Source: Deltaproteobacteria bacterium
GTDB taxonomy: Bacteria; Desulfobacterota; Desulfomonilia; UBA1062
DNA length: 63,565 nt
Direction: 5' to 3'
Assembly (NCBI GenBank): GCA_018434685.1
Contig: JAHDOV010000030.1
Coordinates: 1-63,565, forward strand
Position 1 is the first letter of the stretch. Each line of letters begins with the position of its first letter. The notes beneath the pieces are model-generated. The model was not told the DNA's origin. It worked only from the letters and a program-made list of their open reading frames with translations, and ran no database searches. The position numbers were made by a program, and so were the translations under genes. This document shows, piece by piece, positions 1 to 63,565 of this stretch.

Positions 1-1
1 A

Positions 2-901
2 GATCGTCTCGGGAATATTCTGCTTGATTCCAAAACCAGATGCCTTGCCTGGGTATTGATGAGCAACCATGTTCACCTGTTGTTGCAGACCGGCAGAGAA
101 CCCATTGCCACGGTAATGAGGAGACTGCTGACCGGTTATGCTCAGCAGTTCAACCGGCGGTATGCCCGTCATGGTCAGTTGTTTCAAAACCGTTATAAAT
201 CGATCTTGTGCGAAGAGGAGCCATATTTACTTCAGATGGTGCGATATATCCATCTGAATCCGGTACGTGCAGGTATGGTGGAGGATGTGCAGGCATTGAA
301 GGGGTACAGGTACAGCGGTCATAGTGTGCTGATGGGGAAGAATGAGTATGCATGGCAGGATACCCGGGCAGTACTCACACTCTTTGCACCGACTATGCGA
401 CAGGCCAGGAGGAGGTATGAATCCTTTGTTGCAGAGGGAGTCGCGCTGGGCAGGCAGCCGGAACTCACGGGTGGCGGTCTTCTGAGATCAGCGGGAGGAT
501 GGTCAGGGCTGAAGGCCCATCGAAGAGACGGTATGAGGATAAAGGGGGATGAGAGGATACTGGGAAGTTCAGAATTTGTTGAGAATGTGATCAGGCAGAC
601 AGAAGAAGATTTTGAACAGAGGACGCGTCTTGCAAACCAGGGGCTTGATATGGAATCTCTCCTGGAGAGGACGGCAGAGTATTATGGAGTATCAGGGGGA
701 GATCTCGGGAGCAGGAGTAAAGAGAGGAAGGTGTCCCGAGCCCGGTCGGTTTTCTGTTATCTTGCAGTAAGGAAATTACAGTTGAGTTGTGTCGATGTCG
801 GAGTGAGGTTGAATCTTACGCAATCGACTATCAGCAAGGCAGTGGTGAGAGGGCAGGCGGTTGTGATGGAAGACAGGAATGAAGAGGTACTGCTTGCATG
901 A
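2..901 (+). CDS. REP-associated (IS200-like Y1) transposase with DnaA-like C-terminal domain, 5' end outside window
   Basis: The reading frame is open to the first bases of the window, so the N-terminus lies outside it. The visible part begins just before the HUH signature (MSNHVHLLL, from base 59), which binds metal in single-strand HUH transposases. A conserved block with the expected tyrosine region (YLLQMVRYIHLNPVRAGMV) follows. Residues from about 190 onward (ARSVFCYLAVRKL ... LTQSTISKAV) look like the helix-turn-helix of the DnaA C-terminus, a known fusion in one RAYT subgroup. Such enzymes act on REP palindromes. REP sequences are abundant beyond 40 kb, but none lies next to this gene, so the link is inferred. 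A GTG/TTG start inside the window is unlikely because homology continues upstream of it. Confidence 0.85.
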   Translation, partial: DRLGNILLDSKTRCLAWVLMSNHVHLLLQTGREPIATVMRRLLTGYAQQFNRRYARHGQLFQNRYKSILCEEEPYLLQMVRYIHLNPVRAGMVEDVQALKGYRYSGHSVLMGKNEYAWQDTRAVLTLFAPTMRQARRRYESFVAEGVALGRQPELTGGGLLRSAGGWSGLKAHRRDGMRIKGDERILGSSEFVENVIRQTEEDFEQRTRLANQGLDMESLLERTAEYYGVSGGDLGSRSKERKVSRARSVFCYLAVRKLQLSCVDVGVRLNLTQSTISKAVVRGQAVVMEDRNEEVLLA

Positions 902-905
902 TATT

Positions 906-1192
906 TTATCGCCAACCAAATGGTTCAAGTTTCACAAATGTCAATATTTCATGGACGTCCCCCTTTTCTACGAGTTGATCCGTGGCTGCAAGCGCCTCAT
1001 CGGTCTCCTGGGAAGACCAGCCCGGATCCAGGTTATAGAGCAATAAAACCGGCATGGTGGCAGGATCGATATCTACGGGCATCCATTCCCTCCTGATGCT
1101 GATGTCTTCCAACCAACGGATCAGCCGGGTGATATCGCACTTGATATATAAAGAAAAAATCGATTGTCACCAACATGATATAGGGCATCCAT
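906..1192 (-). pseudogene. Small unknown protein, probably frameshifted
   Basis: On the minus strand a frame starting at ATG 1192 (MDALYHVGDNRFF) stops being protein-like near 1155. A second frame takes over there (LYIKCDITRLIRWLEDI ...) and runs to a stop at 906. The switch falls in a run of six T, and restoring one T joins the two parts into one continuous protein of about 95 residues. I recognise no family. The downstream part alone would need a TTG start at 1112 with no obvious ribosome-binding site. It converges with the transposase gene, 4 bases apart. It could instead be two unrelated short frames. Confidence 0.35.
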
Positions 1193-1364
1193 GATTTTTG
1201 TGGAGGTGTCTGTCAGGGGTTCTGTACGGGCCCACTGCCCTGGCACTGTGTAAATTATGTGCAAACAGTATGTAATTCAAATGTGAAAACATATAATTAG
1301 ATTGTTAACATCCTCTGGTCTGTATTATCTGGTCCACACTACTGTTCCATCAAGGAGATCTACA

Positions 1365-3137
1365 ATGACTGCAGCTGCCCCGGTACATCCACTCGGATCA
1401 CGAGCAAATATCCTGTTAACGAGCGTGTTCGGCCCGTATGCCCAGGATGACGAGTATGGGAGCAGGAAGATAAACCCCATGGAGCTCTACCACAATCAGG
1501 TCACCAGGGAGCAGGGCCCTTTCTCGCTGCGCATGTTTCACCGATCCTTCGGGCTCATGCTGCTCAAGGAGAATATCGATGCGCCGTGCACGCTGCTGGA
1601 CTTTCCTGACCAGCAACGCTTTATCGATGAGATTGCAGGCCAGGCCTACGATATCGTCGGCATCAGCGCGATCACACCCAATATCGGCAAGGTGAAGAGG
1701 ATGTGCGAACTGATCCGAACCTATCAGCCCCGGGCCACCATTGTCGTGGGCGGGCACATCGCGAACGTGCCGGGTCTGAAGAACAGGATCGAGGTCGATC
1801 ATATCTGCCGGGGTGACGGGGTTCGCTGGTTCAGAAAATTTCTGGGGATGGACGAACATGCCCCGATAAAACACCCCTATGTGTATTCCGGCTTTGGTAC
1901 CCGCATCCTCGGCATCAACCCGCCCGAGAAGCCAGGGGAAACCGCCGCGATGCTGATCCCCTCGGTCGGGTGTCCACTGGGGTGTAATTTCTGCTCCACC
2001 TCGAGCCTCTTCGGGGGCAAGGGGAAGTTCGTCGACTTTTATAAATCAGGCGATGATCTCTTCAGGGTCATGGTCGACATTGAACAAAGGCTCAAGGTGA
2101 GCTCGTTTTTTGTCATGGACGAGAACTTTCTCCTCCACCGAGAGCGTGCCATACGTCTCCTGGAGCTTATGAAGGAGAACGGCAAATCGTGGTCACTGTA
2201 TGTCTTCTCCTCGGCCGGGATCCTGAAGTCCTACACCATGGAACAACTGGTCCGTCTGGGGATATCCTGGGTGTGGATGGGCCTGGAGGGGGAAAACAGC
2301 TCGTATTCGAAGCTCAGCGGGGTGGACACGAGGGAGTTGGTGAACGAACTGCAGTCCCACGGAATTCGCGTGCTGGGATCCACCATCATCGGCCTGGAGA
2401 ATCATACCCCGGATAATATCGATACGGTCATCGATTATGCGGTGAGTCACAATACGGTGTTCCACCAGTTCATGCTCTATACCCCGGTCCCGGGCACCCC
2501 GCTCTATGAGCAGCATGTTGCAGACGGGACGATCCTGGGAGGGGATGAGCGACCCTTCGCGGACAATCATGGCCAGTACCGGTTCAATTATCGCCATGAG
2601 CACATCACTAACGGCGAGGAAACCGGCTATCTCAGAGGTGCATTCCAAAGGGATTTCCAGATGAACGGACCGAGCCTGGCCAGGATGATGCGGGTCGTTC
2701 TTGCGGGCTGGAAGCGATACAAGAACCATCCCGACCCCTGTGTCAGGAGGCGTTACAGCCGGGAGATACAATCCCTGAAGACCACCTATGCCGCTGCTTT
2801 ATGGGCAATGAAGAGATGGTACCGTGACGAGAAGCGGATGCACGGGGAAATCGCATCGATACTGCATGAGGTCTACCGGGAATTCGGGTGGAAGACCAGG
2901 CTCATTGCCCCGATACTCGGGATGTTTATCCACGCCGCAACAAAGAGAGAGCAGAAACGGCTCGAGAGCGGCTGGACCTGCGAACCCGCCTCGTTCTATG
3001 AGAAGAACGCGCAGGCCCTGGCGCTGGAGCATGTTGCATATGCCGCCGAGAAGGCATACACGCCTGCGCAGGGAGCCTGCGTGCCCCCCTGCTGCACGCA
3101 GTTGAAGACAGCCGAGCAACGGGTTCGTATCTCGTGA
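1365..3137 (+). CDS. B12-binding radical SAM protein
   Basis: 590 residues. The N-terminal part (about 50-160) has the alternating beta/alpha pattern of a cobalamin-binding Rossmann domain, with a conserved VVGGHIA turn. The radical SAM cluster motif C203-x3-C207-x2-C210 follows (CPLGCNFC), within an Elp3-like core to about 430. A helical C-terminal tail of some 150 residues is rich in charged residues. The ATG at 1365 is chosen because AAGGAG lies 7 bases upstream; a longer frame from TTG 1302 lacks such a site. The family usually methylates or rearranges complex substrates at unactivated carbons. The substrate cannot be read from this sequence. It stands alone, with a DUF493 gene 36 bases downstream. 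Confidence 0.85.
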   Translation: MTAAAPVHPLGSRANILLTSVFGPYAQDDEYGSRKINPMELYHNQVTREQGPFSLRMFHRSFGLMLLKENIDAPCTLLDFPDQQRFIDEIAGQAYDIVGISAITPNIGKVKRMCELIRTYQPRATIVVGGHIANVPGLKNRIEVDHICRGDGVRWFRKFLGMDEHAPIKHPYVYSGFGTRILGINPPEKPGETAAMLIPSVGCPLGCNFCSTSSLFGGKGKFVDFYKSGDDLFRVMVDIEQRLKVSSFFVMDENFLLHRERAIRLLELMKENGKSWSLYVFSSAGILKSYTMEQLVRLGISWVWMGLEGENSSYSKLSGVDTRELVNELQSHGIRVLGSTIIGLENHTPDNIDTVIDYAVSHNTVFHQFMLYTPVPGTPLYEQHVADGTILGGDERPFADNHGQYRFNYRHEHITNGEETGYLRGAFQRDFQMNGPSLARMMRVVLAGWKRYKNHPDPCVRRRYSREIQSLKTTYAAALWAMKRWYRDEKRMHGEIASILHEVYREFGWKTRLIAPILGMFIHAATKREQKRLESGWTCEPASFYEKNAQALALEHVAYAAEKAYTPAQGACVPPCCTQLKTAEQRVRIS

Positions 3138-3173
3138 TTGCCCTTGACGCGGTAACTTGCTAGGATATGGGCT

Positions 3174-3440
3174 ATGGATCGTCCCAGAACACAAGACAAG
3201 GCCGTGATAGAATATCCCTGCAGATGGGTCTATAAGATCTTCGGCACGGACCGGGCACGGTTGCGCGATGCCGTGATGCAGCTCATCCCCGGTGATGATT
3301 ACACGCTCAGCCCGTCGCACAGCAGCACGACCGGGAAGTATCACTGCATGAACCTCGAGATCACGGTGATGTGCGAGGAAGACCGGAAGGGGATCTATGA
3401 GGCATTAAGGGAGCATCACACAATCGTGCTGGTGCTCTAG
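3174..3440 (+). CDS. DUF493 (YbeD-like) protein
   Basis: 88 residues. The N-terminal pattern YPCRWVYKIFG and the ferredoxin-like alternation through to the closing I-x-LVL strand match the YbeD/DUF493 family of small ACT-like proteins. In other bacteria members are often beside lipoate genes and are thought to be small regulators; none of those genes is nearby here. It follows the radical SAM gene by 36 bases on the same strand and may be co-transcribed. Full family length. Confidence 0.8.
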   Translation: MDRPRTQDKAVIEYPCRWVYKIFGTDRARLRDAVMQLIPGDDYTLSPSHSSTTGKYHCMNLEITVMCEEDRKGIYEALREHHTIVLVL

Positions 3441-3462
3441 GCTGGGCAGTGTTGTAATCAGG

Positions 3463-3495
3463 CCGAAGCTGTTTAGGCTGAAGTCTAAAGGAACC
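3463..3495. repeat. Short TAGGCTG-type heptad repeat
   Basis: Contains CTGTTTAGGCTGAAGTCTAAA, the same words found at 4386-4490 and 6592-6785. The remainder of 3441-3660 shows no gene. Confidence 0.5.
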
Positions 3496-3663
3496 CGAAA
3501 AGCACTACCACGCACCTTGGCCAAGAAACAGCAAATTTTCGCACCAACCAAGTCTTCAAAGTGTGCCATTTCCCCTCTTTTCCTAACAGTCTTCAGTCTT
3601 TCTCCCTGAGTATTTACACAATGTTTTGACCTACCGCTAAAGACTTATCCTGAAGGAACGCAG

Positions 3664-3705
3664 ATAAAAATATCCGGTGGCACCGCAGATGAGATGCCAC
3701 CGGAT
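3664..3705 (-). terminator. Rho-independent terminator after satP
   Basis: A perfect 11-bp inverted repeat (ATCCGGTGGCA at 3672-3682, TGCCACCGGAT at 3695-3705) with a 12-base loop. Read on the minus strand it is followed at once by a T-rich run (ATTTTTA). It lies 36 bases beyond the satP stop. Confidence 0.85.
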
Positions 3706-3741
3706 CGCTCAAACGTTTAGGAGGAACGTCTTTGAGTTCTG

Positions 3742-4305
3742 TTATGAAATCCAGGGCTTGCCCACGGGGAGGACATCCCTGCCGAATACGTCGGCAAATA
3801 TCGCATGCGCCATCACGTACCACGCGCTCAGCGCACAGACCATAAGCTCGTAGCCGGCGACCTTGTTCATTGCCGGATATCCGAAGTGCCCGATATCCAG
3901 GAGCAAAAACCCGATCAGGAGCAGGGTAAAGGTGAATGCAAGGGCGCCGTTTATTCGCATGGACCCGACCCACATGATCGCGGTATAGAGTGTCCAGCCC
4001 ACGAGATACCAACCCAGATCGGTTGTGCTTGTCTTGTATATCTCGAAATGGTTGCACAGGAAGATGAGCGCGAGGCCTATCCAGAACGCGCCATAGGCGG
4101 TAAACGCGCTGTACCCGAAGTTGTTGCCGGTCCTGATCTCCTGCAGGCCTGCAATCATCTGTGCAAGGCCTCCGAAGATAAGGCCCAGTACCAGTACCGG
4201 ACCGATACCGCACCATCCGACATTGTGAAACTGCAGCACCAGGGTAGTCATGCCGAATCCTGCCAGACCGACCACAGCAGGATTTCCGATTTTCTGTTCA
4301 CTCAT
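3742..4305 (-). CDS. satP: Acetate uptake transporter, GPR1/FUN34/SatP family
   Basis: 187 residues with six predicted membrane helices. The family signature NPAVVGLAGFG stands just before the first helix. Members move acetate (and some succinate) with protons across the inner membrane. It lies downstream of prpE on the same strand with a 179-base gap made largely of heptad repeats, and ends in a strong terminator. Together they read as a short-chain fatty acid uptake and activation unit; the sigma-54 promoter ahead of prpE could serve both. The direction of acetate flow in the cell is not shown. Confidence 0.88.
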   Translation of the reverse strand: MSEQKIGNPAVVGLAGFGMTTLVLQFHNVGWCGIGPVLVLGLIFGGLAQMIAGLQEIRTGNNFGYSAFTAYGAFWIGLALIFLCNHFEIYKTSTTDLGWYLVGWTLYTAIMWVGSMRINGALAFTFTLLLIGFLLLDIGHFGYPAMNKVAGYELMVCALSAWYVMAHAIFADVFGRDVLPVGKPWIS

Positions 4306-4385
4306 GATTCTGTCCTTTCATATGTACCTACTCAGGTTGTTGAGACTGTAGGTGCCCTGAAAGAAATGCCCTTGGGGCACTGAAG

Positions 4386-4490
4386 GCTGTCAGCGGCAGG
4401 TAGGCTGCAGACTGTTTACCTAAAGCCTACAGCCTAACAACCTACTGCCTATCCATCTACAGCCTATCCACCTTCAGCCTAATTTCACCT
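4386..4490. repeat. Heptad repeat tract (TAGGCTG family) between prpE and satP
   Basis: Degenerate tandem copies of TAGGCTGTAGR, in the sense orientation on the minus strand. The tract begins within six bases of the prpE stop. Related tracts are at 3463-3495 and 6592-6785. Confidence 0.7.
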
Positions 4491-6380
4491 CGGGTAGCCG
4501 ATCTCCTTGAGAGCCGCTCCTATTTCCTCCAGGACCACCGGATCTTCGATGGTGGAGGGGACCTTGAATTCCATTCCGTCGGCAAGCTTCCTCATGGTAG
4601 CGCGAAGAATCTTGCCGCTGCGGGTCTTCGGCAGGCGAGCCACCACGGTGACATCCTTCAGGCAGGCGAGTGCCCCGATGTCGTTGCGCACCATGGCCAC
4701 CACCTCTTTCTGGACATCGTCCCTGCTCTTGAGCGCACCTGCTTTCAGGACCACGAAACCCACGGGCACCTGGCCCTTGAGCTTGTCCTCGACACCGATG
4801 ACCGCGCACTCTGCCACGTCCGGATGCCTGGCGACCACCTCCTCCATCCCCCCGGTGGAGAGCCTGTGGCCGGCCACATTGATGATGTCGTCCACCCTGC
4901 CCATGATGTAGATGTAGCCGTCCTCGTCCTTGTAGCCGCCGTCGCCGGTGGCATAGTACCCGGGGTAATCGCTCAGGTATGACGAGACAAAGGCGCTGTC
5001 TTTCTGCCACAGGGTGGGCAGACAGCCCGGAGGCAGCGGCAGTCTGATCCCGATGACGCCCTCGCGGCCATCGGCCACCTCTTTGGCGCCCTCATCGATG
5101 ATCCTGACATCATAGCCCGGGGCCGGCTTGGTGGGAGATCCTGCCTTTATGGGGAGTTCCTCGATCCCCATACAGTTGGCTGCAATGGCCCAGCCGGTCT
5201 CTGTCTGCCACCAGTGATCCACTACCGGGATAGCAAGCAGGTCGCTTGCCCAGTGGTAGGTGTCCGGGTCGAGCCGTTCTCCTGCAAGGAAGAGATACTT
5301 CAACGACGAGATGTCGTACTTCTTCACAAAGCTTCCGGTGGGGTCTTCCTTCTTGATGGCCCTGAATGCTGTCGGCGCAGTGAAGAGCACCTTCACCTTG
5401 TGTTCGGAGATCACCCGCCAGAATGCCCCCGGGTCCGGGGTTCCCACGGGCTTGCCCTCGTACATGATCGTGGTGCACCCGTACAGGAGCGGGGCATAGA
5501 TGATGTAGGAATGGCCGACAACCCAGCCCACATCGGACGCGGCCCAGTACACGTCGCCCGGCTCAACGCCGTAGATGTACTGCATCGACCACTTCAGGGC
5601 GACGGCATGCCCGCCGTTGTCCCGCACCACGCCCTTGGGTATGCCGGTGGTGCCGGAGGTATAGAGGATGTAGAGCGGGTCTGTCGCCTCCACCGTGACG
5701 CACGGTGCAGGGGAGACACCGCCCAAGGCCTCGGTCCAGTCGAGATCACGTCCCGGTACAAGGGCCGCCTTCACCTGGGGGCGCTGGAAGATCACGCATT
5801 TCTCCGGCTTGTGCTTCGACAGGTCGATCGCCCTGTCCAGTAAAGGTTTGTAGGGGATCGGCCCCTTGGGCTCGATGCCGCATGATGCGGAAAGGATCAC
5901 CTTTGGTTTTGCATCATCTATCCTCACGGCCAGCTCGTTGGGTGCAAATCCGCCGAACACCAGCGAATGAATCGCCCCGATGCGTGCGCACGCCAGCATG
6001 CTTATTGCCGCCTCGGGTATCATGGGCATATAGATGATTACCCGGTCTCCCTTGTCGACGCCGAGTGATTTGAGCACGCCTGCAAAGCGGGAGACCTCGT
6101 CGAGGAGCTCCTTGTACGTGATCTTCCGGATGGTGCCGGTGACCGGGCTGTCATAGATGATGGCCGCCTGGTCGCCCCTGCCTTTTTCCACGTGGAAATC
6201 GAGGGCATTGTAGCAGGTGTTCATCCTGCCGCCTGCGAACCACTGGTAAAAGGGGGCCCTGCTGTCATCGAGCACCTTGTCCCACTTTTTCTCCCACTGT
6301 ATCGCTCCGCCCGCGATACTCCAGAACCCTTCCCTGTCTTCCAGGGAACGCCGGTAGGCTTCCTCATACGACTTGTACAT
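4485..6380 (-). CDS. prpE: Propionyl-CoA synthetase (acyl-CoA synthetase, AMP-forming)
   Basis: 631 residues, the usual length for the ACS/PrpE family. An N-terminal ACS cap (about 1-60) is followed by the P-loop motif YTSGTTGIPKGVVRDNGG, whose last residues are typical of PrpE, and then the WWQTETGW and YYATGD motifs. The C-terminal KTRSGKILRATMRK holds the catalytic lysine that is commonly acetylated. It makes acyl-CoA and AMP from ATP, propionate (or acetate) and CoA in the cytoplasm. The ATG at 6380 has AGGAGG 8 bases upstream. A sigma-54 promoter at 6466-6481 and the activator gene just upstream point to nitrogen- or substrate-responsive control. Acetate as main substrate is possible. 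Confidence 0.9.
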   Translation of the reverse strand: MYKSYEEAYRRSLEDREGFWSIAGGAIQWEKKWDKVLDDSRAPFYQWFAGGRMNTCYNALDFHVEKGRGDQAAIIYDSPVTGTIRKITYKELLDEVSRFAGVLKSLGVDKGDRVIIYMPMIPEAAISMLACARIGAIHSLVFGGFAPNELAVRIDDAKPKVILSASCGIEPKGPIPYKPLLDRAIDLSKHKPEKCVIFQRPQVKAALVPGRDLDWTEALGGVSPAPCVTVEATDPLYILYTSGTTGIPKGVVRDNGGHAVALKWSMQYIYGVEPGDVYWAASDVGWVVGHSYIIYAPLLYGCTTIMYEGKPVGTPDPGAFWRVISEHKVKVLFTAPTAFRAIKKEDPTGSFVKKYDISSLKYLFLAGERLDPDTYHWASDLLAIPVVDHWWQTETGWAIAANCMGIEELPIKAGSPTKPAPGYDVRIIDEGAKEVADGREGVIGIRLPLPPGCLPTLWQKDSAFVSSYLSDYPGYYATGDGGYKDEDGYIYIMGRVDDIINVAGHRLSTGGMEEVVARHPDVAECAVIGVEDKLKGQVPVGFVVLKAGALKSRDDVQKEVVAMVRNDIGALACLKDVTVVARLPKTRSGKILRATMRKLADGMEFKVPSTIEDPVVLEEIGAALKEIGYPR

Positions 6381-6465
6381 ACATGAACCCTCCTGTGTTT
6401 GCCCTCACGGGCACTCTAGATTGTTTTCCCACACCTAAAAAATAACAATTGAATGGACTGGAGAC

Positions 6466-6481
6466 AGCAATGAACATGCCA
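6466..6481 (-). promoter_or_regulatory. Sigma-54 (-24/-12) promoter of prpE
   Basis: The minus strand reads TGGCATGTTCATTGCT: GG and GC separated by exactly 10 bases, matching TGGCAYR-N4-TTGCW at every defined position. Transcription would start near 6455, leaving a leader of about 75 bases before prpE. The gene immediately upstream encodes a sigma-54 activator. Confidence 0.85.
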
Positions 6482-6535
6482 TGGGAAAATGCCTTTCAAA
6501 AACAGGCAGATACTTGCGGCTAGACCCTGCCGATG

Positions 6536-6573
6536 TGTCCGGGAAACCGTAAATGTGTCAGCCGGCCCGGACA
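6536..6573. promoter_or_regulatory. Candidate enhancer (UAS) for the sigma-54 activator
   Basis: An inverted repeat TGTCCGGG (6536-6543) ... CCCGGACA (6566-6573) is centred about 100 bases upstream of the expected prpE start site. This is the usual place for a dimeric enhancer-binding protein, and no other gene is near. Inferred from symmetry and position only. Confidence 0.5.
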
Positions 6574-6591
6574 GGTGAACAGGCTGTAGGT

Positions 6592-6785
6592 AGAGAGGCT
6601 GTAGACTGTAGACTGTTAGGCTGTAGGGAGAGAGGCGGGATGAAGGTTGTTAGACTGTAGACTGTTAGGCTATAGGGCAAGAGGCTGTATGAAGGCTGTT
6701 AGGCTGTAGGGATATAGAGGTTAGGTAAGTGGATTTGATCAATGCACAGGAAACTAACAGTCTATAGCCTATAGCCTACAGTCTA
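6592..6785. repeat. Heptad repeat tract (TAGGCTG family), with inverted copy
   Basis: Many degenerate copies of AGGCTGTAGACTGT on the plus strand run to about 6725. They are followed at 6753-6785 by an inverted stretch (AACAGTCTATAGCCTATAGC), so the tract can fold back on itself. It supplies the stop codon of the activator gene at 6783. It fills the rest of the 400-base gap between prpE and the activator. Confidence 0.75.
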
Positions 6786-8897
6786 AAGGGGTTCTTTCTT
6801 TGCAGGAAGTCCCATCTTCGTCATCTTTTCATAGAGCCACGACCTGCTGATGCCCAGGATCCTGGCCGCCTCGGCCTTGTTTCCACCCGAGCGCTTCAAC
6901 GCGTCGATGATGAGCGCCTGCTCGTGGTCGTCGCGGCTCGGCTTGAGCTTCTGATTCTTCTGCACAGGGGACTGGTTCCGGTACGAAGGAGGCGACGTAT
7001 CCCGCAGGTAATGTGGTAGGTCCTGCTTCTCTATGAGCCTCCCGCGGGCAAAATTGATGGCACGTTCGATCACGTTTTCCAGCTCCCTGACATTGCCGGG
7101 CCAGGAATGATCGAGGAATATCTCACGCACCTCCCGGGAGAGATCGTGGATGTGGGTGTTGAAGACGTGGTTGTATTTTTCCAGGAAGAACTGCACGAGC
7201 AGATTGATGTCCTGCCGTCGTTCGCGCAGCGGCGGGATGTGGATGGGGATGACATTGAGGCGGTAGTACAGGTCGGACCGGAAACTCCCCTCGTGCACCA
7301 TGTCCTCAAGTGCCCGGTTCGTCGCGGCGATGAACCTCACGTCGACCTTCTGGGACACGTTCGAGCCGATGGGTTCGAAACACTTGTCCTGGATCACCCG
7401 CAGCAGCTTGCTCTGGAGAGCCAGGGGCATGTCTCCGATCTCGTCGAGAAACAGGGTGCCTCCGTCAGCCAGCGACAGTTTGCCTTTTTTGCCCGAGCGC
7501 TGGGCACCGGTAAATGCGCCTGCCACGTAGCCGAAAAATTCCGACTCCATGAGGCTGGCAGGTATGGCGGCGCAGTTCACCTTGACGAGCGGTCCGGTCC
7601 TGGCAGTGTTGCTCTTGTGGATCGCCTGGGCGATCAATTCCTTGCCGGTGCCGCTTTCGCCGGTGATGAGGATATTCGAGGTGCCGTGCGAGACGATCTC
7701 TGCCTCTTCGATCACCTGTCTGAAGGCCGGATCGGCCGTGACGATCTGGTCGAACCCGGTGCCGGACTGGACAGGTACCCGGCTGGCAGACCCCAGGTTC
7801 CCGACCTGGCGGTCAACCTCTGCAAGCTTCCTGGCAAGCTCCTGGATCTCGTGGAGGTTGCGGAACAGGATCCTGCCGACGGCCCCGACCACCTGGCCCT
7901 TGCGGATGATGGGCTGCGAGGACACCACGTAGGGGACACGGTTGATGAACTGCAGCTGGTTGATCTCGGGCAGACCGGTCTTGAGAACCCTGGGGAGCGT
8001 TGTGTTCTCGATCACCTCTTCCACCGGGCAGCCTGCGATCTCGTCTGCCTGCCTGCGCAGGAAGCGCTCGGCAGCCTTGTTGATCATGGAAATGCATCCC
8101 TTCTCATCCACGACGACGATTCCGTCATAGGTGAACTCCATCACCGATTGGAGGGTGCGGTAGAGTTTCGTGACGCTCTCGAGTTCCGTGACAATGCGCA
8201 TGAGATCGGTGAGGTCCTGGAACACGATTATCGCCCCGGTGGTGCGGTCCTCCCGTGTCACGGGCGTGACATTGCACAGGAGGTTCAGTTCGTTGACGAT
8301 GTGCAGCATCCCGATAGAGGGGTTCCCGCGGGTGAGGACATCGTCGAGATTCAGGCCGGGCAGGAGGGTGCTCACGGGGTTCCCGATCGCTGCCGAGGCC
8401 CTGGTGGAAAGGATATTTTCCGCAGCCCTGTTGATCTCGATGATGGACCCGGTTTCGTCTAGTGCAATCAGTCCGTTGTGCATGGTCTGGAGAATGGCGC
8501 TGAGCTGGGTGTTCAGCTGGGTCTCGTTTCTGAGCATGGCCATGATCCAGCCGGTCTTGGTGAAGATGCCGCTGAGCTGATCGTTGTCATCCACCACGAT
8601 GGCATTGCCGGCCCTGCTGGTGCGCACGATCTGTTTCACCTCTTCGTAGGGGATATGCTCGTGGAGGGTCATGACCTCGGTGGTGAAGAGATCCCTGATG
8701 TGCATATCCGGCAGCATGCCTTGTGCAACGGCATCGAAGAGGTTCGCCTTGGACATGATGCCGATGAAGCGGCCGCCGTCCTCTGTGACCGGCAGTGCCT
8801 CGAGATGGGTCTTGCGGAACAGGCTGGCGACCTTCTGCAGGGTATCCTCCGCGCAGAGGGTCTCGAAAGAGCGGGTCATCATGTCTTTCATCAACAT
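6783..8897 (-). CDS. Sigma-54-dependent activator with CBS pair and PAS domains
   Basis: About 704 residues. Two CBS motifs occupy roughly the first 120, suggesting adenosyl-nucleotide sensing. Two PAS-like sensor segments follow to about 360, then the AAA+ core with Walker A GESGTGKE (about 408), the sigma-54 contact loop GAFTGA (about 460) and Walker B LFLDEIGDM. A Fis-type helix-turn-helix ends it (NKAEAARILGISRSWLYEKM). No receiver domain is present, so the input is probably a ligand, not phosphorylation. The likely target is the promoter at 6466-6481 upstream of prpE. The start is uncertain: the frame extends to ATG 8951, but CBS homology begins at about 8891-8897. Confidence 0.9.
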   Translation of the reverse strand: MLMKDMMTRSFETLCAEDTLQKVASLFRKTHLEALPVTEDGGRFIGIMSKANLFDAVAQGMLPDMHIRDLFTTEVMTLHEHIPYEEVKQIVRTSRAGNAIVVDDNDQLSGIFTKTGWIMAMLRNETQLNTQLSAILQTMHNGLIALDETGSIIEINRAAENILSTRASAAIGNPVSTLLPGLNLDDVLTRGNPSIGMLHIVNELNLLCNVTPVTREDRTTGAIIVFQDLTDLMRIVTELESVTKLYRTLQSVMEFTYDGIVVVDEKGCISMINKAAERFLRRQADEIAGCPVEEVIENTTLPRVLKTGLPEINQLQFINRVPYVVSSQPIIRKGQVVGAVGRILFRNLHEIQELARKLAEVDRQVGNLGSASRVPVQSGTGFDQIVTADPAFRQVIEEAEIVSHGTSNILITGESGTGKELIAQAIHKSNTARTGPLVKVNCAAIPASLMESEFFGYVAGAFTGAQRSGKKGKLSLADGGTLFLDEIGDMPLALQSKLLRVIQDKCFEPIGSNVSQKVDVRFIAATNRALEDMVHEGSFRSDLYYRLNVIPIHIPPLRERRQDINLLVQFFLEKYNHVFNTHIHDLSREVREIFLDHSWPGNVRELENVIERAINFARGRLIEKQDLPHYLRDTSPPSYRNQSPVQKNQKLKPSRDDHEQALIIDALKRSGGNKAEAARILGISRSWLYEKMTKMGLPAKKEPL

Positions 8898-9067
8898 GGT
8901 GTCAAAAAATCCTTTATTATAAATACATAGTATATACCCTTCATATACCATAATGACTGTTTGTTGAATGGAATTTTTTAATCACCGTAATCATTTTTCG
9001 CCCTTTATACGAAAAGAGGGGTAAAACGCTGGAGGCGTGTTGTGATATATCCCGCCAGGATCCTTGT

Positions 9068-9868
9068 ATGAACTGTCCGAAATGCGGGTGTCCTCAACCA
9101 GACGGGGCAAAGGAATGCCTGCAGTGCGGGGTCATCTTTGAGAAGATCCCCCGGCACCGGAGACTGCCTGCAGAATTCATGAGGCCTGAAGGGTCGCAGG
9201 CCGGGGAGGATCCCGCTGCAGGGGATGGGTCCCTGCCGGTGGGAACACTCCTGTTCCGCGTGGAAGACACGACCGATCCCCTCGTCTTCGCAGGGAGGGT
9301 GCTGCTGTTCCTCGTCCTGTTCCTGTGGGGGTGGAGGGTCATGCTCACCTCACCCCAGGACGCTTCTGCCACAGCGGGCTTTCTCCACCTCGTCAATCTC
9401 CCGTTTCATGAGGCCGGCCATGTCCTGCTGCGTCCGTTCGGCCATTTTATTGCCTCGCTCGGCGGGACCCTCGGACAGCTGATCATGCCGCTTGTCTGCA
9501 TGATCACCCTGCTCTTAAGGACGTCAGACCCCTTCGGGGCAGCGGTTGCCCTGTGGTGGTTCGGGGAGAATTTCCTGGATATCGCCCCCTATATCAACGA
9601 CGCAAACCGCCTGGTACTCCCGTTATTGGGGGGCAACACCGGACAGGGCTCCCCGTACGGGTTCCATGACTGGGAATATCTCCTCACGGAAACCGGGATG
9701 CTCGGCCACGCACAGGCAGCGGCATACACGGCACATGGCTTGGGCGTGCTCATCATGATCCTCTCGTTGTTCTGGGCCGGGTATGTTCTCTTCAGGCAGT
9801 ACCGGCACCTGGACGGCAGGGGCACGGGGAAAAGGCCCGGCAGCCTCTCAGGCGAGTTCCCCTCCTGA
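9068..9868 (+). CDS. Zinc-ribbon membrane protein with HExxH motif (M50-like)
   Basis: 266 residues. The N-terminus is a zinc ribbon (CPKCG ... CLQCG, residues 3-25). A polar linker follows, then four or five hydrophobic segments from about 78. Between the first two lies H114-E-A-G-H118, an HExxH zinc-binding pattern as in site-2 proteases, and a later conserved segment D-x-A-N-R (about 178) could carry a third ligand. This suggests an intramembrane metallopeptidase with a cytoplasmic zinc-ribbon. A non-proteolytic role is possible because the usual NPDG-type motif is not clear. It is divergent from the activator gene and followed by the TatD-like gene. Confidence 0.65.
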   Translation: MNCPKCGCPQPDGAKECLQCGVIFEKIPRHRRLPAEFMRPEGSQAGEDPAAGDGSLPVGTLLFRVEDTTDPLVFAGRVLLFLVLFLWGWRVMLTSPQDASATAGFLHLVNLPFHEAGHVLLRPFGHFIASLGGTLGQLIMPLVCMITLLLRTSDPFGAAVALWWFGENFLDIAPYINDANRLVLPLLGGNTGQGSPYGFHDWEYLLTETGMLGHAQAAAYTAHGLGVLIMILSLFWAGYVLFRQYRHLDGRGTGKRPGSLSGEFPS

Positions 9869-9964
9869 ATCCGGGGAAGTATCCCTTTTTCCCATTCCAA
9901 TTCAGGAGAAACTCTGGCAGCATGATCCGATAAGCAAACTCGTGGATTGTGGAGGCAGCGTTCC

Positions 9965-10765
9965 ATGGAAACCCGATTTGTAGACAGCCACTGCCACCTG
10001 GACATTATCGCGACGTGCAACCCAAAGAGTGTGGCGTGGATGAGGGAGCGAGGATATCTGCCGGTCTCGTGGAGCTACGGCGGACAGATCAAGGCGGCAG
10101 GTGATGTGCCAATGTATCTCAGCACCAAGAAGGCCCTGATCCATCGGCTCAATCAGGAGGGCCTGGTGTGCCGCTACCTGGCAGGCATCCACCCGCGCAC
10201 CATTACCCCGGACCTCACCGCAGATATGGTTTACGAAATGCTTGCCCCGTACCTCGACGACCCCTTTTGCCTCGGCATCGGGGAGATGGGCCTGGAGACG
10301 GGCAGCGACCGGGAGAAGGAGATCCTTGAGGCGCACCTCGTACTGGCATGCGAAGCGGCACAGCGGGGCAAGATCATGGGCATCCATACCCCGAGGAAGA
10401 ACAAGGCTGCAATCACTGTTGAGATCCTCGATATGCTCGAGGGCTACCGGGTGTACGGTGACTCCATGGTCGTGGATCACTGCACGCCCCACACCATCGC
10501 GTCGGTGCTCGAGAAGGGATTCTGGGCCGGTGTCACCATGAGCCCGGAGAAAAATCAGGCTGCGGATCTTCTGGACATCATAGTCGCCCGGGCAGGTGAT
10601 CTCTCTCGGATCATGCTCAACACCGATTCAAGCATTGTGCTCCACCGGGATCTCCTTGAGATTTCCGATCTCGGCTCCATCGAAGAGGAGGTGCGGACCC
10701 GCCTTCTCAGGGACAATGCCCTGAAATTCTATAATCTCACGGGGCGGTCCGATGTGCCCCTTTAG
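9965..10765 (+). CDS. TatD-like metal-dependent hydrolase
   Basis: 266 residues of TIM-barrel type. Metal-site residues typical of TatD/amidohydrolases are visible: H9-x-H11 (DSHCHLD), a glutamate in GIGEMGLE (about 108), histidines in GIHTPR and VVDHCT, and an aspartate in NTDSS. Cytoplasmic phosphodiesterase or hydrolase activity is likely; the exact substrate is unknown, and the sequence is more divergent than housekeeping TatD. ATG 9965 is preceded by GGAGG with a 10-base spacer. It ends tail to tail with the aldolase gene, overlapping it by 4 bases. Confidence 0.8.
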   Translation: METRFVDSHCHLDIIATCNPKSVAWMRERGYLPVSWSYGGQIKAAGDVPMYLSTKKALIHRLNQEGLVCRYLAGIHPRTITPDLTADMVYEMLAPYLDDPFCLGIGEMGLETGSDREKEILEAHLVLACEAAQRGKIMGIHTPRKNKAAITVEILDMLEGYRVYGDSMVVDHCTPHTIASVLEKGFWAGVTMSPEKNQAADLLDIIVARAGDLSRIMLNTDSSIVLHRDLLEISDLGSIEEEVRTRLLRDNALKFYNLTGRSDVPL

Positions 10766-11910
10766 CTGACCCCGGCCTTTTCGAGAGCGCTTCGGTAGGC
10801 ATCGAAGCACTGGTGCTCGATGGACGAGAGCCGCTCGAAGGCACCGTGAAATGATCCTGAACAAGATGCGAAGGTGCCGTGGCCGTACACGACTGCCGCG
10901 TGGTGCCCGGCCATGGCTGCCGGCAGGGTATGCATGAGGCCGTGTCTGCCTGCCCCAACTTCTCCTGCAACAACCGGGATGTCTTCGATGTGCCGCGTCT
11001 CGGTAAAGCCCAGGGGCTCGCCGAACATGGACATGATCACCGAAAACCTCGGGTGGCCGTGGAGGATGGCTGAATCGTCCGTGATCTCGTAGGTCTTCAG
11101 GTGGGCCAGGAGCTCGGACGACGAGGTGAGATCGCAGGTGGAGGAGCCGTCTATGGGGATGCAGTCGATGCAGCCGGGGAGCTCGTCGAGCGATGATCCG
11201 GTCTGGGAGATGTAGATCAGGTCACCTTTGCGGCAGGAGATGTTGCCGAAGAACGAGTCCACGAGGTGTGCCGATACGATGGCCTTTCCGGCCGCGTCCA
11301 TGGCCTGGATGATCTCGGCCTCGGTGCCGGGGGTTTCCCTGGAAAGCGGATTGTAAAAAGCCGCCGGGGCAGCGGGGGCAAGGATCCTACGGGCTGCATC
11401 GAGCCGGGCGGTGCCGGGCTTCGGGGTCGCAGCGAATCCGTACAGCCCGTTGAGCACGTCGGCGAAATACTTGACGAACGTGGCGAAACAGATCGAGCTC
11501 AGCGAGATGAACGCCTGCTCCAGCGAGACCGTGCCGGTGGTGATGATGCCCGTATCTGCAATGATCAAGCCCTTTCTGCCGCTCAGTGCGCGCGCAGCCG
11601 CCTCCACGTCGAACGTCCTCAGCACCGGGATATCGTGGATAAAGGTGAGGCTCTCGCAGTCGCACGGGCAGATGAGCGAGGGATCGTCACGGATCAGATC
11701 ACCCATGATCGACCAGTGGAGAGGTTCGGGCCGGGCGATGATGAGGCTGTTGATGTTGAGGAGGTCGAACAGGGCGCGCACCTCGGGCGCAACGGTGTGC
11801 CTGTTCGTATAGAGCTCATCGTCAAGGCCGTAGAGCGCTGCATCGTCCGGGCCTTGAACGAGGCCGTGACGTATGAGCTTGGAGAGATATTTTTCTACCT
11901 GTTCCTGCAT
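10762..11910 (-). CDS. Class II aldolase/adducin family protein with extra N-terminal domain
   Basis: 382 residues. The C-terminal half (about 195-375) is a class II aldolase/adducin fold, with metal-binding histidines in LHGHPRF and near VYGHGTF and a conserved glycine-rich NISCRKGDLIYIS. The N-terminal 190 residues look like a separate Rossmann-like domain reminiscent of LUD/LutC-type proteins (IIADTGIITTGTVSLEQ). It overlaps the aldehyde oxidoreductase gene by 16 bases, so both are translated from one message. The pair suggests handling of an aldehyde released by a retro-aldol step; that link is inference. The substrate is unknown. Confidence 0.75.
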   Translation of the reverse strand: MQEQVEKYLSKLIRHGLVQGPDDAALYGLDDELYTNRHTVAPEVRALFDLLNINSLIIARPEPLHWSIMGDLIRDDPSLICPCDCESLTFIHDIPVLRTFDVEAAARALSGRKGLIIADTGIITTGTVSLEQAFISLSSICFATFVKYFADVLNGLYGFAATPKPGTARLDAARRILAPAAPAAFYNPLSRETPGTEAEIIQAMDAAGKAIVSAHLVDSFFGNISCRKGDLIYISQTGSSLDELPGCIDCIPIDGSSTCDLTSSSELLAHLKTYEITDDSAILHGHPRFSVIMSMFGEPLGFTETRHIEDIPVVAGEVGAGRHGLMHTLPAAMAGHHAAVVYGHGTFASCSGSFHGAFERLSSIEHQCFDAYRSALEKAGVS

Positions 11911-13658
11911 GGATTGAGCTCCCGCAAACGTTCGGCGGTGACGGTGCCGTCTTCATTACAGCCCCTGATTTTGTAGTAGCGGTCAAGGGTGGCCTCGAAG
12001 GCGGTCTTGTCGATGGGTCTGACCTCGATGCCCGGGCCGTGCGTGCCGGGCTCGGTGAAGAACCGTTCGGGCAGCAGGTCGTCTGTCCTGCGGAATCCCC
12101 GCAGCGTGTTGATATACCGTTCCAGGGTGTAGATATGATCGCCGAGCCTGAGCAGGTCGTGGGTATCGTATGCCAGGCCCGTGACCGCAGCGAGGCCCTT
12201 TGCATACTCCTCGAGCGTGGCGCCGAGGAAGGCGAACTTGCACCCGCCGATGGAATCGATGACCGCATTGAGGTCTTCGGCAATCTTGATGATCCTGGCC
12301 TTGCCCGAGAACGAGAAGCGGTCCGTGGCCACGGGCTTGCGCAGGATCTCGTGGGCGATGGGGTAGGCACGCAAGTGGCAGGCACCCCTCGTGGAGGTGC
12401 CGTATGCCAGGGCCATGCCGTACACCCCGCGGGGATCGTATGCGGGCAGTTCCAGGGATTTCACGCTCATGGATTTCTCCGGCGCGCCGAGCTCCCGGGC
12501 AAGGACCGCGGAGCCGAGGCGGAGCAGTTCCCCGTCACCCCGGGCACCGGCGATCTCCCGCACCTTGTCCACGAGTGTGGTCCCGGTGTACCGCAGCCCC
12601 CTGATCTCGGCAAGGCAGGCGATGGAGGCGGCCGCGGTGACGGTATCCATGCCGGCCTCGTTGCAGAGCCTGTTCGCCTCGATGATGGCAGCGAGGTCCG
12701 CATTCTCGTTGAGTGCCCCGAAGTGGGACAGCGTCTCATACTCGGGAATCTCGCTGTGTGCCTTCTTTTTGCAGGCAATGGGACACCCATGGCAGGCATG
12801 CTGTCTCGGGCCTTGTTCTTCCCTGATCCTGCCGGCCGAGAATGCCCGGTAGTCTTCAAAGTAGGTCCTGCGGAAGTTGGCGGTGGGCATCATCCTTCTG
12901 GCGGCCATGAGGTCCACCAGGGCTGCTGTGCCGCAGAGGCTGATGCCGGACCTGCCCATGATGGCCGGGGACGCATCGAAGAGTCTGATGATGTCTGCCC
13001 TGGCAGTCTCTTCGCCGTCTGGGTCACAGGCCATGACAGTGTGTTCGCTGCCGCGGATTGCGATGGCCCTGAGATTCTTCGACGCCATGACCGAGCCGAG
13101 TCCGCCCCTGCCGCAGGCAAAGCTTCCATCCACCATGATCGAGGCATAGGTGCAATCCGAAAAGGCAGCCGGGCCAACGGCAGCTACCGAACCCCGGAAG
13201 GAACGGTATGCGTCGAACACGCTGCTCAGCGGCAGGTCGACCGGCATGTCCTCATCGACAAACCGTACGCGAGCGTTGTCGATCTCCAGGATGAGGCGGA
13301 GCCTTGACCTGCCGGTAATGATGATGAGGTCGAAACCGGCGCGTTTCATCTGGATGGCAAGGCTTCCCCCCACCGAGCAGCTGCCGATGGTGCCCGTGAG
13401 CGGAGAGAAGGCAGAGATCATCATACGCGACGATGCCGGGATGCGCGACCCGGTGAGTGGTCCCGTGGACAGGATCAGCGGGGCATCTTCGGAGAGGGCG
13501 TCCACCATCGGCCGAGAGCTGAGAAGCCAGGTCCCGATCCCGCGGCCTCCCAGGAATGTCTTGCCCGCCTCCGGGTCAATGGTGCTCCGCACTGCATCCC
13601 TGGTGCTCAGGTCGATGGACAGGGCGCTCAGCGTAAAATCGCCTCTTTTCTTCTGCAT
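11895..13658 (-). CDS. Aldehyde:ferredoxin oxidoreductase family (tungsten-pterin) protein
   Basis: 587 residues, close to the 600 normal for the family. The N-terminal domain has the pterin-contact segment GGRGIGTWLL and SGPLTGSRIPASSRM-like loops. The [4Fe-4S] ligands begin at C289 (CHGCPIAC, 289-296), with the fourth expected near DSIGGCKF. Members oxidise aldehydes to acids and reduce ferredoxin using a bis-tungstopterin. It is first in an operon with the aldolase-like gene. The paralogues have many substrates, so the specific one cannot be assigned. Start: ATG 13658, no strong ribosome-binding site seen. Confidence 0.85.
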   Translation of the reverse strand: MQKKRGDFTLSALSIDLSTRDAVRSTIDPEAGKTFLGGRGIGTWLLSSRPMVDALSEDAPLILSTGPLTGSRIPASSRMMISAFSPLTGTIGSCSVGGSLAIQMKRAGFDLIIITGRSRLRLILEIDNARVRFVDEDMPVDLPLSSVFDAYRSFRGSVAAVGPAAFSDCTYASIMVDGSFACGRGGLGSVMASKNLRAIAIRGSEHTVMACDPDGEETARADIIRLFDASPAIMGRSGISLCGTAALVDLMAARRMMPTANFRRTYFEDYRAFSAGRIREEQGPRQHACHGCPIACKKKAHSEIPEYETLSHFGALNENADLAAIIEANRLCNEAGMDTVTAAASIACLAEIRGLRYTGTTLVDKVREIAGARGDGELLRLGSAVLARELGAPEKSMSVKSLELPAYDPRGVYGMALAYGTSTRGACHLRAYPIAHEILRKPVATDRFSFSGKARIIKIAEDLNAVIDSIGGCKFAFLGATLEEYAKGLAAVTGLAYDTHDLLRLGDHIYTLERYINTLRGFRRTDDLLPERFFTEPGTHGPGIEVRPIDKTAFEATLDRYYKIRGCNEDGTVTAERLRELNPCRNR

Positions 13659-13801
13659 GGTTCATTCTTATGTAATGGAAACAGGGTGCAAGCTCAATGG
13701 AAAACAATTCAGAGCGCTGTTTCTTGAATTACGCACAGGAGCGCTTATATATTTCTTAGAGGGATACGCCGATACCATGCTTCGGCAAGGGGGTACTGGT
13801 G

Positions 13802-14071
13802 ATGGGTGCCGGCCTGGAAAAATCGAATCCGCCTGTCTTAGCCAGGATGTCAGACACGGAGATTGATCGTTACGTGGAAAACATGAACCCTGACAATATC
13901 ATCGAGGCTTGTCTCCAGATCCGGATGTATTGCGAGCATATCCAGCGGATCGCCAGGAACAGGAGCGACCTGCCTGTTGAGGCCCGGATCATGATCGAGA
14001 ACCTGGCAAAACTGAGCAAGGCGATCGCTGATCTCGAGCTGATATCCTCCCTGGAAATGAACCGTGCATAG
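13802..14071 (+). CDS. Hypothetical 89-residue protein
   Basis: An acidic, helical small protein without transmembrane segment or cysteine cluster. I do not recognise a family. The ATG at 13802 has a G-rich AAGGGGG about 9 bases upstream; a GTG lies directly before it. Codon use resembles the neighbours, which supports a real gene. It sits alone between the divergent AOR operon and mscS. Confidence 0.6.
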   Translation: MGAGLEKSNPPVLARMSDTEIDRYVENMNPDNIIEACLQIRMYCEHIQRIARNRSDLPVEARIMIENLAKLSKAIADLELISSLEMNRA

Positions 14072-14286
14072 TGCTTGCTGCAGTGTCCGGCCTGAAGTTG
14101 CCCGAGATCTCGTGTCAGGGAGGCCTCCTCATCCCCCCGCCGCTTCGGGGGACACGTAAAAATTTGCCCGGTCCTTGTCGACGGCCCAATATTCCGTATT
14201 ATTCTGATTAGAGGAAAGATGTTCGCCGGGCAGATACCTGAACGCCAGGGCAGAGACAAAATAAACAGATCACGAGGAGGATGAAT

Positions 14287-15096
14287 ATGGAAGGATGGTG
14301 GGTTAGGTTGCAGGAACTGGTAACCTTTTACGGAATAAAGATTGTTGCGGCACTGGTTATCCTGGTTGTGGGACGATGGATAGCCAAGGCCCTTGCTCGG
14401 CTGACCGAACGGCTCATGAACAGCAGGAAGGTGGATCCGACCATCGTGTCCTTTGTCGAACACCTGATATATATCGCCCTGATGACGTTTGTCATCCTCG
14501 CGGCACTTGCCCAGCTGGGGATTCAGACCACCTCGTTCATTGCGGTCATCGGTGCTGCAGGCCTGGCGATCGGTCTGGCCCTGCAGGGATCGCTGGCGAA
14601 TTTCGCCGCCGGGTTTCTCCTGATCATATTCAAGCCGTTCAAGGCAGGGGATTTTATCGAGGGCGGCGGGGCAACAGGCACGGTCGAGAAGATTCAGGTC
14701 TTTACCACGAGCCTGAAGACCGTCGACAACAAGACCGTCATTATCCCCAATGCAAAGATGATGGGAGACAATATCGTCAATTATTCCGCCAAGGAGACCA
14801 GGCGGGTGGACCTGCTCTTCGGGGTGAGCTACGGCGATGATATCGACAAGGTGCGGAAGATCCTCCAGGAACTCGTCAATGGCGACCAGCGGATTCTCAA
14901 GGACCCGGAATCCATGATCATCGTCAAGGAACTTGCAGACAGCAGCGTGAATTTCGAGGTGAGGGTCTGGGTGAAGACTGCGGACTACTGGGGGGTCTAC
15001 TTCGACACCGTAGAAAAGGCAAAGAAGCAGTTCGATGCCCAGGGTGTCTCCATCCCGTTCCCTCAGCGGGACGTTCACGTATACGAGCACAAATAG
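14287..15096 (+). CDS. mscS: Small-conductance mechanosensitive channel MscS
   Basis: 269 residues, near the 286 of E. coli MscS. Three membrane helices lie in the first 115 residues; the third is the glycine/alanine-rich pore helix (FIAVIGAAGLAIGLALQGSL). The beta domain (KAGDFIEGGGATGTVEKI) and alpha-beta cage (IPNAKMMGDNIVNYS) follow. It opens under membrane tension and protects against osmotic downshift. The second ATG (14287) is preferred because GAGGAGG is 6 bases away, whereas ATG 14281 touches it. Confidence 0.93.
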   Translation: MEGWWVRLQELVTFYGIKIVAALVILVVGRWIAKALARLTERLMNSRKVDPTIVSFVEHLIYIALMTFVILAALAQLGIQTTSFIAVIGAAGLAIGLALQGSLANFAAGFLLIIFKPFKAGDFIEGGGATGTVEKIQVFTTSLKTVDNKTVIIPNAKMMGDNIVNYSAKETRRVDLLFGVSYGDDIDKVRKILQELVNGDQRILKDPESMIIVKELADSSVNFEVRVWVKTADYWGVYFDTVEKAKKQFDAQGVSIPFPQRDVHVYEHK

Positions 15097-15230
15097 GATC
15101 GTGGCCAGGGGAGCCTCGCTTGTGGAACGTTGGCTGTATGCTGCACAGGCTCTGCTATCCGGCCTGTTTCGTATGACCCTTGTATTGCCGGCGGCTCACC
15201 TGCTGCGAGGTGGTGAAGAAAGGAGGATGC

Positions 15231-15755
15231 ATGGACAAGAAACAGCGGCTCAATGCCCTGGAAGTGGCCCTGAACAATGAGATGAGGGAGCGTGAGTTCT
15301 ACCTCAAGCATGCGGGGCGGACCTCGAACCCGGTGGGCAAGGCCATGTTCAAGGAGATCGCGGATGATGAGTTGGAGCACTACGAGCGACTCAAACAGCT
15401 GCACGAGAAGTGGGAAAAAACCGAGAAGTGGCCCGAGACCCTCCCCTTGAGCGTGAAGCAGACAAACATCAAGAATATCCTGAAGAGCACCGTGAAGAAG
15501 GTTGACGAAATGCACGAGGCCGACAATGACGATCTCAAGGCCATCGAGATCGCCATAGAGTTCGAGGCGAAGGGGACCGAGTTCTATCAGGGGCTCAGGG
15601 ATGCCTGCACCGATCCGAGAGAGAAGGCCTTCTTCGGGCTTCTTGCCGGAATCGAGCGGGAACACTACCTCTCGCTCAAGGATGCCGAGGAATACCTGCA
15701 GGACCCGGAATCGTGGTTTACCAAGTCTGAACGTCATGGATTGGATGGTGCCTAG
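15231..15755 (+). CDS. Rubrerythrin/ferritin-like diiron protein
   Basis: 174 residues forming a four-helix bundle. Helix ligands expected for a diiron site are present: E in MREREFY, the D-x-x-x-x-E-x-x-H-Y pattern in IADDELEHYERL, a glutamate in IEFEAKGTEFY, and EREHY. The rubredoxin tail of true rubrerythrins is absent, so this is the erythrin/YhjR-like short form. A peroxide-detoxifying role in an anaerobe is the family expectation. AAGGAGG stands 4 bases before the ATG. Confidence 0.85.
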   Translation: MDKKQRLNALEVALNNEMREREFYLKHAGRTSNPVGKAMFKEIADDELEHYERLKQLHEKWEKTEKWPETLPLSVKQTNIKNILKSTVKKVDEMHEADNDDLKAIEIAIEFEAKGTEFYQGLRDACTDPREKAFFGLLAGIEREHYLSLKDAEEYLQDPESWFTKSERHGLDGA

Positions 15756-15880
15756 AAAGGTTTGGTCCTCACCGGGAGGCTGCACAGAATTCTTCGTCGT
15801 TCATGCACCGGTTGACCGGCCAGGGCGTTGCCCGACCGGGACGGCATCCGGCTGCCAGTGCCATCGGTTTGGGGGCATGA

Positions 15881-16735
15881 ATGGCGGATGACGGCAATGC
15901 AGCCCGGCCAGGGGATGTCGCCCCTGTCTATATCGTGTCCGGAGGGGCTGGTGCCAGTGCCGAACAGGTGGTGCATACGGTTCTGGCGCAGTTTCCCTCG
16001 GCCCAGGTCCCGGTAGTCAAGATCGCCCACGTGCACTCGGCCGAACAGATCAGGCAGGTTGCGGGCCGTGTCCGGGTTCATGGCGGGATCATCGTGCACA
16101 CCCTCGTGGACAAGAGCTTGAGAGACGCCATGAAGGCCATCGGAGCAGAGGCCGGCGTGGTGACGATCGATCTCATGGGCGAGCTGATCGGGGCCTTGAG
16201 CACCGGCCTGGGACAGGAGCCGGTCGGGAAACCGGGTTTGTACCGGCAGCTGAACAGGGATTATTTCGAGCGGGTTGAGGCCATCGAATTTGCCATGACG
16301 CACGACGACGGGAGGAGTCCTCACGAACTTCACGATGCCGATATCGTTCTGCTCGGGGTGTCGCGTGTGGGCAAGACCCCGCTGAGCATGTACCTCTCCG
16401 TACTCGGCTGGAAGGTGGCAAATGTACCGTTCATCAAGGATCAGCCGCTCCCGGACGAGGTCTTTCAGATCGAAAAAGGACGCGTCACAGGGTTGGTCAT
16501 CGACCCCCAGCGCCTCATGATCCACCGCAGGATCCGCCAGGAGCGTATTGCCGGCATGCAGCCGTCGTCCTATACGGACCCGGAGGCGGTGTTCGAAGAG
16601 CTGGAAGAATCGCGCCGGCTCTTCAGGAGAGGCGGGTTTTCCGTAATCGATATCACCGATAAACCCATGGAAACCAGTGCCGATGAGATCATCAAGCTCA
16701 TAACAAACCGGTTCGGCCACAGGCGGCCAGGGTAA
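15881..16735 (+). CDS. ppsR: PEP synthase/PPDK regulatory kinase-pyrophosphorylase (PSRP)
   Basis: 284 residues, the normal length. The family's phosphate-binding signature GVSRVGKTPLS is at 159-169, a variant of the common GVSRTSKTP with V-G replacing T-S. Family members phosphorylate PEP synthase or PPDK on a threonine with ADP and remove the phosphate with Pi, so switching gluconeogenic flux. A canonical PEP synthase is not in the window; the PEP-synthase-like protein at 35.8-38.0 kb lacks the barrel domain. Confidence 0.9.
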   Translation: MADDGNAARPGDVAPVYIVSGGAGASAEQVVHTVLAQFPSAQVPVVKIAHVHSAEQIRQVAGRVRVHGGIIVHTLVDKSLRDAMKAIGAEAGVVTIDLMGELIGALSTGLGQEPVGKPGLYRQLNRDYFERVEAIEFAMTHDDGRSPHELHDADIVLLGVSRVGKTPLSMYLSVLGWKVANVPFIKDQPLPDEVFQIEKGRVTGLVIDPQRLMIHRRIRQERIAGMQPSSYTDPEAVFEELEESRRLFRRGGFSVIDITDKPMETSADEIIKLITNRFGHRRPG

Positions 16736-16941
16736 GTATCGGTTCTGAGCTCGGCGCTCATCGCACATGGTATATCGCCCCCTTCCCGGCAAATCATCGG
16801 CCGGGGAATAAAACGCGGGTCAGGCAGGGGCGAGCGGTAATTTCACACCGGTATGCCGGATGCCTAGTCCCGTCGTGCTCCAGTGCCTCTGCTCCGGGGT
16901 GATTCCGGCCTGGTAATTATCCTAAAGATTCAATCATTTTA

Positions 16942-16970
16942 TTGACATGGTGGGTGTGTCATGATAATTT
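16942..16970 (+). promoter_or_regulatory. Sigma-70 type promoter ahead of the parA-like operon
   Basis: TTGACA (16942-16947), 17 bases, TAATTT (16965-16970). It predicts a leader of about 200 bases before the ATG at 17180. The 444-base gap 16736-17179 otherwise holds no convincing gene. Confidence 0.5.
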
Positions 16971-17127
16971 ATTCCGTACAGGGAGTTGAAGACCGGGGCC
17001 CGCCGACACGAGTTGTTACCTGCCACAGCCGCTATGAAGCGCCTGCTTCTGCAAACCGCCCAGGCCCCGGACCTGCCGAGCCGGATTTTTTTCTGCACCT
17101 TGTGTTTGTATTCATAGTGGATTTACG

Positions 17128-17153
17128 CTCCCGGTGTATTGGGACACCGGGGG
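17128..17153 (+). promoter_or_regulatory. GC-rich hairpin in the leader of the parA-like operon
   Basis: CCCGGTGT (17130-17137) pairs perfectly with ACACCGGG (17144-17151) across a 6-base loop, and pairing can extend outward. It lies 29 bases before the start codon and has no T-run, so it may be an operator or translational control element and not a terminator. Confidence 0.45.
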
Positions 17154-17179
17154 GATAGATTACATAAGGGGGGGTTCTT

Positions 17180-18253
17180 ATGAGAGCAATCGCTGTAATT
17201 AACCAAAAGGGCGGATGTGGCAAAACCACGACGGCTATCAATCTTGCAGCATGTCTTGCATACCAGAAGAAAAAGGTCCTGCTGGCGGATATGGACCCCC
17301 AGGCCCATGCGACCCTGGGCCTGGGATGTGCTCCGGGTGAATATTCAAGGAGCATGTACGATCTCCTCATCGGCAGGGACGAGGGGGTGATTTCCGCCCG
17401 GGATGTCATCCTGGAGGTTTCTCCGGGTCTCCACCTGCTCCCTTCGGATGTCATGCTCAGTGCGGCAGAACCCATTCTCCTCCAGCGTGACTACCGGGAA
17501 TATTGCCTGGCAGACATCCTCTCACCCCTTGCAGCGAGCTATGACTTTATCCTCATCGATTGTCCGCCCAATATCGGGATACTCACCTTCAATGCCCTGT
17601 TTGCGTGCACGGAAGCGATCATTCCCATCGAGAGCGGGCTGTTCGCCCTGCAGGGCCTTTCGAAGCTGCTGGAGACCATAGACCTCGTCAACATCAAGAG
17701 GTCGCAGAAGATCACGGTCAATGCCCTTGCCACCCTGTTTGACCGCAGGACCAGGATCGCGCACGAATCTCTGGAGGAGATGAGAAAGATCATGGGAGGC
17801 AATGTCCTGGCCACGGTGATTAACCAGAACGTCAAGCTGAAAGAGGCCGTGGGTCACGGGAAGAGCATTATTTCCTATGCGGCTGATTCGAGCGGTTTCC
17901 GTGATTACCTTTCGCTCGCAAAGGAACTGTTGAAGATGAAGGTGGCCAAACTCCAGAAGACCCAGAGAATCGAGATGCGCAATCCCACCGTGACCGATAA
18001 CGGTGTGCTCTTCTCCTATTACGCGCCCGATGCCACGAGTGTCTCCCTGGCTGCGGATTTCAACGAATGGAAACAGGACCACACGCCGCTGAAAAACATC
18101 GAGGGCACGGGTGTCTGGCAGAAACTCGTACCCCTGGAAAAGGGACGATACGAGTATAAATTCTTCGTGGACGGCAGGTGGGTTAATGATCCCGACAACC
18201 CCAACAGGGCTGTAACGGAATTCGGGGAGAATTCGCTTCTGGAAATCAACTGA
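17180..18253 (+). CDS. ParA/Soj-type ATPase fused to a CBM48 glycogen-binding domain
   Basis: 357 residues. Residues 1-255 are a ParA/MinD ATPase with the deviant Walker A KGGCGKTT (10-17), Walker A' near DMDPQAHAT, and Walker B ILIDCPP. From about 274 to the end is an AMPK/CBM48-like beta-sandwich, with YAPDATSVSLAADFNEW and the closing YEYKFFVDGRWVNDP typical of glycogen-binding domains. ParA proteins place DNA or cargo inside cells by dynamic dimerisation. The sugar-binding tail suggests the cargo or anchor is a polyglucan or a protein partner. First of three tightly packed genes; no parB follows. Confidence 0.85.
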   Translation: MRAIAVINQKGGCGKTTTAINLAACLAYQKKKVLLADMDPQAHATLGLGCAPGEYSRSMYDLLIGRDEGVISARDVILEVSPGLHLLPSDVMLSAAEPILLQRDYREYCLADILSPLAASYDFILIDCPPNIGILTFNALFACTEAIIPIESGLFALQGLSKLLETIDLVNIKRSQKITVNALATLFDRRTRIAHESLEEMRKIMGGNVLATVINQNVKLKEAVGHGKSIISYAADSSGFRDYLSLAKELLKMKVAKLQKTQRIEMRNPTVTDNGVLFSYYAPDATSVSLAADFNEWKQDHTPLKNIEGTGVWQKLVPLEKGRYEYKFFVDGRWVNDPDNPNRAVTEFGENSLLEIN

Positions 18254-18255
18254 GC

Positions 18256-19098
18256 ATGGAAAAACCGACCACGCACGGCAGGGGCCTGGAAGAGGTTTCG
18301 CGGTATTACCTCTCCGGCGGCACCAGGGAAGAACAGGGACCGTCCAACCGGCCCCGCCGGGTGTGCGGTTCGGGGAGAATCGTGAGGGTCTGCCATCCGG
18401 GCTCCGGCCTCATGCAGTCCTGCATTGTGGCCAACCTGGCACTGGAACTTGCGAGAAACCGGTCTTCCGTTGTTGTCTGGGACTGTCCCAGCCCTGACGG
18501 TGCGGGTCTTGAATCCTTCATGGAGAGTCTCGACCTCGATCAGCAAGAGCCTGCCAGTGCCACGGTGAGGTTATACGGCCTGCCGGATATCGTCATCCAC
18601 CGGGGCAACGGCGCAGACAGCGACAAACTCTCGGATCTCGTGAGCGAAGTGAGCGCATCGAAGGACGACCGCTGCCTCCTCGTGAACAGCCACGCCTCGC
18701 TGGAGTCTTTCCGCACAGTCGATCTTTCGGGAGAGTGGATCCTCCTGGCCAGGCCGGACGAGAAGGAACTGCTGCGCTGCTATGCCTACATCAGGGTCAT
18801 CCATGAGCAGGAGCCGTCCTGCACGATCTCCCTGGTCCTCGATGATGTCGGCCAGGACCAGGACATTTCGGGCATGGCCGAGCGTTTTACGGTCTTCATC
18901 GAGGATAGGCTCCGTGTGAGCGTGCGCTTTCTTGGCGCATTGCGCCATGACGGGTACCTGAGGCGATCCATCCGGGAGAAGAGGCCCCTGGTGCTGTGGC
19001 AGGGACAATCCGGGACAAAGGATGACCTCACCTCCATCAGCGCGGGTTTTCTCGGCCTCGGACAGGGCTGGCCCAACAGGATGGATCTCCATGAGTAG
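18256..19098 (+). CDS. Degenerate ParA/MinD-like protein without a functional P-loop
   Basis: 280 residues. The fold pattern resembles ParA (SGRIVRVCHPGSG ... IVANLALELARNRSSVVVWDC), but where KGGxGK(S/T) should be it has H47-P-G-S-G-L-M-Q-S55, lacking both lysines. The later parts (EWILLARPDEKELLRCY) match MinD-like strands. It therefore probably cannot hydrolyse ATP and may pair with the ATPase encoded 2 bases upstream. It has a 55-base-scale polar N-terminal extension of about 40 residues. Assignment of the fold is from pattern only. Confidence 0.6.
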   Translation: MEKPTTHGRGLEEVSRYYLSGGTREEQGPSNRPRRVCGSGRIVRVCHPGSGLMQSCIVANLALELARNRSSVVVWDCPSPDGAGLESFMESLDLDQQEPASATVRLYGLPDIVIHRGNGADSDKLSDLVSEVSASKDDRCLLVNSHASLESFRTVDLSGEWILLARPDEKELLRCYAYIRVIHEQEPSCTISLVLDDVGQDQDISGMAERFTVFIEDRLRVSVRFLGALRHDGYLRRSIREKRPLVLWQGQSGTKDDLTSISAGFLGLGQGWPNRMDLHE

Positions 19099-19660
19099 AA
19101 TACTCAAGCCGGTCTGTGCCCGGAACGTCGAGTACGTGCACCAGGTCGTTGCCCGGTATTTTATCGACGAACATGAGTTCAGGATCGTGGAGTACAACCT
19201 CGGCAATGCCTTTACCGGGAACATCGATATCCTGGCGGCCGACACTGTCTCCCTGTTTCTCGTGACCATCAACCGGGCCGATTTTGCCGGAGCACTCCTG
19301 CGTTCACTCACGGGGTACCGGTGGTTCTGCGAAAACCGGGACTTCTTGAGGAGGGTCTACCCCCCCGAAGATGTGAATATCGATCTGCCCGTGGAGCTGA
19401 TCATACTGTCTGAAGAGTTTCCGCCGGAGATACCTTCGGTCCTGGGAGAGGTATGTTCGGTGCCGCTTAGGCTCTACCGCTACCGGCTCTTCGGGCAGGA
19501 AGAAGATCCGGATATCTTTGTCGAAGAGATCTGCAGCGAGGGCACTGTCGATCACGGTCCGTCCCGGGACCTCGATGCCCTGAGAAAGGAACTGGCCATA
19601 GAGCCCGCGGGCCTGAGCGATGAGGACATCCGGGATTTTTTAAAGGCCATGAAGGTGTGA
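19091..19660 (+). CDS. Uncharacterised protein with PD-(D/E)XK-like pattern
   Basis: 189 residues. ATG 19091 overlaps the end of the preceding gene by 8 bases, which ties it into the same operon. The segment G-N-I-D-I-L-A-A-D followed by a strand (LFLVTIN) and a long helix with R-x-x-x-x-Y-R-W resembles the core of PD-(D/E)XK nucleases such as NucS/RecB-like, but the E-x-K pair is replaced by T-x-N. It may be an inactive nuclease fold used for binding. The C-terminal 60 residues are acidic. Function unknown. Confidence 0.6.
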   Translation: MSRILKPVCARNVEYVHQVVARYFIDEHEFRIVEYNLGNAFTGNIDILAADTVSLFLVTINRADFAGALLRSLTGYRWFCENRDFLRRVYPPEDVNIDLPVELIILSEEFPPEIPSVLGEVCSVPLRLYRYRLFGQEEDPDIFVEEICSEGTVDHGPSRDLDALRKELAIEPAGLSDEDIRDFLKAMKV

Positions 19661-19794
19661 AGAGACAGGACTGAGCCCAGGCAGAACGGACAGGTTGTCC
19701 CTTCAACCTCATACCCGGTTTTTCCATTACTCAAGCATGGTAAGTATTTTTCCCGGCGGTTCATTTTCATGTTCTCATCATTATTATAGGTCCT

Positions 19795-20541
19795 ATGTTC
19801 CGGGCTGCGTATCCGCATACAGGTACGGTATCGGTCAACAGGTCGCATGGGATATTCTGCCTGTTCGTTTGCCTTGTCCTCTTTGCCCCCGGCCCGGGTA
19901 GTGCTGATGAAGAATATTCCAGGCAAAGGGCAGAGATGGTAAGAAACCAGATCGAGGGCCGCGGGGTGTCGGACGCGGCTGTGCTCGATGCCATGCGGAA
20001 AGTACCCAGGCATCTGTTTGTCCCGGAATCCCTGCGCTCGGTCGCCTATGATGACTCTCCTGTGCCCATCGGGTCCGGGCAGACCATATCCCAGCCCTAT
20101 ATCGTCGCCTACATGACAGAGGCCGTCCGTCCCAGTGCAGGCCAGAAGGTGCTCGAGGTCGGTACCGGGTCCGGGTATCAGGCCGCTGTGCTGGCCGGGA
20201 TCGTGGAGAGGGTGTATACCATCGAGATCATCAGGGAACTCGGTCAATCCGCTGCTCAGAGGCTGGAGAACCTGGGGTACCCCAACGTCGAGGTGAAGGT
20301 CGGCGACGGGTATTTCGGCTGGGAAGAGGCCGGCCCGTTCGATGCGATCGTGGTCACTGCAGCGGCGGAATATATCCCGCCCCCGCTCGTGGATCAGTTG
20401 AAAGACGGCGGCAGGATGATCATCCCCGTAGGCTCTCCGTTCATGGTCCAGATGCTCATGCTCGTGGAGAAGAGGGGGGACGAGGTTACCACGAAGAGTC
20501 TCCTGCCGGTCCGGTTCGTCCCGTTTCGGAGAAACCCTTGA
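19795..20541 (+). CDS. pcm: Exported protein-L-isoaspartate O-methyltransferase
   Basis: 248 residues. An N-terminal hydrophobic stretch (GIFCLFVCLVLFAPG) ending in a probable signal cleavage site near GSA/DEEY precedes a full PCMT domain. That domain has the SAM motif VLEVGTGSGYQAAVLA and the family's GSGQTISQPYIVA segment. PCMT repairs isoaspartyl residues in aged proteins. Export is unusual but known in some proteobacteria; how SAM reaches the periplasm is unclear. It overlaps the next gene by 4 bases. Confidence 0.85.
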   Translation: MFRAAYPHTGTVSVNRSHGIFCLFVCLVLFAPGPGSADEEYSRQRAEMVRNQIEGRGVSDAAVLDAMRKVPRHLFVPESLRSVAYDDSPVPIGSGQTISQPYIVAYMTEAVRPSAGQKVLEVGTGSGYQAAVLAGIVERVYTIEIIRELGQSAAQRLENLGYPNVEVKVGDGYFGWEEAGPFDAIVVTAAAEYIPPPLVDQLKDGGRMIIPVGSPFMVQMLMLVEKRGDEVTTKSLLPVRFVPFRRNP

Positions 20542-22943
20542 CCCGGGAGCCCCTCAGGTGGTGGACGCTGAGCTGTGCGCTCGGGGTCCTGTCTGCATCG
20601 ATCATCGCCTTTGAGCTGGTCCTCATGCAGATCCTCTCCATCGTCCAGTGGTACCACTTTGCCTACATGATCATTTCAGTCGCCCTCCTCGGCTTCGGTG
20701 CGTCGGGCACCATCCTGGCCTTTTCATCGGCGTGGCTCGTCAACAGGTTCGATCGTGTGCTGCCTGTTCTCCTGATCGCAACCGGGCTTGCCATGCCCGC
20801 TGCCCTGTGGTGCTCTCAGATCGAGGGCATCCGTTTCGATTCGTACCTCGTCTTTGCACGTACCGGCCACCTCTGGCGACTCGGCCTGACGTACCTGATA
20901 TTGTTCGTGCCCTTTGTCCTGGGTGCGCTGGCAATCGGGTTGATCTTCGTGAAATATTCGAGGCACATCGGCAGGCTCTACGGTGCGAACCTCGTGGGTT
21001 CCGGTGCCGGTGGCATGATCCTCGTCCTGCTCCTGTGGCTGTTTTTTCCCGGGAGGCTCGTGGCGGTGATTTCCCTTGCCTGTATCGTATCCGGCCTGCT
21101 CACGGTGCGGAGGTGGTCTGCCTGGGCGGTGGCAGGCGCTGGAATCGCCGTGATGCTTCCCGCCCTGTTCTTCGTGTATCCGCCAGGGCTTCACCTGTCA
21201 GAATTCAAGGACCTCCGCAGGGCGCTGGATCTGCCCGGCGCCGTCTCCAGGCTCGAGCAGAATTCCCCGTTCGGCCTCTTTGAGATCGTTTCCTCGCCGG
21301 CACTGAGGTATGCGCCCGGGATCTCCCTGAGGTATGATCGTCGGATCGTCTCCACTGATGCGGTTTTCATCAACGGCGACTGGCGCGGTCCTGTGGGAGG
21401 AAAGGAGACCCTCGAGGTGCTGGGTTTCACCACAGGCGCTGTGGCGTATGAACTGAGACGGCCGGAAAGCCCGCTCGTCCTCGATGCAGGTACGGGTCAG
21501 GACGTGTTGTTCGCCCTGGGCCGGGGGGCTCCACACGTCATTGCCGTGGAGCCCAACCCCCTGGTTGTGCAGGTGCTGGAAACCTCCATGGAGGCCCTTG
21601 GGTATTCACCGGTGCCTGACGGGTCTGTGCGTCTGGTCACCATGAATTCCCGCACGTATCTGGACGAGGGCAGTGACCTGCACGATCTCATCGTGCTCCC
21701 GCAGGTGGGTTCCTTCGGCGGCACCTCCGGGTTGTTTGCCCTGAAGGAACAGTATCTCCTCACCCGGGAGGCCTTTTCCCGGGTATGGGACAGGCTCAGC
21801 GGGGAAGGCCTCATGAGCATCACGTGCTGGATGGACTATCCGAGCAGAAATCCCCTGAGGATTCTTGCCACCATTACCTCGGTGCTCCGTGACAAGGGGG
21901 TCTTCGATCCGGTGGACCATGTTGCAGCCATCAGGGGGTGGGGCACCATGACCTTTGTCATCAAGCGTTCCCCGATCACCAGCGGGGAAGGTGAGCGCAT
22001 CCGGGACTTCTGCTCGCGGATGCTGTTCGACCCGGTATTGCTCCCGGACATATCGCCACAGGAGCGGGTTCGCTATAACCGGCTCGAAGACCGGCACTTC
22101 TTTGACCTCATCGACGGGATCATGGCCGGGCAGACCGCACGAATCTCCGCCTCCTATGATTTCGCCATCGCTCCTGCCACGGATAACCGTCCGTACTTCT
22201 CCCAGTTTCTCAAAATCAGGAGTATCCCGCGCCTGGCCCGTATTTTCGGGGCGGGGAATATCCCGTTCATGGAGGTCGGCTATGTCCTCGTGTTCCTGAC
22301 CCTGTTCCAGATCGTCTTTTTAGCGGTTGTGCTCATCGTAGCCCCCCTGACGGCCCTCGGGTGGAGGAACCCTCACAGGGCCGGTGTCCTGGTCTATTTC
22401 GGCGGCATCGGGATCGGGTACATGTTTGTGGAGATCGTCTTCATACAGCGGTTCATCCTCTATTTCAGCACGCCGATATACTCGGCAGCGGCAATACTCT
22501 CGGTCATGCTCGTCTGCTCCGGCATCGGCAGCTATCTCTCGTCGCGGTGGCACGTGCTCGAACGATCTCTCCCGCAGGTCGTCGCTGCGATCGTCTGTTA
22601 TGTTCTCGTCGCCGCAGTCGCCCTCCCTGCAGTCATCCGGTCGACCATAGCCGTACCCGGGGCAGTCAAGGTCGTCTTGGCCCTGCTCTGCATCGCCCCG
22701 CTTTCCGTGATCATGGGCGTGCCGTTTCCTGCCGGGATCTCTGCTGTGCGGAAAAAGGAGGAGCGCCTCGTGGCGTGGGCGTGGGGAATAAACGGGTGTT
22801 TTTCCGTCATGAGCACGGTGCTGGCCACCATCGTCGCAGCGGAGCTCGGGTTCGCAGGGGTGATGGTCTGTGCCGCTGCGGCCTACGGTCTTGCACTGGT
22901 CGCGAGCCTGCGCCTGCTTGGTGGAGGCGGGGTTCATGCATGA
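20538..22943 (+). CDS. Polytopic membrane protein with spermidine-synthase-like domain
   Basis: 801 residues, TTG start overlapping the pcm stop. About six hydrophobic helices come first (1-230). A soluble Rossmann methyltransferase-like domain follows, with LVLDAGTGQDVLFALGRGA and an acidic residue in VEPNPL. Another cluster of about seven helices ends it (from about 575). The layout matches the membrane 'spermine/spermidine synthase-like' proteins of unknown function found in many proteobacteria. A true polyamine product is unlikely to be certain; the aspartates of aminopropyltransferases are not clearly all present. Confidence 0.75.
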   Translation: MTREPLRWWTLSCALGVLSASIIAFELVLMQILSIVQWYHFAYMIISVALLGFGASGTILAFSSAWLVNRFDRVLPVLLIATGLAMPAALWCSQIEGIRFDSYLVFARTGHLWRLGLTYLILFVPFVLGALAIGLIFVKYSRHIGRLYGANLVGSGAGGMILVLLLWLFFPGRLVAVISLACIVSGLLTVRRWSAWAVAGAGIAVMLPALFFVYPPGLHLSEFKDLRRALDLPGAVSRLEQNSPFGLFEIVSSPALRYAPGISLRYDRRIVSTDAVFINGDWRGPVGGKETLEVLGFTTGAVAYELRRPESPLVLDAGTGQDVLFALGRGAPHVIAVEPNPLVVQVLETSMEALGYSPVPDGSVRLVTMNSRTYLDEGSDLHDLIVLPQVGSFGGTSGLFALKEQYLLTREAFSRVWDRLSGEGLMSITCWMDYPSRNPLRILATITSVLRDKGVFDPVDHVAAIRGWGTMTFVIKRSPITSGEGERIRDFCSRMLFDPVLLPDISPQERVRYNRLEDRHFFDLIDGIMAGQTARISASYDFAIAPATDNRPYFSQFLKIRSIPRLARIFGAGNIPFMEVGYVLVFLTLFQIVFLAVVLIVAPLTALGWRNPHRAGVLVYFGGIGIGYMFVEIVFIQRFILYFSTPIYSAAAILSVMLVCSGIGSYLSSRWHVLERSLPQVVAAIVCYVLVAAVALPAVIRSTIAVPGAVKVVLALLCIAPLSVIMGVPFPAGISAVRKKEERLVAWAWGINGCFSVMSTVLATIVAAELGFAGVMVCAAAAYGLALVASLRLLGGGGVHA

Positions 22944-23135
22944 GGGACCGGGGAAGAACAGGAGCCAGGAGCTCAGGAGCCGGAAGCGAGGCCTTGCCAT
23001 ACTCCGTGAATCCCCCCTGCGGGGTCCGGGTGGCGCTGGAGGTATGAAAATTCCGGCCCGGGTCTACAAAACAGGGTCAATCGAACCTATTATGTAAGGA
23101 TAGTGTGCAAGAGGAAAAGGAAGGGGTGATCAACA

Positions 23136-24110
23136 GTGGATAGCAGGAGTCTTTTCCAGGCATTGTTCAGGGCAGAGGATACATTCAGAAAGGGCCTTAC
23201 CCGCAGGGAGTTCATAACGTCCCAGGCAAGGGGTGCGCTGCTGTTCGCGGCGGGGGCCTCCGGGCTCGTTATCCCCTCGCGGGTCCTTGCCGCCGGCGAA
23301 ACGGATATCGCGATTGCCCGGGGCGGACCGGGTCCTGCCACCCGTGCTGCTGTAGGGCTCCTGGGCGGCATGGGTGCCTTTGTCAAGCCGGGCAGCAAGG
23401 TGGTTATCAAGCCGAACATGAGCTTTGCCCGGGGCCCTGAGAGCGCCACCAACACCGATCCCGAGGTGGTCCGTGAGCTTGTGGCCATGTGCAGGGAGGC
23501 CGGGGCGTCCAGGGTCAGGGTGTTGGACCACCCCCTTCGCCCCAACGAGCAGTGCATCGAGGGGGTAAGTGAGGCCTGCCGGGTCTTTGGCGATGATCTT
23601 GTGCAGGCCCTCGAAGACGAAGATTTCTACCGTGAGATCACGCTGCCCCAGGCGGAGAAATTCAGGAAGACCGAGGTCATGAAGGAGGTGCTCGACGCCG
23701 ATGTGCTCATTGCCGCCCCGGTGGCGAAGGCGCATTCGAGCACCGGGGTGAGCCTTTCCCTCAAGGGGATGATGGGGCTCATCCGGAACCGCACCATCAT
23801 GCACTGGAGATACGACCTCAGCTCGGCGATCGTGGACCTCTGCACCTTTCTCAGGCCGCAGCTCGTGGTGATCGACGGAACCAGGGTCCTCACCACGAAC
23901 GGTCCGGGCGGTCCCGGCAAGGTCCTGAAGATGGATACGATCATCGCATCGAGGGATATGGTCGCGGCGGATGCCCAGGCAATAGAGCTGTTCGAATGGT
24001 ATGGCCGCAAGATGCAGCCCCGCCAGGTCAAGCACATCAGCATCGCCCATGAGCGCGGGCTCGGCCGGATGGATATTCACAACCTCATTACCAGGAAAGT
24101 TCAGGTCTGA
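23136..24110 (+). CDS. DUF362 protein with Tat-type signal
   Basis: 324 residues from GTG 23136. The N-terminus carries a twin-arginine signal (TRREFI, about 22-27) and a hydrophobic alanine stretch ending at LAAG, so it is probably exported folded. The DUF362 domain follows (VVIKPNMSF, NTDPEVVRELV, KAHSSTGVSLSLKGMMG). Such proteins usually neighbour ferredoxin-type membrane proteins, as here: the stop codon overlaps the start of the polyferredoxin gene by one base. An electron-transfer function is supported by context only. Confidence 0.85.
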   Translation: MDSRSLFQALFRAEDTFRKGLTRREFITSQARGALLFAAGASGLVIPSRVLAAGETDIAIARGGPGPATRAAVGLLGGMGAFVKPGSKVVIKPNMSFARGPESATNTDPEVVRELVAMCREAGASRVRVLDHPLRPNEQCIEGVSEACRVFGDDLVQALEDEDFYREITLPQAEKFRKTEVMKEVLDADVLIAAPVAKAHSSTGVSLSLKGMMGLIRNRTIMHWRYDLSSAIVDLCTFLRPQLVVIDGTRVLTTNGPGGPGKVLKMDTIIASRDMVAADAQAIELFEWYGRKMQPRQVKHISIAHERGLGRMDIHNLITRKVQV

Positions 24111-25732
24111 TGACATTTCACCGGGTCCTCCAGGCCTTCATGCTTGTACTCTTTCTCGTACTGCTCTACCTGGCTGCCTTTCCTCTTGTTTCACCGCTGC
24201 CGGTGGACCTCTTCCTGCGGATGGACCCGCTCATCCTCGTTGGCACCATCATCAGTGCCCGCAGCCTTGTTCCGGCGCTGCTGCTGGCAGCCTTCCTGCT
24301 CGTGACCACGTTCTTCCTGGGCCGTTTTTTCTGTTCCTACCTCTGTCCCATGGGAACCACCATCGATATGGCCGACAGGGTTGTTCGCCGGGGTATCACG
24401 GGAGGCAGCCCCCTTCCGTCATCCCTCAGAACGCTCAAGTACCTGGTCCTCTTCTTCGTGCTGGGCGCCGCCCTCCTGGGGGTCTCGCTCGTGTTTCTCG
24501 TCTCGCCCCTGTCTCTGATCACCCGGTTCTATGCCGTGGTCATATTCCCGGTGGCGGCCCTGATCGCAGATACGGGTTTGAACGCCCTGCGCGGTGCAGC
24601 TGATATCTTTGGTCTCACCATCCTTCCCGCTGCAGCCATAGAGGCGCCCCGGTATGTCCTGGTGTGGTTCGTGGTGGCTGTCTTCGCCGTGGTGTTCGGG
24701 TGTGCCGCGATCTCCCCGCGCTTCTGGTGCCGGTACCTCTGCCCGGCAGGGGCCCTGTTCGCGCTGTGCTCGAGACGGCCTGTTGTCCGGCGGGTGGTTG
24801 ACGACAGGTGTATCCTCTGCGGCCTGTGCCGGCAGCAATGTCCCATGGACGCCATCTGCGAAGATCCCATGAAAACCCGCTTTGGTGAATGCATCGCGTG
24901 CGAGGAGTGCGTCCGGGTCTGCCCTGTGGATGCTGTCAGGTTTACATATCCGGTCCACGACCAGGGAGACGGCGAGACGCTGTTTTCAGGGCGCAGGAGA
25001 CAGCTGGTGTGGTCGGGCCTCTTTGGCATCGGGGCTGCGCTGGTTTCCCTGGCCGGTCTTCACCGGGTACAGGGGCAGACAATCCTCGGCCAGATTATCC
25101 CCCCAAGCCTGATACGGCCGCCGGGTGCCCTGCCTGAGCAGGACTTTCTTGCCCGGTGCATGCGGTGCGGTGAGTGCATGAAGGCGTGCCCCACGAATAC
25201 CCTGCAGCCCATCGGTCTGATCACCGGTTTTCCCGCCCTGGCCTCTCCGGTCATTACCCCGCGCAGGGGGCCATGCGAGCCCCTGTGCAATGTGTGCGGG
25301 CAGGTGTGTCCCACCGGTGCCCTCAGGGACCTGTCCCCCGGAGAGAAAATCTGGGCCAAGGTGGGCACTGCCTACGTCATCAGGCACAAGTGCCTGGCGT
25401 GGGAATTCGATTCCGAGTGCCTGATCTGCGACGAGGTGTGTCCCTTTGATGCCGTGACCTTGAAACGGGTGCCCGAGATCGGGGTTGTAGTGCCCTTTGT
25501 GGACGAAAAGAAGTGCAACGGGTGCGGGTTCTGTGAATATCAGTGCCCGGTCCAGGGTCAGTCCGCCATCGTGGTGGAACCCATGGATGCACTGAGGCTC
25601 GAGGCCGGGTCGTACAAGCAGCAGGCAACAGAGCTGGGGTTTTCCTTCGAGATGAAACAGAAGGCAGACTTCGAACCCGGTCAAGGCGATGCAGGGTTTG
25701 AAGACACGCTTCCGCCCGGTTTTACCGAGTAA
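24110..25732 (+). CDS. NapH-like membrane polyferredoxin with about six Fe-S motifs
   Basis: 540 residues. Four or five membrane helices occupy the first 220; FFCSYLCPMG, a NapH/CcoG-type motif, lies near residue 73 and RYLCPAGAL near 210. Two CxxCxxCxxxCP clusters then occur (CILCGLCRQQCP, CIACEECVRVCP). After a further helix there are four more (CMRCGECMKACP, CEPLCNVCGQVCP, CLICDEVCP, CNGCGFCEYQCP). It likely passes electrons across or along the membrane with the DUF362 protein it overlaps. The first two-thirds resemble NapH and the last third NapG. Confidence 0.85.
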   Translation: MTFHRVLQAFMLVLFLVLLYLAAFPLVSPLPVDLFLRMDPLILVGTIISARSLVPALLLAAFLLVTTFFLGRFFCSYLCPMGTTIDMADRVVRRGITGGSPLPSSLRTLKYLVLFFVLGAALLGVSLVFLVSPLSLITRFYAVVIFPVAALIADTGLNALRGAADIFGLTILPAAAIEAPRYVLVWFVVAVFAVVFGCAAISPRFWCRYLCPAGALFALCSRRPVVRRVVDDRCILCGLCRQQCPMDAICEDPMKTRFGECIACEECVRVCPVDAVRFTYPVHDQGDGETLFSGRRRQLVWSGLFGIGAALVSLAGLHRVQGQTILGQIIPPSLIRPPGALPEQDFLARCMRCGECMKACPTNTLQPIGLITGFPALASPVITPRRGPCEPLCNVCGQVCPTGALRDLSPGEKIWAKVGTAYVIRHKCLAWEFDSECLICDEVCPFDAVTLKRVPEIGVVVPFVDEKKCNGCGFCEYQCPVQGQSAIVVEPMDALRLEAGSYKQQATELGFSFEMKQKADFEPGQGDAGFEDTLPPGFTE

Positions 25733-25832
25733 AAAAGCGTTGCGGGCCGGGCAGGTGGAGACGCAATCTTTATCTCGCGCCGCCGGTGCAAACCTGTTAT
25801 GGGTACAACCTGCCGGACAGGTGCGATTGCTG

Positions 25833-25860
25833 TTGAGTCCTCATATAAATCCGGTATTAT
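25833..25860 (+). promoter_or_regulatory. Sigma-70 type promoter of the ferredoxin gene
   Basis: TTGAGT (25833-25838), 16 bases, TATTAT (25855-25860), about 44 bases before the ferredoxin ATG. A second TATAAT-like word follows at 25869. Confidence 0.5.
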
Positions 25861-25903
25861 AGGGGGGTATAATTCACAGGGATGAGCCGGAAGGAGATTG
25901 AGA

Positions 25904-26098
25904 ATGAAGGTGGAAGTTGATCAGGTGCGATGTTCGACCGCAGGCATGTGTGTGAAGATTTGTCCGGAGGTCTTCCGCTTCCAGGAAGGGAGCAAGAAGG
26001 CCATAGCCATTCCGGGTGATATCCCGCCCGAGCTTGTTCAGAAGTGCATCAAGGCGGCAACATCATGTCCCAACGAGGCGATCGTCATAAAAGATTGA
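25904..26098 (+). CDS. Small single-cluster ferredoxin
   Basis: 64 residues, ATG with AAGGAG 7 bases upstream. The cluster motif reads C-S-T-A-G-M-C-V-K-I-C-P: the second of the four usual cysteines is an alanine. A distal C-P-N-E-A-I supplies another ligand. This resembles the Pyrococcus-type ferredoxins with a changed second ligand, which hold [3Fe-4S] or a labile fourth iron; extra cysteines at the CP site and in KCIKAA could form the disulfide seen there. Likely electron donor/acceptor for the adjacent flavoprotein. Confidence 0.85.
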   Translation: MKVEVDQVRCSTAGMCVKICPEVFRFQEGSKKAIAIPGDIPPELVQKCIKAATSCPNEAIVIKD

Positions 26099-26196
26099 AT
26101 GCAGCCGGGCGCACCGGCAGGGCAGCGGGTTTTTTTCAGGGTGATAACGAACGAGTAAAATCCGGGACCTTTCAATAACAGGGAGAGATGGTGCTC

Positions 26197-27621
26197 ATGG
26201 AGAATACAGTGAAAAACAACTACGACGTGATGGTGATCGGTATGGGACCTGCCGGGATGGCGGTGGCAGGAATGGCATCGGAGATGGGGCTCAAGGTCTG
26301 CGCTGTCGAGAAGCATATGCTCGGCGGAGAATGTATGAATGTAGGCTGCATTCCCAGTAAGGCCCTGCTGAGGATGGCAAGGACCAGGAACGTCTTTGCG
26401 GCCCTGTCGGGCATGGAGCTTGAAGAGGTGGAAGCCCCCGGAGTGAAGAAACCGTTCGAAAAGATCCGGGAACACCTGGCATATATCAATGACAAAAAGA
26501 CCGTGAACATGTTCGCAAAGGTGGACCTGCTCCTGGGCGAAGGAGAGGCATCTTTCGTGGATGAGAACACGGTGCGGGAGGGAGAGAAGACGCTCAGTGC
26601 ACGCAAGATATTCATCTGCACCGGTACGAAGCCCGCCGTGCCCCCGGTGGAAGGCATCAGGGATATCGACATACTCACCAACGAAAACGTGTTCAGCCTC
26701 AAGGGGATCCCGGAAAGCATGATCATACTGGGCGGCGGGGCCATCGGGTGCGAGCTCGCCCAGGCCTTTAACAGGCTCGGGTGCAGGACATACATCGTGC
26801 ACATGGACCCGCAGCTGATCCCAGCGGGCGGGGGCGATCAGGAAAGCTCCGATCTCCTGGAGAAGGTCTTTAAGGAAGAAGGGATCGAGGTGTATAACGC
26901 GCGCCGGATAGACAAGGTGGAACAGCGGGAAAACGCTGTGGCATTGTACACGGACAAGGGCGAGACGATCCAGGCGGAGCGGCTCATGGTCGCTGCCGGG
27001 AGGAGGATAGACCTGTCGGGGCTGAAGCTTGAGAACGCCGGTGTGGCCTATACAAAGAAGGGCATCACCGTGAACAGATTCCTGCAGACATCCAGGGACC
27101 ATATCTATGCCCCGGGTGACTGCAACGGCTATGCGCTGTTCTCCCATGCGGCCATGCACCAGGGCATGATAGCGCTGATGAATTCCATGGCCCCGAGGCT
27201 TTTCCGGAGAGATTATCGCACGTATGTCGTGCCGTGGACCGTCTTTACCGAACCGCAGATATCCCACGTGGGGAAGATGGAGTCCCAGCTCAAAAACGAG
27301 GGGGTTTCCTACGAGGTGATTCGTGCCCGGTATGAGGACTACGGCGCTGCCATAGCAGAGGGGGTCGGTGTCGGGTTTGTGAAGGCTTTCCTCGGCAGGA
27401 CCGGCAAGATCCTCGGCGTGAGGATCGCAGGCGAGGGATCGGGCGAGATGATCAACGAGTGGGGTCTGGCCATACAGAAGGGGCTCAGGATCTCCGATAT
27501 CCTCATGCTCCAGCACTCGTTTCCCACCATGGCATTTCTCAACAAGCGCATCGGTGAGCTGTGGGCCATGAACCGGATGAAATCGCCGCTTCTCAGGCGC
27601 CTGGTCAGGCTGCTCTTCTGA
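26197..27621 (+). CDS. FAD-dependent disulfide oxidoreductase (dihydrolipoamide dehydrogenase-like)
   Basis: 474 residues. FAD-binding GMGPAGMAVA, redox-active C-x4-C in GGECMNVGCIPSKAL, NAD(P)-binding ILGGGAIGCELA, and FAD-binding YAPGDCN are all present. The C-terminal interface motif, normally HxHPTxxE with the catalytic His-Glu pair, is HSFPTMAF, so both catalytic residues are missing. It is therefore unlikely to be a normal dihydrolipoamide dehydrogenase; another partner substrate is expected. No lipoyl-enzyme genes are near. ATG 26197 is preferred over 26188 for ribosome-site spacing. Confidence 0.8.
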   Translation: MENTVKNNYDVMVIGMGPAGMAVAGMASEMGLKVCAVEKHMLGGECMNVGCIPSKALLRMARTRNVFAALSGMELEEVEAPGVKKPFEKIREHLAYINDKKTVNMFAKVDLLLGEGEASFVDENTVREGEKTLSARKIFICTGTKPAVPPVEGIRDIDILTNENVFSLKGIPESMIILGGGAIGCELAQAFNRLGCRTYIVHMDPQLIPAGGGDQESSDLLEKVFKEEGIEVYNARRIDKVEQRENAVALYTDKGETIQAERLMVAAGRRIDLSGLKLENAGVAYTKKGITVNRFLQTSRDHIYAPGDCNGYALFSHAAMHQGMIALMNSMAPRLFRRDYRTYVVPWTVFTEPQISHVGKMESQLKNEGVSYEVIRARYEDYGAAIAEGVGVGFVKAFLGRTGKILGVRIAGEGSGEMINEWGLAIQKGLRISDILMLQHSFPTMAFLNKRIGELWAMNRMKSPLLRRLVRLLF

Positions 27622-27630
27622 AGGAGGATC

Positions 27631-27666
27631 ATGGCGCCGCTCAAAAGAACCGATGAAACACGGTAG
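27631..27666 (+). CDS. Possible 11-codon leader peptide
   Basis: A perfect AAGGAGG sits 3 bases from ATG 27631. The frame reads MAPLKRTDETR and stops 3 bases before the GTG of the next gene. The strong signal on such a short frame, with no good site for the long gene, hints at translational coupling. It may also be a chance remnant. Confidence 0.25.
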   Translation: MAPLKRTDETR

Positions 27667-27669
27667 CGG

Positions 27670-29064
27670 GTGAATATGATGTACTGGCAGGTATTCTCCA
27701 AGAGAATTCTTTTCTGCGTCTTCGTCCTGTTCGTGGTGTGCTCGGGAGGCTGTGCCTCTCACGAGGGGCTCTATCCCGTAGCACCCGCACTGACCGAGGG
27801 CACCGCCCCGGAGATGAATACCCCGGGATACTGGACCGGTCTGCTTGACGACCCCGATGAGATAATCATTCCGGCAGCCGGGATTGCACCGTTCAACGAG
27901 GCGGTCCGGAAAGAGACCGGGAAGATCAAGGATATCGCTCACTACCCTGCCACCTATAAGGGGCAGTGGCTCAGGGAAACCTTTGCTGCCGGCCTGCAGT
28001 CCCATGCTGCCAGACGCTATTTCACCCTGGACGGGAAACGGGTGCGGGCCGATTTCTTCGAGGAGATCTCTGCCCGGATGAATGTCGAAATAGTGCCGGA
28101 AGAGGTGACGGTCCGGTTCGGGTGTGTCGTGGCCTATGCCAACCAGCGGATCCTGCCGACAGGGTCGGGCCTGTACTCGGGAAAGAACAACCATAATTTC
28201 GACCGACTGCAGAACAGCGCCCTGGATATCGGGACACCGCTTGCCATCCTGCACGAAAGCACGGACGGGAAATGGCTCTATGCAGACTCGCCGCTCAGCG
28301 CAGGATGGGTCAGGGCAGAGGATGTGGGCCTCTGCTCTCGGGAGCAGCTGCTCCATTACACCTCGGCAGAGCCCTTTGTGGTGACGCTGCGCGCCAAGAC
28401 CGATATCTTCCTCGATGAGAACCTGAGAAAGCACCACGCCTATGTGCGTATGGGAACACGCTTTGTATGCCGTCCGTCCGGAGGCGCCCAGGGGGTGGTC
28501 GAGATTCTCATCCCCAGGCGGGTCCCGGACGGCACGTGCCTCTTCACGAGCGGCTTTGTTGCCGTGCGTGACATACACCCCGGCTATCTGCCGTATACCC
28601 GGCGCAACGTTATCACTCAGGCATTCCAGCTGCTCAATGCCCCGTACGGATGGGGGGGCATGTTCGGCGAGCAGGACTGTTCACGCTTTGTCCAGGAGAT
28701 CTTTGCCACCGTGGGGATACAGTTCCCGAGGAATTCCTCCCAGCAGGCACGTGTCGGCCGGCTCGTGGGGAGTTTCGATGAGGGCACCAGCGAGCAGGCA
28801 CGGCTGCAGACGATAGTCCGGGATGCACAGGCAGGCATAAGCCTGCTCCAGATGAACGGACATATCATGCTCTATCTCGGCCTGGTCGACGGGCGGCCCT
28901 ACGCGATCCACGACATGTGGGGCTATGCCGAGCACGATCGTGGCAGACAACGGCTCAGGGTGGTCAATCGTGTCGTGGTGACTCACGTGCTCCTGGGCAG
29001 CGGTTCGAACTCGGGGTCACTGCTCGAGAGGTTGATCACGATCAGGGTGGTGGACGCGGAATAA
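27670..29064 (+). CDS. NlpC/P60 cell-wall peptidase lipoprotein with SH3 domains
   Basis: 464 residues. The lipobox CSGGC ends a short signal peptide, so the protein should be anchored in the envelope. An N-terminal helical NlpC_P60-type segment and two SH3b-like regions (about 150-230 and 235-305) precede the catalytic NlpC/P60 domain. In that domain the cysteine is in EQDCSRFVQE and the histidine in NGHIMLYLG, with another histidine in IHDMWG. This matches gamma-D-glutamyl-diaminopimelate endopeptidases used in peptidoglycan turnover. GTG 27670 or the ATGs at 27676/27679 could be the start. Confidence 0.88.
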   Translation: MNMMYWQVFSKRILFCVFVLFVVCSGGCASHEGLYPVAPALTEGTAPEMNTPGYWTGLLDDPDEIIIPAAGIAPFNEAVRKETGKIKDIAHYPATYKGQWLRETFAAGLQSHAARRYFTLDGKRVRADFFEEISARMNVEIVPEEVTVRFGCVVAYANQRILPTGSGLYSGKNNHNFDRLQNSALDIGTPLAILHESTDGKWLYADSPLSAGWVRAEDVGLCSREQLLHYTSAEPFVVTLRAKTDIFLDENLRKHHAYVRMGTRFVCRPSGGAQGVVEILIPRRVPDGTCLFTSGFVAVRDIHPGYLPYTRRNVITQAFQLLNAPYGWGGMFGEQDCSRFVQEIFATVGIQFPRNSSQQARVGRLVGSFDEGTSEQARLQTIVRDAQAGISLLQMNGHIMLYLGLVDGRPYAIHDMWGYAEHDRGRQRLRVVNRVVVTHVLLGSGSNSGSLLERLITIRVVDAE

Positions 29065-29193
29065 CCCTGTCTCGCACAGGGATTTGAGCCTTCCGGTTTG
29101 TCCCCTGCCATGGTATACTGCTCGCATTACCAAAATGCGGTATTTACATATGCTTATGTGATGTAACACCTTACAAAAAGGAGAGTACTCTCG

Positions 29194-32100
29194 GTGAAGA
29201 ATTTCCTGCAGGCGCTCAGCGCCAGGATAATCAGGCATCGCTGGTTTCTGCTCATCGTGTTTTCTCTCATCACCGTGATGATGGCGTACGGTGCCACGAG
29301 GCTCAAGGTAAACAATGACCATGCAACCTGGCTGCCCAGGCATGATGAGGTGGCCAAGCTGCTGCTCCAGGTGGACGAGGAGTTCTCCTCGAACGTCATG
29401 GTCTTCACGGTCATCGATTTCTCCGACCAGGGCGTATTTCATCCCGACTCTCTTGCCCTGATCGAACGCATCACTCTCGAGCTCGAGGGCATGGAAGAGC
29501 TCTTCAATGTGACGAGCCTCACCAATGTCATCGATATCAGGAAGACTCCGGACGGGATCGAGGTGGGAGAGCTCATGACCGGGATACCCAGCACCCGGCA
29601 GGAGCTCGAGGAACTGAAGCGCTATGTGCTGTCCAAGGAGATGTACGTCAATTCCATTGTCTCGGCCGACTGTACCTACACAGCGCTCATGACCAACATC
29701 GAAAGCCGGTATGACGAGGTGGCCATCGCCGAGAAGATCTTCAACAGGGTGGACGAGATCGCCGGTGAGAGGCCGCACTATTTCGGGGGCGATCCGGCGG
29801 TGCACTACTTCATGAACGAGTATATGAACCGCGACATGGAGGTGCTGGTCCCGGTCATGCTCGTGGTGATGGTGTTCGTGCTCGCCTTCGGTCTCAGGCG
29901 AGTGACCGGCGTGGTATTCCCGCTCACGCTCGTGGGGCTGTCCATTGTCTGGACCTTCGGCCTCATGTCGTTCTTCCTCCTGCCCATCAACATCCTGAGC
30001 CCTGCCGTTGCGGTGCTGCTCATCGCGCTCGGTTCCGACTATGCGGTGCACATCTACAACCACTACCTGAAACGCGGAGATGTGGGTGTCTCCACCGCCG
30101 AGATCTCGCTGCCGGTGATCATGAGTGCGCTCACTACCATAGCGGGCCTGCTCGCCTTTGCCACCACCAAGATAGAGGTGCTGCAGAACTTCGGCATCGA
30201 GCTGGCCTTCGGCCTGGGCTCGGCCTGTATACTCTCCATCACCCTGCTGGCCATCGGCCTGTTCCTGTTCAGGATAAAGACCTCGCCTGGTGAGACCACC
30301 GGCAGCCACGACGACCATATCTTCTCCCGCATCATGACCTGGACCGGTGCCCTGGTGCATGACCATGCGCGGTTCATTCTCGTCGTCGTGGTCGCAGGGC
30401 TCCTGATCATGGGGTATGGCATCACCCGGATCAGGACGAATGTCGACTTTATCGGCCAGCTCCCCAAGGACAGCCCTCCCCGGCAGGGGTGCAACATCCT
30501 CATGGACTACTTCAACGGCATGTACCCCTTCAACCTCTACATACGGGGAGATATCCGGCAGCCGGCCGTGATGAGCCAGATGAACTACCTGGAGAACTAT
30601 CTGCGCTCCGAGGAGATCGTCCAGGGGTTCACCTCGGTCAATTCCCTCATTGCCGAGGAGAACTGGCTCCTAAACGGTGTGTATGCGATACCCGAGACGA
30701 GAGAGGGGATTGCGAACCTCTGGTTCCTGCTGGAAGGCCAGGAGATCCTCAAGACCTTTGTCACCCCGGGCAGGGACAAGGGGCTCGTGAATTCCATCGT
30801 CAAGGAATCGGCAACCGGCAAGATGCGGCACCTTGCCGGCCGTCTCGAGATGTTCCTCGACGGGAATGCCTCCGGCACGATCGTGACCGTAGACCCTGGA
30901 CGCCTGTCCGAACAGGGCCGCCAGGTCTTCGATGAGATCAGGCTCAACCGGGCTGCAAGCCAGCTCGCCTGGCTGTCCGGATTCTATGACAGGCCGAACA
31001 TCGTCGATGCGGCCATGTTCCATCAGCGGCTGATGCAGGGTATGGCAGCCCTCGACGAGCCCGTTGCAGCAGGGCCGGTGCTGGGCGAGGCGGGGAGGTA
31101 TCTCCAGGAGGAGACTATCGAGATCCTGCCCGATGCCCTCATCGATGACCTGCTCCTGGTGCTGCGGGAAACCCCGGAACCCGCACGCCGTGCGCAGGTC
31201 CAAGGCAGGCTCGAGAAGATGATTGTCGAAAGCGGGGCCATGGGTCCGGGCGATGCGCGGCTGACCGTAGACGGCCTGATGCAGCGCATCGGGTTTTCGG
31301 CCAGGCTGCACAAGGTCGATGCCCTGCGGCAGGCCTTCGATGACCTGCTTTCCCCCGGGCTGTCGGGGAGCGATGATTTCCTGAAGCGCTCAAGCGGTGT
31401 GCTCTGGGAACTCCTGGCCGAGAGGCCCTCGTTCTTTTCCAGGCAGGTGGAGATGGTTGCCGGGATCGATCATGCCACCGTGGCAACAGACCAGGTGAGC
31501 ATAGACCAGGCAGGCATGCCCGAGACCATACGCGTGGTGCACAGGCTCCTCATCTCGAGCCAGATCCAGAGCCTGGTGCTGGCCTCCGTGATCGTTCTCG
31601 TTCTCGTGTCCCTTACCCAGCGCTCCATCAGGCGCGGTACGATTTCGCTGCTGTCGGTGCTGGTCCCCCTGGAATTCATTCTCGGATTCATGGGGTGGAG
31701 GGACATCCCGCTGGATCTCGGCACCGTGCTGTGCGGGGCATTGATTATCGGCCTGGGTATCGATGGCTCTATCCATTTTCTCCACTACTACCAGCACGTG
31801 AGCAGGCAGGGCATACAGGGAAAACAGGCCCTGCAGTTGACCATGGGGCATGTGGGCAGGGCCGTGCTCACCGCCAATGCAACGACCTTCTGCGGTTTTG
31901 TGGTGCTCCTATTTTCGAAGACCACGGCAGTGAGAAACTTCTCCCTGGTGAACTCCATGGCGATATTCCTGGTCACCCTCTCGGTCCTCACGCTCCTGCC
32001 CGCCCTCATAACCGTCTTCCACCTGGGAATGGAAAGACAGGAGGGGCCCTCGCATGAGGAACATGCAGGTGAGAGAGCCGCTCCTGCCCCGGCGAACGTG

Positions 32101-32196
32101 GAGCCGCTGGTGACGAGGAAAAAAACGGCCTCAGCGGTCGAACAGGTTCAATGCCCGATAAAACAGGGGAGTTCTCGAAAAGAGATTGTACCGTAA
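29194..32196 (+). CDS. RND/MMPL-family exporter
   Basis: 1000 residues with the duplicated RND plan: one helix, a large periplasmic loop, five or six helices, then the same again. Membrane blocks include about 220-360 (VLIALGSDYAVHIYNHY) and about 790-950 (LIIGLGIDGSIHFLHYY); each has a conserved acidic residue that can relay protons. The second loop carries an unusually long helical segment. Genes of this type in Desulfobacterota export lipids or hydrophobic compounds, but no membrane-fusion partner is near. GTG start with AAAAGGAGAG about 9 bases upstream. Confidence 0.88.
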   Translation: MKNFLQALSARIIRHRWFLLIVFSLITVMMAYGATRLKVNNDHATWLPRHDEVAKLLLQVDEEFSSNVMVFTVIDFSDQGVFHPDSLALIERITLELEGMEELFNVTSLTNVIDIRKTPDGIEVGELMTGIPSTRQELEELKRYVLSKEMYVNSIVSADCTYTALMTNIESRYDEVAIAEKIFNRVDEIAGERPHYFGGDPAVHYFMNEYMNRDMEVLVPVMLVVMVFVLAFGLRRVTGVVFPLTLVGLSIVWTFGLMSFFLLPINILSPAVAVLLIALGSDYAVHIYNHYLKRGDVGVSTAEISLPVIMSALTTIAGLLAFATTKIEVLQNFGIELAFGLGSACILSITLLAIGLFLFRIKTSPGETTGSHDDHIFSRIMTWTGALVHDHARFILVVVVAGLLIMGYGITRIRTNVDFIGQLPKDSPPRQGCNILMDYFNGMYPFNLYIRGDIRQPAVMSQMNYLENYLRSEEIVQGFTSVNSLIAEENWLLNGVYAIPETREGIANLWFLLEGQEILKTFVTPGRDKGLVNSIVKESATGKMRHLAGRLEMFLDGNASGTIVTVDPGRLSEQGRQVFDEIRLNRAASQLAWLSGFYDRPNIVDAAMFHQRLMQGMAALDEPVAAGPVLGEAGRYLQEETIEILPDALIDDLLLVLRETPEPARRAQVQGRLEKMIVESGAMGPGDARLTVDGLMQRIGFSARLHKVDALRQAFDDLLSPGLSGSDDFLKRSSGVLWELLAERPSFFSRQVEMVAGIDHATVATDQVSIDQAGMPETIRVVHRLLISSQIQSLVLASVIVLVLVSLTQRSIRRGTISLLSVLVPLEFILGFMGWRDIPLDLGTVLCGALIIGLGIDGSIHFLHYYQHVSRQGIQGKQALQLTMGHVGRAVLTANATTFCGFVVLLFSKTTAVRNFSLVNSMAIFLVTLSVLTLLPALITVFHLGMERQEGPSHEEHAGERAAPAPANVEPLVTRKKTASAVEQVQCPIKQGSSRKEIVP

Positions 32197-32250
32197 GGGT
32201 CTCGCCATTATTCTATATCCGTAAGATCCAATCGATCGGAGGTATGTGTC

Positions 32251-32856
32251 ATGAAACACCTGATCGTCTACACGCATCCGAACCCCGGGAGCTTCAATCA
32301 CGCGATCCTTATGGCGTTCGTGAATGAGCTGGAGCAGCTCGACCAGGAGCTCAGGGTGCGCGATCTCTACGCGCTGGGGTTTGATCCGGTGATAAAGATG
32401 AGCGATTACGAGGCCGTCGCACGAGGGGAGGTGCCGGAAGATATCAGGGCCGAACAGGGCCATATCCTCTGGGCAGACCTTATCACCTGCATCTTCCCCA
32501 TCTTCTGGGCCGGCCTGCCTGCAGTGCTCAAGGGCTATATCGAACGGGTATATTCCCAGGGGTTTGCCTACAGGATCGGAAAGGCAGGGTTCACGGGGCT
32601 CCTGAAGGGAAAGAAGGTGGTGATCATCAATACCACGGGCGGTTCGCTCAAGTTGTACGAGTCATCCGGCATGCTCGACAGCATCAGGCAGAGTGTGGAT
32701 GGCGGCATATTCGGGTTCTGTGCCATGGAGGTCGTGGGGCATAAATTCTTCATGAATGTCCCGGGTGCCACCTTGTCCCAGCGGGAAGAGATGCTCGGCC
32801 AGGTGCGGAGCATGGCACGTGCCCTGTGCGATTCGAACGGCCGGCGGATAGAATAA
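32251..32856 (+). CDS. NAD(P)H-dependent quinone/FMN oxidoreductase (flavodoxin-like)
   Basis: 201 residues of the NQO1/KefF-type flavodoxin-like family. Features: the FMN phosphate-binding HPNPGSFN (9-16), LWADLITCIFPIFWAGLPAVLKGYIERV typical of the family, and TTGGS. It reduces quinones or other acceptors with two electrons, in the cytosol. ATG 32251 follows GGAGGT by 6 bases. It is 54 bases downstream of the exporter gene and may be co-transcribed. Confidence 0.88.
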   Translation: MKHLIVYTHPNPGSFNHAILMAFVNELEQLDQELRVRDLYALGFDPVIKMSDYEAVARGEVPEDIRAEQGHILWADLITCIFPIFWAGLPAVLKGYIERVYSQGFAYRIGKAGFTGLLKGKKVVIINTTGGSLKLYESSGMLDSIRQSVDGGIFGFCAMEVVGHKFFMNVPGATLSQREEMLGQVRSMARALCDSNGRRIE

Positions 32857-33049
32857 CGATCCTGATTCAATTCCTCCATCACCCCCGGTATTCCTGAAGA
32901 ACACCCTGCCTTTTTTGGACAGCCCGACGAAAGAATGAAATCCCGCCACAGACAGCAGCATGCAGCCGGTATCATTGGCAGATCTTTTATTTGAGGAGTA
33001 TGGTAAGGCATGTATGGCACCTTGGTCACACTACATACGTGGAGGTGAA

Positions 33050-33796
33050 ATGTTGGTGAAACGGCTTGTCTTCGTTCTCGTTATCATTGTGTGTCTCTAT
33101 TTTGTCGTCAATTCGGTCCAGCTCGGCCTGAGGGTCTACGAGGGGATGAAACTCGCCGGCGAGAGCAGTGCCTACGAGGTGCGCAACCCCGAGGCCCGCA
33201 AGCGAATGCTCATCGTCGGGGACAGCACGGGTGTGGGCACCGGAGCGGATGACCCGGCCGATTCCATTGCAGGCAGGATCGCACACGATTTTCCCGGTAT
33301 CGAGATCGTCAACAAAAGCGATGACGGGGCACGGGTATCCGATGTGCTGGAACAGCTCAATTCACTGGATGACGGGATCTTTGACCTGGTCCTGGTACAG
33401 GCCGGGGGCAACGACATCCTGAGGTTTACCAATCTCGATACGCTTAAGGCCGCACTTGTGGATGTGCTCCACCAGGCATTCCAGGTGGCCCCCGAGGTCA
33501 TCTTCATGAGTACCGGGAATGTGGGTTCCGCCCCTGCCTTCTTTCCGCCCATAGACTGGCTCTATACCGAGCGTGCGCGAAAGGTCCGCTCCCTGTTTCT
33601 CCTCGTGTCCCGGGAAAAGGGCGTGGACTACGTGGACCTCTTCCGCGAGGAGGCCGACGACCCGTTTCTCGAAGATCCGAAGAGATACTTTGCCCCGGAC
33701 CTGCTCCACCCCGGCAGTGACGGGTACGGGCTCTGGTACGAGGAGCTCAGGGGCCAGACCTCGCTCGTGGAAATCCTGGGGCCCGGGGGCACCTGA
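33050..33796 (+). CDS. SGNH/GDSL hydrolase with membrane anchor
   Basis: 248 residues. One N-terminal hydrophobic helix (LVFVLVIIVCLYFVVN) anchors or exports it. The SGNH blocks follow: GDSTGVGTG with the catalytic serine, the GGND block, and the D-x-x-H pair in DLLHPGSDGY. It is probably an envelope-facing esterase or lipase-like enzyme acting on lipid or acetylated sugar; no specific substrate can be named. The ATG after GGAGGTGAA is chosen; a longer upstream frame lacks such a site. Confidence 0.85.
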   Translation: MLVKRLVFVLVIIVCLYFVVNSVQLGLRVYEGMKLAGESSAYEVRNPEARKRMLIVGDSTGVGTGADDPADSIAGRIAHDFPGIEIVNKSDDGARVSDVLEQLNSLDDGIFDLVLVQAGGNDILRFTNLDTLKAALVDVLHQAFQVAPEVIFMSTGNVGSAPAFFPPIDWLYTERARKVRSLFLLVSREKGVDYVDLFREEADDPFLEDPKRYFAPDLLHPGSDGYGLWYEELRGQTSLVEILGPGGT

Positions 33797-33814
33797 GGGG
33801 GGCAGGCATAGCCG

Positions 33815-35212
33815 ATGGCACTGATAGACCGGGAAAGGATCTTGCCCCTGAACGACCGGGGGGTGCGGACAGGCCGGTATGTGCTCTACTGGATGCAGCA
33901 GTCCCAGCGGGCGGAGCAGAACCATGCGCTCGAGTATGCAGTGGGGGTCGCCAACGAGAAAGACCTGCCGGTCGTGGTGCTCTTCTGTCTCACGGATACC
34001 TACCCGGATGCCAACCTGCGGCACTACACCTTCATGCTCGAGGGGCTGGAGGAAACATGTGCAGCCCTTGCCCTGCGGGGGATCAGGATGGTCGTTGCCC
34101 GGGGGCATCCACCCGATGTGGCAGTGAAATCGGCCCGGCACGCCGCATGCGTTGTGTGCGACCGGGGGTACCTGCGCCACCAGAAGCTCTGGCGCAGGAT
34201 CGTGGCAGACAACGTGCCGTGCCTGGCGGTGCAGGTCGAGAGCGATGTGGTGGTGCCGGTCCGCGTCGCCTCTGGAAAGGCCGAGTTCGCAGCCCGCACC
34301 ATTCGCCCCAGGATCACGAGGAACACGGAGCATTTTCTCCATGATCTCGCAGAGATTCCGGTAAAGAGGCACTCCCTAAACCTCGATATCAGGGAGGTTG
34401 ACGCTGTCGACCCTGAAACAATCGCAGGGAGAATGGATATCGATCGCTCGGTCTCCCCGGTGACCCGCTTCTTCCGGGGAGGGACCAGCCGTGCCAGGGA
34501 GCTCTTCGGTGCCTTTGTCCGGGATAATCTCGTACGGTATGCACAGAACGGCAACCAGCCCCAGACAGATGATATCTCGCACATGAGCCCCTACCTGCAC
34601 TTCGGGCAGATCTCCCCGGTCTGGCTGGCCAGGGAGGTTCTCAGGTATGAGGGGCAGTATCCGGCAGAGGCTGCGGCCTACCTCGAGCAGCTCATTGTGC
34701 GCCGGGAGCTGGCGATGAACTTTGTTGAATATACCCCGGACTATGACTCCCTGACGTGTCTTCCTGCATGGGCACAGAAGACCCTGAACGAGCATGCCCG
34801 TGATGTTCGGGAGTACCGGTATACCTTAGACGACCTGGAGCATGCCCGGACCCACGACGACTATTGGAATGCGGCCATGAACGAGATGCGCATCACCGGG
34901 TTCATGCACAATTATATGCGGATGTACTGGGGCAAGAAGGTCCTGGAGTGGAGTGCCGGCCCGGAAGAGGCCTTCCGGAGGCTTATTCTCCTCAACAACC
35001 GCTACTTCCTCGACGGCCGCGATGCGAATTCCTACACCGGTGTCGCCTGGATCTTCGGTCTCCACGACCGGGCATGGCAGGAACGGCCGGTCTTCGGCAA
35101 GGTGCGCTACATGGCTGCATCCGGACTCGAGCGGAAATGCGACATCGCTGCCTATGTCAGGAAGATCGAGACCCTGGAACGAACCGGGGGTTTTCAGGCC
35201 GAACCGGAATAA
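33815..35212 (+). CDS. phr: Class II CPD photolyase
   Basis: 465 residues, usual class II length. The C-terminal FAD-binding domain has the class hallmark TGFMHNYMRMYWGKK and LNNRYFLDGRDANSYTGVAWIFG, and an earlier HFGQISP. The enzyme uses blue light and FADH- to split cyclobutane pyrimidine dimers. Its presence suggests light exposure at some stage in an otherwise anaerobic gene set. It starts 18 bases after the SGNH gene. Confidence 0.93.
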   Translation: MALIDRERILPLNDRGVRTGRYVLYWMQQSQRAEQNHALEYAVGVANEKDLPVVVLFCLTDTYPDANLRHYTFMLEGLEETCAALALRGIRMVVARGHPPDVAVKSARHAACVVCDRGYLRHQKLWRRIVADNVPCLAVQVESDVVVPVRVASGKAEFAARTIRPRITRNTEHFLHDLAEIPVKRHSLNLDIREVDAVDPETIAGRMDIDRSVSPVTRFFRGGTSRARELFGAFVRDNLVRYAQNGNQPQTDDISHMSPYLHFGQISPVWLAREVLRYEGQYPAEAAAYLEQLIVRRELAMNFVEYTPDYDSLTCLPAWAQKTLNEHARDVREYRYTLDDLEHARTHDDYWNAAMNEMRITGFMHNYMRMYWGKKVLEWSAGPEEAFRRLILLNNRYFLDGRDANSYTGVAWIFGLHDRAWQERPVFGKVRYMAASGLERKCDIAAYVRKIETLERTGGFQAEPE

Positions 35213-35257
35213 TAGAAATCCCATTTATTTTTTATCAGGTACAATCATCAAGATGAG

Positions 35258-35285
35258 TTGACTCTGGGTTTTCCGCCTTTATTAT
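35258..35285 (+). promoter_or_regulatory. Sigma-70 type promoter
   Basis: TTGACT (35258-35263), 16 bases, TATTAT (35280-35285). It lies 58 bases before the PNPOx-family start and probably serves the four-gene run to 40.6 kb. Confidence 0.5.
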
Positions 35286-35342
35286 ATAGGATGGTGAATA
35301 CGTTCACATAATATTCTTAAGACATCTCTGAGAGGAGCAGAC

Positions 35343-35819
35343 ATGGATTTCACCCTCAGAAAAGTGGCAATAAGCGAACCAAGAAAGCTGACCGAGCAAC
35401 TGCACGAGCTCTTTTTTACCCAACCACTGGCCGTACTGTCCACTGCAGGCAACGGGCAGCCCTACTGCAGCCTTATTGCCTTTGCTGCCACGGACGATAT
35501 CCACAACCTGGTGTTTGCAACAACCCGCTCTACCCGGAAGTATGCGAACATCCAGAACAACGCACGGGTGTCGCTGCTCATCGACAACCGGAGCAACGAG
35601 GTGGCGGATTTCCACAATGCCATGGCGGTAACGGCCACCGGCACGGTCGCAGAGATCTCGGACGAGGAGAAGGCTGACCTCCTGGGGATTTACCTTAAGA
35701 AGCACCCATACCTCGAGGAATTCGTCATGTCTCCCAGTTGCGCGCTCATGAGTGTCTGGGTGCAGAACTACTATGTCGTGCGGCGTTTCCAGAACGTTAT
35801 GGTACTCCATGTCGGATGA
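35343..35819 (+). CDS. Pyridoxamine 5'-phosphate oxidase-family FMN-binding protein
   Basis: 158 residues with the split-barrel FMN-binding pattern (AVLSTAGNGQPYCSLIAF, TRSTRKYANIQNNARVSLLID). Members bind flavin or F420 and reduce small molecules, or act as flavin sensors. It overlaps the next gene by 4 bases, suggesting coupled translation. Not a true PdxH: it is shorter and lacks the C-terminal PLP-binding part. Confidence 0.85.
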   Translation: MDFTLRKVAISEPRKLTEQLHELFFTQPLAVLSTAGNGQPYCSLIAFAATDDIHNLVFATTRSTRKYANIQNNARVSLLIDNRSNEVADFHNAMAVTATGTVAEISDEEKADLLGIYLKKHPYLEEFVMSPSCALMSVWVQNYYVVRRFQNVMVLHVG

Positions 35820-37996
35820 TGAACTACATAATTCCACTCGAGAGCTTCGCCGAACATGATGCGAAGCAGATCGGCGGGAAGGCATACTCGCTCGGGGTCC
35901 TTCTTGCCCGCGGCATCACTATTCCTCCCGGGTTGTGCATAACCACCCGGGCATACGATACCTATGTGCGTTCCACGGGCCTTCTGGAGCGCATCTCCAT
36001 GGAACTCAGCAGGAAAGACTTCGGGGACATGCGCTGGGAGGAGATGTGGGATGCATCGCTCAGAATCCGGAACATGTTCCTCAACACCCCCATGCCGTCT
36101 TCCCTGGTAGGGGTGCTCAAAGGCCCCCTCGAAGAGGCCTTCGGCCTGAGACCGGTGGCAGTGAGGTCGTCTGCGCCGGGAGAAGATTCATCGAAGGTGA
36201 CGTTTGCCGGGCTCCATGAGACCTACATGAATGTGCGCGGCGTCTACTCCATACTCGAGCACATACGGCTCGTGTGGGCGTCGCTGTGGGCAGACGGGGC
36301 CCTCCTGTACCGGCAGGAGATGGGGCTCGATGTAACGACGAGCGCCATGGCTGTGGTCGTTCAGGAACTCATCGACGGTGAAAAGTCCGGTGTGGCATTC
36401 GGGGAGAATCCCAATGACGAAACCCAGGTCGTGATCGAGGCGGTCCATGGGCTCAACCAGGGGCTCGTTGACGGTACCGTGGAGCCCGACCAGTGGATTC
36501 TTGAACGGCGAGGTGGACGGATACTCTCCCACACACCGGTAAAGCGTGAACTGATCGTTGTTCCCGCCACGGTGGGCGTGCATCTCGAGGAACTGGACCC
36601 GGGCATGAGAGAGGTGCCACCACTCCAGCCCGATGAGGTCGGCCGGGTGTACGAACTGGCCATGAAGGCCGGGGATGTTTTCGGAAGTCCCCAGGATGTC
36701 GAATGGACGTTCCTGCAGGGGGATCTGTTCCTCCTGCAGTCCAGGCCCATTACGACGCTTCCGGACCGGCGGAGTACCGACGACCGTTCCTGGTACCTGA
36801 CGCTCAGGAGGAGCTTCGGGAATCTCAGGAAACTCAGGGACAAGATCGAGAACGAGCTCCTGCCTGAGATGATCGTCGTTGCACAGGCCCTTTCGGGAAA
36901 AGACTGCACCTCTCTGAACGATCACGAACTCGCCGAGGAGATATTGAGGAGCGCAGAAATCTATGATTCATGGGAAAAGCGCTACTGGAGGTATTTCATC
37001 CCCTTTGCCCACGGCATGCGTCTGTTCGGCCAGGTGTACAACGATACGGTCCGGCCCGTGGACCCCTACGAGTTCATGGATCTGCTCGTCACCTCCGACC
37101 TGCTCAGCGTCAAGAGAAACCGGATGCTCGAGGCCATGGCGGAGCTCGCCAGGAAAGACTACCGGCTTTTAGCTGCCGTGAAGGTCCGGGGAGACACCTC
37201 TGAGTTCCGGGAGTTCACAGAATTGATGGACGGATTTATCGATGCCTTCGGGGACCTGTCCTGCGGTGTCTCTTCGTGTTCCTATGACCGCGAATCCATC
37301 AAGATCGTCGTGCGGGAACTGGCAACGCGCCCCTCGGGAAGGGAGCAGGGCCGTCCCCGTGATATGGAAAAACTCACCGAGGAATTCCTCTCGCTGTTTC
37401 CCGGGGAGATGAGCCTCTTCGCCGCAGAGGTGCTGGATATTGCCCGCGCGAGCTACCGCCTGAGGGACGATGACAACATCTATCTCGGCCGGATCAAGCG
37501 GCAGGTTATCCTGGCACGACAGGAGGGGGAAAGGCGACTGGCACTGCGGACAACAGCAGCGCCCGGTACTATCTCCGACCAGGAGCTCGTCAGGGCGCTG
37601 CAAGATCCCCGGTACGTGCCGCAGGCCGCTGTTGTCCCGGAGGAGACGGCCGGGGCAAAACCGGTGCGGATCAGGGCCCGGCAGCTTATCGGCCAGCCGG
37701 CGAGCCGGGGCATTGTATCCGGGGTGGCCCGGGTGCTGGAAGGAATGGATGATCTGCTCAGTTTCAAGGCAGGCGAGATCCTGGTCTGCGATGCGCTCGA
37801 TCCCGGTATGACCTTTATCGTGCCGCTGGCGTCGGGCATCGTGGAAAGGAGAGGGGGCATGCTCATCCACGGGGCAATCATCGCCAGGGAATACGGACTG
37901 CCGTGCGTGACCGGCGTGCCCGATGCCACCGAACTCATTCAGACCGGATGCCGCATCACGGTCGACGGCTACCTGGGGATCGTCATCCTCTCCTAG
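35816..37996 (+). CDS. PEP/pyruvate-binding and PEP-utilising-mobile-domain protein, Rph-like architecture
   Basis: About 726 residues. The N-terminal ATP-grasp (about 1-320) begins GGKAYSLGVLLARGI and has the PVAVRSSAPGEDS motif of PEP synthase and PPDK. A helical middle (about 330-610) follows, then the phosphohistidine domain with H685 in GGMLIHGAIIAREYG. There is no C-terminal PEP/pyruvate barrel, so it is not a PEP synthase. The order ATP-domain, middle, His-domain is that of rifampicin phosphotransferase. It probably transfers phosphate to a small molecule; the substrate is unknown. A start at 35819 is equally possible. Confidence 0.75.
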   Translation: MMNYIIPLESFAEHDAKQIGGKAYSLGVLLARGITIPPGLCITTRAYDTYVRSTGLLERISMELSRKDFGDMRWEEMWDASLRIRNMFLNTPMPSSLVGVLKGPLEEAFGLRPVAVRSSAPGEDSSKVTFAGLHETYMNVRGVYSILEHIRLVWASLWADGALLYRQEMGLDVTTSAMAVVVQELIDGEKSGVAFGENPNDETQVVIEAVHGLNQGLVDGTVEPDQWILERRGGRILSHTPVKRELIVVPATVGVHLEELDPGMREVPPLQPDEVGRVYELAMKAGDVFGSPQDVEWTFLQGDLFLLQSRPITTLPDRRSTDDRSWYLTLRRSFGNLRKLRDKIENELLPEMIVVAQALSGKDCTSLNDHELAEEILRSAEIYDSWEKRYWRYFIPFAHGMRLFGQVYNDTVRPVDPYEFMDLLVTSDLLSVKRNRMLEAMAELARKDYRLLAAVKVRGDTSEFREFTELMDGFIDAFGDLSCGVSSCSYDRESIKIVVRELATRPSGREQGRPRDMEKLTEEFLSLFPGEMSLFAAEVLDIARASYRLRDDDNIYLGRIKRQVILARQEGERRLALRTTAAPGTISDQELVRALQDPRYVPQAAVVPEETAGAKPVRIRARQLIGQPASRGIVSGVARVLEGMDDLLSFKAGEILVCDALDPGMTFIVPLASGIVERRGGMLIHGAIIAREYGLPCVTGVPDATELIQTGCRITVDGYLGIVILS

Positions 37997-38063
37997 GGTT
38001 GGTGCGATCGTGCCAGGTATCCCTGCATGAGACTGTTCATGAATTACAAAGAAGAGGTGGGTC

Positions 38064-39089
38064 ATGGAAGAAAAGCATACCTATCCGTTCGAGGTCCTCG
38101 GGGAAAGCGGGGTCATCTCTCTGCGGGGCAGGATCTCGTCGGCCGTGATGAATCCGCTCATGGACGCCTATCACCGGGCGAGCGCCGAGGTAACCATTGC
38201 GCTGGACGTCTCAGACATGGAGCATATCGATGTCTTGGGCATCAATGCGCTCATAAAGCTCTGTGCCCGTGCGAAGGCCCATCACCGCAAGCTCGTTGCC
38301 AGGGGGGTGAGCCCGTATTTTCGGGATATTTTCAGCGCCACCCGGATCGACGAGCTCATCCCGATCGAGACAGCAAGGGATACGGGCGGACCTGTCTCTC
38401 CAGGTACAGACGGCCCCTGGGCAAAACCCGTCTCCTCGTTGTGGGTTTGTGGTGAGAGAGGCGGGGGGATAAACCTCAATGTCGACGGACTGCAGGTCGT
38501 GGGGCCGGTACAGGGCTTCGGCCAGCTCTGGGAGAAGACCTATTCCGTGCGGCTGACCGGCATCAGCATCACGCCTGCCGAGGTCATCGCGGTTCTCAAG
38601 GAACACTTCCCCGGGTTTCAGCCGGAGCAGAACAGTTTCTATCCTTCGGCCGCGGGCATCGTCCCGGGAGAGATCGTGCTCATAAACGCCTCGACGCCGG
38701 CAGGGCTCATCGGCACCGGTGTGTGGGTGCTCTATGCGGACGAGGAATCGTTTACCTTCATGACCCCCCAGGGACATCCCGAATCCGGCTGGGTGAGCTT
38801 TCTCGCCTTCGAGGAGCAGGGGTGCACCGTGGCCCGGGTGATCGGGTTCGCCAGGGCCAATGATCCGCTCTACGAGCTCGGGTTCCGCCTCGTGGGCTCC
38901 CGGGAGCAGGAGAAGATCTGGACGCATGTCCTGAGCTCCCTGGCCAGACACCTCGGCTCGGATGCATGGGTTGATATGCACAAGACGTGCGTGGCTGGCG
39001 ATCTCCAGTGGAGCCGGGCAGGCAATATCTGGTATAATGCCCAGATAAGGACAATGCTGCATTCTCTGCGGAACGTGGTTTCCCGGTAG
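38064..39089 (+). CDS. STAS domain protein with SRPBCC/DUF1990-like C-terminus
   Basis: 341 residues. Residues 1-105 look like a STAS (anti-sigma-factor antagonist) domain, with the usual D-V-S-D-M-E-H-I-D-V-L-G pattern that replaces the phosphorylatable serine with an aspartate or threonine-free loop. The C-terminal 190 residues resemble SRPBCC-type or DUF1990 lipid-binding folds (VGPVQGFGQLWEKTY; VSFLAFEEQG). A fusion of these two is uncommon. It follows the Rph-like gene by 67 bases. Fold assignments are from pattern. Confidence 0.6.
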   Translation: MEEKHTYPFEVLGESGVISLRGRISSAVMNPLMDAYHRASAEVTIALDVSDMEHIDVLGINALIKLCARAKAHHRKLVARGVSPYFRDIFSATRIDELIPIETARDTGGPVSPGTDGPWAKPVSSLWVCGERGGGINLNVDGLQVVGPVQGFGQLWEKTYSVRLTGISITPAEVIAVLKEHFPGFQPEQNSFYPSAAGIVPGEIVLINASTPAGLIGTGVWVLYADEESFTFMTPQGHPESGWVSFLAFEEQGCTVARVIGFARANDPLYELGFRLVGSREQEKIWTHVLSSLARHLGSDAWVDMHKTCVAGDLQWSRAGNIWYNAQIRTMLHSLRNVVSR

Positions 39090-39113
39090 AGGGAGAGGAA
39101 AGACTGTTATCCA

Positions 39114-40616
39114 ATGTCATTGAAGAGCAGCCACGACTGCGTAGTTATCGGCTCCGGCCCCAACGGCCTTTCTGCTGCAATCACCCTTGCCCGCGCAGGC
39201 AGGTCTGTTGTCGTGTTCGAGGCAAAGGCCAGACCCGGCGGGGCAGTGAGCTCGGCTGAGCTTACCCTTTCCGGCTTTGTCCACGATATCGGTTCGGCCA
39301 TATTCCCCATGGCGGTGGACACGCCGTTTTTCCGGACCGTTGCGCTCGATGCATACGGCCTCGAGTGGATCTTCCCGCCCGCCTCGGTGGCGCATCCGTT
39401 CGATGACGGGACAGCCGTGGTCCTCTACCGTTCGCTCGATGAAACGCTTAAGAACCTCGGGGCGGATGCGCGGGCGTACGAGCGGATCATGAGGCCGCTT
39501 GCAGACAAATGGCCGGCACTGTCCGGCGATATCCTCCGGCCCCTTCATGTTCCCCGGCACGGTTTGGGTTTTGCCGGGTTCGGTCTCCTGTCCATGTGGC
39601 CGCTAAGCATGTTCGCGCGGTGCTGGTTTTCCACCGGAAGGGTCCGGGCGCTCTTTGCCGGTCTCGGTGCGCACTCCATCCTGCCGCTGAACTATCCCTT
39701 TACCACGGCGTTTGCCCTGGTCATGGGCATGACCGCACACAACCCCGGCTGGCCCATACCCCGCGGCGGTTCAGGGGTGTTGGCTCGGGCACTCACTTCA
39801 TACCTGGAATCCCTGGGCGGGGAGGTGGTGACATCGTCCCCGGTGGACAGCCTTGACGCCCTCTCCCCGGGCAGCGTTGTGTTTTTCGACCTCACCCCCC
39901 GGCAGATTCTCCGCATCGCTTCATCAAGGCTTCCCGAAGGATACCGGCGTCGCCTGGAGCGGTACCGCTACGGTCCCGGCATATTCAAGGTGGACTGGGC
40001 TCTTGACGGGCCCATTCCGTGGAAGGCACCGGAGTGTTCCCTCGCGGGGACGGTTCACCTGGGCGGAACCCTGCAGGAGATCGAGTTTTCCGAGAGTGAG
40101 GTGGGCAGGGGGATTCATCCGGCAAGGCCCTTTGTCCTGTGCGCGCAGCAGAGCCTCTTCGACCAGGGCCGTGCGCCGGGCGGAAGACATACGGCCTGGG
40201 CATACTGCCATGTGCCTGGTGGGTCGAGCTTCGATATGACCGGGCGCATCGAAGACCAGATCGAGCGCTTTGCCCCGGGGTTCCGCGAGACGATCCTGGC
40301 GCGCCGCGTCATGAACACCCATGAACTGGAAACCTTCGATGCGAACCTTGTCGGCGGCGATATCGCAGGCGGTGCCCAGGACTTTTGGCAGCTGTTCGCT
40401 CGGCCCGTGGCCAGCCTCAATCCGTATGCCATGCCGGCACAGGGGCTGTATCTCTGCTCGTCATCGACGCCCCCGGGTGCTGGGGTTCACGGCATGTGCG
40501 GATACAATGCAGCCATGGCCGCGCTGAAAAGAGAAGGTGAAGCCCTGGCCCGAGCGTCGTTCCGGGGAAGACAGAGTCGCCGCTGGAACCGGCTCCTACA
40601 GAGGTGGTGCAGCTGA
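39114..40616 (+). CDS. Phytoene-desaturase-like FAD oxidoreductase
   Basis: 500 residues. An N-terminal dinucleotide motif GSGPNGLSAAITLARAG and FEAKARPGGAVSS establish FAD binding; GGSGVLARAL and the C-terminal SSTPPGAGVHGMCGYNAA complete the CrtI/NAD-FAD pattern. Sequence relatives act on polyprenoid or lipid C-C bonds. The last dozen codons (SRRWNRLLQRWCS) and the stop are read from a REP element that begins at 40576. No carotenoid genes accompany it. Confidence 0.8.
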   Translation: MSLKSSHDCVVIGSGPNGLSAAITLARAGRSVVVFEAKARPGGAVSSAELTLSGFVHDIGSAIFPMAVDTPFFRTVALDAYGLEWIFPPASVAHPFDDGTAVVLYRSLDETLKNLGADARAYERIMRPLADKWPALSGDILRPLHVPRHGLGFAGFGLLSMWPLSMFARCWFSTGRVRALFAGLGAHSILPLNYPFTTAFALVMGMTAHNPGWPIPRGGSGVLARALTSYLESLGGEVVTSSPVDSLDALSPGSVVFFDLTPRQILRIASSRLPEGYRRRLERYRYGPGIFKVDWALDGPIPWKAPECSLAGTVHLGGTLQEIEFSESEVGRGIHPARPFVLCAQQSLFDQGRAPGGRHTAWAYCHVPGGSSFDMTGRIEDQIERFAPGFRETILARRVMNTHELETFDANLVGGDIAGGAQDFWQLFARPVASLNPYAMPAQGLYLCSSSTPPGAGVHGMCGYNAAMAALKREGEALARASFRGRQSRRWNRLLQRWCS

Positions 40617-40748
40617 TGACACTGTAGGAGCGGCTTCAGCCGCGACCGGGCAGGGTCGTGGTTTGGGAGGAGATTTAGGTCGCCGCTGAACCGGCTCCTA
40701 CAGCGTGGTGTGGCTGGTAACACTGTAGGAGCGGCTTCAGCCGCGACC
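40576..40748. repeat. REP array, two paired units
   Basis: Units of the form GTCGCCGCTGAACCGGCTCC-TACAG, a short linker, then CTGTAGGAGCGGCTTCAGCC-GCGACC. There are two such pairs (40576-40647, 40679-40748) separated by a linker TTTGGGAGGAGAT that recurs in other arrays. They lie immediately left of a short RAYT gene. Confidence 0.9.
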
Positions 40749-40808
40749 ACGGCACGGGATGATTAGTAACTCACTGATATTTCGTTAAATTGTTGTAAGG
40801 GGGAGGCC

Positions 40809-41285
40809 ATGAACAACGATTATCGAGATGAGAGATCTGGCCAGTATGCGCTCCGCAAAGGCCGCTGGTCTGAAGCAGGCAGGTATTATGTCGTAACCTC
40901 GGTGACGCACCGGTGAACCCCGTTGTTTGAAAATTTCGATATAGCCCGGCTCGTGGTACATGAAATGAAACGCCTGCATGATGATGGTGAGGTGTCATCC
41001 CTGGCCTGGGTCTTGATGCCCGACCATCTCCATTGGCTGATAAGTCTGTCTGAAGAGTTCGATCTGCCTCAGGTCATGATGCGTGTAAAAGGCCGATCCG
41101 CCCACCAGATAAACACCTTTCGTAAAAAGAAAGGTAAAATCTGGCAGAAGGCCTTCTATGATCGAGCACTGAGGAGGCAAGACGATGTGCGCCACATAGC
41201 AAGATACATCGTTGCCAATCCACTGCGAGCAGGTTTGGTTGAGGATATTGGAGAATATCCATTATGGGATGCGATCTGGCTGTGA
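40809..41285 (+). pseudogene. RAYT transposase (Y1 HUH) interrupted by an in-frame TGA
   Basis: A frame from ATG 40809 (MNNDYRDERSGQ) reads RAYT-like protein throughout, but has TGA at 40914-40916 (THR-stop-TPLFENF). After it comes the HUH motif MPDHLHWLI, the Tyr in KAFYDRALRR, and IARYIVANPLRAGLVEDIG. Downstream frame integrity supports a recent inactivation or readthrough. REP units lie on both sides (40576-40748, 41301-41340), the classic arrangement for RAYT genes. A CGA-to-TGA change would explain the stop. Confidence 0.8.
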
Positions 41286-41300
41286 AGCATGATCGTAGTC

Positions 41301-41340
41301 AGGGAGGAGATTTGGGTCGCCGGTGAACCGGCTCCTACAG
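41301..41340. repeat. REP half unit, right flank of RAYT
   Basis: GGGAGGAGATTTGG linker followed by GTCGCCGGTGAACCGGCTCC-TACAG. Confidence 0.8.
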
Positions 41341-41358
41341 GAGTAGAGCATAAGCGAA

Positions 41359-41381
41359 GCACGATAATGCTTCCCGCCAAC
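41359..41381. repeat. 23-bp direct repeat, copy 1
   Basis: Identical to 41614-41636. The two copies bracket about 232 bases holding a hairpin repeat and a dispersed repeat. A related REP-like hairpin (GGCAGGC ... GCCTGCC) begins just after copy 1. Confidence 0.6.
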
Positions 41382-41416
41382 GGCAGGCAGCTCGCTCCGC
41401 TCACAGCCTGCCCTAC

Positions 41417-41560
41417 AATCGTGAGATCAAGAGACCGTTTCTAACGGAGAACCTGTTATTTGTCGTCGTCTCCCGACAAATAACAAGATCTTTTCTCTGC
41501 GGCCTTGGCGCCTCCGCGGTGAATATTCTTCTTTTGTGTCTTTCACTTCTGCCTGGGGTC
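41417..41560 (-). repeat. Dispersed repeat with 12-bp hairpin, copy A (inverted)
   Basis: Shares a core hairpin at 41454-41485 (TGTTATTTGTCG / CGACAAATAACA, 8-base loop) and a flanking TTTTCTCTGCGGCC tract with copies B and C near 63 kb, in the opposite orientation. Confidence 0.75.
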
Positions 41561-41613
41561 ATGTTCCCCAAGTCCTGCCCTACCTGACTTCCCGAACCCA
41601 CCTGCTTGTAGAG

Positions 41614-41636
41614 GCACGATAATGCTTCCCGCCAAC
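41614..41636. repeat. 23-bp direct repeat, copy 2
   Basis: Second copy of the repeat at 41359-41381; it runs directly into a REP unit at 41636. Confidence 0.6.
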
Positions 41637-41816
41637 TGTAGGAGCGGCTTCATGCGCGACCGGAGCAGGGCCGTTGTTTGGGAGGATATGGTCGCCGCTG
41701 AACCGGCTCCTACAGCGTGGTGTAGCTGATAACACTGTAGGAGCGGCTTCAGCCGCGACCACTGCAAGGCCGTCTTCAGGAGGAGCGCGGGTCGTCGTTG
41801 AAGCGGCTTCTGGAGG
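41636..41816. repeat. REP array, with degenerate right end
   Basis: Units CTGTAGGAGCGGCTTCATGC, linker TTTGGGAGGATATG, GTCGCCGCTGAACCGGCTCC, and a second half to 41760. A decayed unit continues to about 41816. Confidence 0.85.
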
Positions 41817-41896
41817 GGTAACCCATTTTAAACACGCAATCCGGGTTCACGGGTCTTCCTTCGGATTATGTGCAACCGGGGTGCTGCCGCCATGGA

Positions 41897-42121
41897 CTAA
41901 TTGTTCTGGCTTTCCTTGTACTGGTATTCCAGGTCGTAGATGGTGTTTTTGATCATATAGTTCTGAATGTCCTGGCTGAGGTCGTTGAGCCTGTTCCGGA
42001 GAGATTCCTTCACTGAGATTATCTTCACATAGGGAGCGGCAAGGACCGTTTTAATCCTGTCGATAAGGGCCTGATACATCAGTGTTTCGGGGTCAGGGAA
42101 GAGGATGCTCTCTTCTTCCAT
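41897..42121 (-). CDS. Hypothetical 74-residue protein
   Basis: Helical, hydrophilic, no recognisable motif. A weak AGGT ribosome-site word lies about 8 bases before the ATG at 42121. The region is lower in GC than the surroundings. It lies beyond the last REP unit and reads toward it. The next 410 bases to 42535 hold no convincing gene. Confidence 0.45.
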   Translation of the reverse strand: MEEESILFPDPETLMYQALIDRIKTVLAAPYVKIISVKESLRNRLNDLSQDIQNYMIKNTIYDLEYQYKESQNN

Positions 42122-42535
42122 AACGTTCTACCTCTCTGAGCTCTCAACTAACAATATAACAAGAAATCCATAATATCAAAGTTAGCAATCCAAGGTGAGT
42201 ATTCTTTCTGCCGTAACCAGTGAAGTGAAACCGCAACCATGTGAATATAAGTGATTGTTATTTTTATATGGCACGATAACACTCAACAATCAAGGAATAA
42301 TTTAATGAAAACGGAAATCGGGAGCCGATATGCCGTATCCGGGACAGAGTGGGCTTAACCGCGGTTTCACATGCTTTCACCGAGGAGACTCTTCATCAGT
42401 CGATTCCGGCTGAAACAGCCGGGTTGCATGCGATTATGTCTGCACAACCACTGGTAAATCTTCGGTCAAACAATGCCGGACGCATTGATTTTGCAGGCCC
42501 CGGCCTTATTCATGACAGTATAAGGGGAAGCTCCC

Positions 42536-43810
42536 ATGAACAATTCCCAAGGCATGCATATCGCCGTTGTCGGGGCAGGGGTGGCAGGCATCGTGGCTGC
42601 CTATCTGCTCCAGAGAAGGCACAATGTCACGCTGTTTGAGAAGAACGATTATATCGGAGGGCACACCCACACCGTTGTCATGGAAGAGGGCCCGGATGCA
42701 GGGACGCCCGTGGATACCGGGTTTATCGTGTTCAATGAGAAGACCTACCCGAATTTCATACGGTTCCTTGATCAGCTCCACGTGGAAAAGCAGCCCACCA
42801 CCATGACGTTCAGCTACTACTCCAGGGAAACCGGCCTGCGCTACGGCAGCGACAACATCAATACCTTCTTTGCCCAGCGCAAAAATATTCTCCGTCCCTC
42901 ATTCTGGAAGATGTTTCTCGGAATACTCGCCTTTAACCGCATCACGCCCAGGCTCCTGGCAAGTGGCAGGCTCAGGGGCTTTACCATGGGAGAATATCTC
43001 AGGAGCCACCGGTTCAATTCCCGGTTCATCGAAGAGTATCTCCTGCCCATCTCGGCGGCAGTATGGTCGACGCCGGACCTCCGGATGCTCGATTTCCCCA
43101 TGGAGACCTTTGCCCGGTTCTTTGCCAACCACGGCCTGTTCAACATACAGCGGCATCCCCAGTGGTACACGGTCAGCGGGGGCAGCCATGCCTATGTGCA
43201 GGCTTTTCTCAGGGGGTTCGAGGGAAAAGCGCACCCTGGCAGGGCCGTGAGAAGTATCAGGAGAACCCCGCACGGAGTCGTGCTGCAGACCATTGACGGT
43301 GCAGAAGAGAGCTTCGACCGGGTGGTCATTGCGGTCCACGCGGACGAGGCGCTGTCTCTGCTGGCAGACCCCACTGGCGAGGAGCAGGCCCTCCTGTCAG
43401 CGTGGACCTATTCACACAACCGGACGATTCTCCACACCGACACCTCGTTCCTGCCGCCCAGCAAGCGGGTGTGGTCATCGTGGAACTATGTTTGCGCCGC
43501 CGGGCCGGAGACGGGCTCTCCGGTCAGCCTGACCTACTACATGAACCGGCTGCAAAGGCTTTCTGCGCAGCGCCACTACTGCGTCACGCTCAACACGGAC
43601 CGGGAAGTTGCCCGCGAGCACGTGATCAGGAAAATGATGTACACCCATCCCCTGTACACCTTCGATGCCTTTGCGACCCAGGACCGGCTGCGGGCATTGA
43701 ACGGCACAAGCAACACGTTTTTCTGCGGAAGCTATCTCGGTTATGGCTTTCACGAGGACGCGGTGAATTCGGGGATGGAAGTGGCAAAAAGGTTCGGGAT
43801 AGAGCTATGA
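42536..43810 (+). CDS. FAD-dependent oxidoreductase of the CFA-synthase operon (COG2907 type)
   Basis: 424 residues. GAGVAGIVAAYLLQRR (FAD-binding) at the N-terminus, GGHTHTVV, and a C-terminal FCGSYLGYGFHEDAVNSGMEVA. This is the amine-oxidase-like NAD/FAD protein that in many proteobacteria stands next to DUF1365 and cyclopropane fatty acid synthase genes, as here. It overlaps the fusion gene by 4 bases. Its exact reaction in lipid modification is unsettled. Confidence 0.88.
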   Translation: MNNSQGMHIAVVGAGVAGIVAAYLLQRRHNVTLFEKNDYIGGHTHTVVMEEGPDAGTPVDTGFIVFNEKTYPNFIRFLDQLHVEKQPTTMTFSYYSRETGLRYGSDNINTFFAQRKNILRPSFWKMFLGILAFNRITPRLLASGRLRGFTMGEYLRSHRFNSRFIEEYLLPISAAVWSTPDLRMLDFPMETFARFFANHGLFNIQRHPQWYTVSGGSHAYVQAFLRGFEGKAHPGRAVRSIRRTPHGVVLQTIDGAEESFDRVVIAVHADEALSLLADPTGEEQALLSAWTYSHNRTILHTDTSFLPPSKRVWSSWNYVCAAGPETGSPVSLTYYMNRLQRLSAQRHYCVTLNTDREVAREHVIRKMMYTHPLYTFDAFATQDRLRALNGTSNTFFCGSYLGYGFHEDAVNSGMEVAKRFGIEL

Positions 43811-45846
43811 AGTCGAGGATATACGAGGGATATGTCGAACATGTCCGGTATCAGCCCGTGTGGCACCGGCTGAACTATCCCCTCTACTTCTATTGTTTCG
43901 ACCTGGATGAGCTCGCAGCGCTCGACAAGACCAACGCGCTCTTCGGCTATAACCGCTTCCGGCCGGTAGCTCTGTATGACAGCGATTATCTCGATCAGCG
44001 AGCGGGCAGCATCAGGGAAAAGCTCACGGCACACCTCAGGGATGCCGGGTGCCTTGAACCGGTCTCTCGCATCTGCATGATCACCTCTGCCCGGTATTTC
44101 TCGCGCGTCTTCAACCCGGTGAGTTTCTACTACTGCTTTGCAGCAGATGAATCCGTGCTGTGCACCGTGGCCGAGGTGAACAACACCTATGGAGAACGGC
44201 ATATCTATGTGATGAAGAACGGGCAGGGGGAATATCCTCTGAAATTCACCACGGACAAGGCGTTTCATGTATCCCCGTTCAACGATATCAGCGGCTTTTA
44301 CGAGATGAGCTTCTCGCCCCTGGAACAAGAGATCGAGATACACGTGGACCTCTACCGCTCGGGCGAGAAGGTCTTCGGCGCAACACTGTGGGGGAGGGCA
44401 AGGGGGCTTACCCTGAAGAACCACGCCTTCATCCTCCTGAGGCACCCGTTCATTCCGCACCTGACCGTCCCGAGGATCTATCTCGAGGCGGCGAAACTCC
44501 ACTTCAGGGGAAGGCTTGCCATGTATGACAAGCCGGCACCCATCAGTGCCATGACCATACGGCGGATCCCTCCCACGTTTGTGCAGAGACAGGGCATGAA
44601 GGTTATCGAGGACCTGGTTTCACGGATAGAAAAGGGCAGTCTGCAGATTGTCCGGACCGACGGCGTGGTGAAGACCTTCGGCGAGGAGGCATCGCCCCGG
44701 GCGGCCTGTGTCATGGTGAACGACAACCGGTTCTATTCCCGGCTCTTGATCGGCGGCGAGGTCGGGTTCGGCGAGGCCTTTGTGGACGGGTTTTGGGACA
44801 GTGACGACCTGGTGAAGCTCTTCATGGTCATCATCGAGAACAGGGAGGCCATCTCCGAGGGCAACCCCTCAGCATCACTCGCAAAGAGGATAAAAGACCA
44901 CGTGGTGCATATCATGCGGCAGAACACCATATTCGGCAGCAGGAAGAACATCGCGGAGCACTATGACCTGAGCAATGACTTCTTCAAGACCTTTCTCGAT
45001 GCATCCATGTCGTATTCGTGCGCGCTCTTTCTCTCGGAAGAAGACACCCTGGAGCAGGCTCAGAAAAACAAGATGCAATCCATTATCGACAAGGCCGGCA
45101 TCGAGCCGGGCGACCGTGTCCTGGAGATCGGCTGCGGGTGGGGGAGTTTTGCCGTAGAGGCCGTGAAGCAGACCGGGTGTACCCTTACCGGCATCACCAT
45201 TTCGCAGCAGCAGTATGACTATGCCCGGCAGAAGGTGCACGAGGAGGGGCTGGATGACAGGATCACGATCCTCCTTCAGGACTACCGTCATGTGCAGGGG
45301 GTGTACGACAAGATCGTCTCCATCGAGATGCTCGAGGCCGTGGGACACGAGTACCTGGGCACCTTTTTCGCGTGCTGCGACAGGCTCCTGGCACCGGACG
45401 GGCTCGCCGTGATCCAGGTCATCACCATCCCCGACCAGCGCTATGGCGCCCATTTGCGAGAGAGCAACTGGATCCAGAAGCACATCTTCCCGGGCGGGCA
45501 TCTCCCCTCGCTGGCTGCCATAGTGCAGGCAATGGTTACCCACTCCAGGCTCATGGTAGAAGACGTGGAAAACATCGGAATCCACTATGCAAAGACCCTC
45601 AGGCACTGGCGCATGCGCCTTCTCGATGCTGCCCGCAAGATCTCGGCCATGGGGTTTGACCGGCGCTTCCAGCGCAAATGGCTTTATTATTTCTCCATAT
45701 GCGAGGCGCAGTTTGCCCTGAGGGTTATCTCGGACCTGCAGATCGTGTTCACCCGGGAGAGCAACAGGAGACTGCAGGCAGATGAAGTCGACAGATGGGA
45801 ACGGGGAGGCGGCATGCCCGTTCCCGGAAAAGGAGGCCGGTCATGA
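43807..45846 (+). CDS. DUF1365-cyclopropane fatty acid synthase fusion
   Basis: 679 residues. The first 270 are a DUF1365 domain (IYEGYVEHVRYQPVWHRLNYPL; FNPVSFYYCF). From about 285 is cyclopropane-fatty-acid/mycolic-type synthase, with SAM motif E440-IGCGWGSFA, GITISQQQYDYA, and the later LRESNWIQKHIFPGG and ENIGIHYAKTLRHW. The reaction adds a methylene from SAM across a lipid double bond. The two are normally separate neighbouring genes; here one polypeptide. Both overlaps (4 bases on each side) fix the operon order. Confidence 0.9.
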   Translation: MKSRIYEGYVEHVRYQPVWHRLNYPLYFYCFDLDELAALDKTNALFGYNRFRPVALYDSDYLDQRAGSIREKLTAHLRDAGCLEPVSRICMITSARYFSRVFNPVSFYYCFAADESVLCTVAEVNNTYGERHIYVMKNGQGEYPLKFTTDKAFHVSPFNDISGFYEMSFSPLEQEIEIHVDLYRSGEKVFGATLWGRARGLTLKNHAFILLRHPFIPHLTVPRIYLEAAKLHFRGRLAMYDKPAPISAMTIRRIPPTFVQRQGMKVIEDLVSRIEKGSLQIVRTDGVVKTFGEEASPRAACVMVNDNRFYSRLLIGGEVGFGEAFVDGFWDSDDLVKLFMVIIENREAISEGNPSASLAKRIKDHVVHIMRQNTIFGSRKNIAEHYDLSNDFFKTFLDASMSYSCALFLSEEDTLEQAQKNKMQSIIDKAGIEPGDRVLEIGCGWGSFAVEAVKQTGCTLTGITISQQQYDYARQKVHEEGLDDRITILLQDYRHVQGVYDKIVSIEMLEAVGHEYLGTFFACCDRLLAPDGLAVIQVITIPDQRYGAHLRESNWIQKHIFPGGHLPSLAAIVQAMVTHSRLMVEDVENIGIHYAKTLRHWRMRLLDAARKISAMGFDRRFQRKWLYYFSICEAQFALRVISDLQIVFTRESNRRLQADEVDRWERGGGMPVPGKGGRS

Positions 45847-46430
45847 CGGCTGGAATGAATGCGGCAATCGTTGCCGGTCTGGCAGCAGCGCTCGTTTGCG
45901 GCTGTGCCACCGGGGAGAAACAGGAGGCATACGATATGAAAGAGTATTACCAGGCTCTTGAAAGGACCGCACCGGGAAACATGGAGCTGGTCGAACCTGG
46001 CTCCGCTGTCGAAGCAGAGGCCATCGAGCGGTTCAAGGAATTCTATGCCGTCTTTTCCGAAGAGCGGATCAGGGCCTCGGTGCGCGATGTCTATGCCGAC
46101 GATGCGTATTTCCGTGACGGGTTCAGGCAGGTGCGGGGCAGCGGCAATATCGAGGCATATTTTGTCGACACCACCGAGGCCATCCATGAGTGTATCTTCG
46201 ACATCCAGGATGTGGCCTGTCACGACGGGAACTGCTACTTCCGGTGGATCATGAAGCTCACCCTCAAGCGTGACCTGGAGCGTCCCCTGGAGGCGGCCGG
46301 CATGTCGCATGTCCGGTTTGACAGCGCCGGCAAGGTGATTTTTCACCAGGATTACTGGGAGACCGCAGCCCTGTACGAGCGGTTGCCCGTGATCGGGTCG
46401 CTTATCCGCTGGGTGAAGAAACGGATCTGA
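45843..46430 (+). CDS. NTF2/SnoaL-like lipoprotein of the CFA operon
   Basis: 195 residues. A signal peptide ends in a lipobox (ALVCGC), so it should be lipid-anchored. The rest has the cone-like alpha-beta pattern of NTF2/SnoaL domains (IERFKEFYAVFS; YADDAYFRDGFRQVRGSGNIEAYF). It is the usual third partner in these operons. It overlaps the fusion gene by 4 bases. Confidence 0.8.
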   Translation: MTAGMNAAIVAGLAAALVCGCATGEKQEAYDMKEYYQALERTAPGNMELVEPGSAVEAEAIERFKEFYAVFSEERIRASVRDVYADDAYFRDGFRQVRGSGNIEAYFVDTTEAIHECIFDIQDVACHDGNCYFRWIMKLTLKRDLERPLEAAGMSHVRFDSAGKVIFHQDYWETAALYERLPVIGSLIRWVKKRI

Positions 46431-46562
46431 ACAGGGATGAACCAGGCGGCCATACGGCACAGAGCCAGGGAAAAGGGATAAACCGGGAACAACCCGCCGG
46501 AGGGTCCCGGTGCCCCCGGGGGTCAGAAACGCCAGACTCCATAACGAAAAGGAGGAGTCATC

Positions 46563-46721
46563 ATGAAAGAGATGGTATGCGGAATATGCGGAGAGATCAT
46601 CACCAATACCAATGAAAACTGCCCCTACTGCGGTGCGGAGCCCAACCACTTCGTGGAGGCAGGCACGGTTGACCGAGAGCTGCTCCGAAAGATTTACGAT
46701 GAAGGAGGCTCCACGTACTGA
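46563..46721 (+). CDS. Rubredoxin-like 52-residue zinc/iron protein
   Basis: 52 residues starting MKEMVCGICGEII, with a second pair CPYCGAEPNHF. The two C-x2-C pairs and final F match the rubredoxin-like tail of rubrerythrins as a stand-alone protein. AAAAGGAGGAG is 6 bases before the ATG. It would be an electron carrier or a small zinc ribbon; the spacing between pairs (about 12 residues) favours the rubrerythrin-type site. Confidence 0.7.
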   Translation: MKEMVCGICGEIITNTNENCPYCGAEPNHFVEAGTVDRELLRKIYDEGGSTY

Positions 46722-46749
46722 GCGTGGCTGATTCAGTGCCGGGAGATGG

Positions 46750-46922
46750 GGTTGCCGCTGAACCGGCTCCTATAGCGTGGTGTAGCTAATGACACTGTAG
46801 GAGCGGCTTTCAGCCGCGACCTTGGCACGGCCGTTGTTTGGGAGGAGAATTAGGTCGCCGCTGAACCGGCTCCTACAGAGGGGTGTAGCTGAGAACACTG
46901 TAGGAGCGGCTTCAGCCGCGAC
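46750..46922. repeat. REP array
   Basis: Two paired units, the first with variants (GTTGCCGCTG, TATAG), joined by the TTTGGGAGGAGAAT linker. Confidence 0.9.
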
Positions 46923-46927
46923 CTCTC

Positions 46928-46999
46928 TGTGGTTGTTGCCTCCACTGGTGGAATGTCAAGCAGCTCTCCGCCGCGGCGGATCGCAGCATGACCTACAAC
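46928..46999. repeat. Second hairpin repeat, copy 1
   Basis: Nearly identical to 48325-48396. Centre is the palindrome TCCGCCGCGGCGGA (46967-46980), and both end in GACCTACAACT. It sits between REP arrays in each case. Confidence 0.75.
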
Positions 47000-47009
47000 T
47001 ACAACTGCA

Positions 47010-47121
47010 GCCACGACCGGTCAATGACCGTAGTTTGGGGGGAGAATGGGGTCGCCGCTGAACCGGCTCCTACAGAGGGTTTGTAGCTGATAACACTGTA
47101 GGAGCGGCTTCAGCCGCGACC
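47010..47121. repeat. REP array at the 3' end of ldh
   Basis: A decayed half unit, the linker TTTGGGGGGAGAATG, a full pair from 47051 to 47121. Its right end gives the last codons and stop of ldh. Confidence 0.9.
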
Positions 47122-48057
47122 GTGCAGTCCCTCCAGGCCCTGCCTGATGGACTGTGCCGAGGCGATGAGCGCCTGCTTCTCTTCGTCGGACAGCGGGATT
47201 GTCAGCGTGGATATGATGCCGCTGCCTCCCAGGATGTGGGGGAGCGACAGGGTTATGTCTGCGATCCCCTCCACCTGTTCCTTCGGGGTGCACACGGTGA
47301 GGATGGACCGCTGATCGTGGATGATCACGTCCACGATGCGTGCCAGGGCGCTGCCGATGCCGTAATACGTGGCACCCTTGCCGGCGATGATGTGAAAGGC
47401 GGCATTGCGCACCTTTTCGTCGATGTCCGCCCGTGCCTCTTCGTTGAGCGAACAGTCCTGCTGGTGGCAGAACTCGTCGAGCGACATGCCCCCGACCCTC
47501 ACCGCCGACCAGGCCAGCACCTCGGTGTCGCCGTGTTCGCCGATGACATAGCCGTGGATGTGCTGGGAGTCCACGCCGAGGTGGTTGGCGAGCAGGGTCC
47601 TGAACCGTGCCGTGTCCAGCGTGGTTCCCGAGCCGATTATTCGGGTGGATGCCACTCCCCTGTTGCGGGCATACTGTGCCGCGATATGGGTCATGATATC
47701 CACCGGGTTGGTGGCAACCACGATGACGGCATCCGGGGCATGTTCGAGGATCTGGGGGATGATCGTCTCGAAGACCGCTGCATTGCGGCCCAAGAGCTCT
47801 ATCCTGGGCTCTCCCGGTTTCTGGCTGACCCCTGCCGACATGATTACCACATGGCTGCCCGACAGATCGGAGAACTCTCCGGGCACTACCCGGAGCGGAT
47901 GCGCAAAGGGCACGGCATGAAAGATGTCGTTTGCCTGCGCCTCGGAGCGTTTCCGGTCTGCATCCACCAGGACAACCTCGCGGCCGGTACCGCGCATGAC
48001 CAGGGAATATGCGCAGGTGGCGCCCACGAGCCCGGCCCCGACAATACCGATTTTCAT
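47110..48057 (-). CDS. ldh: L-lactate dehydrogenase
   Basis: 315 residues. The N-terminal GAGLVGATCAYSL binds NAD. SQKPGEPR carries the glutamine at the position that distinguishes lactate from malate dehydrogenases, and the active-site GEHGDTEV follows. It interconverts pyruvate and L-lactate with NADH. The last residues (GRG) and TGA come from the REP unit, so the natural C-terminus may once have been different. No strong terminator precedes the REP array. Confidence 0.88.
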   Translation of the reverse strand: MKIGIVGAGLVGATCAYSLVMRGTGREVVLVDADRKRSEAQANDIFHAVPFAHPLRVVPGEFSDLSGSHVVIMSAGVSQKPGEPRIELLGRNAAVFETIIPQILEHAPDAVIVVATNPVDIMTHIAAQYARNRGVASTRIIGSGTTLDTARFRTLLANHLGVDSQHIHGYVIGEHGDTEVLAWSAVRVGGMSLDEFCHQQDCSLNEEARADIDEKVRNAAFHIIAGKGATYYGIGSALARIVDVIIHDQRSILTVCTPKEQVEGIADITLSLPHILGGSGIISTLTIPLSDEEKQALIASAQSIRQGLEGLHGRG

Positions 48058-48126
48058 GGTTCGACCTTCCTTTCCGACAAACGTCGACGATCTTCGAAGG
48101 GATATCCATATGTAGTAATGGCAGGG

Positions 48127-48315
48127 AGGTCGAAAGCAAGGCCGGCCAGGACTGAACAGGCTCCTGAAGGGGCTGTGGCTGGTAACGCTGTAGGAGCGGG
48201 TTTAAGCCGCGACCGTGGCAGGGCCGGTGTTTTGGGGAGATGGAGTCGCCGCTGAGACGGCTCCTACAGAGGGTGTATAGCTGATAACGCTGTAGGAGCG
48301 GGTTTAAGCCGCGAC
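48127..48315. repeat. REP array, partly degenerate
   Basis: A decayed first half, then TAGGAGCGGGTTTAAGCCGC forms, with GTCGCCGCTGAGACGGCTCC in the middle. The variant GGGTTTAAGCC differs from the main family. Confidence 0.8.
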
Positions 48316-48324
48316 TTTTCGAAT

Positions 48325-48396
48325 TGTGGTGTTTGCCTCCGCTGGTGGAATGTCAAGCAGCTCTCCGCCGCGGCGGATCGCAGCATGACCTACAAC
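48325..48396. repeat. Second hairpin repeat, copy 2
   Basis: See 46928-46999. Part of the 590-base gene-free stretch 48058-48647. Confidence 0.75.
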
Positions 48397-48451
48397 TCCT
48401 GCAGAGAGGTGTGTAGCTGGTAACACTGTAGGAGCGGCTTCAGCCGCGACC
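48397..48451. repeat. REP unit
   Basis: A decayed half followed by CTGTAGGAGCGGCTTCAGCC-GCGACC (ending 48451). Confidence 0.85.
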
Positions 48452-48647
48452 GGAGCACAGACATTGATGTGGCGCAGGTGCCGGTCGCTCCTGCAGGTCA
48501 CAGCACACCCCTGACGCACAATCCGGATGTATGCCTCATCCCTTTAAGCGGTCATGAGGAATAGACGGGATGGATGCACCGGCAGAGATCAGGCTGTTTT
48601 CCCCGGTGCATCGACTGTTCTTTTTGCAGCGGGTTAACCGCTCGGGG

Positions 48648-49322
48648 CTACTGCTGCGTCAGCGGCACGAGGGTGAGTTCGACTCGGCGGTTGAGTTCTC
48701 TTCCCTGCGGGCTGTTGTTGTCTGCAATGGGGCGGAGTTCGCCGTATCCTTTTGTCATCACCCGCATGCCGGGGATGCCCTGGGCGATGAAGTACTGGCC
48801 GACACTGCCGGCGCGCCGCTCGGACAGGCTCTGGTTATACTGGTCGCTGCCGGTGGAGTCGGTGTGGCCCGCAACATCGATGATTGTCTTGTCGAATTCC
48901 TTCACCACGAGCACTACCGAGTTGAGGACATCGTAGAACGAGGCCCGGATATCGGAGGAATCGGTGTTGAAGGTGACATTGCCCGGCATGTTGAGGATAA
49001 TGTTGTCGCCTGAGCGGGTAACGCTGACGCCGGTATTCTGGAGGCGGGCCCGCAGCTGCTGCTCCTGGCGGTCCATATAATAGCCCACGCCGCCGCCTGC
49101 CAGTGCGCCGACACCGGCCCCGATGAGTGCGCGCTGCCGCCGCTCGCGGCTGTCATCGCCGCTGATCATCCCTGCCGCGGCCCCGACAACGGCGCCGATG
49201 GAGGCCCCGGCCGCTGCCTTGCTCATCTTCTGCTCCCCGGTGTAGGGGTCGGTGGCGCAGCCGCCGAGAAAGACGATAAGGAGAACTGCCGCAATCAAAC
49301 GTACATCGAAACCTTTGAACAT
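48648..49322 (-). CDS. OmpA-family lipoprotein with glycine zipper
   Basis: 224 residues. Lipobox LGGCA after a short signal; a glycine-zipper segment (AAAGASIGAVVGAAAG; GAGVGALAGGGVG) at about 35-80; then an OmpA C-terminal domain (GHTDSTGSDQYNQSLSERRA, GYGELRPIADN) that binds peptidoglycan. This matches YiaD/Pal-like outer-membrane lipoproteins. ATG 49322 has AGGAGG 7 bases upstream. Confidence 0.88.
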   Translation of the reverse strand: MFKGFDVRLIAAVLLIVFLGGCATDPYTGEQKMSKAAAGASIGAVVGAAAGMISGDDSRERRQRALIGAGVGALAGGGVGYYMDRQEQQLRARLQNTGVSVTRSGDNIILNMPGNVTFNTDSSDIRASFYDVLNSVVLVVKEFDKTIIDVAGHTDSTGSDQYNQSLSERRAGSVGQYFIAQGIPGMRVMTKGYGELRPIADNNSPQGRELNRRVELTLVPLTQQ

Positions 49323-49479
49323 AGTGTTTCCTCCTGGTGCGTATCGATCATATGCAACATCGGTACGCCTATAAGCTAGCGTGCAGAATTGACGATGTAA
49401 AGCGAAAACAGGCATGCCCTCCGGAGTCATGGCCCCTGATCTCCCCCGATGCCGGTGAGCGCAGTATACCTGAAAACCC

Positions 49480-49607
49480 CTGTAGGAGCGGCTTCAGCCG
49501 CGACCGGGGCAGGGCCGTTGTTTTGGGAAGGATATGGTCGCCGCTGAACCGGCTCCTACAGAGGGTCTGTGGCTGATAACCATGTAGGAGCGGCTTAAGC
49601 CGCGACC
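49480..49607. repeat. REP array between OmpA-like and flavoprotein genes
   Basis: Half, linker, GTCGCCGCTGAACCGGCTCC, loop, and TAGGAGCGGCTTAAGCCGCG. Lies 42 bases beyond the end of the flavoprotein gene, which converges on it. Confidence 0.85.
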
Positions 49608-49648
49608 GGGCACGGCCGGTGTTTGCTGACGAGATCATCTCGCTGCTC

Positions 49649-50206
49649 TTATTGCGCCAGGTTTCTCCCGAGCGACCGGGCTGCATCCATGAGCGCCTTG
49701 TTGTCCTTCACCTCGCCCGGTTCGTGGAGACCCGGTGCAACGAAGACATCCTGGACGGGATTAAACCCGAGGAACTGCATCAACGTCTCCACCGATTTGA
49801 AGTACGGGGCGAATATGGCTGCATCGGGCTGGCCCTGGGTGAAGATGAGACCGAGCTTCTTACCCTTGAGGAGGCGGCTCTTCAGACCCGGTTCCAGGTA
49901 GGCGAACAGGCGGTCGACCACCAGCTTCATCTGAGCGGTCATGCCCCACATATAGACCGGGGAGGCAAAGACCACGGCATCGGCGCCGGTAATTTCATCA
50001 TAGAGCGGCTTCATGTCATCGTTCTGTACGCAGGCCCCGGTTTTCTTGCAGGCAAAACAGCTCTGGCACCCCTTCATCTTAAGGTCGTTCGCATAGATGA
50101 TCCTGGTTTCGGCACCCAGCTCGAAGGCTGCGTTCAGCACCTCCTGCAGCAGGATGTCTGTATTGCTGTTCTTCCGGGGGCTCCCCATAAATCCGATTAT
50201 CTTCAT
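49649..50206 (-). CDS. Iron-sulfur flavoprotein (NADPH-dependent FMN reductase family)
   Basis: 185 residues. GSPRKNSNTD binds FMN phosphate, and a compact cysteine motif C-x2-C-x2-C-x5-C (CQSCFACKKTGAC) matches the Methanosarcina-type iron-sulfur flavoproteins with a [4Fe-4S] cluster. FASPVYMWGMTAQMK is the family's flavin region. These proteins pass electrons from ferredoxin or handle oxygen/peroxide in anaerobes. AGGAGG lies 7 bases before the ATG. Confidence 0.88.
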   Translation of the reverse strand: MKIIGFMGSPRKNSNTDILLQEVLNAAFELGAETRIIYANDLKMKGCQSCFACKKTGACVQNDDMKPLYDEITGADAVVFASPVYMWGMTAQMKLVVDRLFAYLEPGLKSRLLKGKKLGLIFTQGQPDAAIFAPYFKSVETLMQFLGFNPVQDVFVAPGLHEPGEVKDNKALMDAARSLGRNLAQ

Positions 50207-50715
50207 GATGCATCCTCCTGTTGGTTTGATCGTGTCCGGGCCAGCATCCGACGCCGGCAGGCGAGACAGCGTGCGTTCTCGACCCTGGTCTAGAACACAT
50301 CCTGAACCCGGGCAAGTGTTTTTTCCACTGCAGGGAGAGAGCAGGTGGGAAAACCGCTTTGTGGTTATCTGGCACAGGCCATTCAATGGAGAGGCTCGTG
50401 TTTCGCGGGTTTATCAGGGATTAGTCTCCGAACTGACCTTTTATCTGTTGTGCAGATATGTTTTCTTGATATAACTATTTCAATTTACATATATTCTGAT
50501 ATGATATATTATAATATATGCAATAAACCCTGTTAGGTAAGGGATCTTGAATACATTGGTATTTACTATGCTTATAACCAATATGCGCACAATTTTTAGG
50601 TATAGTACTCATTATGTCCAATAAATATTCAACACCTTTTAGAAACGTATTCTCTCAAAGACATTGATGAAAGTGGGAATAGCTTGTATAAGCATATTAT
50701 TAACATGGGTCAGCA
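50207..50715. other. AT-rich left border of the defence island
   Basis: About 500 bases without a convincing gene. Up to about 50350 the composition matches the GC-rich host. From 50450 it becomes strongly AT-rich, with candidates such as TTGATA at 50466 followed by TATATT-like words. The island promoter is probably here. No recognisable att site or integrase is visible, and no small controller gene. Confidence 0.5.
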
Positions 50716-51816
50716 ATGACAAAAAACTACAAACATAAAAACATAGTTGCATTTGACTTCTTCTGTGGTTGCGGTGGGACAAGCAGAGGGTTTCAGAAGG
50801 CAGGAATAGATATCGTTTTTGCATTGGATATTGATCTGGATGCTAAGAGCACCTTTACCCAAAACTTCCCCGCGGCCATTTTTTGCGACAAGAGCATCAC
50901 AAAACTCACAGCTTCAGACCTGCAACCGACGATAGATAAATACAAGAATAGTTATAAACTATTCTGCGGATGTGCCCCCTGCCAGCCATTTACCAAACAA
51001 AATACGGAAAGCCTTAAAAATGACCCGCGCAAAAGTTTGTTGTCCTATTTTGGTAGTATTATAGAAGAGTTTAAACCGGACTTCGTTTTTGTTGAAAATG
51101 TTCCGGGTTTACAGAAAGTCCCCAAACACAAAAGGGGACCATTCCCGGCGTTTAAAGAATTGCTAAAAAAAATGGGCTATCACATCAGCTATGGGGTTGT
51201 TGCTGCCCAGGATTATGGGGCACCACAACTGCGTCGACGTTTTGTGTTGTTGGCAAGCATGCATGGAGAGATAAGCATTCCGGCTCCGACCCACGGCAAA
51301 GATCGCGACAAGCCTTACAAATCTGTCCGAAAAGCAATTGAAGACCTCCCGGCAATTGCCGCGGGAGAAATATACAAGGATCCCAGTATACCAAACCACC
51401 GTGCCGCTAAATTATCCGAACTAAACATGAGGCGGATTAAGGCATCGGATCATGACGGAGGTGGACGCAACAATTGGCCAAAAATACTCTGGCCCGAGTG
51501 TTACACCCGGAAAAATGAAAACGGAGAAACGCATTTGGGGCATACTGACTGTTATGGTCGGCTATGGTGGGATAAACCTGCAACTGGGCTGACAACTCGT
51601 TGTATCAGCTATTCCAACGGAAGGTTCGGACACCCTGAGCAAGACAGAGCCATAAGTGTTAGAGAAGCAGCGCGCCTTCAGGGATTTGATGACGATTTTG
51701 AGTTCAAAGGAAGTCTTAATTCCATGGCAAAGCAAATTGGGAACGCAGTTCCGGTTGACTTGGCCTATGCAATGGGAACTCAATTCATGAAACACATTGA
51801 GGCAATCAATGGCTAA
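50716..51816 (+). CDS. dcm: DNA cytosine-5 methyltransferase
   Basis: 366 residues with the standard motifs: I DFFCGCGGTSRGF, IV with catalytic C89 in APCQPF, VI VENVPG, VIII QLRRRFVLLAS, and IX-X RLQGFDDDF ... QIGNAVP. It methylates cytosine at C5 in a sequence-specific way; the target site is unknown from this sequence. Base and codon use are AT-rich unlike the flanks, a sign of transfer. It overlaps the next gene by 8 bases. The presence of Vsr three genes on fits repair of T:G mismatches produced by deamination of its product. Confidence 0.93.
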   Translation: MTKNYKHKNIVAFDFFCGCGGTSRGFQKAGIDIVFALDIDLDAKSTFTQNFPAAIFCDKSITKLTASDLQPTIDKYKNSYKLFCGCAPCQPFTKQNTESLKNDPRKSLLSYFGSIIEEFKPDFVFVENVPGLQKVPKHKRGPFPAFKELLKKMGYHISYGVVAAQDYGAPQLRRRFVLLASMHGEISIPAPTHGKDRDKPYKSVRKAIEDLPAIAAGEIYKDPSIPNHRAAKLSELNMRRIKASDHDGGGRNNWPKILWPECYTRKNENGETHLGHTDCYGRLWWDKPATGLTTRCISYSNGRFGHPEQDRAISVREAARLQGFDDDFEFKGSLNSMAKQIGNAVPVDLAYAMGTQFMKHIEAING

Positions 51817-54781
51817 ATTTAAAGTGCATGCCAGAGTCCTGGATCTCCTAGGCTTTGAACAGATTGCCGATATGCCGACAGCAGTAAACGAACTTTTCAA
51901 GAATGCATATGATGCCTACGCCAATAACGTGGTTCTTGAAATGTTCAGGCACAAACAACATGCGATCCTTTGGGATGACGGGGTTGGGATGTCTCTTGAC
52001 GACATAGAAAGTCGCTGGTTGGTCGTCGGAACCCCTAGCAAGAAGTTATCGCCGCCTTCCGTAAGAAAAGGATATGAGAGTAGACCGGTAATGGGTGAAA
52101 AGGGGATCGGTAGATTAGCAATCTCCACACTCGGCGACACACTTCTTTTAATTTCTAAAAAGGATTGTGGACATCCGGATTGCTTCACCGCTTTGTTTCT
52201 CAACTGGAAGGTCGTCCGTAACCACAAACTGATGCTTGACGAATTTGAGATCCCGGTATTGCCCTTCAGTTCACTTGATGAATTCACTACCGATATATTC
52301 GAGATGTTGGTGGATGAATTTAGACGTCAACTTGACATTACTTTTGAAAGCGGGAAATGGGAAGGATATGAGGATCTTCTGACTCAGATCAGAATAGAAG
52401 TAGATTCGTTCAATCCGGACCTAACCCTTTTCCAACGCACCGGCGCCTTGACCGGAAAGAGCGGTACGGCTTTCTATCTCGGGAATATGACTGACGAGGT
52501 GCAGTGCCTAACGAAACCTAAAGATCGATTTGATATCACTGATAAGAATGTCTATGACCAGATTGTTCTTTTACTCAGCAACTTCAGCATATCGCGAATA
52601 GTTTCTCCGAACATTGACTCAAAGTCAGATTCAATGGATTCCTTTTTTTCTGATGTGCGCATATGGGATGAAGAACTTGTTGCCCCGGTTAGTATTTTTG
52701 AGGACAAAGAGCTCTTTCAACCTGATGACCTTGATAAATATGATCACTACTTTGACATTTGTTTTGACAATACCGGTCGCTATTCAGGTACCGCATTCCG
52801 TTACGGTGTGAAATTGGATCTTCCCAGTCCCGAGCAACAACCCGTAAATCGTGAATTAAAATGTGGCCCATTTCGTTTTCGTTTTTGGTATTGGCAAGGA
52901 AATAGAAAGGAGAGCATGCTTGATGACGATACCTGGGATAGAATCGGTAAGAAACTAAAGTACTCCGGTGGGATAATGCTCTATCGAGATGGTCTTCGAG
53001 TGCTTCCCTATGGGATACCTGAGAATGACTGGTTAAATATTGAGGAAAGGAGAAGTAAGGGTTTAGCGTATTATTTCTTCAGCTATCGCCGTATGTTTGG
53101 CTATATCACAATTGATGCCAAGAGTAATCCTTCCTTGAGGGATAAGGCCGGTCGTGAAGGAATGATTAAGAATGCAGCATACCGGGATCTTCGGTCAACA
53201 TTAGAGACATTTCTTGTACAACTATCAACACAGTATTTCCATGAAAACGAAGAATTTCGTGACCAACAGAATAAAATCAAAGAAGCAAACAAAACTTTGG
53301 AAGACCATAAGAAAACCCTTAATGCAAAGAGAAAAGAGCTGCTTGATAAATTGAGGAAGGCACTTTCCCAGATAGAACGACAGAGATCTCTCATCGTTTC
53401 ACTTCGAGATGAAATTTTGGAGAAACTTAACACTGCAACTCTCTCCAATGAAGAAATGGAAGAGACGGTGAGTTCTTTTGAAAAAAGGGTGCAACAATTG
53501 TTAGGTGAATCCAAGGTGGTAATCCCTAAAAATCTATCTCTCGGCCGAGGACGTGAACTCAACGAGCTCGCCTTTGATTATAATAACTCATTCAAATCGT
53601 TGCAGGAAGAAGCTGGAGCAGCTCGAGAAATTATCCTGATAAAAGTGGAAAAGGAATGTCCAACCATTGAAAAACGTTTGGCACGTAGAAGGCTGCTGGA
53701 GAATGCACTGGCGACAGGGAAGATGCGTGTTGGCAAAGCGTTTGCAGAATTAACAGGTAGTTATGAGAAACATATTGCTACTATCAGTTCGCATATTGAG
53801 AATATAAAGAAAGACGCATTAACCCGGGTTGAAGAAGCATTACTCAGTGCCACCGGTACAACTTCAATTGAGGATGCGCTTTGCGCAGAACATGGTGTGG
53901 AGGGGGCGGTAACGCTTACTGTGGAGGCTGCAAATTCTGGAGAGAACACATGTATGGAATTGCAGGAACGGCTATCACAGGCACACGAAAGTATCTTCTC
54001 TGAAAATAATATATTGGTCATGTCTCTTCAGGATGATCGCATCGAGGAGCTTGAGAAAAAGGTTCAGGAAACAGTGGAATTGGCTCAGATTGGCCTTTCG
54101 GTTGAGATGATCCATCACGAACTCCATAACATGTTTAGGGGGATTTCCGGTTCTATCAGTACTTTAAGACACATGTTCTCAAATGTCCCGCAAGCAATAT
54201 CGCAGGTTAACTCCCTGCAGTCTACATTTCAGCATCTGGAACTTCGTTACCGTCAGTTGGAACCCCTATATCGCGCAAGCTATCGCACCAAGAAACTGAT
54301 TTCCGGGAATGACATCTTGAACTTTGTGAAACAATTTCTGTCTCATGATCTGGATGTAGTTGGGGTATCGATGGAACCATCCAAGCTTTTTCTCGAGTAC
54401 AGTATTTTGGAGTCCCCTGCATTAATTCACCCGGCATTTGTAAATCTTGTAGACAACGCTATATATTGGCTTCGTTCAGTAGAAAGGCGGATAATTCGTT
54501 TTGACGTAGTGCATGATGCGGTTGTTGTGAATGATAGCGGTCCGGGAATACACGAAACGATGCTAGAGAGAATTTTTGAGGCCTTTACTACAACAAAACA
54601 AGATGGACGAGGATTAGGCCTCTACATAGCTAGACAGAGCCTTTCATTAGCAAGTCACGAGATTTGGGCAACAAATGATCCTGCATACAAAGTTGAACCG
54701 GGAGCATGTTTTTGCCTAAAATTTAGTGAAAAGGCACGTAATCCCGGGGAAGAGGATAGTAATGACACAAATGAACTATGA
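51809..54781 (+). CDS. Double GHKL protein: MORC/MutL-like ATPase plus histidine kinase
   Basis: 990 residues. N-terminal GHKL ATPase: N-box AVNELFKNAYDA (E28, N32), DDGVGM (56-61), GEKGIGRLA (96-104). Middle: a sheet-rich region, then long coiled coil (about 475-570). C-terminal histidine kinase: H-box SVEMIHHELHN (H769-H770-E771), N-box VNLVDNAIYWL (N883), G1 NDSGPGI (D909), F-box IFEAFTTTK, G2 GRGLGLYIA. So one chain has two different ATP-binding domains of the same superfamily. The histidine before E in the H-box makes a phosphorelay to the neighbouring receiver protein plausible. AT-rich; overlaps both neighbours. Confidence 0.88.
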   Translation: MAKFKVHARVLDLLGFEQIADMPTAVNELFKNAYDAYANNVVLEMFRHKQHAILWDDGVGMSLDDIESRWLVVGTPSKKLSPPSVRKGYESRPVMGEKGIGRLAISTLGDTLLLISKKDCGHPDCFTALFLNWKVVRNHKLMLDEFEIPVLPFSSLDEFTTDIFEMLVDEFRRQLDITFESGKWEGYEDLLTQIRIEVDSFNPDLTLFQRTGALTGKSGTAFYLGNMTDEVQCLTKPKDRFDITDKNVYDQIVLLLSNFSISRIVSPNIDSKSDSMDSFFSDVRIWDEELVAPVSIFEDKELFQPDDLDKYDHYFDICFDNTGRYSGTAFRYGVKLDLPSPEQQPVNRELKCGPFRFRFWYWQGNRKESMLDDDTWDRIGKKLKYSGGIMLYRDGLRVLPYGIPENDWLNIEERRSKGLAYYFFSYRRMFGYITIDAKSNPSLRDKAGREGMIKNAAYRDLRSTLETFLVQLSTQYFHENEEFRDQQNKIKEANKTLEDHKKTLNAKRKELLDKLRKALSQIERQRSLIVSLRDEILEKLNTATLSNEEMEETVSSFEKRVQQLLGESKVVIPKNLSLGRGRELNELAFDYNNSFKSLQEEAGAAREIILIKVEKECPTIEKRLARRRLLENALATGKMRVGKAFAELTGSYEKHIATISSHIENIKKDALTRVEEALLSATGTTSIEDALCAEHGVEGAVTLTVEAANSGENTCMELQERLSQAHESIFSENNILVMSLQDDRIEELEKKVQETVELAQIGLSVEMIHHELHNMFRGISGSISTLRHMFSNVPQAISQVNSLQSTFQHLELRYRQLEPLYRASYRTKKLISGNDILNFVKQFLSHDLDVVGVSMEPSKLFLEYSILESPALIHPAFVNLVDNAIYWLRSVERRIIRFDVVHDAVVVNDSGPGIHETMLERIFEAFTTTKQDGRGLGLYIARQSLSLASHEIWATNDPAYKVEPGACFCLKFSEKARNPGEEDSNDTNEL

Positions 54782-56423
54782 AGAGATTGCCGACCGAACG
54801 ATCAGAAATTTTATCAAGGCAGTTGTACTCATAGATGATCATTGGTCGGAAGGGAAGAGTGTGCCAATTCCTGAGAAGATAGATTCTTCCCAATTAAATC
54901 TTGGCCCACAAACGTTTTCACCCAAAGGAGATGTTGACTCTGCTATTGTATCCAGAGATGAAGAAAATTCCTTATCCTCACCGATTGACACTGAGCCGGC
55001 CTATCTCCAAGAAATTAAACAAGAAGTCACTAACCAGGGATTTTTATTTACGGGCATAAAATATACAGATGCCTTTAAAGAAACCGCATTCAAGGTTGCA
55101 TCAAAATCTGATATCTTGATTCTCGATTGGTTCCTTGGCGCTGCAGATTCTAGGCCTGCCCTAGATCTCTTGAGAAAACTAAAAAATACAGGCTCTCCGC
55201 GATTTATTTTCATTCTAACTGACCAACGTTTGGAGAATGTTCGAAATGAAATCATCGGTGATCTGGGAGAATCAACAGAAGGAACAGACTTTGTTTTTAC
55301 ATGTGGACCTTTTTCATTCTCTCTAAAGAACAAGACTCAAACAGGTGGTCAAAATACGGTCCAACCATCTAATGTCCTCAATGAAGCTATCAACGGGATT
55401 AAAGAACAATATGGTGGCCTACTGCAATTGGCAACTTTGGAGCTTCTTGCGAATTACAAAGGGAAATTGCATGAGGTTTTAGCTCATTTCAATCGTGAAT
55501 TGGATACACCGTTTATTGCTGAGTGGCTTGAAGAAGGAAGTCCAATTGGACCTAATAGCTGCTTCAGGAACTTGATGATTGACGAATGGCGTTCGTTAGT
55601 TGAAAAAAACCAGTCCTCGGACATTTCGATTTTATCAGAAGAAAGTATATCTGCCTTTATAGTATCAAAAAAAGATATTCCACAGTGGGGTGGTATAAGT
55701 GCAGAGATTGTTAAAAAGCGGATCGAGCACAAACAAAAAGATAAATTCCCAACCTCTGAAGATAAGTTGAATGAATTAGAACAAGAGATCCGAGATTGGA
55801 TGGAATCAGGGGCATGCAATTGGCCGAGCTTGACGAAACCTAGAGGAATATCTTGGAAACAGGAGGTTGCACGGACTATTGTCTGGGGGTACCTTTCCAT
55901 TGCATGTAGAAATAATCAAAAAGAACTTGATCAACTTGCAACCCTTGATGCATTCTTTCACACTCAATCAACATTACCATCACATCTGGGGCAGGGTACA
56001 ATTCTTCAAAGAATACAAGATGGTAAGTACCTAATTTGCATAACACCTGCTTGTGACTGTGAGAGGCCAGAGAAACGTATTAATAATCTTTACTCATTTC
56101 TTATTGCTGACATGATCGAACTTAAATCCCCCATTGAGTCAGCAGAAGGTGCTGTGGTTGCTGTTCGAACAAAGGAGAAAGCCTCTTTTCTGTTAAAAGT
56201 AATATTAAAGCCTAGCTTAAGCTTCAGGATTATGGAAACATCACTAAGTAGTAATCTTAATCTATCTAACCCTTTTGACTCAAGGCGGAGTTTTCGAGCA
56301 AAACCCATAGCGCAACTTCGCCCTACACGTGTTCATTCGTTAGTTTCCTTGGCAGCGGGTGAGGCTATAGAGGTTGGTTTAGACAGATCAGAAATCCTCC
56401 GTAAGCATTGTAAGTCAAACTAA
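54762..56423 (+). CDS. Receiver-domain protein of the defence island
   Basis: 553 residues. The N-terminal 170 match a response-regulator receiver fold: acidic pair D25-D26 (VVLIDDHW), the phospho-acceptor-like D122 in ILILDWFLG, and T153 in FILTDQ. A loop of about 80 residues is inserted between the first two strands. The remaining 380 residues are not recognised and contain no helix-turn-helix, so it is unlikely to be a transcription factor. It overlaps the kinase-like gene by 20 bases, supporting a kinase-receiver pair. It may be the effector or a switch for the nuclease that follows. Confidence 0.75.
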   Translation: MTQMNYEEIADRTIRNFIKAVVLIDDHWSEGKSVPIPEKIDSSQLNLGPQTFSPKGDVDSAIVSRDEENSLSSPIDTEPAYLQEIKQEVTNQGFLFTGIKYTDAFKETAFKVASKSDILILDWFLGAADSRPALDLLRKLKNTGSPRFIFILTDQRLENVRNEIIGDLGESTEGTDFVFTCGPFSFSLKNKTQTGGQNTVQPSNVLNEAINGIKEQYGGLLQLATLELLANYKGKLHEVLAHFNRELDTPFIAEWLEEGSPIGPNSCFRNLMIDEWRSLVEKNQSSDISILSEESISAFIVSKKDIPQWGGISAEIVKKRIEHKQKDKFPTSEDKLNELEQEIRDWMESGACNWPSLTKPRGISWKQEVARTIVWGYLSIACRNNQKELDQLATLDAFFHTQSTLPSHLGQGTILQRIQDGKYLICITPACDCERPEKRINNLYSFLIADMIELKSPIESAEGAVVAVRTKEKASFLLKVILKPSLSFRIMETSLSSNLNLSNPFDSRRSFRAKPIAQLRPTRVHSLVSLAAGEAIEVGLDRSEILRKHCKSN

Positions 56424-56450
56424 TTTGCTAAGACTTTGAATTAAGGAATA

Positions 56451-57215
56451 GTGAATTTGAACAGAAACTGGACAGAGCATGAACTGTTGATTGTTATGAA
56501 CCTTTATTGCCGGTTGCCCTTTGGGCAATGCAACAGTAGAAATAAGCTCGTCAATGAAGTTGCCGGTAAAATGGATAGAACAGCAGGTTCCATTTCTCTG
56601 AAGCTCGGAAACATCGCATCACTTGATCCACGTCATCAGGCTCGCGGAGTAGGAGGACTCCCCAATAGCAGCAAACTTGACCGCAAGGTATGGGCGGAAT
56701 TTCAAAATAACTGGTCGGCTATGGCAAACAAGAGCGAAGCTGCATTTGAGGCCTTGATGCTAGGAACTGTTTCGGAAAAGACTGTTCCCGAGATTGAACA
56801 ACCAAGTGGCCTTTCCGAGGATGAGCGGATGACAAAAACACGTCGGCTTCAAACCTTCTTTCGCAATGTGGTTTTATCTAGTTATGAAAATCGTTGCGCT
56901 TTGACAGGGATAGCTGTCCCCCAGTTGCTGATTGCCAGCCATATAATTCCGTGGAGTGAAAACGAAAATCGTCGCGCCGATCCCACCAACGGACTTTGTC
57001 TGAATGCTCTTCACGACAAGGCCTTTGATCGTCACTTGATTACGTTTGATGAAGATTACAGGCTTGTGGTTTCCATTTTCTTGAGGAAGAACGACGTCCC
57101 TGAATTCCAGACGGTAAATTTTGCGAAATTCGAAGGTGCGACACTCACGCTTCCCCACCGCTTCGCACCTGACCCCCGTGCATTGGAAGAACATCGCAAC
57201 GCCTTTGTTGCGTAG
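56451..57215 (+). CDS. HNH endonuclease of the island
   Basis: 254 residues from GTG with AAGGA 5 bases upstream. The C-terminal HNH domain reads RCALTGIAVPQLLIASHI ... DPTNGLCLNALHDKAFDRHL, with the first His in SHI, the Asn in NGL, and the last His in LHDKAFDRH. The N-terminal 120 residues are a separate DNA-binding-like part with a WTEHELLIVMNLYCRL Myb/SANT-like pattern. Likely the cleaving component of the restriction system. It lies 27 bases after the receiver gene. Confidence 0.88.
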   Translation: MNLNRNWTEHELLIVMNLYCRLPFGQCNSRNKLVNEVAGKMDRTAGSISLKLGNIASLDPRHQARGVGGLPNSSKLDRKVWAEFQNNWSAMANKSEAAFEALMLGTVSEKTVPEIEQPSGLSEDERMTKTRRLQTFFRNVVLSSYENRCALTGIAVPQLLIASHIIPWSENENRRADPTNGLCLNALHDKAFDRHLITFDEDYRLVVSIFLRKNDVPEFQTVNFAKFEGATLTLPHRFAPDPRALEEHRNAFVA

Positions 57216-57318
57216 CAAGGCATATAAACTCCTGTGCACTTTACAAACAGAGTGGATATTAAAGGAGACAGGCAAATAATACTCCCATGACATAGGGGAA
57301 AAGGATGCATTAATCATC

Positions 57319-57786
57319 ATGACTGACTTTATGACTCCCAAGCAACGCAGCCAAGCAATGTCCAAGGTAAGAGGATATAATACTAAACCGGAAAAGCTTA
57401 TCCGATCATATTTGCACAGGCAGGGCTTTCGATTTAGAATTAATAATCAAAGTCTTCCGGGAAAGCCGGATATCGTGTTAAAAAAATATAAAGCCATCAT
57501 ATTTGTTCACGGTTGTTTCTGGCATCATCATAAAGGATGTAAAAAGTCGAACCTGCCCGACACACGAAATGAATTCTGGAGAAATAAAATCGCAGGTACA
57601 GTTATGCGCGATCAAAGGAATATATCCGATCTTATGAAACAAGGATGGCGAATAGCAATAGTCTGGGAATGTGGCACCAAAAAAAAGGATGATTTGGAAA
57701 ACATCATAAAAAAACTTTCGAAATGGATAATTGAAGGGCAATCAAAGCGAATTGAACTTTCTGGGACAGCAGAGGGATGCCCTTAA
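57319..57786 (+). CDS. vsr: Very short patch repair endonuclease
   Basis: 155 residues of the Vsr family: QAMSKVRGYNTKPEKLIR, the catalytic KPDIV, HGCFWHHHKGC and NEFWRNKIAGT are all present. Vsr nicks next to the T of T:G mismatches that arise from deaminated 5-methylcytosine. It stands 103 bases beyond the nuclease gene, and its last residues (EGCP) extend past the family core. The IS1182 element begins 38 bases after it. Confidence 0.93.
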   Translation: MTDFMTPKQRSQAMSKVRGYNTKPEKLIRSYLHRQGFRFRINNQSLPGKPDIVLKKYKAIIFVHGCFWHHHKGCKKSNLPDTRNEFWRNKIAGTVMRDQRNISDLMKQGWRIAIVWECGTKKKDDLENIIKKLSKWIIEGQSKRIELSGTAEGCP

Positions 57787-57824
57787 CTCATTAACGTTCT
57801 CCAGAACTTGGGCTCAAATCTTTA

Positions 57825-59501
57825 CGGGCTGTTGCTCGAATAGCTGTTTGAGGAATCTTTATTCTGTGAACGGATTAAGCCAACATTTCTGAATAACTGA
57901 CATCAACACATCTCCCAGGTAACTTACAATTGCGCAAGAAAGATGAAATACGGCAACAAAGAGAGTTTATTCTACCTGCTGAAGCCTTTATTGGCCTTCG
58001 ATTAGGCTTAGCATCATTATTTCTCAAAGGTTTTTGCTTAATAAGAATGGAGATATTCTGAATGGCAGCAATGAGGAAGTCCTGGATCTCCATGCGCCAC
58101 AACCTGCGCCATCGTGCACGTTTATATCCATATCGGGTAGACCATGCAAAGGATCTCTCGGAGAGATCCTGCCGTTTTCTTATATCTCGTTTGGCCTTAA
58201 GTGTAGATGCTTCCATACGCAGGTAATCCAGTTCGTCCTGCCGGGGATGTCGCTTTAAGGATCTGCCATCCTTTGCACGAGTACATGCATCTCTCAACGG
58301 ACACTGTGCACAGACACCTTTATCAGCCCTATACTCATAATGATTCCTTTCCTTGTGATAATGGTGTTTCCTCAATTTGTGCCCGGCAGGGCAGGTATAC
58401 GTATCTGAGGCAGGATCATATCGAAAAGCTTCTTTCGGGAAAATGCCTTCACGTCGGCCCGATCCTTTCTGTGTTTTCTCAAGCGAAGCCATATGCCCCT
58501 TTATCTTGCGGTCATGACAGTATAGATAATTCTCGGTAGTTCCATACTTGCTGTCTCCAACTGCAACAACGATATCCGTCTTAACAATATCCTCATGTTC
58601 CTCAACCATCTCAGAGAACATCTTCCCATCGTCCACAGATCCGGGGGTAATCTTTGTGGCGGTAATAATCTCGCTTTTCTGGTCTACACAGCGGTGGGTC
58701 TTGTACCTCAGTTTGGGTTTGCCACTCGAATATCTACTTACAGAGGCATCAGGATCAGTCGTAGAGATATACCGGCTATTTACTGGCGTTTTTTTTACGT
58801 CTGCATCTTCCAAGGACTCTTCAAGTCTGAGATAACTCTTGTTGAGATACTTCTTCAGGCTATGCCTGTTTACAACCGAATTATTGGATGCATCTGCATC
58901 GATGAGACTCGCATCGATAAAAAGCTTGCTCCCCTCTACCAAACCGGCCTCAATACACTGCAAAACAATACGTTCAAAAAACGTTCTGAATGTATCAACT
59001 CCCCACCGAGCCCTGGCCTTGCTCAACACACTATGATTGGGAATCTCATCATCCAGACCGTATCCAAGAAACCACAGCCAGTCCAAACGCTCCGGAATCG
59101 TTTCCACCAGTTCCCTCTCAGATCTGACATCGTAGTAAAACAGCAGAAACATCATCTTCAGGATCACAGGAGGAGGAACCGATACATTCCCATTGTTGCC
59201 GTAGCTATCCTTGACCTCATCATAGAGAAAATCAAAGTTGATGAACTTGACAACCTTTCGAAGCGGGTGATCTTTCCTAACACGATCACTCAGGTTTACA
59301 TGATAACTGAATATCATCTCCTGGGGGGATTCCTGACGACCCATCATAGGCAATATCCTCAGTGTTTTTATACCTTACAATGACATATATCACTTATAAT
59401 TACAATGTATTAAATGCTTTTATTACAAGAAGATACCAGATAATCTAAGGATCAATCCTCAAGCAATTGCTATGCCCTACAGTTGTTTGGGCAACAGCCC
59501 G
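57825..59501 (-). mobile_element. Complete IS1182-type insertion sequence
   Basis: 1677 bases with 11-bp terminal inverted repeats: CGGGCTGTTGC (57825-57835) and GCAACAGCCCG (59491-59501). TTTA occurs on both sides (57821-57824, 59502-59505), a probable 4-bp target duplication. One full transposase gene is inside, so the element may be active and recently arrived. Confidence 0.88.
57875..59347 (-). CDS. IS1182-family transposase
   Basis: About 490 residues. An N-terminal DUF772-type region (VSVPPPVILKMMFLLFYY, ERLDWLWFLGYGL) precedes the DDE core (LFIDASLIDADAS, VVAVGDSKYGT) and the cysteine cluster PAGHKLRKH ... CAQCPLRDAC. A C-terminal arginine-rich segment (RYGYKRARWRRLWR) follows. It is intact. 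ATG 59347 or 59344 is the likely start. Confidence 0.9.
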   Translation of the reverse strand: MMGRQESPQEMIFSYHVNLSDRVRKDHPLRKVVKFINFDFLYDEVKDSYGNNGNVSVPPPVILKMMFLLFYYDVRSERELVETIPERLDWLWFLGYGLDDEIPNHSVLSKARARWGVDTFRTFFERIVLQCIEAGLVEGSKLFIDASLIDADASNNSVVNRHSLKKYLNKSYLRLEESLEDADVKKTPVNSRYISTTDPDASVSRYSSGKPKLRYKTHRCVDQKSEIITATKITPGSVDDGKMFSEMVEEHEDIVKTDIVVAVGDSKYGTTENYLYCHDRKIKGHMASLEKTQKGSGRREGIFPKEAFRYDPASDTYTCPAGHKLRKHHYHKERNHYEYRADKGVCAQCPLRDACTRAKDGRSLKRHPRQDELDYLRMEASTLKAKRDIRKRQDLSERSFAWSTRYGYKRARWRRLWRMEIQDFLIAAIQNISILIKQKPLRNNDAKPNRRPIKASAGRINSLCCRISSFLRNCKLPGRCVDVSYSEMLA

Positions 59502-59590
59502 TTTATCATTGAATTTCATGGGATTGTATAAACAGCAAGACGCGTACAATATTAAAGAATAAAGATTCGACCCCAAGTACCACTCGATGC

Positions 59591-59725
59591 CTGTTCCCCA
59601 CGGGTGTGGGGATGAACCGCCAAATCTCCAACCAGGGGGTTGGAGAAATAAGCTGTTCCCCATGGGTGTGGGGATGAACAATTTGAAATAGCTGTCGCAC
59701 CCCATAAGGGGACGTGGATTGAAAC
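59591..59725 (+). CRISPR. CRISPR remnant: two type I-E-like repeats and one type I-C-like repeat
   Basis: Repeat 59591-59619 (GTTCCCCACGGGTGTGGGG core, ending ATGAACCG) and 59653-59681 (with one change in the stem and altered last bases) are 29-base type I-E-like repeats, 33 bases apart. At 59694-59725 a 32-base sequence ending GACGTGGATTGAAAC looks like a type I-C repeat, adjacent with a 12-base gap. No cas gene is in the window. The lone spacer is a 9-bp hairpin, so acquisition is doubtful. Confidence 0.65.
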
Positions 59726-59732
59726 TATAAAA

Positions 59733-59760
59733 GGGGTGGCATATTGCCGCCCTTTTTTTT
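59733..59760 (+). terminator. Terminator after the CRISPR remnant
   Basis: GGGTGGC (59734-59740) and GCCGCCC with one G-U pair, 5-base loop, followed by eight T. No gene reads into it on this strand, so it may end a lost transcript. Confidence 0.6.
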
Positions 59761-59868
59761 GTTTTATTCCCCAGGACGTAGCTTCAAGCCGTGACATACC
59801 GTCATGACTTTCTGTTCTGTGATATTGCCTCCCACGTAGATACTTGAACCCAGAACCAATACCACAGT

Positions 59869-59893
59869 AGATGTCGACAATCCGTCGACATCT
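59869..59893. repeat. Perfect 10-bp palindrome
   Basis: AGATGTCGAC and GTCGACATCT with a 5-base loop, in the 59761-60233 gap. A second hairpin (TCCTCAGC-TT-GCTGAGGA) is at 60123-60140. No gene is seen here; they may be remnants of mobile or regulatory sequence. Confidence 0.5.
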
Positions 59894-60233
59894 GATAACA
59901 TGCCTATTCCTACCCTTAAAATCCTATTTCGGCATCAGAAAGGGCGTAACAAGAAATCCTCCAAGAAAAGATTCGCGCCCGAAGGCTCTCCCACAGACAA
60001 TAAAGGGTTTAAAGATTAAGAAGGGTCAACGGGAAAAGGACGGTTCTCTTTCTGAATCCATCTTCGTGTTAAATTCCGTCTTTGCAAAGGCTACGACGGG
60101 CAAGAAGTCCAGGGCTCATTCCTCCTCAGCTTGCTGAGGAACAGGGTTCAGGTCTCGGCGCCGGGGTTCTCGCCACTGATTTTCACCTCCTCCTGTTGAC
60201 TCTGTTGTCCGGGGGATTACTTTTACTTGTGTT

Positions 60234-61949
60234 ATGGTGTTCAAACCGAGAAACGATTTCTCCATGGTGCTTTCCGGGCAGGCCGGCCAGGGCCTGCAGA
60301 CCCTGGAATCGCTTCTGGTGAAGATCTTCAAGCTCTCCGGCTACAATGTGTATTCCTACAGCGAGTTCATGTCGCGCATACGCGGCGGCAACAACTCCAC
60401 GCAGATCCGGGTGTCGTCCCGCAGGGTCAACTCGTATACGAAGAGGATAGACATCTTCGTGCCCATGGGCGAGGGTGCTATGGAGCGGTTCCATGACCGG
60501 ATCACCCACGAGACCGTGATACTCGGGCCCAGGGAATTCATCGAGAAGCGGTATCTCGACGAGGTCTTCCCCTGTATCGATATCCCCTTGCGCGACCTGT
60601 CGGAGAAGGCAGGCGGGGCTGTGTATACAAGCGCCATCATGATCGGGATTCTCTCCGCGCTCTTCTACGTGGACGAACATCTCATGAATGATGAGATCAC
60701 CCGGTTCTTTTCCCCGGGTGGCGAGTCGCGTCTCCGTAAAAACCTTGCCGCTGCAGGGATAGGCTATGACGCGGGCACCAGGCTTCTGAAACCCGGACAG
60801 GCCTCTATCTCGATCGAGAGAAATGAAGACGTGAAACACGAGCTGCTCATGAACGGCATAGATGCCGTGGGCATGGGGGGGCTTGCGGGCGGATGCAACT
60901 TCGTCTCCTCGTATCCCATGTCTCCCTCGACCGGCGTGCTCGCATTCTTTGCCCGCAATGCCAAGGAGTTCGGCGTCATCGTGGAACAGGCAGAAGACGA
61001 GATAAGCGCGGTGAACATGGCAATCGGGTCGTGGTATGCGGGCGGCAGGGCGCTCGTCACCACATCGGGCGGGGGCTTTGCCCTCATGACCGAGGGGGTG
61101 AGCCTTGCCGGGTGCGTCGAGTCGCCCCTGGTCGTTCACCTGGGGCAGCGTCCCGGGCCTGCCACGGGTCTGCCGACCCGTACGGAACAGGCGGATCTCG
61201 AGCTGGTGCTCTATGCCGGCCACGGCGAATTTCCCCGGGTGGTCCTGGCGCCCGGGACCATCGAACAGGGTTTCTTCCTTGCCCGGCATGCCTTTTATCT
61301 TGCCGAGAAATACCAGGTGCCGGTGTTCATCCTGACAGACCAGCACTATCTCGAGTCGCGGTACAATGTCCAGGACCTGGATGCATCCATGGTGCAGGAC
61401 CAGCGCTATATCGTGAAGACGGAAAAAGATTACAAGCGCTATGCACTCACCGGAAACGGGATCTCGCCCCGGGGCATTCCCGGGTTCGGCGAGGGGAGGG
61501 TGCGCGCCGACAGCGACGAGCACGATGAAGACGGCTTTATCACGGAAGAGGCATCGGTGAGAATCGCCATGGTGGAAAAGAGGCTGAAAAAGCTCGACAC
61601 CCTGGGCGAGGCGATCCTGCCGCAGGTGCTCATCGGGCCGCAGGACTACCGATACCTGGTCGTGAGCTGGGGTTCCACCTGTCACGCGGTGAACGAGGCA
61701 CTGGAGACACTCGACCGGGGGGATATCGCTTTTCTGCATTTCTCCCAGGTCTATCCGCTGCCGCACGATATCGCGAAGTATCTCGGCAGGGCACACAAGA
61801 AGATCATTATCGAGAACAATGCCACCGCACAGTTCGCCAAGCTCATCAAGCTGAAGACCGGCATGGACTTCGACGAGCAGATCCTCAAATTCGACGGCAT
61901 GCCCTTCATGCCCGAGGAGATCGTCGATGCGCTCAAGGGGATGCTCTGA
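60234..61949 (+). CDS. korA: 2-oxoacid:ferredoxin oxidoreductase, fused gamma-alpha subunit
   Basis: 571 residues. The first 180 are the gamma domain ([34 protein letters not shown]). The alpha (pyrimidine and TPP-associated) part follows from about 200 ([43 protein letters not shown]). With the beta subunit next door it decarboxylates a 2-oxoacid to acyl-CoA and reduces ferredoxin. 2-Oxoglutarate or a branched or short-chain oxoacid is possible. The best TTGACT (60196) to TACTTT promoter would give an almost leaderless message. Confidence 0.9.
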
Positions 61950-61960
61950 AGGAGGGGCTC

Positions 61961-62824
61961 ATGAGCACGGCATATGACTTTGATCACGAGATCGATATTG
62001 CCTGGTGCCCGGGCTGCGGCAATTTCAGGATCTTAGAGGCGCTGAAGGCCGCACTCTCGGAGCTCGACCTGAACCCGGCGGGCGTGGTTTTTGTCTCGGG
62101 TATCGGCCAGGCGGCCAAGACCCCCCAGTATCTCAACGTCCACTACTTCAACGGTCTTCACGGCAGGAGCCTGCCCGTGGCCACGGCGATCAAGGCAACG
62201 AACAGGGAGCTGGTGGTCATTGCGGAAAGCGGCGACGGGTGCATGTATGGCGAGGGCGGCAACCACTTCATGCACGCCATCAGGAGAAACCCGGACATCA
62301 CGAACATCGTGCACGACAACATGGTCTACGGCCTGACCAAGGGGCAGGCATCGCCCACGAGCGCACGGGGTTTTGTCACGCCGATCCAGACGTTGGGCGT
62401 ACATATCGAGCCGTTCAATCCCCTGGCGGTTGCCATAGCGCTCAACGCCTCATTCGTGGCCCGGGCCTTTGCCGGCGATGTGGATCAGACAGCGCAGATT
62501 ATCAAGAGCGCGGTGAACCACAAGGGCTATGCATTGGTCGACATCTTTCACCCCTGTGTCTCGTTCAACAAGGTGAATACCCTCCAGTGGTACAAGGAGC
62601 ACACCTACTATCTCGACGGCAGCCATAACCCCACTGACCGCGATGCCGCCTTCAAGAAGGCCACCGAGACCGATAAATTCCCGCTGGGCATATTCTACAT
62701 CAACGGGCAGAGCCCGGTGTTCGAGGAAGACCTGGCTGCCTACGACGGCGATACGGCCCCCCTGTATCAGCGGGGGATCGACCTGAACAGGCTCACGGGG
62801 CTGCTGGGGCAGATGAAGACGTAG
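61961..62824 (+). CDS. korB: 2-oxoacid:ferredoxin oxidoreductase beta subunit
   Basis: 287 residues, AAGGAGG 6 bases upstream, 11 bases after korA. TPP-binding [20 protein letters not shown] carries the GDG-x-N pattern, and the N-terminal [14 protein letters not shown] matches KorB/PorB-type beta subunits. The [4Fe-4S] cluster cysteines expected are CPGC and a later C in FHPC. Together with korA it forms the catalytic unit; no separate delta ferredoxin gene follows. Confidence 0.92.
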
Positions 62825-62865
62825 GTCCGGAGTCAATCGGCAGGATCTCAAGCAGAAGGGAAAGA

Positions 62866-62968
62866 AAGAAGATATTCACCGCAGAAGCCGCCGAGGCCGC
62901 AGAGAAAAGACCCTGTTATGTGTCGGGAGACGACGACAAATAACAAAATCTCTGTTGAACATAATCTT
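62866..62968 (+). repeat. Dispersed repeat with 12-bp hairpin, copy B
   Basis: Hairpin at 62914-62945 (TGTTATGTGTCG / CGACAAATAACA, one non-matching pair). Flanked by GATATTCACCGC and GCAGAGAAAAGAC words shared with copies A and C. Confidence 0.75.
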
Positions 62969-63075
62969 AGCCGCGACCGGGTTGTGGCATGTTTCCGGCG
63001 GTTGTGTCGCCGCTGAACCGGCTCCTACAGCGTGGTGCACCTAATAACAGTGTAGGAGCGGCTTCAGCCGCGACT
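62969..63075. repeat. REP array
   Basis: A half unit from 62969, then GTCGCCGCTGAACCGGCTCC at 63006, loop, and the second half to 63075. Confidence 0.85.
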
Positions 63076-63115
63076 TTGGCTGTGGCCGATGGATTCCCGC
63101 AGGCACACGAATTTC

Positions 63116-63276
63116 TGGCAGAAGTGATAGAAAAAAGAAGATATTCACCGCATCCGGCTTCGCTTTCAGCTACGCCAGGACAAGGAGGCCGCCGAGGTCG
63201 CAGAGAAAAGACCTTGTTATGTGTCGGGAGACGACGACACATAACAGAATCTCTGTTAAACATAATCTCAGGGTCC
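63116..63276 (+). repeat. Dispersed repeat with 12-bp hairpin, copy C
   Basis: Hairpin 63215-63246 is TGTTATGTGTCG / CGACACATAACA, perfect. An insertion of about 40 bases in the upstream part separates it from copy B. The remainder of 63277-63409 shows no gene. Confidence 0.75.
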
Positions 63277-63409
63277 TGAGATGGGATAGTTGATCAAGCT
63301 GCCTGCCGCTATTAGAAGGTACGATCAGGTCATTGTCAGGGAGACGCCTTCGGCATCACACCTGCCTATTATTGCATTCCCGGGTTAATGATTCTCCTGC
63401 TTAAGTGCG

Positions 63410-63431
63410 GTCGCCGCTGAAGCGGCTCCTA
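63410..63431. repeat. REP half unit cut by the intron
   Basis: GTCGCCGCTGAAGCGGCTCC then TA, after which the GTGCGCC sequence begins. The other half of the REP is missing here. Confidence 0.8.
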
Positions 63432-63565
63432 GTGCGCCTGGAAGCAGGCGAGGTCAGTCGAGTGAGAGTCTCGATCCAGGGGATGTCCGACCCTGGCAGC
63501 CGAAGGTAACTGCGTCGCTGTGAAGCGGGGTGGGGAGCAACCGGAGGCGGAGAAGCAGTCCGCAG
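63432..63565 (+). mobile_element. 5' end of a group II intron, cut by window edge
   Basis: Begins GTGCGCC, the usual start of bacterial group II introns. It continues with a CCTG-GAAG-CAGG hairpin, then TCGAGTGAGAGTCTCGA (63459-63475), and GAAGGTAACTGC, all consistent with domain I. The rest, with the reverse transcriptase gene, would lie to the right. It starts exactly at the base after the REP stem. Confidence 0.7.

Follow-up and report, generated by a model that had tools for sequence, protein, structure and literature searches.

A conserved operon pairs a ParA ATPase carrying a glycogen-binding domain with two degenerate partners and may position stored glycogen

Introduction

ParA/MinD ATPases are known for positioning chromosomes and plasmids as well as carboxysomes, flagella and chemotaxis arrays. 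In a 63,565-nucleotide stretch of DNA from a Deltaproteobacteria bacterium (contig JAHDOV010000030.1, hereafter the window), a ParA-type ATPase ends in a domain of the type that binds glycogen and is followed by two further genes whose products look like an ATPase and a nuclease that have lost their catalytic residues. We asked what such an ATPase might act upon and what its two partners could contribute. Glycogen in E. coli gathers at the old pole by inheritance, which leads to unequal divisions (PMC12706056).

Results

The locus consists of three genes, referred to here as A, B and C, with the following features:

17180 to 18253, forward strand: gene A, ParA-type ATPase with C-terminal CBM48 (357 aa; Pfam AAA_31 and CBM_48)
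17207 to 17233, forward strand: intact deviant Walker A motif of gene A, KGGCGKTTT
17996 to 18250, forward strand: CBM48/AMPK-type glycogen-binding domain of gene A (residues 273-357)
18256 to 19098, forward strand: gene B, FlhG/MinD-fold protein without a P-loop (280 aa; profile and AlphaFold2 fold)
18274 to 18315, forward strand: predicted ParB-like ParA-activating peptide at the N-terminus of B
18394 to 18420, forward strand: degenerate P-loop of B, HPGSGLMQS
19091 to 19660, forward strand: gene C, predicted inactive PD-(D/E)XK-fold protein (189 aa; AlphaFold2 and VIA-align)
19217 to 19273, forward strand: degenerate nuclease motif of C

Two bases separate A from B and eight bases are shared by B and C, as a preliminary description of the locus had it. 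We place the start of C at 19091 because the N-terminus is conserved there (MSRILKP, aligning with MTRILKP of relatives). The three genes are contiguous in 14 of 15 relatives, above chance and all from one Thermodesulfobacteriota family, and B and C are contiguous in all 15; the fifteenth relative (G023) keeps B and C, with A reduced to a broken CBM48 remnant that contains a stop and has no ParA. Nearly all of the genomes compared are metagenome assemblies. A profile scan of the genome contigs with a nine-row alignment of C recovered 11 true loci and one Ruminococcus match, which we took as chance (36% over 47 residues). ParA-CBM48 fusions also occur in three further families. No ParB-domain gene was found at the locus, also as first described, and the sole ParB of the genome is encoded on another contig (C46) beside the chromosomal parA. 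We conclude that the three-gene operon is real.

Residues 1-178 of gene A match Pfam AAA_31 (E 4e-51). Within this region KGGCGKTT is invariant in 15 orthologues, as are D37, D39 and D127 (15/15), and the deviant Walker A, the motif 2 aspartate and the Walker B are all present. The nearest solved relative is the M. xanthus ParA (8RAY, E 4e-54), whose DNA-binding R238 corresponds to K/R219 (15/15), a predicted DNA contact in gene A; the basic residues R189, R190, R192 and K221 are invariant. From the ParB pocket of the M. xanthus protein, Y81 and E82 are conserved as Y60 and D61, D110 and E117 are replaced by M92 and I/L/V/A99, and L192 corresponds to R174. Judged by its sequence, gene A is a Soj-type ParA with all ParA nucleotide motifs. 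In a phylogenetic tree the ParA-CBM48 proteins form a separate lineage (100/100) apart from chromosomal ParA; a single origin of the fusion is not rejected (AU 0.499) and not proven, and four rows (L117-L119 and L121) sit on long branches with uncertain placement.

The C-terminal part of gene A matches CBM_48 over residues 273-334 (E 6.6e-12, 46.0 bits against a curated cut-off of 22.4) and AMPK1_CBM (E 8e-10, 39.2 bits against 26.8), and a phmmer comparison of the tail with AMPK beta CBMs gave E 6e-8. The earlier reading of an intact ParA that ends in a CBM48-like domain is thus borne out, for the tail by curated Pfam sequence models scoring above their cut-offs. The predicted glycogen contacts W297, K327, W334 and N351 are invariant in 15 of 15 orthologues, N351 being the equivalent of AMPK N150, which we take to be a glycogen contact. 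The AMPK beta-1 residues W100, K126 and W133, to which W297, K327 and W334 correspond, are required for glycogen binding (PMC2642990). The loop that carries L146 and T148 in AMPK is shorter in gene A (F348, G349, E350).

Gene B had been described as a ParA with its P-loop replaced. The replacement stands, as HPGSGLMQS lies in the P-loop position and the Walker A lysine is absent from 16 of 16 orthologues, but the nearest relative is FlhG rather than ParA. A profile of the 16 orthologues matches FlhG 4rz2 (E 4e-13), and the AlphaFold2 model (pLDDT 80) matches FlhG 4rz3 (Z 21.5, rmsd 3.0 over 220) above Soj 1wcv (Z 18.6). With FlhG topping both the structure and the profile matches, and with no Pfam match in any of the 16 members, we rejected B as an ordinary ParA. 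Neither B nor C matched ParB models, B has no ParB CTPase (Srx/ParB) or HTH domain, and Pfam found no DNA-binding domain in B or C of this family.

The N-terminus of B is a disordered and highly conserved peptide, HGRGLEEVSRYYLS here and LGRGLxDVSRFFLS in relatives, which is missing from the preliminary description. R9, G10 and L19 are invariant (16/16), and the mean frequency of the commonest residue is 0.79 in the motif and 0.36 in the linker. The peptide resembles the ParA-activating tip of the ParB N-termini from the same genomes (LGRGIDALF), and the LGRGLxDVSRFFLS-type pattern is confined to B among 411 ORFs compared. It also fits the ParA-binding motif of ParB defined in PMC12462528, hydrophobic residues around a central R/K, with an L/R/L/V pattern in which R9 is present in 16 of 16; the equivalent of ParB I19 is S. 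Partners of ParA/MinD ATPases generally act via a charged disordered N-terminus (PMC10241942), and FlhG activates its partner NTPase FlhF via an N-terminal element (PMC12826062).

The distant genome G172 separates the peptide from the fold. There the only part of the gene after ParA-CBM48 that matches B is the N-terminal peptide (hhalign E 4.5e-5), which is joined to HTH_17, a coiled coil and a transmembrane helix. This indicates that the peptide travels with ParA and not with the MinD fold; the partner in the tail clade likewise keeps a similar N-terminal peptide and has no recognised MinD fold. The second gene of G042 and G116 is related to B weakly (hhalign E 0.04) and was not counted as a B. 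By these comparisons B looks like a partner of A rather than half of a ParA dimer, and because it combines the FlhG/MinD branch with a ParB-like activating peptide, we read it as a probable activator or adaptor of A.

For gene C, the AlphaFold2 model (pLDDT 81) aligned in VIA-align with the XisH protein 2okf (Z 10.1), an archaeal repair endonuclease (2vld, Z 9.6) and FokI (2fok, Z 8.9). Since the scores of several nuclease families lie within about 1 Z of one another, we claim no single parent family. A profile search against solved sequences gave chance matches only, and Pfam gave a single sub-threshold match to UPF0102 (E 0.077) in one member. D46 is invariant, and the family carries T59 and N/G/S/D61 (N61 in the window) at the positions of the E-x-K pair, which the distant relatives L127 (VVELK) and L086 (VVEVK) retain. 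The suggestion that C resembles PD-(D/E)XK nucleases and has lost the E-x-K pair therefore agrees with the model, in which C is a PD-(D/E)XK fold without the catalytic pair and is predicted to be an inactive nuclease.

The surroundings of the operon were examined for glycogen genes. In G007 a debranching enzyme, a GT4/5 gene, a GH57 gene and a GT3 glycogen synthase-phosphorylase fusion run co-directionally into A, B and C, and in G172 the ParA-CBM48 gene and glgB are convergent, and a GH13 gene and a lone AMPK-CBM ORF lie close by. No glycogen gene was seen adjoining the locus outside these two genomes among the partly annotated neighbours. Among the 16 genomes that have B and C, 15 contain glgA, and the remaining one is G007 with its GT3 synthase; four family members have glgA and no trio (G008, G016, G017 and G022). 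A glycogen synthase thus accompanies the trio in 16 of 16 genomes and is found in 4 of 7 without it, an association that is suggestive only because two of the three synthase-negative genomes are only about 78% complete and relatedness is uncorrected. The polyglucan link proposed in the preliminary description gains support from these two gene neighbourhoods and from the invariant contact residues.

Discussion

Based on the domains, conserved motifs, conserved operon and glycogen gene context found by sequence or structure prediction, we infer that the operon encodes a positioning system of the ParA type, which would act on glycogen or on the enzyme complex associated with it. In this system B would be an adaptor that activates the ATPase and C a scaffold with the fold of a dead nuclease; we give this reading a probability of roughly one half. 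Gene A would cycle like other Soj-type ParAs, its ATP-bound dimer binding the nucleoid via the basic residues. The CBM48 tail would bind branched alpha-glucan, so that the ATPase would carry its own cargo-binding module. The disordered N-terminal peptide of B is predicted to insert at the interface of the A dimer in a ParB-like manner, bringing about ATP hydrolysis and release, and the dead MinD/FlhG domain would serve as an adaptor, perhaps as a dimerisation or docking surface. C may work together with B as a second scaffold and might bind nucleic acid or protein. The outcome would be glycogen spread over the length of the nucleoid and split between the daughter cells, and trio-bearing cells may in this way actively place their glycogen store or apportion it. 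Several observations weigh against this reading: the replaced ParB-pocket residues of A and the S at the I19 position of B, the lack of adjoining glycogen genes among the annotated neighbours outside G007 and G172, the four glgA-bearing family members that have no trio, the loss of ParA in G023, and the rule in known systems that the partner and not the ATPase binds the cargo. Somewhat more tentatively, and just short of even odds, we suggest that this is dedicated ATP-driven positioning or segregation of bacterial glycogen, in which the ParA itself grips the polysaccharide and the switch is a ParB-like peptide on a dead FlhG-fold protein. Such a system was not found in the literature searched.

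A glycogen sensor or regulator would have the CBM48 report polyglucan status to the ATPase switch of A, as in AMPK, with glycogen enzymes, transcription or division timing as its output rather than movement of glycogen. The CBM of AMPK is allosteric and the kinase is inhibited by glycogen (PMC2642990), the CBM here sits on the ATPase itself, the G172 partner carries HTH_17, and a MerR gene precedes ParA-CBM48 in G116. However, a pure sensor would need neither the nucleoid-binding residues nor the ParB-like partner peptide, both of which are kept, and the B and C proteins of the trio family have no Pfam DNA-binding domain; we consider this explanation somewhat unlikely. It is improbable that the CBM48 has a different ligand from glycogen, such as a precursor of an exopolysaccharide, or that the domain now mediates protein-protein contact. 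The shortened loop and a UDP-glucose/GDP-mannose dehydrogenase gene about 3 kb away in G116 would fit such a change, whereas all four core contacts are invariant and the gene sits among glycogen genes in both G007 and G172.

The preliminary description took A and B for an active and inactive ParA pair. In other families an ATPase is often paired with a pseudo-ATPase, and B retains a MinD-type fold and is co-encoded with A. We nevertheless set this claim aside and think a heterodimer has little chance of being right, since B belongs to the FlhG/MinD branch and A to the Soj branch, B has no P-loop at the MinD dimer interface, and the partners in G172 and the tail clade keep a similar peptide in the absence of a recognised MinD fold. 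Ordinary DNA partition, with the locus as an accessory ParABS that serves a plasmid, a phage or part of the chromosome, is very improbable, even though A is a genuine ParA, the tip of B is ParB-like and the nuclease fold of C could bind DNA. B has neither of the ParB domains noted above, the genome already has a chromosomal parAB from which the ParA-CBM48 lineage is distinct, and several genes flanking the locus are also conserved in relatives. By tblastn there was no match to B in plasmids and none to C in phages; no plasmid or phage record covered at least 80% of a query joining the ParA C-terminus and CBM48, and full-length A matched in its ParA part only, among the matches listed. The earlier view that the locus does not serve plasmid partition is supported by these results.

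With a glycogen-binding domain joined to a ParA that is kept alongside its partner in a conserved operon, active distribution of the carbon store in some bacteria becomes open to testing. If the positioning system that we propose is correct, it represents a new layout, with the cargo-binding domain on the ATPase and the activating peptide on the ATPase's dead relative, and the shared N-terminal peptide offers a route to the partners of other orphan ParAs.

Each component has a known counterpart. Gene A shares with M. xanthus ParA (8RAY) the ATPase domain, the Walker motifs, the catalytic D39 (D60 in M. xanthus), the DNA-binding basic residue and the tyrosine and acidic part of the ParB pocket; it differs in adding a C-terminal CBM48 and in having H43 in place of the motif-2 N64. 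Unlike in chromosomal ParABS, its partner is not a ParB, and D110 and E117 are replaced. The W, K, W and N contacts are those of AMPK beta and CBM48 domains, here fused to a ParA ATPase and with a shortened loop. B has the MinD fold of FlhG/FleN (4rz2, 4rz3, 5j1j), its nearest relatives by profile and structure, but no P-loop; an N-terminal element acting on a partner NTPase is known for FlhG (PMC12826062) and predicted for B, although the FlhG enhancer helix reads DQAxxLR and the N-terminus of B reads GRGLxxVS. C shares its fold and GxIDxLA motif with UPF0102 (YraN), NucS and XisH and differs in the T and N/G that replace the E-x-K pair. PMC13052382 treats carboxysomes, magnetosomes, PHB and polyphosphate and uses the word 'glycogen' zero times. 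Like McdA/McdB and other ParA/MinD systems (PMC10241942, PMC13052382), the operon combines a ParA-family ATPase with a partner whose N-terminus is charged and disordered. In ParA/MinD cargo systems in general the cargo is bound by the partner and not by the ATPase; we propose the opposite for A, with the sugar-binding module on the ATPase, a partner with a dead MinD fold and a polysaccharide as the likely cargo.

Locus and host genome

Re-reading of the locus confirmed the three genes at the positions and with the spacing (two bases, then an eight-base overlap) given in the preliminary description. Its further claims were also borne out, namely that gene A is an intact ParA with a C-terminal CBM48 (glycogen-binding) domain, that gene B carries HPGSGLMQS at the P-loop position, and that the PD-(D/E)XK site of gene C lacks E-x-K.

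17180-18253, +, gene A, 357 aa
18256-19098, +, gene B, 280 aa
19091-19660, +, gene C, 189 aa

The host genome is 4.29 Mb and 99% complete, and the window is its entire contig C26. Gene C also occurs in named relatives, which are metagenome assemblies of Deltaproteobacteria/Thermodesulfobacteriota; one is labelled Syntrophaceae bacterium UBA1062. A rubrerythrin region and genes for an iron-sulphur protein, an MMPL transporter and a flavodoxin-like protein lie near the operon both here and in relatives, consistent with a chromosomal location. The gene immediately upstream of the operon encodes a Kinase-PPPase (PPDK/PEP-synthase regulator family, 15881-16735), and a PPDK_N/PEP-utilizer protein is encoded on the same contig at 35738-37996.

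Gene A joins a ParA ATPase to a CBM48 domain

Gene A matched Pfam AAA_31 (E 4e-51), CBM_48 (E 6.6e-12) and AMPK1_CBM (E 8e-10), each beyond the curated cut-off. The carbohydrate-binding domain (residues 273-357) matched AMPK beta CBMs with E 6e-8, and W297, K327, W334 and N351 were invariant in 15/15 orthologues. The first three are the counterparts of AMPK beta-1 W100, K126 and W133, mutation of which markedly reduces glycogen binding (PMC2642990). Short, free-standing CBM48 ORFs, about 100-240 aa long, are common in the family, the Thermodesulfobacteriota family holding the window genome and its trio-bearing relatives (for example, C46:215342-215476 of the window genome).

Among solved structures, the ATPase domain was best matched by Myxococcus xanthus ParA (8RAY, E 4e-54), and mutational data for that protein (PMC12462528) were transferred through the A-8RAY alignment. 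Catalytic D60 corresponds to D39 in A and DNA-binding R238 to K/R219. In the hydrophobic pocket, L150, L152, L155 and L187 align with I132, I/L/V/M134, F137 and L/I/V169, V116 aligns with P98, and L192 is lost (R174). At the R13-binding site, A retains Y81 and E82 as Y60 and D61 and has M92 and I/L/V/A99 in place of D110 and E117. Because the site is partly conserved and partly replaced, the alignment indicates that the partner-peptide site is retained though altered, as would be expected if the ATPase had a dedicated partner and were insulated from chromosomal ParB. The motif-2 asparagine (M. xanthus N64) is a histidine at A residue 43 in 15/15 orthologues and in sister clades, and thus ATP hydrolysis by these ParAs may differ.

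Gene B carries a ParB-like N-terminal peptide

A 16-orthologue profile of B matched FlhG (4e-13) and FleN (1e-7) among solved structures, and its AlphaFold2 model (pLDDT 80) matched FlhG 4rz3 with Z 21.5 and rmsd 3.0 over 220 residues; the P-loop lysine was absent in 16/16 orthologues. Residues 1-35 are mostly predicted to be disordered (pLDDT <50), yet conservation in the protein peaks at residues 9-19, with a mean commonest-residue frequency of 0.79 versus 0.36 in the linker and 0.50-0.52 in the fold. This N-terminus (e.g., MKDRPKLGRGLRDVSPFFLS) resembles ParB N-termini of the same genomes (e.g., MKTKPRLGRGIDALF). ParB docks on the ParA dimer through its disordered N-terminal tip, whose central arginine is required to stimulate the ATPase (PMC12462528).

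In a set of 411 distinct ORFs from the window and loci of at least 4 kb, [LIVM]G[RK]G[LI] occurred within the first 20 residues of 12, each one a B. The motif was spotted before the count, which is thus a measure of specificity and not a test of a hypothesis set up beforehand. Four Bs do not fit the strict pattern, among them that of the window (HGRGL). In genome G172, the gene behind ParA-CBM48 starts MKGRKKQGRGLAKVSHLFLSG, and its similarity to B is confined to the peptide (hhalign E 4.5e-5), which provides independent support for the peptide's link to ParA partners.

L117 (G172 locus):4103-4996, -, partner gene with GRGL peptide, HTH_17 (Pfam), and a coiled coil and one transmembrane helix, both read from sequence

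Such a partner could tie ParA-CBM48 to the membrane or to DNA. A sister ParA that lacks the CBM is encoded in G242 and G284, and its partner starts MEKKGLARSLKDISRTFI. In both loci (L131 in G242, L126 in G284) this sister ParA has a short tail and no CBM48, and the gene after it, of 184 aa, starts MEKKGLARSLKDISRTFITA; this may be a further case of an orphan ParA whose partner bears such a peptide.

Gene C has a nuclease fold without the catalytic pair

The AlphaFold2 model of C (pLDDT 81) aligned in VIA-align with a XisH protein (Z 10.1), an archaeal repair endonuclease (9.6) and FokI (8.9). Orthologues have invariant G43 and D46, with T59 and N/G/S/D61 at the E and K positions. Since this pair is substituted in C but retained in distant relatives (VVELK in L127, NucS_C E 4e-6; VVEVK in L086), C most likely does not cut and serves as a scaffold or binding protein.

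Distribution and glycogen gene context

The search of 60 relatives placed B in 16 family genomes, counting the window genome, and C in the same 16 plus one contig-edge fragment; matches elsewhere were weak and MinD/FlhG- or nuclease-like. A, B and C were contiguous in 14/15 relatives. In G023, B and C are preceded by a CBM48 remnant with no ParA domain, reflecting gene A loss or an assembly error. In a wider set of 395 genomes from the phylum, close, full-length matches to B and C were limited to the family; the exceptions were G305, with a diverged B-C pair, and G220, with a B-like match.

L039 (G023:C136), about 8.56-8.87 kb of the turned locus, reverse, gene A remnant with in-frame TAA stop, B and C intact
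L129 (G305:C414), 3789-5446, -, diverged B-C pair, no adjacent ParA

The G305 pair suggests that B and C may function jointly apart from A. ParA-CBM48 also occurs in G172, G042, G116 and G220, representing three further families. In the tree, ParA-CBM48 groups with a sister clade whose short tails are not CBMs, the two forming one lineage apart from chromosomal ParA (100/100), and a single origin of the fusion was not rejected.

In G007, genes for a glycogen debranching enzyme, GT4/5, GH57 and a 1441-aa GT3 glycogen synthase-phosphorylase fusion precede A, B and C on one strand, the last about 290 bases ahead of A. In G172, glgB is convergent with ParA-CBM48 and its partner, and the neighbourhood also includes a GH13 gene and an AMPK-CBM ORF standing alone. 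The distance from ParA-CBM48 to a ROK-family gene (sugar kinase or regulator) in G042 is about 1.1 kb. Glycogen synthase was present in 16/16 family genomes with B and C (15 glgA, one GT3) and in 4/7 scored family genomes without them. The window genome carries glgA and GH57 genes on contig C40, away from the operon.

Proposed function and comparison with known systems

In the simplest reading, A would tie glycogen, or an enzyme on glycogen, to the nucleoid and B would trigger release, giving a directed or even distribution of glycogen. The main rival is a putative sensor role for the CBM48 of A, since AMPK is a kinase inhibited by glycogen through the same domain type.

Among the best-ranked papers of the full-text, open-licence literature, we found no system joining ParA to CBM48 or to glycogen granules. 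A 2025 review of organelle positioning covers carboxysomes, magnetosomes, PHB and polyphosphate, and the word 'glycogen' is absent from it (PMC13052382); in E. coli, glycogen collects at the old pole through inheritance (PMC12706056). Positioning by ParA-family ATPases is already known, and we rate the built-in polysaccharide module as what is new here. In ParA/MinD systems, a charged disordered N-terminus of the partner contacts the ATPase and the remainder binds cargo (PMC10241942). The operon likewise encodes a partner with such an N-terminus, B, whereas here the polysaccharide-binding module is on the ATPase, A.

Follow-up and report, generated by a model that had tools for sequence, protein, structure and literature searches.

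The closest described systems are group II introns that read DNA hairpins and mobile elements found at REP palindromes. Class C introns are established to insert after terminators and at attC sites (PMC4424553), and insertion right after terminators is reported for class C, g6, U1, and U2 introns (PMC8919778). In the cryo-EM structure of the group IIC intron of Eubacterium rectale, EBS1 corresponds to A184-G187 and EBS3 to A231, and protein and RNA together hold the DNA stem-loop (PMC10190682). The lineage described below resembles this intron in its hairpin DNA target, its short EBS1-IBS1 and EBS3-IBS3 pairings, and its endonuclease-less protein, with EBS1 at about nt 176 compared with near nt 184 in E. 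rectale. It differs in an EBS1-IBS1 pairing of 5 bp, which is free in sequence and frequently reaches into the base of the stem, in the lack of a T-tract, and in the repeated palindromes that make up many of its targets. The group IIC-attC introns of integrons also target a nonterminator palindrome, but theirs is attC, an integron recombination site, whereas the present lineage is found at REP-type palindromes (PMC4424553).

Elements associated with REPs provide the other term of comparison. A table in PMC1525189 lists two of the nine copies of a group II intron of Pseudomonas putida KT2440 as associated with REPs. The likeness to the present lineage is one of position: a minority of the P. 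putida copies is concerned and no mechanism accompanies the table, whereas here palindromes occur at nearly all sites and are accompanied by a pairing rule. The insertion sequences ISPpu9, ISPpu10, and ISPa11 also target REPs as multicopy landing sites but are DNA transposons, not retroelements (PMC1525189). Within the accessible parts of the literature on REP targeting, this table was the one place where we found a group II intron next to REPs, and no lineage with systematic REP targeting or EBS1 tuning came to light. Here, we analyze a window of 63,565 nt whose end, compared with related introns, makes it very probable that a mobile group II intron, either IIC in type or from a close sister lineage, uses a host REP palindrome as its retrotransposition target.

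Results

The window is the whole of contig C26 (positions 1 to 63565) in a genome of 4.29 Mb assembled in 58 contigs. Near its right end, a REP palindrome on the plus strand (GCCGCTGAAGCGGCTCCTA, 63413 to 63431) forms the 5' exon, with a GCCGC-TGAA-GCGGC stem-loop followed by TCCTA. Without any gap, and 5 nt past the stem, a group II intron begins, of which the window holds 134 nt (63432 to 63565, plus strand), starting with GTGCGCC and containing the start of domain I. The original prediction of a REP running directly into GTGCGCC and domain I-like hairpins is borne out: the junction falls at 63431/63432, and in an alignment of 19 sequences RNAalifold predicted 33 pairs in the 134 nt, of which 15 show compensatory changes. 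The first letters, GTGCG, agree with the GUGYG 5' end of group II introns. No Rfam family matched the window at gathering scores, as expected with domain V past the contig break. The abrupt stop of the intron at the window end is itself a contig break. Contig C33 ends with an identical stretch (134/134), and a copy near the end of contig C7 matches that of C33 at 133/134 positions and extends 19 nt further; every 5' copy of the intron in the genome stops at a contig end or 19 nt before it. All three 5' ends start exactly after a REP ending in GCTCCTA, and the three junctions differ in sequence farther upstream.

The other half of the element was found in the same genome. Group II intron 3' ends stand at the start of contigs C29 and C54, and both carry the domain V that was expected beyond the junction (RF00029, 51.6 bits for a gathering score of 40). 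Their domain VI helix folds with a bulged A located 8 nt from the 3' end, and the intron ends with CCTACCCCTAT. Both 3' ends are followed by CAG, and an inverted partner REP, degenerate in one of the two cases, lies 24-25 nt beyond. The window holds, 0.4 kb upstream of the intron, an unoccupied inverted REP pair resembling a REPIN (63009 to 63071, no strand assigned). It reads CTCCTA/CAGCGTGGTGCACCTAATAACAGTGTAGGAG, the slash marking the insertion point, and is a paralogous empty site for the 3' half on C29 (CAGCGTGGTGCACCTGATAACAGTGTAGGAG). After the intron, C29 continues with CAGCGTGGTGCACCTGATAACAGTGTAGGAGCGGC, and the unoccupied form in the window is CTCCTA/CAGCGTGGTGCACCTAATAACAGTGTAGGAGCGGC. 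The C29 flank and its matching empty site place the intron within an inverted REP pair, with CTCCTA before it and CAG after it, and with no visible duplication or loss of the target. Neither a reverse transcriptase (PF00078) nor RF02001 (group-II-D1D4-3) had a match in this genome. The middle of the intron is presumably missing because, being repeated, it was lost in the assembly of short reads.

The palindrome at the junction is part of an abundant family. The pattern GCNGCTNAANCNGCTCCTAC has 78 exact matches in the genome, compared with 1 for the reversed control pattern. Allowing up to one mismatch, the window contains 19 matches, where 100 shuffles led to expect 0.00; the 19th is the copy split by the intron (63413 to 63432). 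On the other strand the REP starts with GTAGGAGCGGC, which places GTAG at its foot, as in the GTAG superfamily of REPs (PMC3733652), to which we assign this many-copy palindrome. The REPs of the window often form inverted pairs with starts 43-44 nt apart, and in the genome their stems are of the GCCGC/GCGGC and GCGGC/GCCGC kinds. REPs are mobile sequences spread by RAYT transposases. The genome has eight matches to Y1 transposases, and a RAYT-like locus in the window (40624 to 41756, no strand assigned) consists of a cluster of six REPs around a Y1 transposase remnant (40923 to 41285, PF01797, 120 aa, 41.9 bits), an association of REPs with a RAYT (Y1) transposase that is not in itself proof of mobilization. 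A second Y1 match lies at the contig start (14 to 253).

DNA matches to the intron start occur in 23 of the 395 genomes of the phylum, including the present one; this search scored at most two candidates per genome, and copy numbers drawn from it are lower bounds. Among the 24 genomes examined in the family or order, the other 23 of the family had no true intron match. A 24-nt match in one genome (G022) was taken as chance, as it lies in a coding-like stretch with no palindrome at its start. The exact REP-intron junction was found in none of the viral contigs, and the phage records searched gave no match to the intron. Plasmid records did match its 3' part. One related intron (L023) lies on the Paraburkholderia plasmid pBN3, right after the hairpin ACCGC-GTCA-GCGGT and near genes for site-specific recombinases.

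A scan of contigs with four aligned proteins recovered 113 relatives; 80 of these loci were retained, in hosts from Thermodesulfobacteriota, Planctomycetota, Acidobacteriota, Pseudomonadota, Cloacimonadota, and other phyla. Complete introns with this anatomy are found inside contigs of relatives. Full-length copies mostly measure 1.84-2.06 kb, have CCTACCCCTAT or a close variant at their end, and code for a reverse transcriptase of ~450 aa (six relatives have ORFs of 445-463 aa). Four shorter copies, 645-766 nt long (L071, L072, L073, and L066), lack the reverse transcriptase ORF, share the same ends, and adjoin palindromes; they are probably mobilized in trans. In the one relative scanned with Pfam, the nearest, the protein has RVT_1 and GIIM domains and no endonuclease match. 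Its best PDB matches are the proteins of the E. rectale IIC intron (206 bits) and GsI-IIC (202 bits), followed by LtrA (155 bits) and 6me0 (154 bits), a comparison among solved structures by which the protein may belong to class C proper or to a neighboring class of intron-encoded proteins. We take 6me0 to be T.el4h, a group IIB protein, and likewise assume the IIC or IIB labels of these chains. The intron-encoded protein expected beyond the junction was thus found in relatives, with IIC introns as its closest solved structures, and has no match in the genome's own assembly.

We then asked what precedes the related introns. A profile of the intron start gave 91 matches, from which 74 nonredundant sites were counted after leaving out 17 (eight matches not beginning at the intron start, four flanks shorter than 40 nt, one with N, and four duplicate loci). 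These sites are not independent, as 11 come from a single Singulisphaera genome. Stems were defined as perfect Watson-Crick helices with a loop of 3-12 nt, ending at most 8 nt upstream of the intron. A stem of at least 6 bp was found at 56 of the 74 sites, compared with 4.3% of 14,359 control positions taken from these flanks, and one of at least 5 bp at 70 sites, compared with 11.6% of these control positions. Only two sites, L139 and L128, have no perfect stem of at least 4 bp, and L128 has an imperfect one. The stem mostly ends 2-5 nt before the intron and the loops mostly have 3-4 nt. Insertion next to a DNA stem-loop is a hallmark of group IIC (class C) introns, and other copies do lie next to palindromes, in this genome and in relatives, as the original prediction anticipated. 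The T-tract of a terminator was not seen: none of the 74 sites has TTTT in the last 15 nt upstream.

The tails that link hairpin and intron are of several kinds. CTA closes the tail at 21 of the 74 sites. The 3' end was mapped for 14 of them, and in each case the next base is C, so that CTAC, complementary to GTAG, is restored. Nine sites are of the CGTC kind (GTCAnnCC, stem, then TCC or ATC), eight have tails ending in GGAATGA or a variant, 11 belong to the Singulisphaera palindrome, and 25 are of other kinds. The 11 introns of Singulisphaera sp. GP187 (L104-L106, L108, L111, L113-L117, and L145) are of one kind and all lie in one palindrome, whose core has 74 copies in that genome. Three pairs of introns are (nearly) identical and yet follow hairpins that differ in sequence and are similar in shape: L056/L057 in G181 (288/288 nt), L072/L073 in G398 (748/750 nt), and L054/L055 in G168 (133/133 nt). 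The occurrence of the same introns behind different hairpins of like shape suggests that the stem is read by its shape and the tail by its sequence, in line with the group IIC structure. These sequences indicate that the hairpin is the target of the intron, not its cargo.

We counted the palindromes in a few hosts. The CGTC pattern has 152 matches in G143, 142 in G069, 19 in G239, 7 in G168, 6 in G079, 2 in G000 (the present genome), 1 in G181, and 0 in G398, with 0 for the control. The pattern GGGCG...CGCCCCTAC has 666 matches in a Desulfacinum genome, 563 in G181, 62 in an acidobacterium, 53 in G398, 11 in G143, and 0 in G000 (controls 5, 5, 0, 0, 1, and 1, respectively), numbers that exceed those of REPs since perfect palindromes match both strands. 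In several hosts, the palindrome next to the intron is, by sequence and copy number, an abundant REP of the GTAG or CGTC kind.

How do the introns recognize such different tails? The first 480 nt of 51 introns were aligned, and the 5-mer at every column was compared with the 5' exon of the same intron and with those of the others. The 51 introns are those of the 74 with at least 420 nt and no N; 10 of the 11 Singulisphaera copies were left out. A single place stood out, at intron nt ~176 (about 176-180), which pairs with positions -1 to -5 and which we identify as EBS1. Own EBS1-IBS1 combinations match at 4.51 of 5 positions on average, and mismatched partners at 2.29 (z 14.7, n=51). Positions -1 to -4 are each paired in at least 92% of the introns, position -5 in 80%, and position -6 in 41%, and the T:A, G:C, A:T, and C:G combinations all occur. 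Fewer than four of the five positions are paired in 5 of the 51 introns (L068, L076, L077, L079, and L118). An earlier candidate for EBS1, in GCAGGAG at nt ~131, was dropped when the covariation scan placed EBS1 at nt ~176.

The pairing is maintained among close relatives with different targets. For example, L053, L085, L086, and L087 encode proteins 90-93% identical to that of L053, and have tails AATCC, AATGA, GGTCC, and GGTGA with EBS1 sequences GGATT, TCATT, GGACT, and TCATT, respectively (including G-U pairs). On the protein tree, from which L075 was excluded since its ORF is another gene and not the intron protein, EBS1 changes together with position -1 in 7/7 independent well-supported pairs (p 0.016); the other four positions never change the wrong way and are too few alone. 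On a first protein tree that still included L075, the tail changed state 17 times, compared with 19.8 in shuffles, which points to lability of the target tail rather than to clustering.

The first base of the 3' exon also covaries with the intron. The column of nt 268 of L053 is Watson-Crick paired to +1 in 39 of the 42 introns with a mapped 3' end among the 51 (30 G:C, 8 U:A, and 1 A:U), and we assign it to EBS3. EBS2 gave no comparable signal at offsets 0-19 (largest z 4.4, versus 14.7 for EBS1). In the relatives, the combination of a hairpin, EBS1, and EBS3 without EBS2 is that of group IIC recognition. In the window, homology with these relatives identifies TCCTA at positions -5 to -1 (63427 to 63431, plus strand) as IBS1, with the intron's own EBS1 past the contig break. 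The copy in the window probably obeys the same rule, carried over from relatives of at most 81% DNA identity, and its EBS1 is predicted to read TAGGA, beyond the 152 nt available.

Discussion

These observations point to a REP-targeting lineage that works in the manner of group IIC introns and whose EBS1 suits the tail of the host palindrome. The initial suggestion of a class C-like insertion past a stem-loop, with the REP as target, gains support from the hairpins, from EBS1 and EBS3 without EBS2, and from the IIC-like, endonuclease-less protein of the relatives. A possible mechanism can be drawn from the insertion point, the hairpin, the covariation of EBS1-IBS1 and EBS3-IBS3, the absence of EBS2, domains V and VI, and the reverse transcriptase of the relatives. 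The excised lariat, together with an endonuclease-less reverse transcriptase, would dock on single-stranded DNA in which a REP is extruded as a hairpin. The last 5 nt before the insertion point, in many cases with the hairpin foot among them, would pair with EBS1 (about nt 176-180), and the first base of the 3' exon with EBS3. The intron would then reverse-splice between the exons (here CTCCTA/C) and be copied into DNA, probably with priming by the replication fork. In this scheme, the activity of the intron, the extrusion of the hairpin, and the priming by the fork are inferred.

An ordinary class C intron that inserts after intrinsic terminators, and at REPs only for their resemblance to terminators, would follow the same logic of a hairpin and a short IBS1, and class C, g6, U1, and U2 introns have been reported right after terminators (PMC8919778). 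We nevertheless judge this reading improbable: no T-tract precedes any of the 74 introns, the IBS1 sequences (CTA, TCC, TGA, and others) are not T-rich and covary with EBS1, and several of the palindromes are REP families with tens to hundreds of matches. That the hairpin belongs to the intron element and travels with it, and hence is no target, would account for its presence at nearly all sites, but is very improbable given the identical introns behind hairpins of different sequence (L056/L057, L072/L073, and L054/L055) and the many REP copies that are unoccupied.

The order of events could also be reversed, with RAYT transposases placing REPs beside old introns. REPs are mobile and the genome has its eight Y1 matches, but a REP abutting the intron at one fixed phase, an EBS1 in relatives that fits the tail of the REP, and introns with one half of an inverted REP pair on either side make this scenario just as hard to sustain. 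Still less credible is an assembly chimera at the REP-intron junction. All copies in this genome do lie at contig ends, but the three 5' junctions are consistent despite their different flanks, as are the two 3' junctions, and the relatives have full-length introns of the same anatomy inside contigs.

The preferred reading, a group IIC-like intron that targets host REPs, has implications for both partners. Besides terminators and attC sites, group II introns that read hairpins would have REP palindromes as a systematic target, with a recognition rule obtained directly from covariation. A broader idea, which we hold to be evenly poised, is that this retroelement lineage is, across phyla, a dedicated passenger of REP/REPIN palindromes. 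REPs spread by RAYTs would offer abundant and harmless landing pads; retuning the five letters of EBS1, with the hairpin read by shape, would allow switches of host palindrome (GTAG, CGTC, or other) without change of the protein. One family of mobile DNA (REP/RAYT) would then provide the habitat for another. With its naturally varied 5-nt EBS1 and a hairpin read by shape, the lineage also makes the IIC target rule directly testable, and could be of use for retargeting such introns.

Other features of the window

The window carries further elements. Two 27-nt repeats (CTGTTCCCCAyGGGTGTGGGGATGAAC) at 59591 to 59679, spaced by 62 nt, look like the remnant of a CRISPR array and are presumably of the I-E repeat kind. 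A DDE transposase of 492 aa (PF13751, PF05598) is encoded on the minus strand at 57875 to 59353. Between 54726 and 57786, a Response_reg_2 protein is followed by ORFs resembling, by eye, an HNH nuclease and a Vsr-type endonuclease, possibly a DNA-modification or defense neighborhood.
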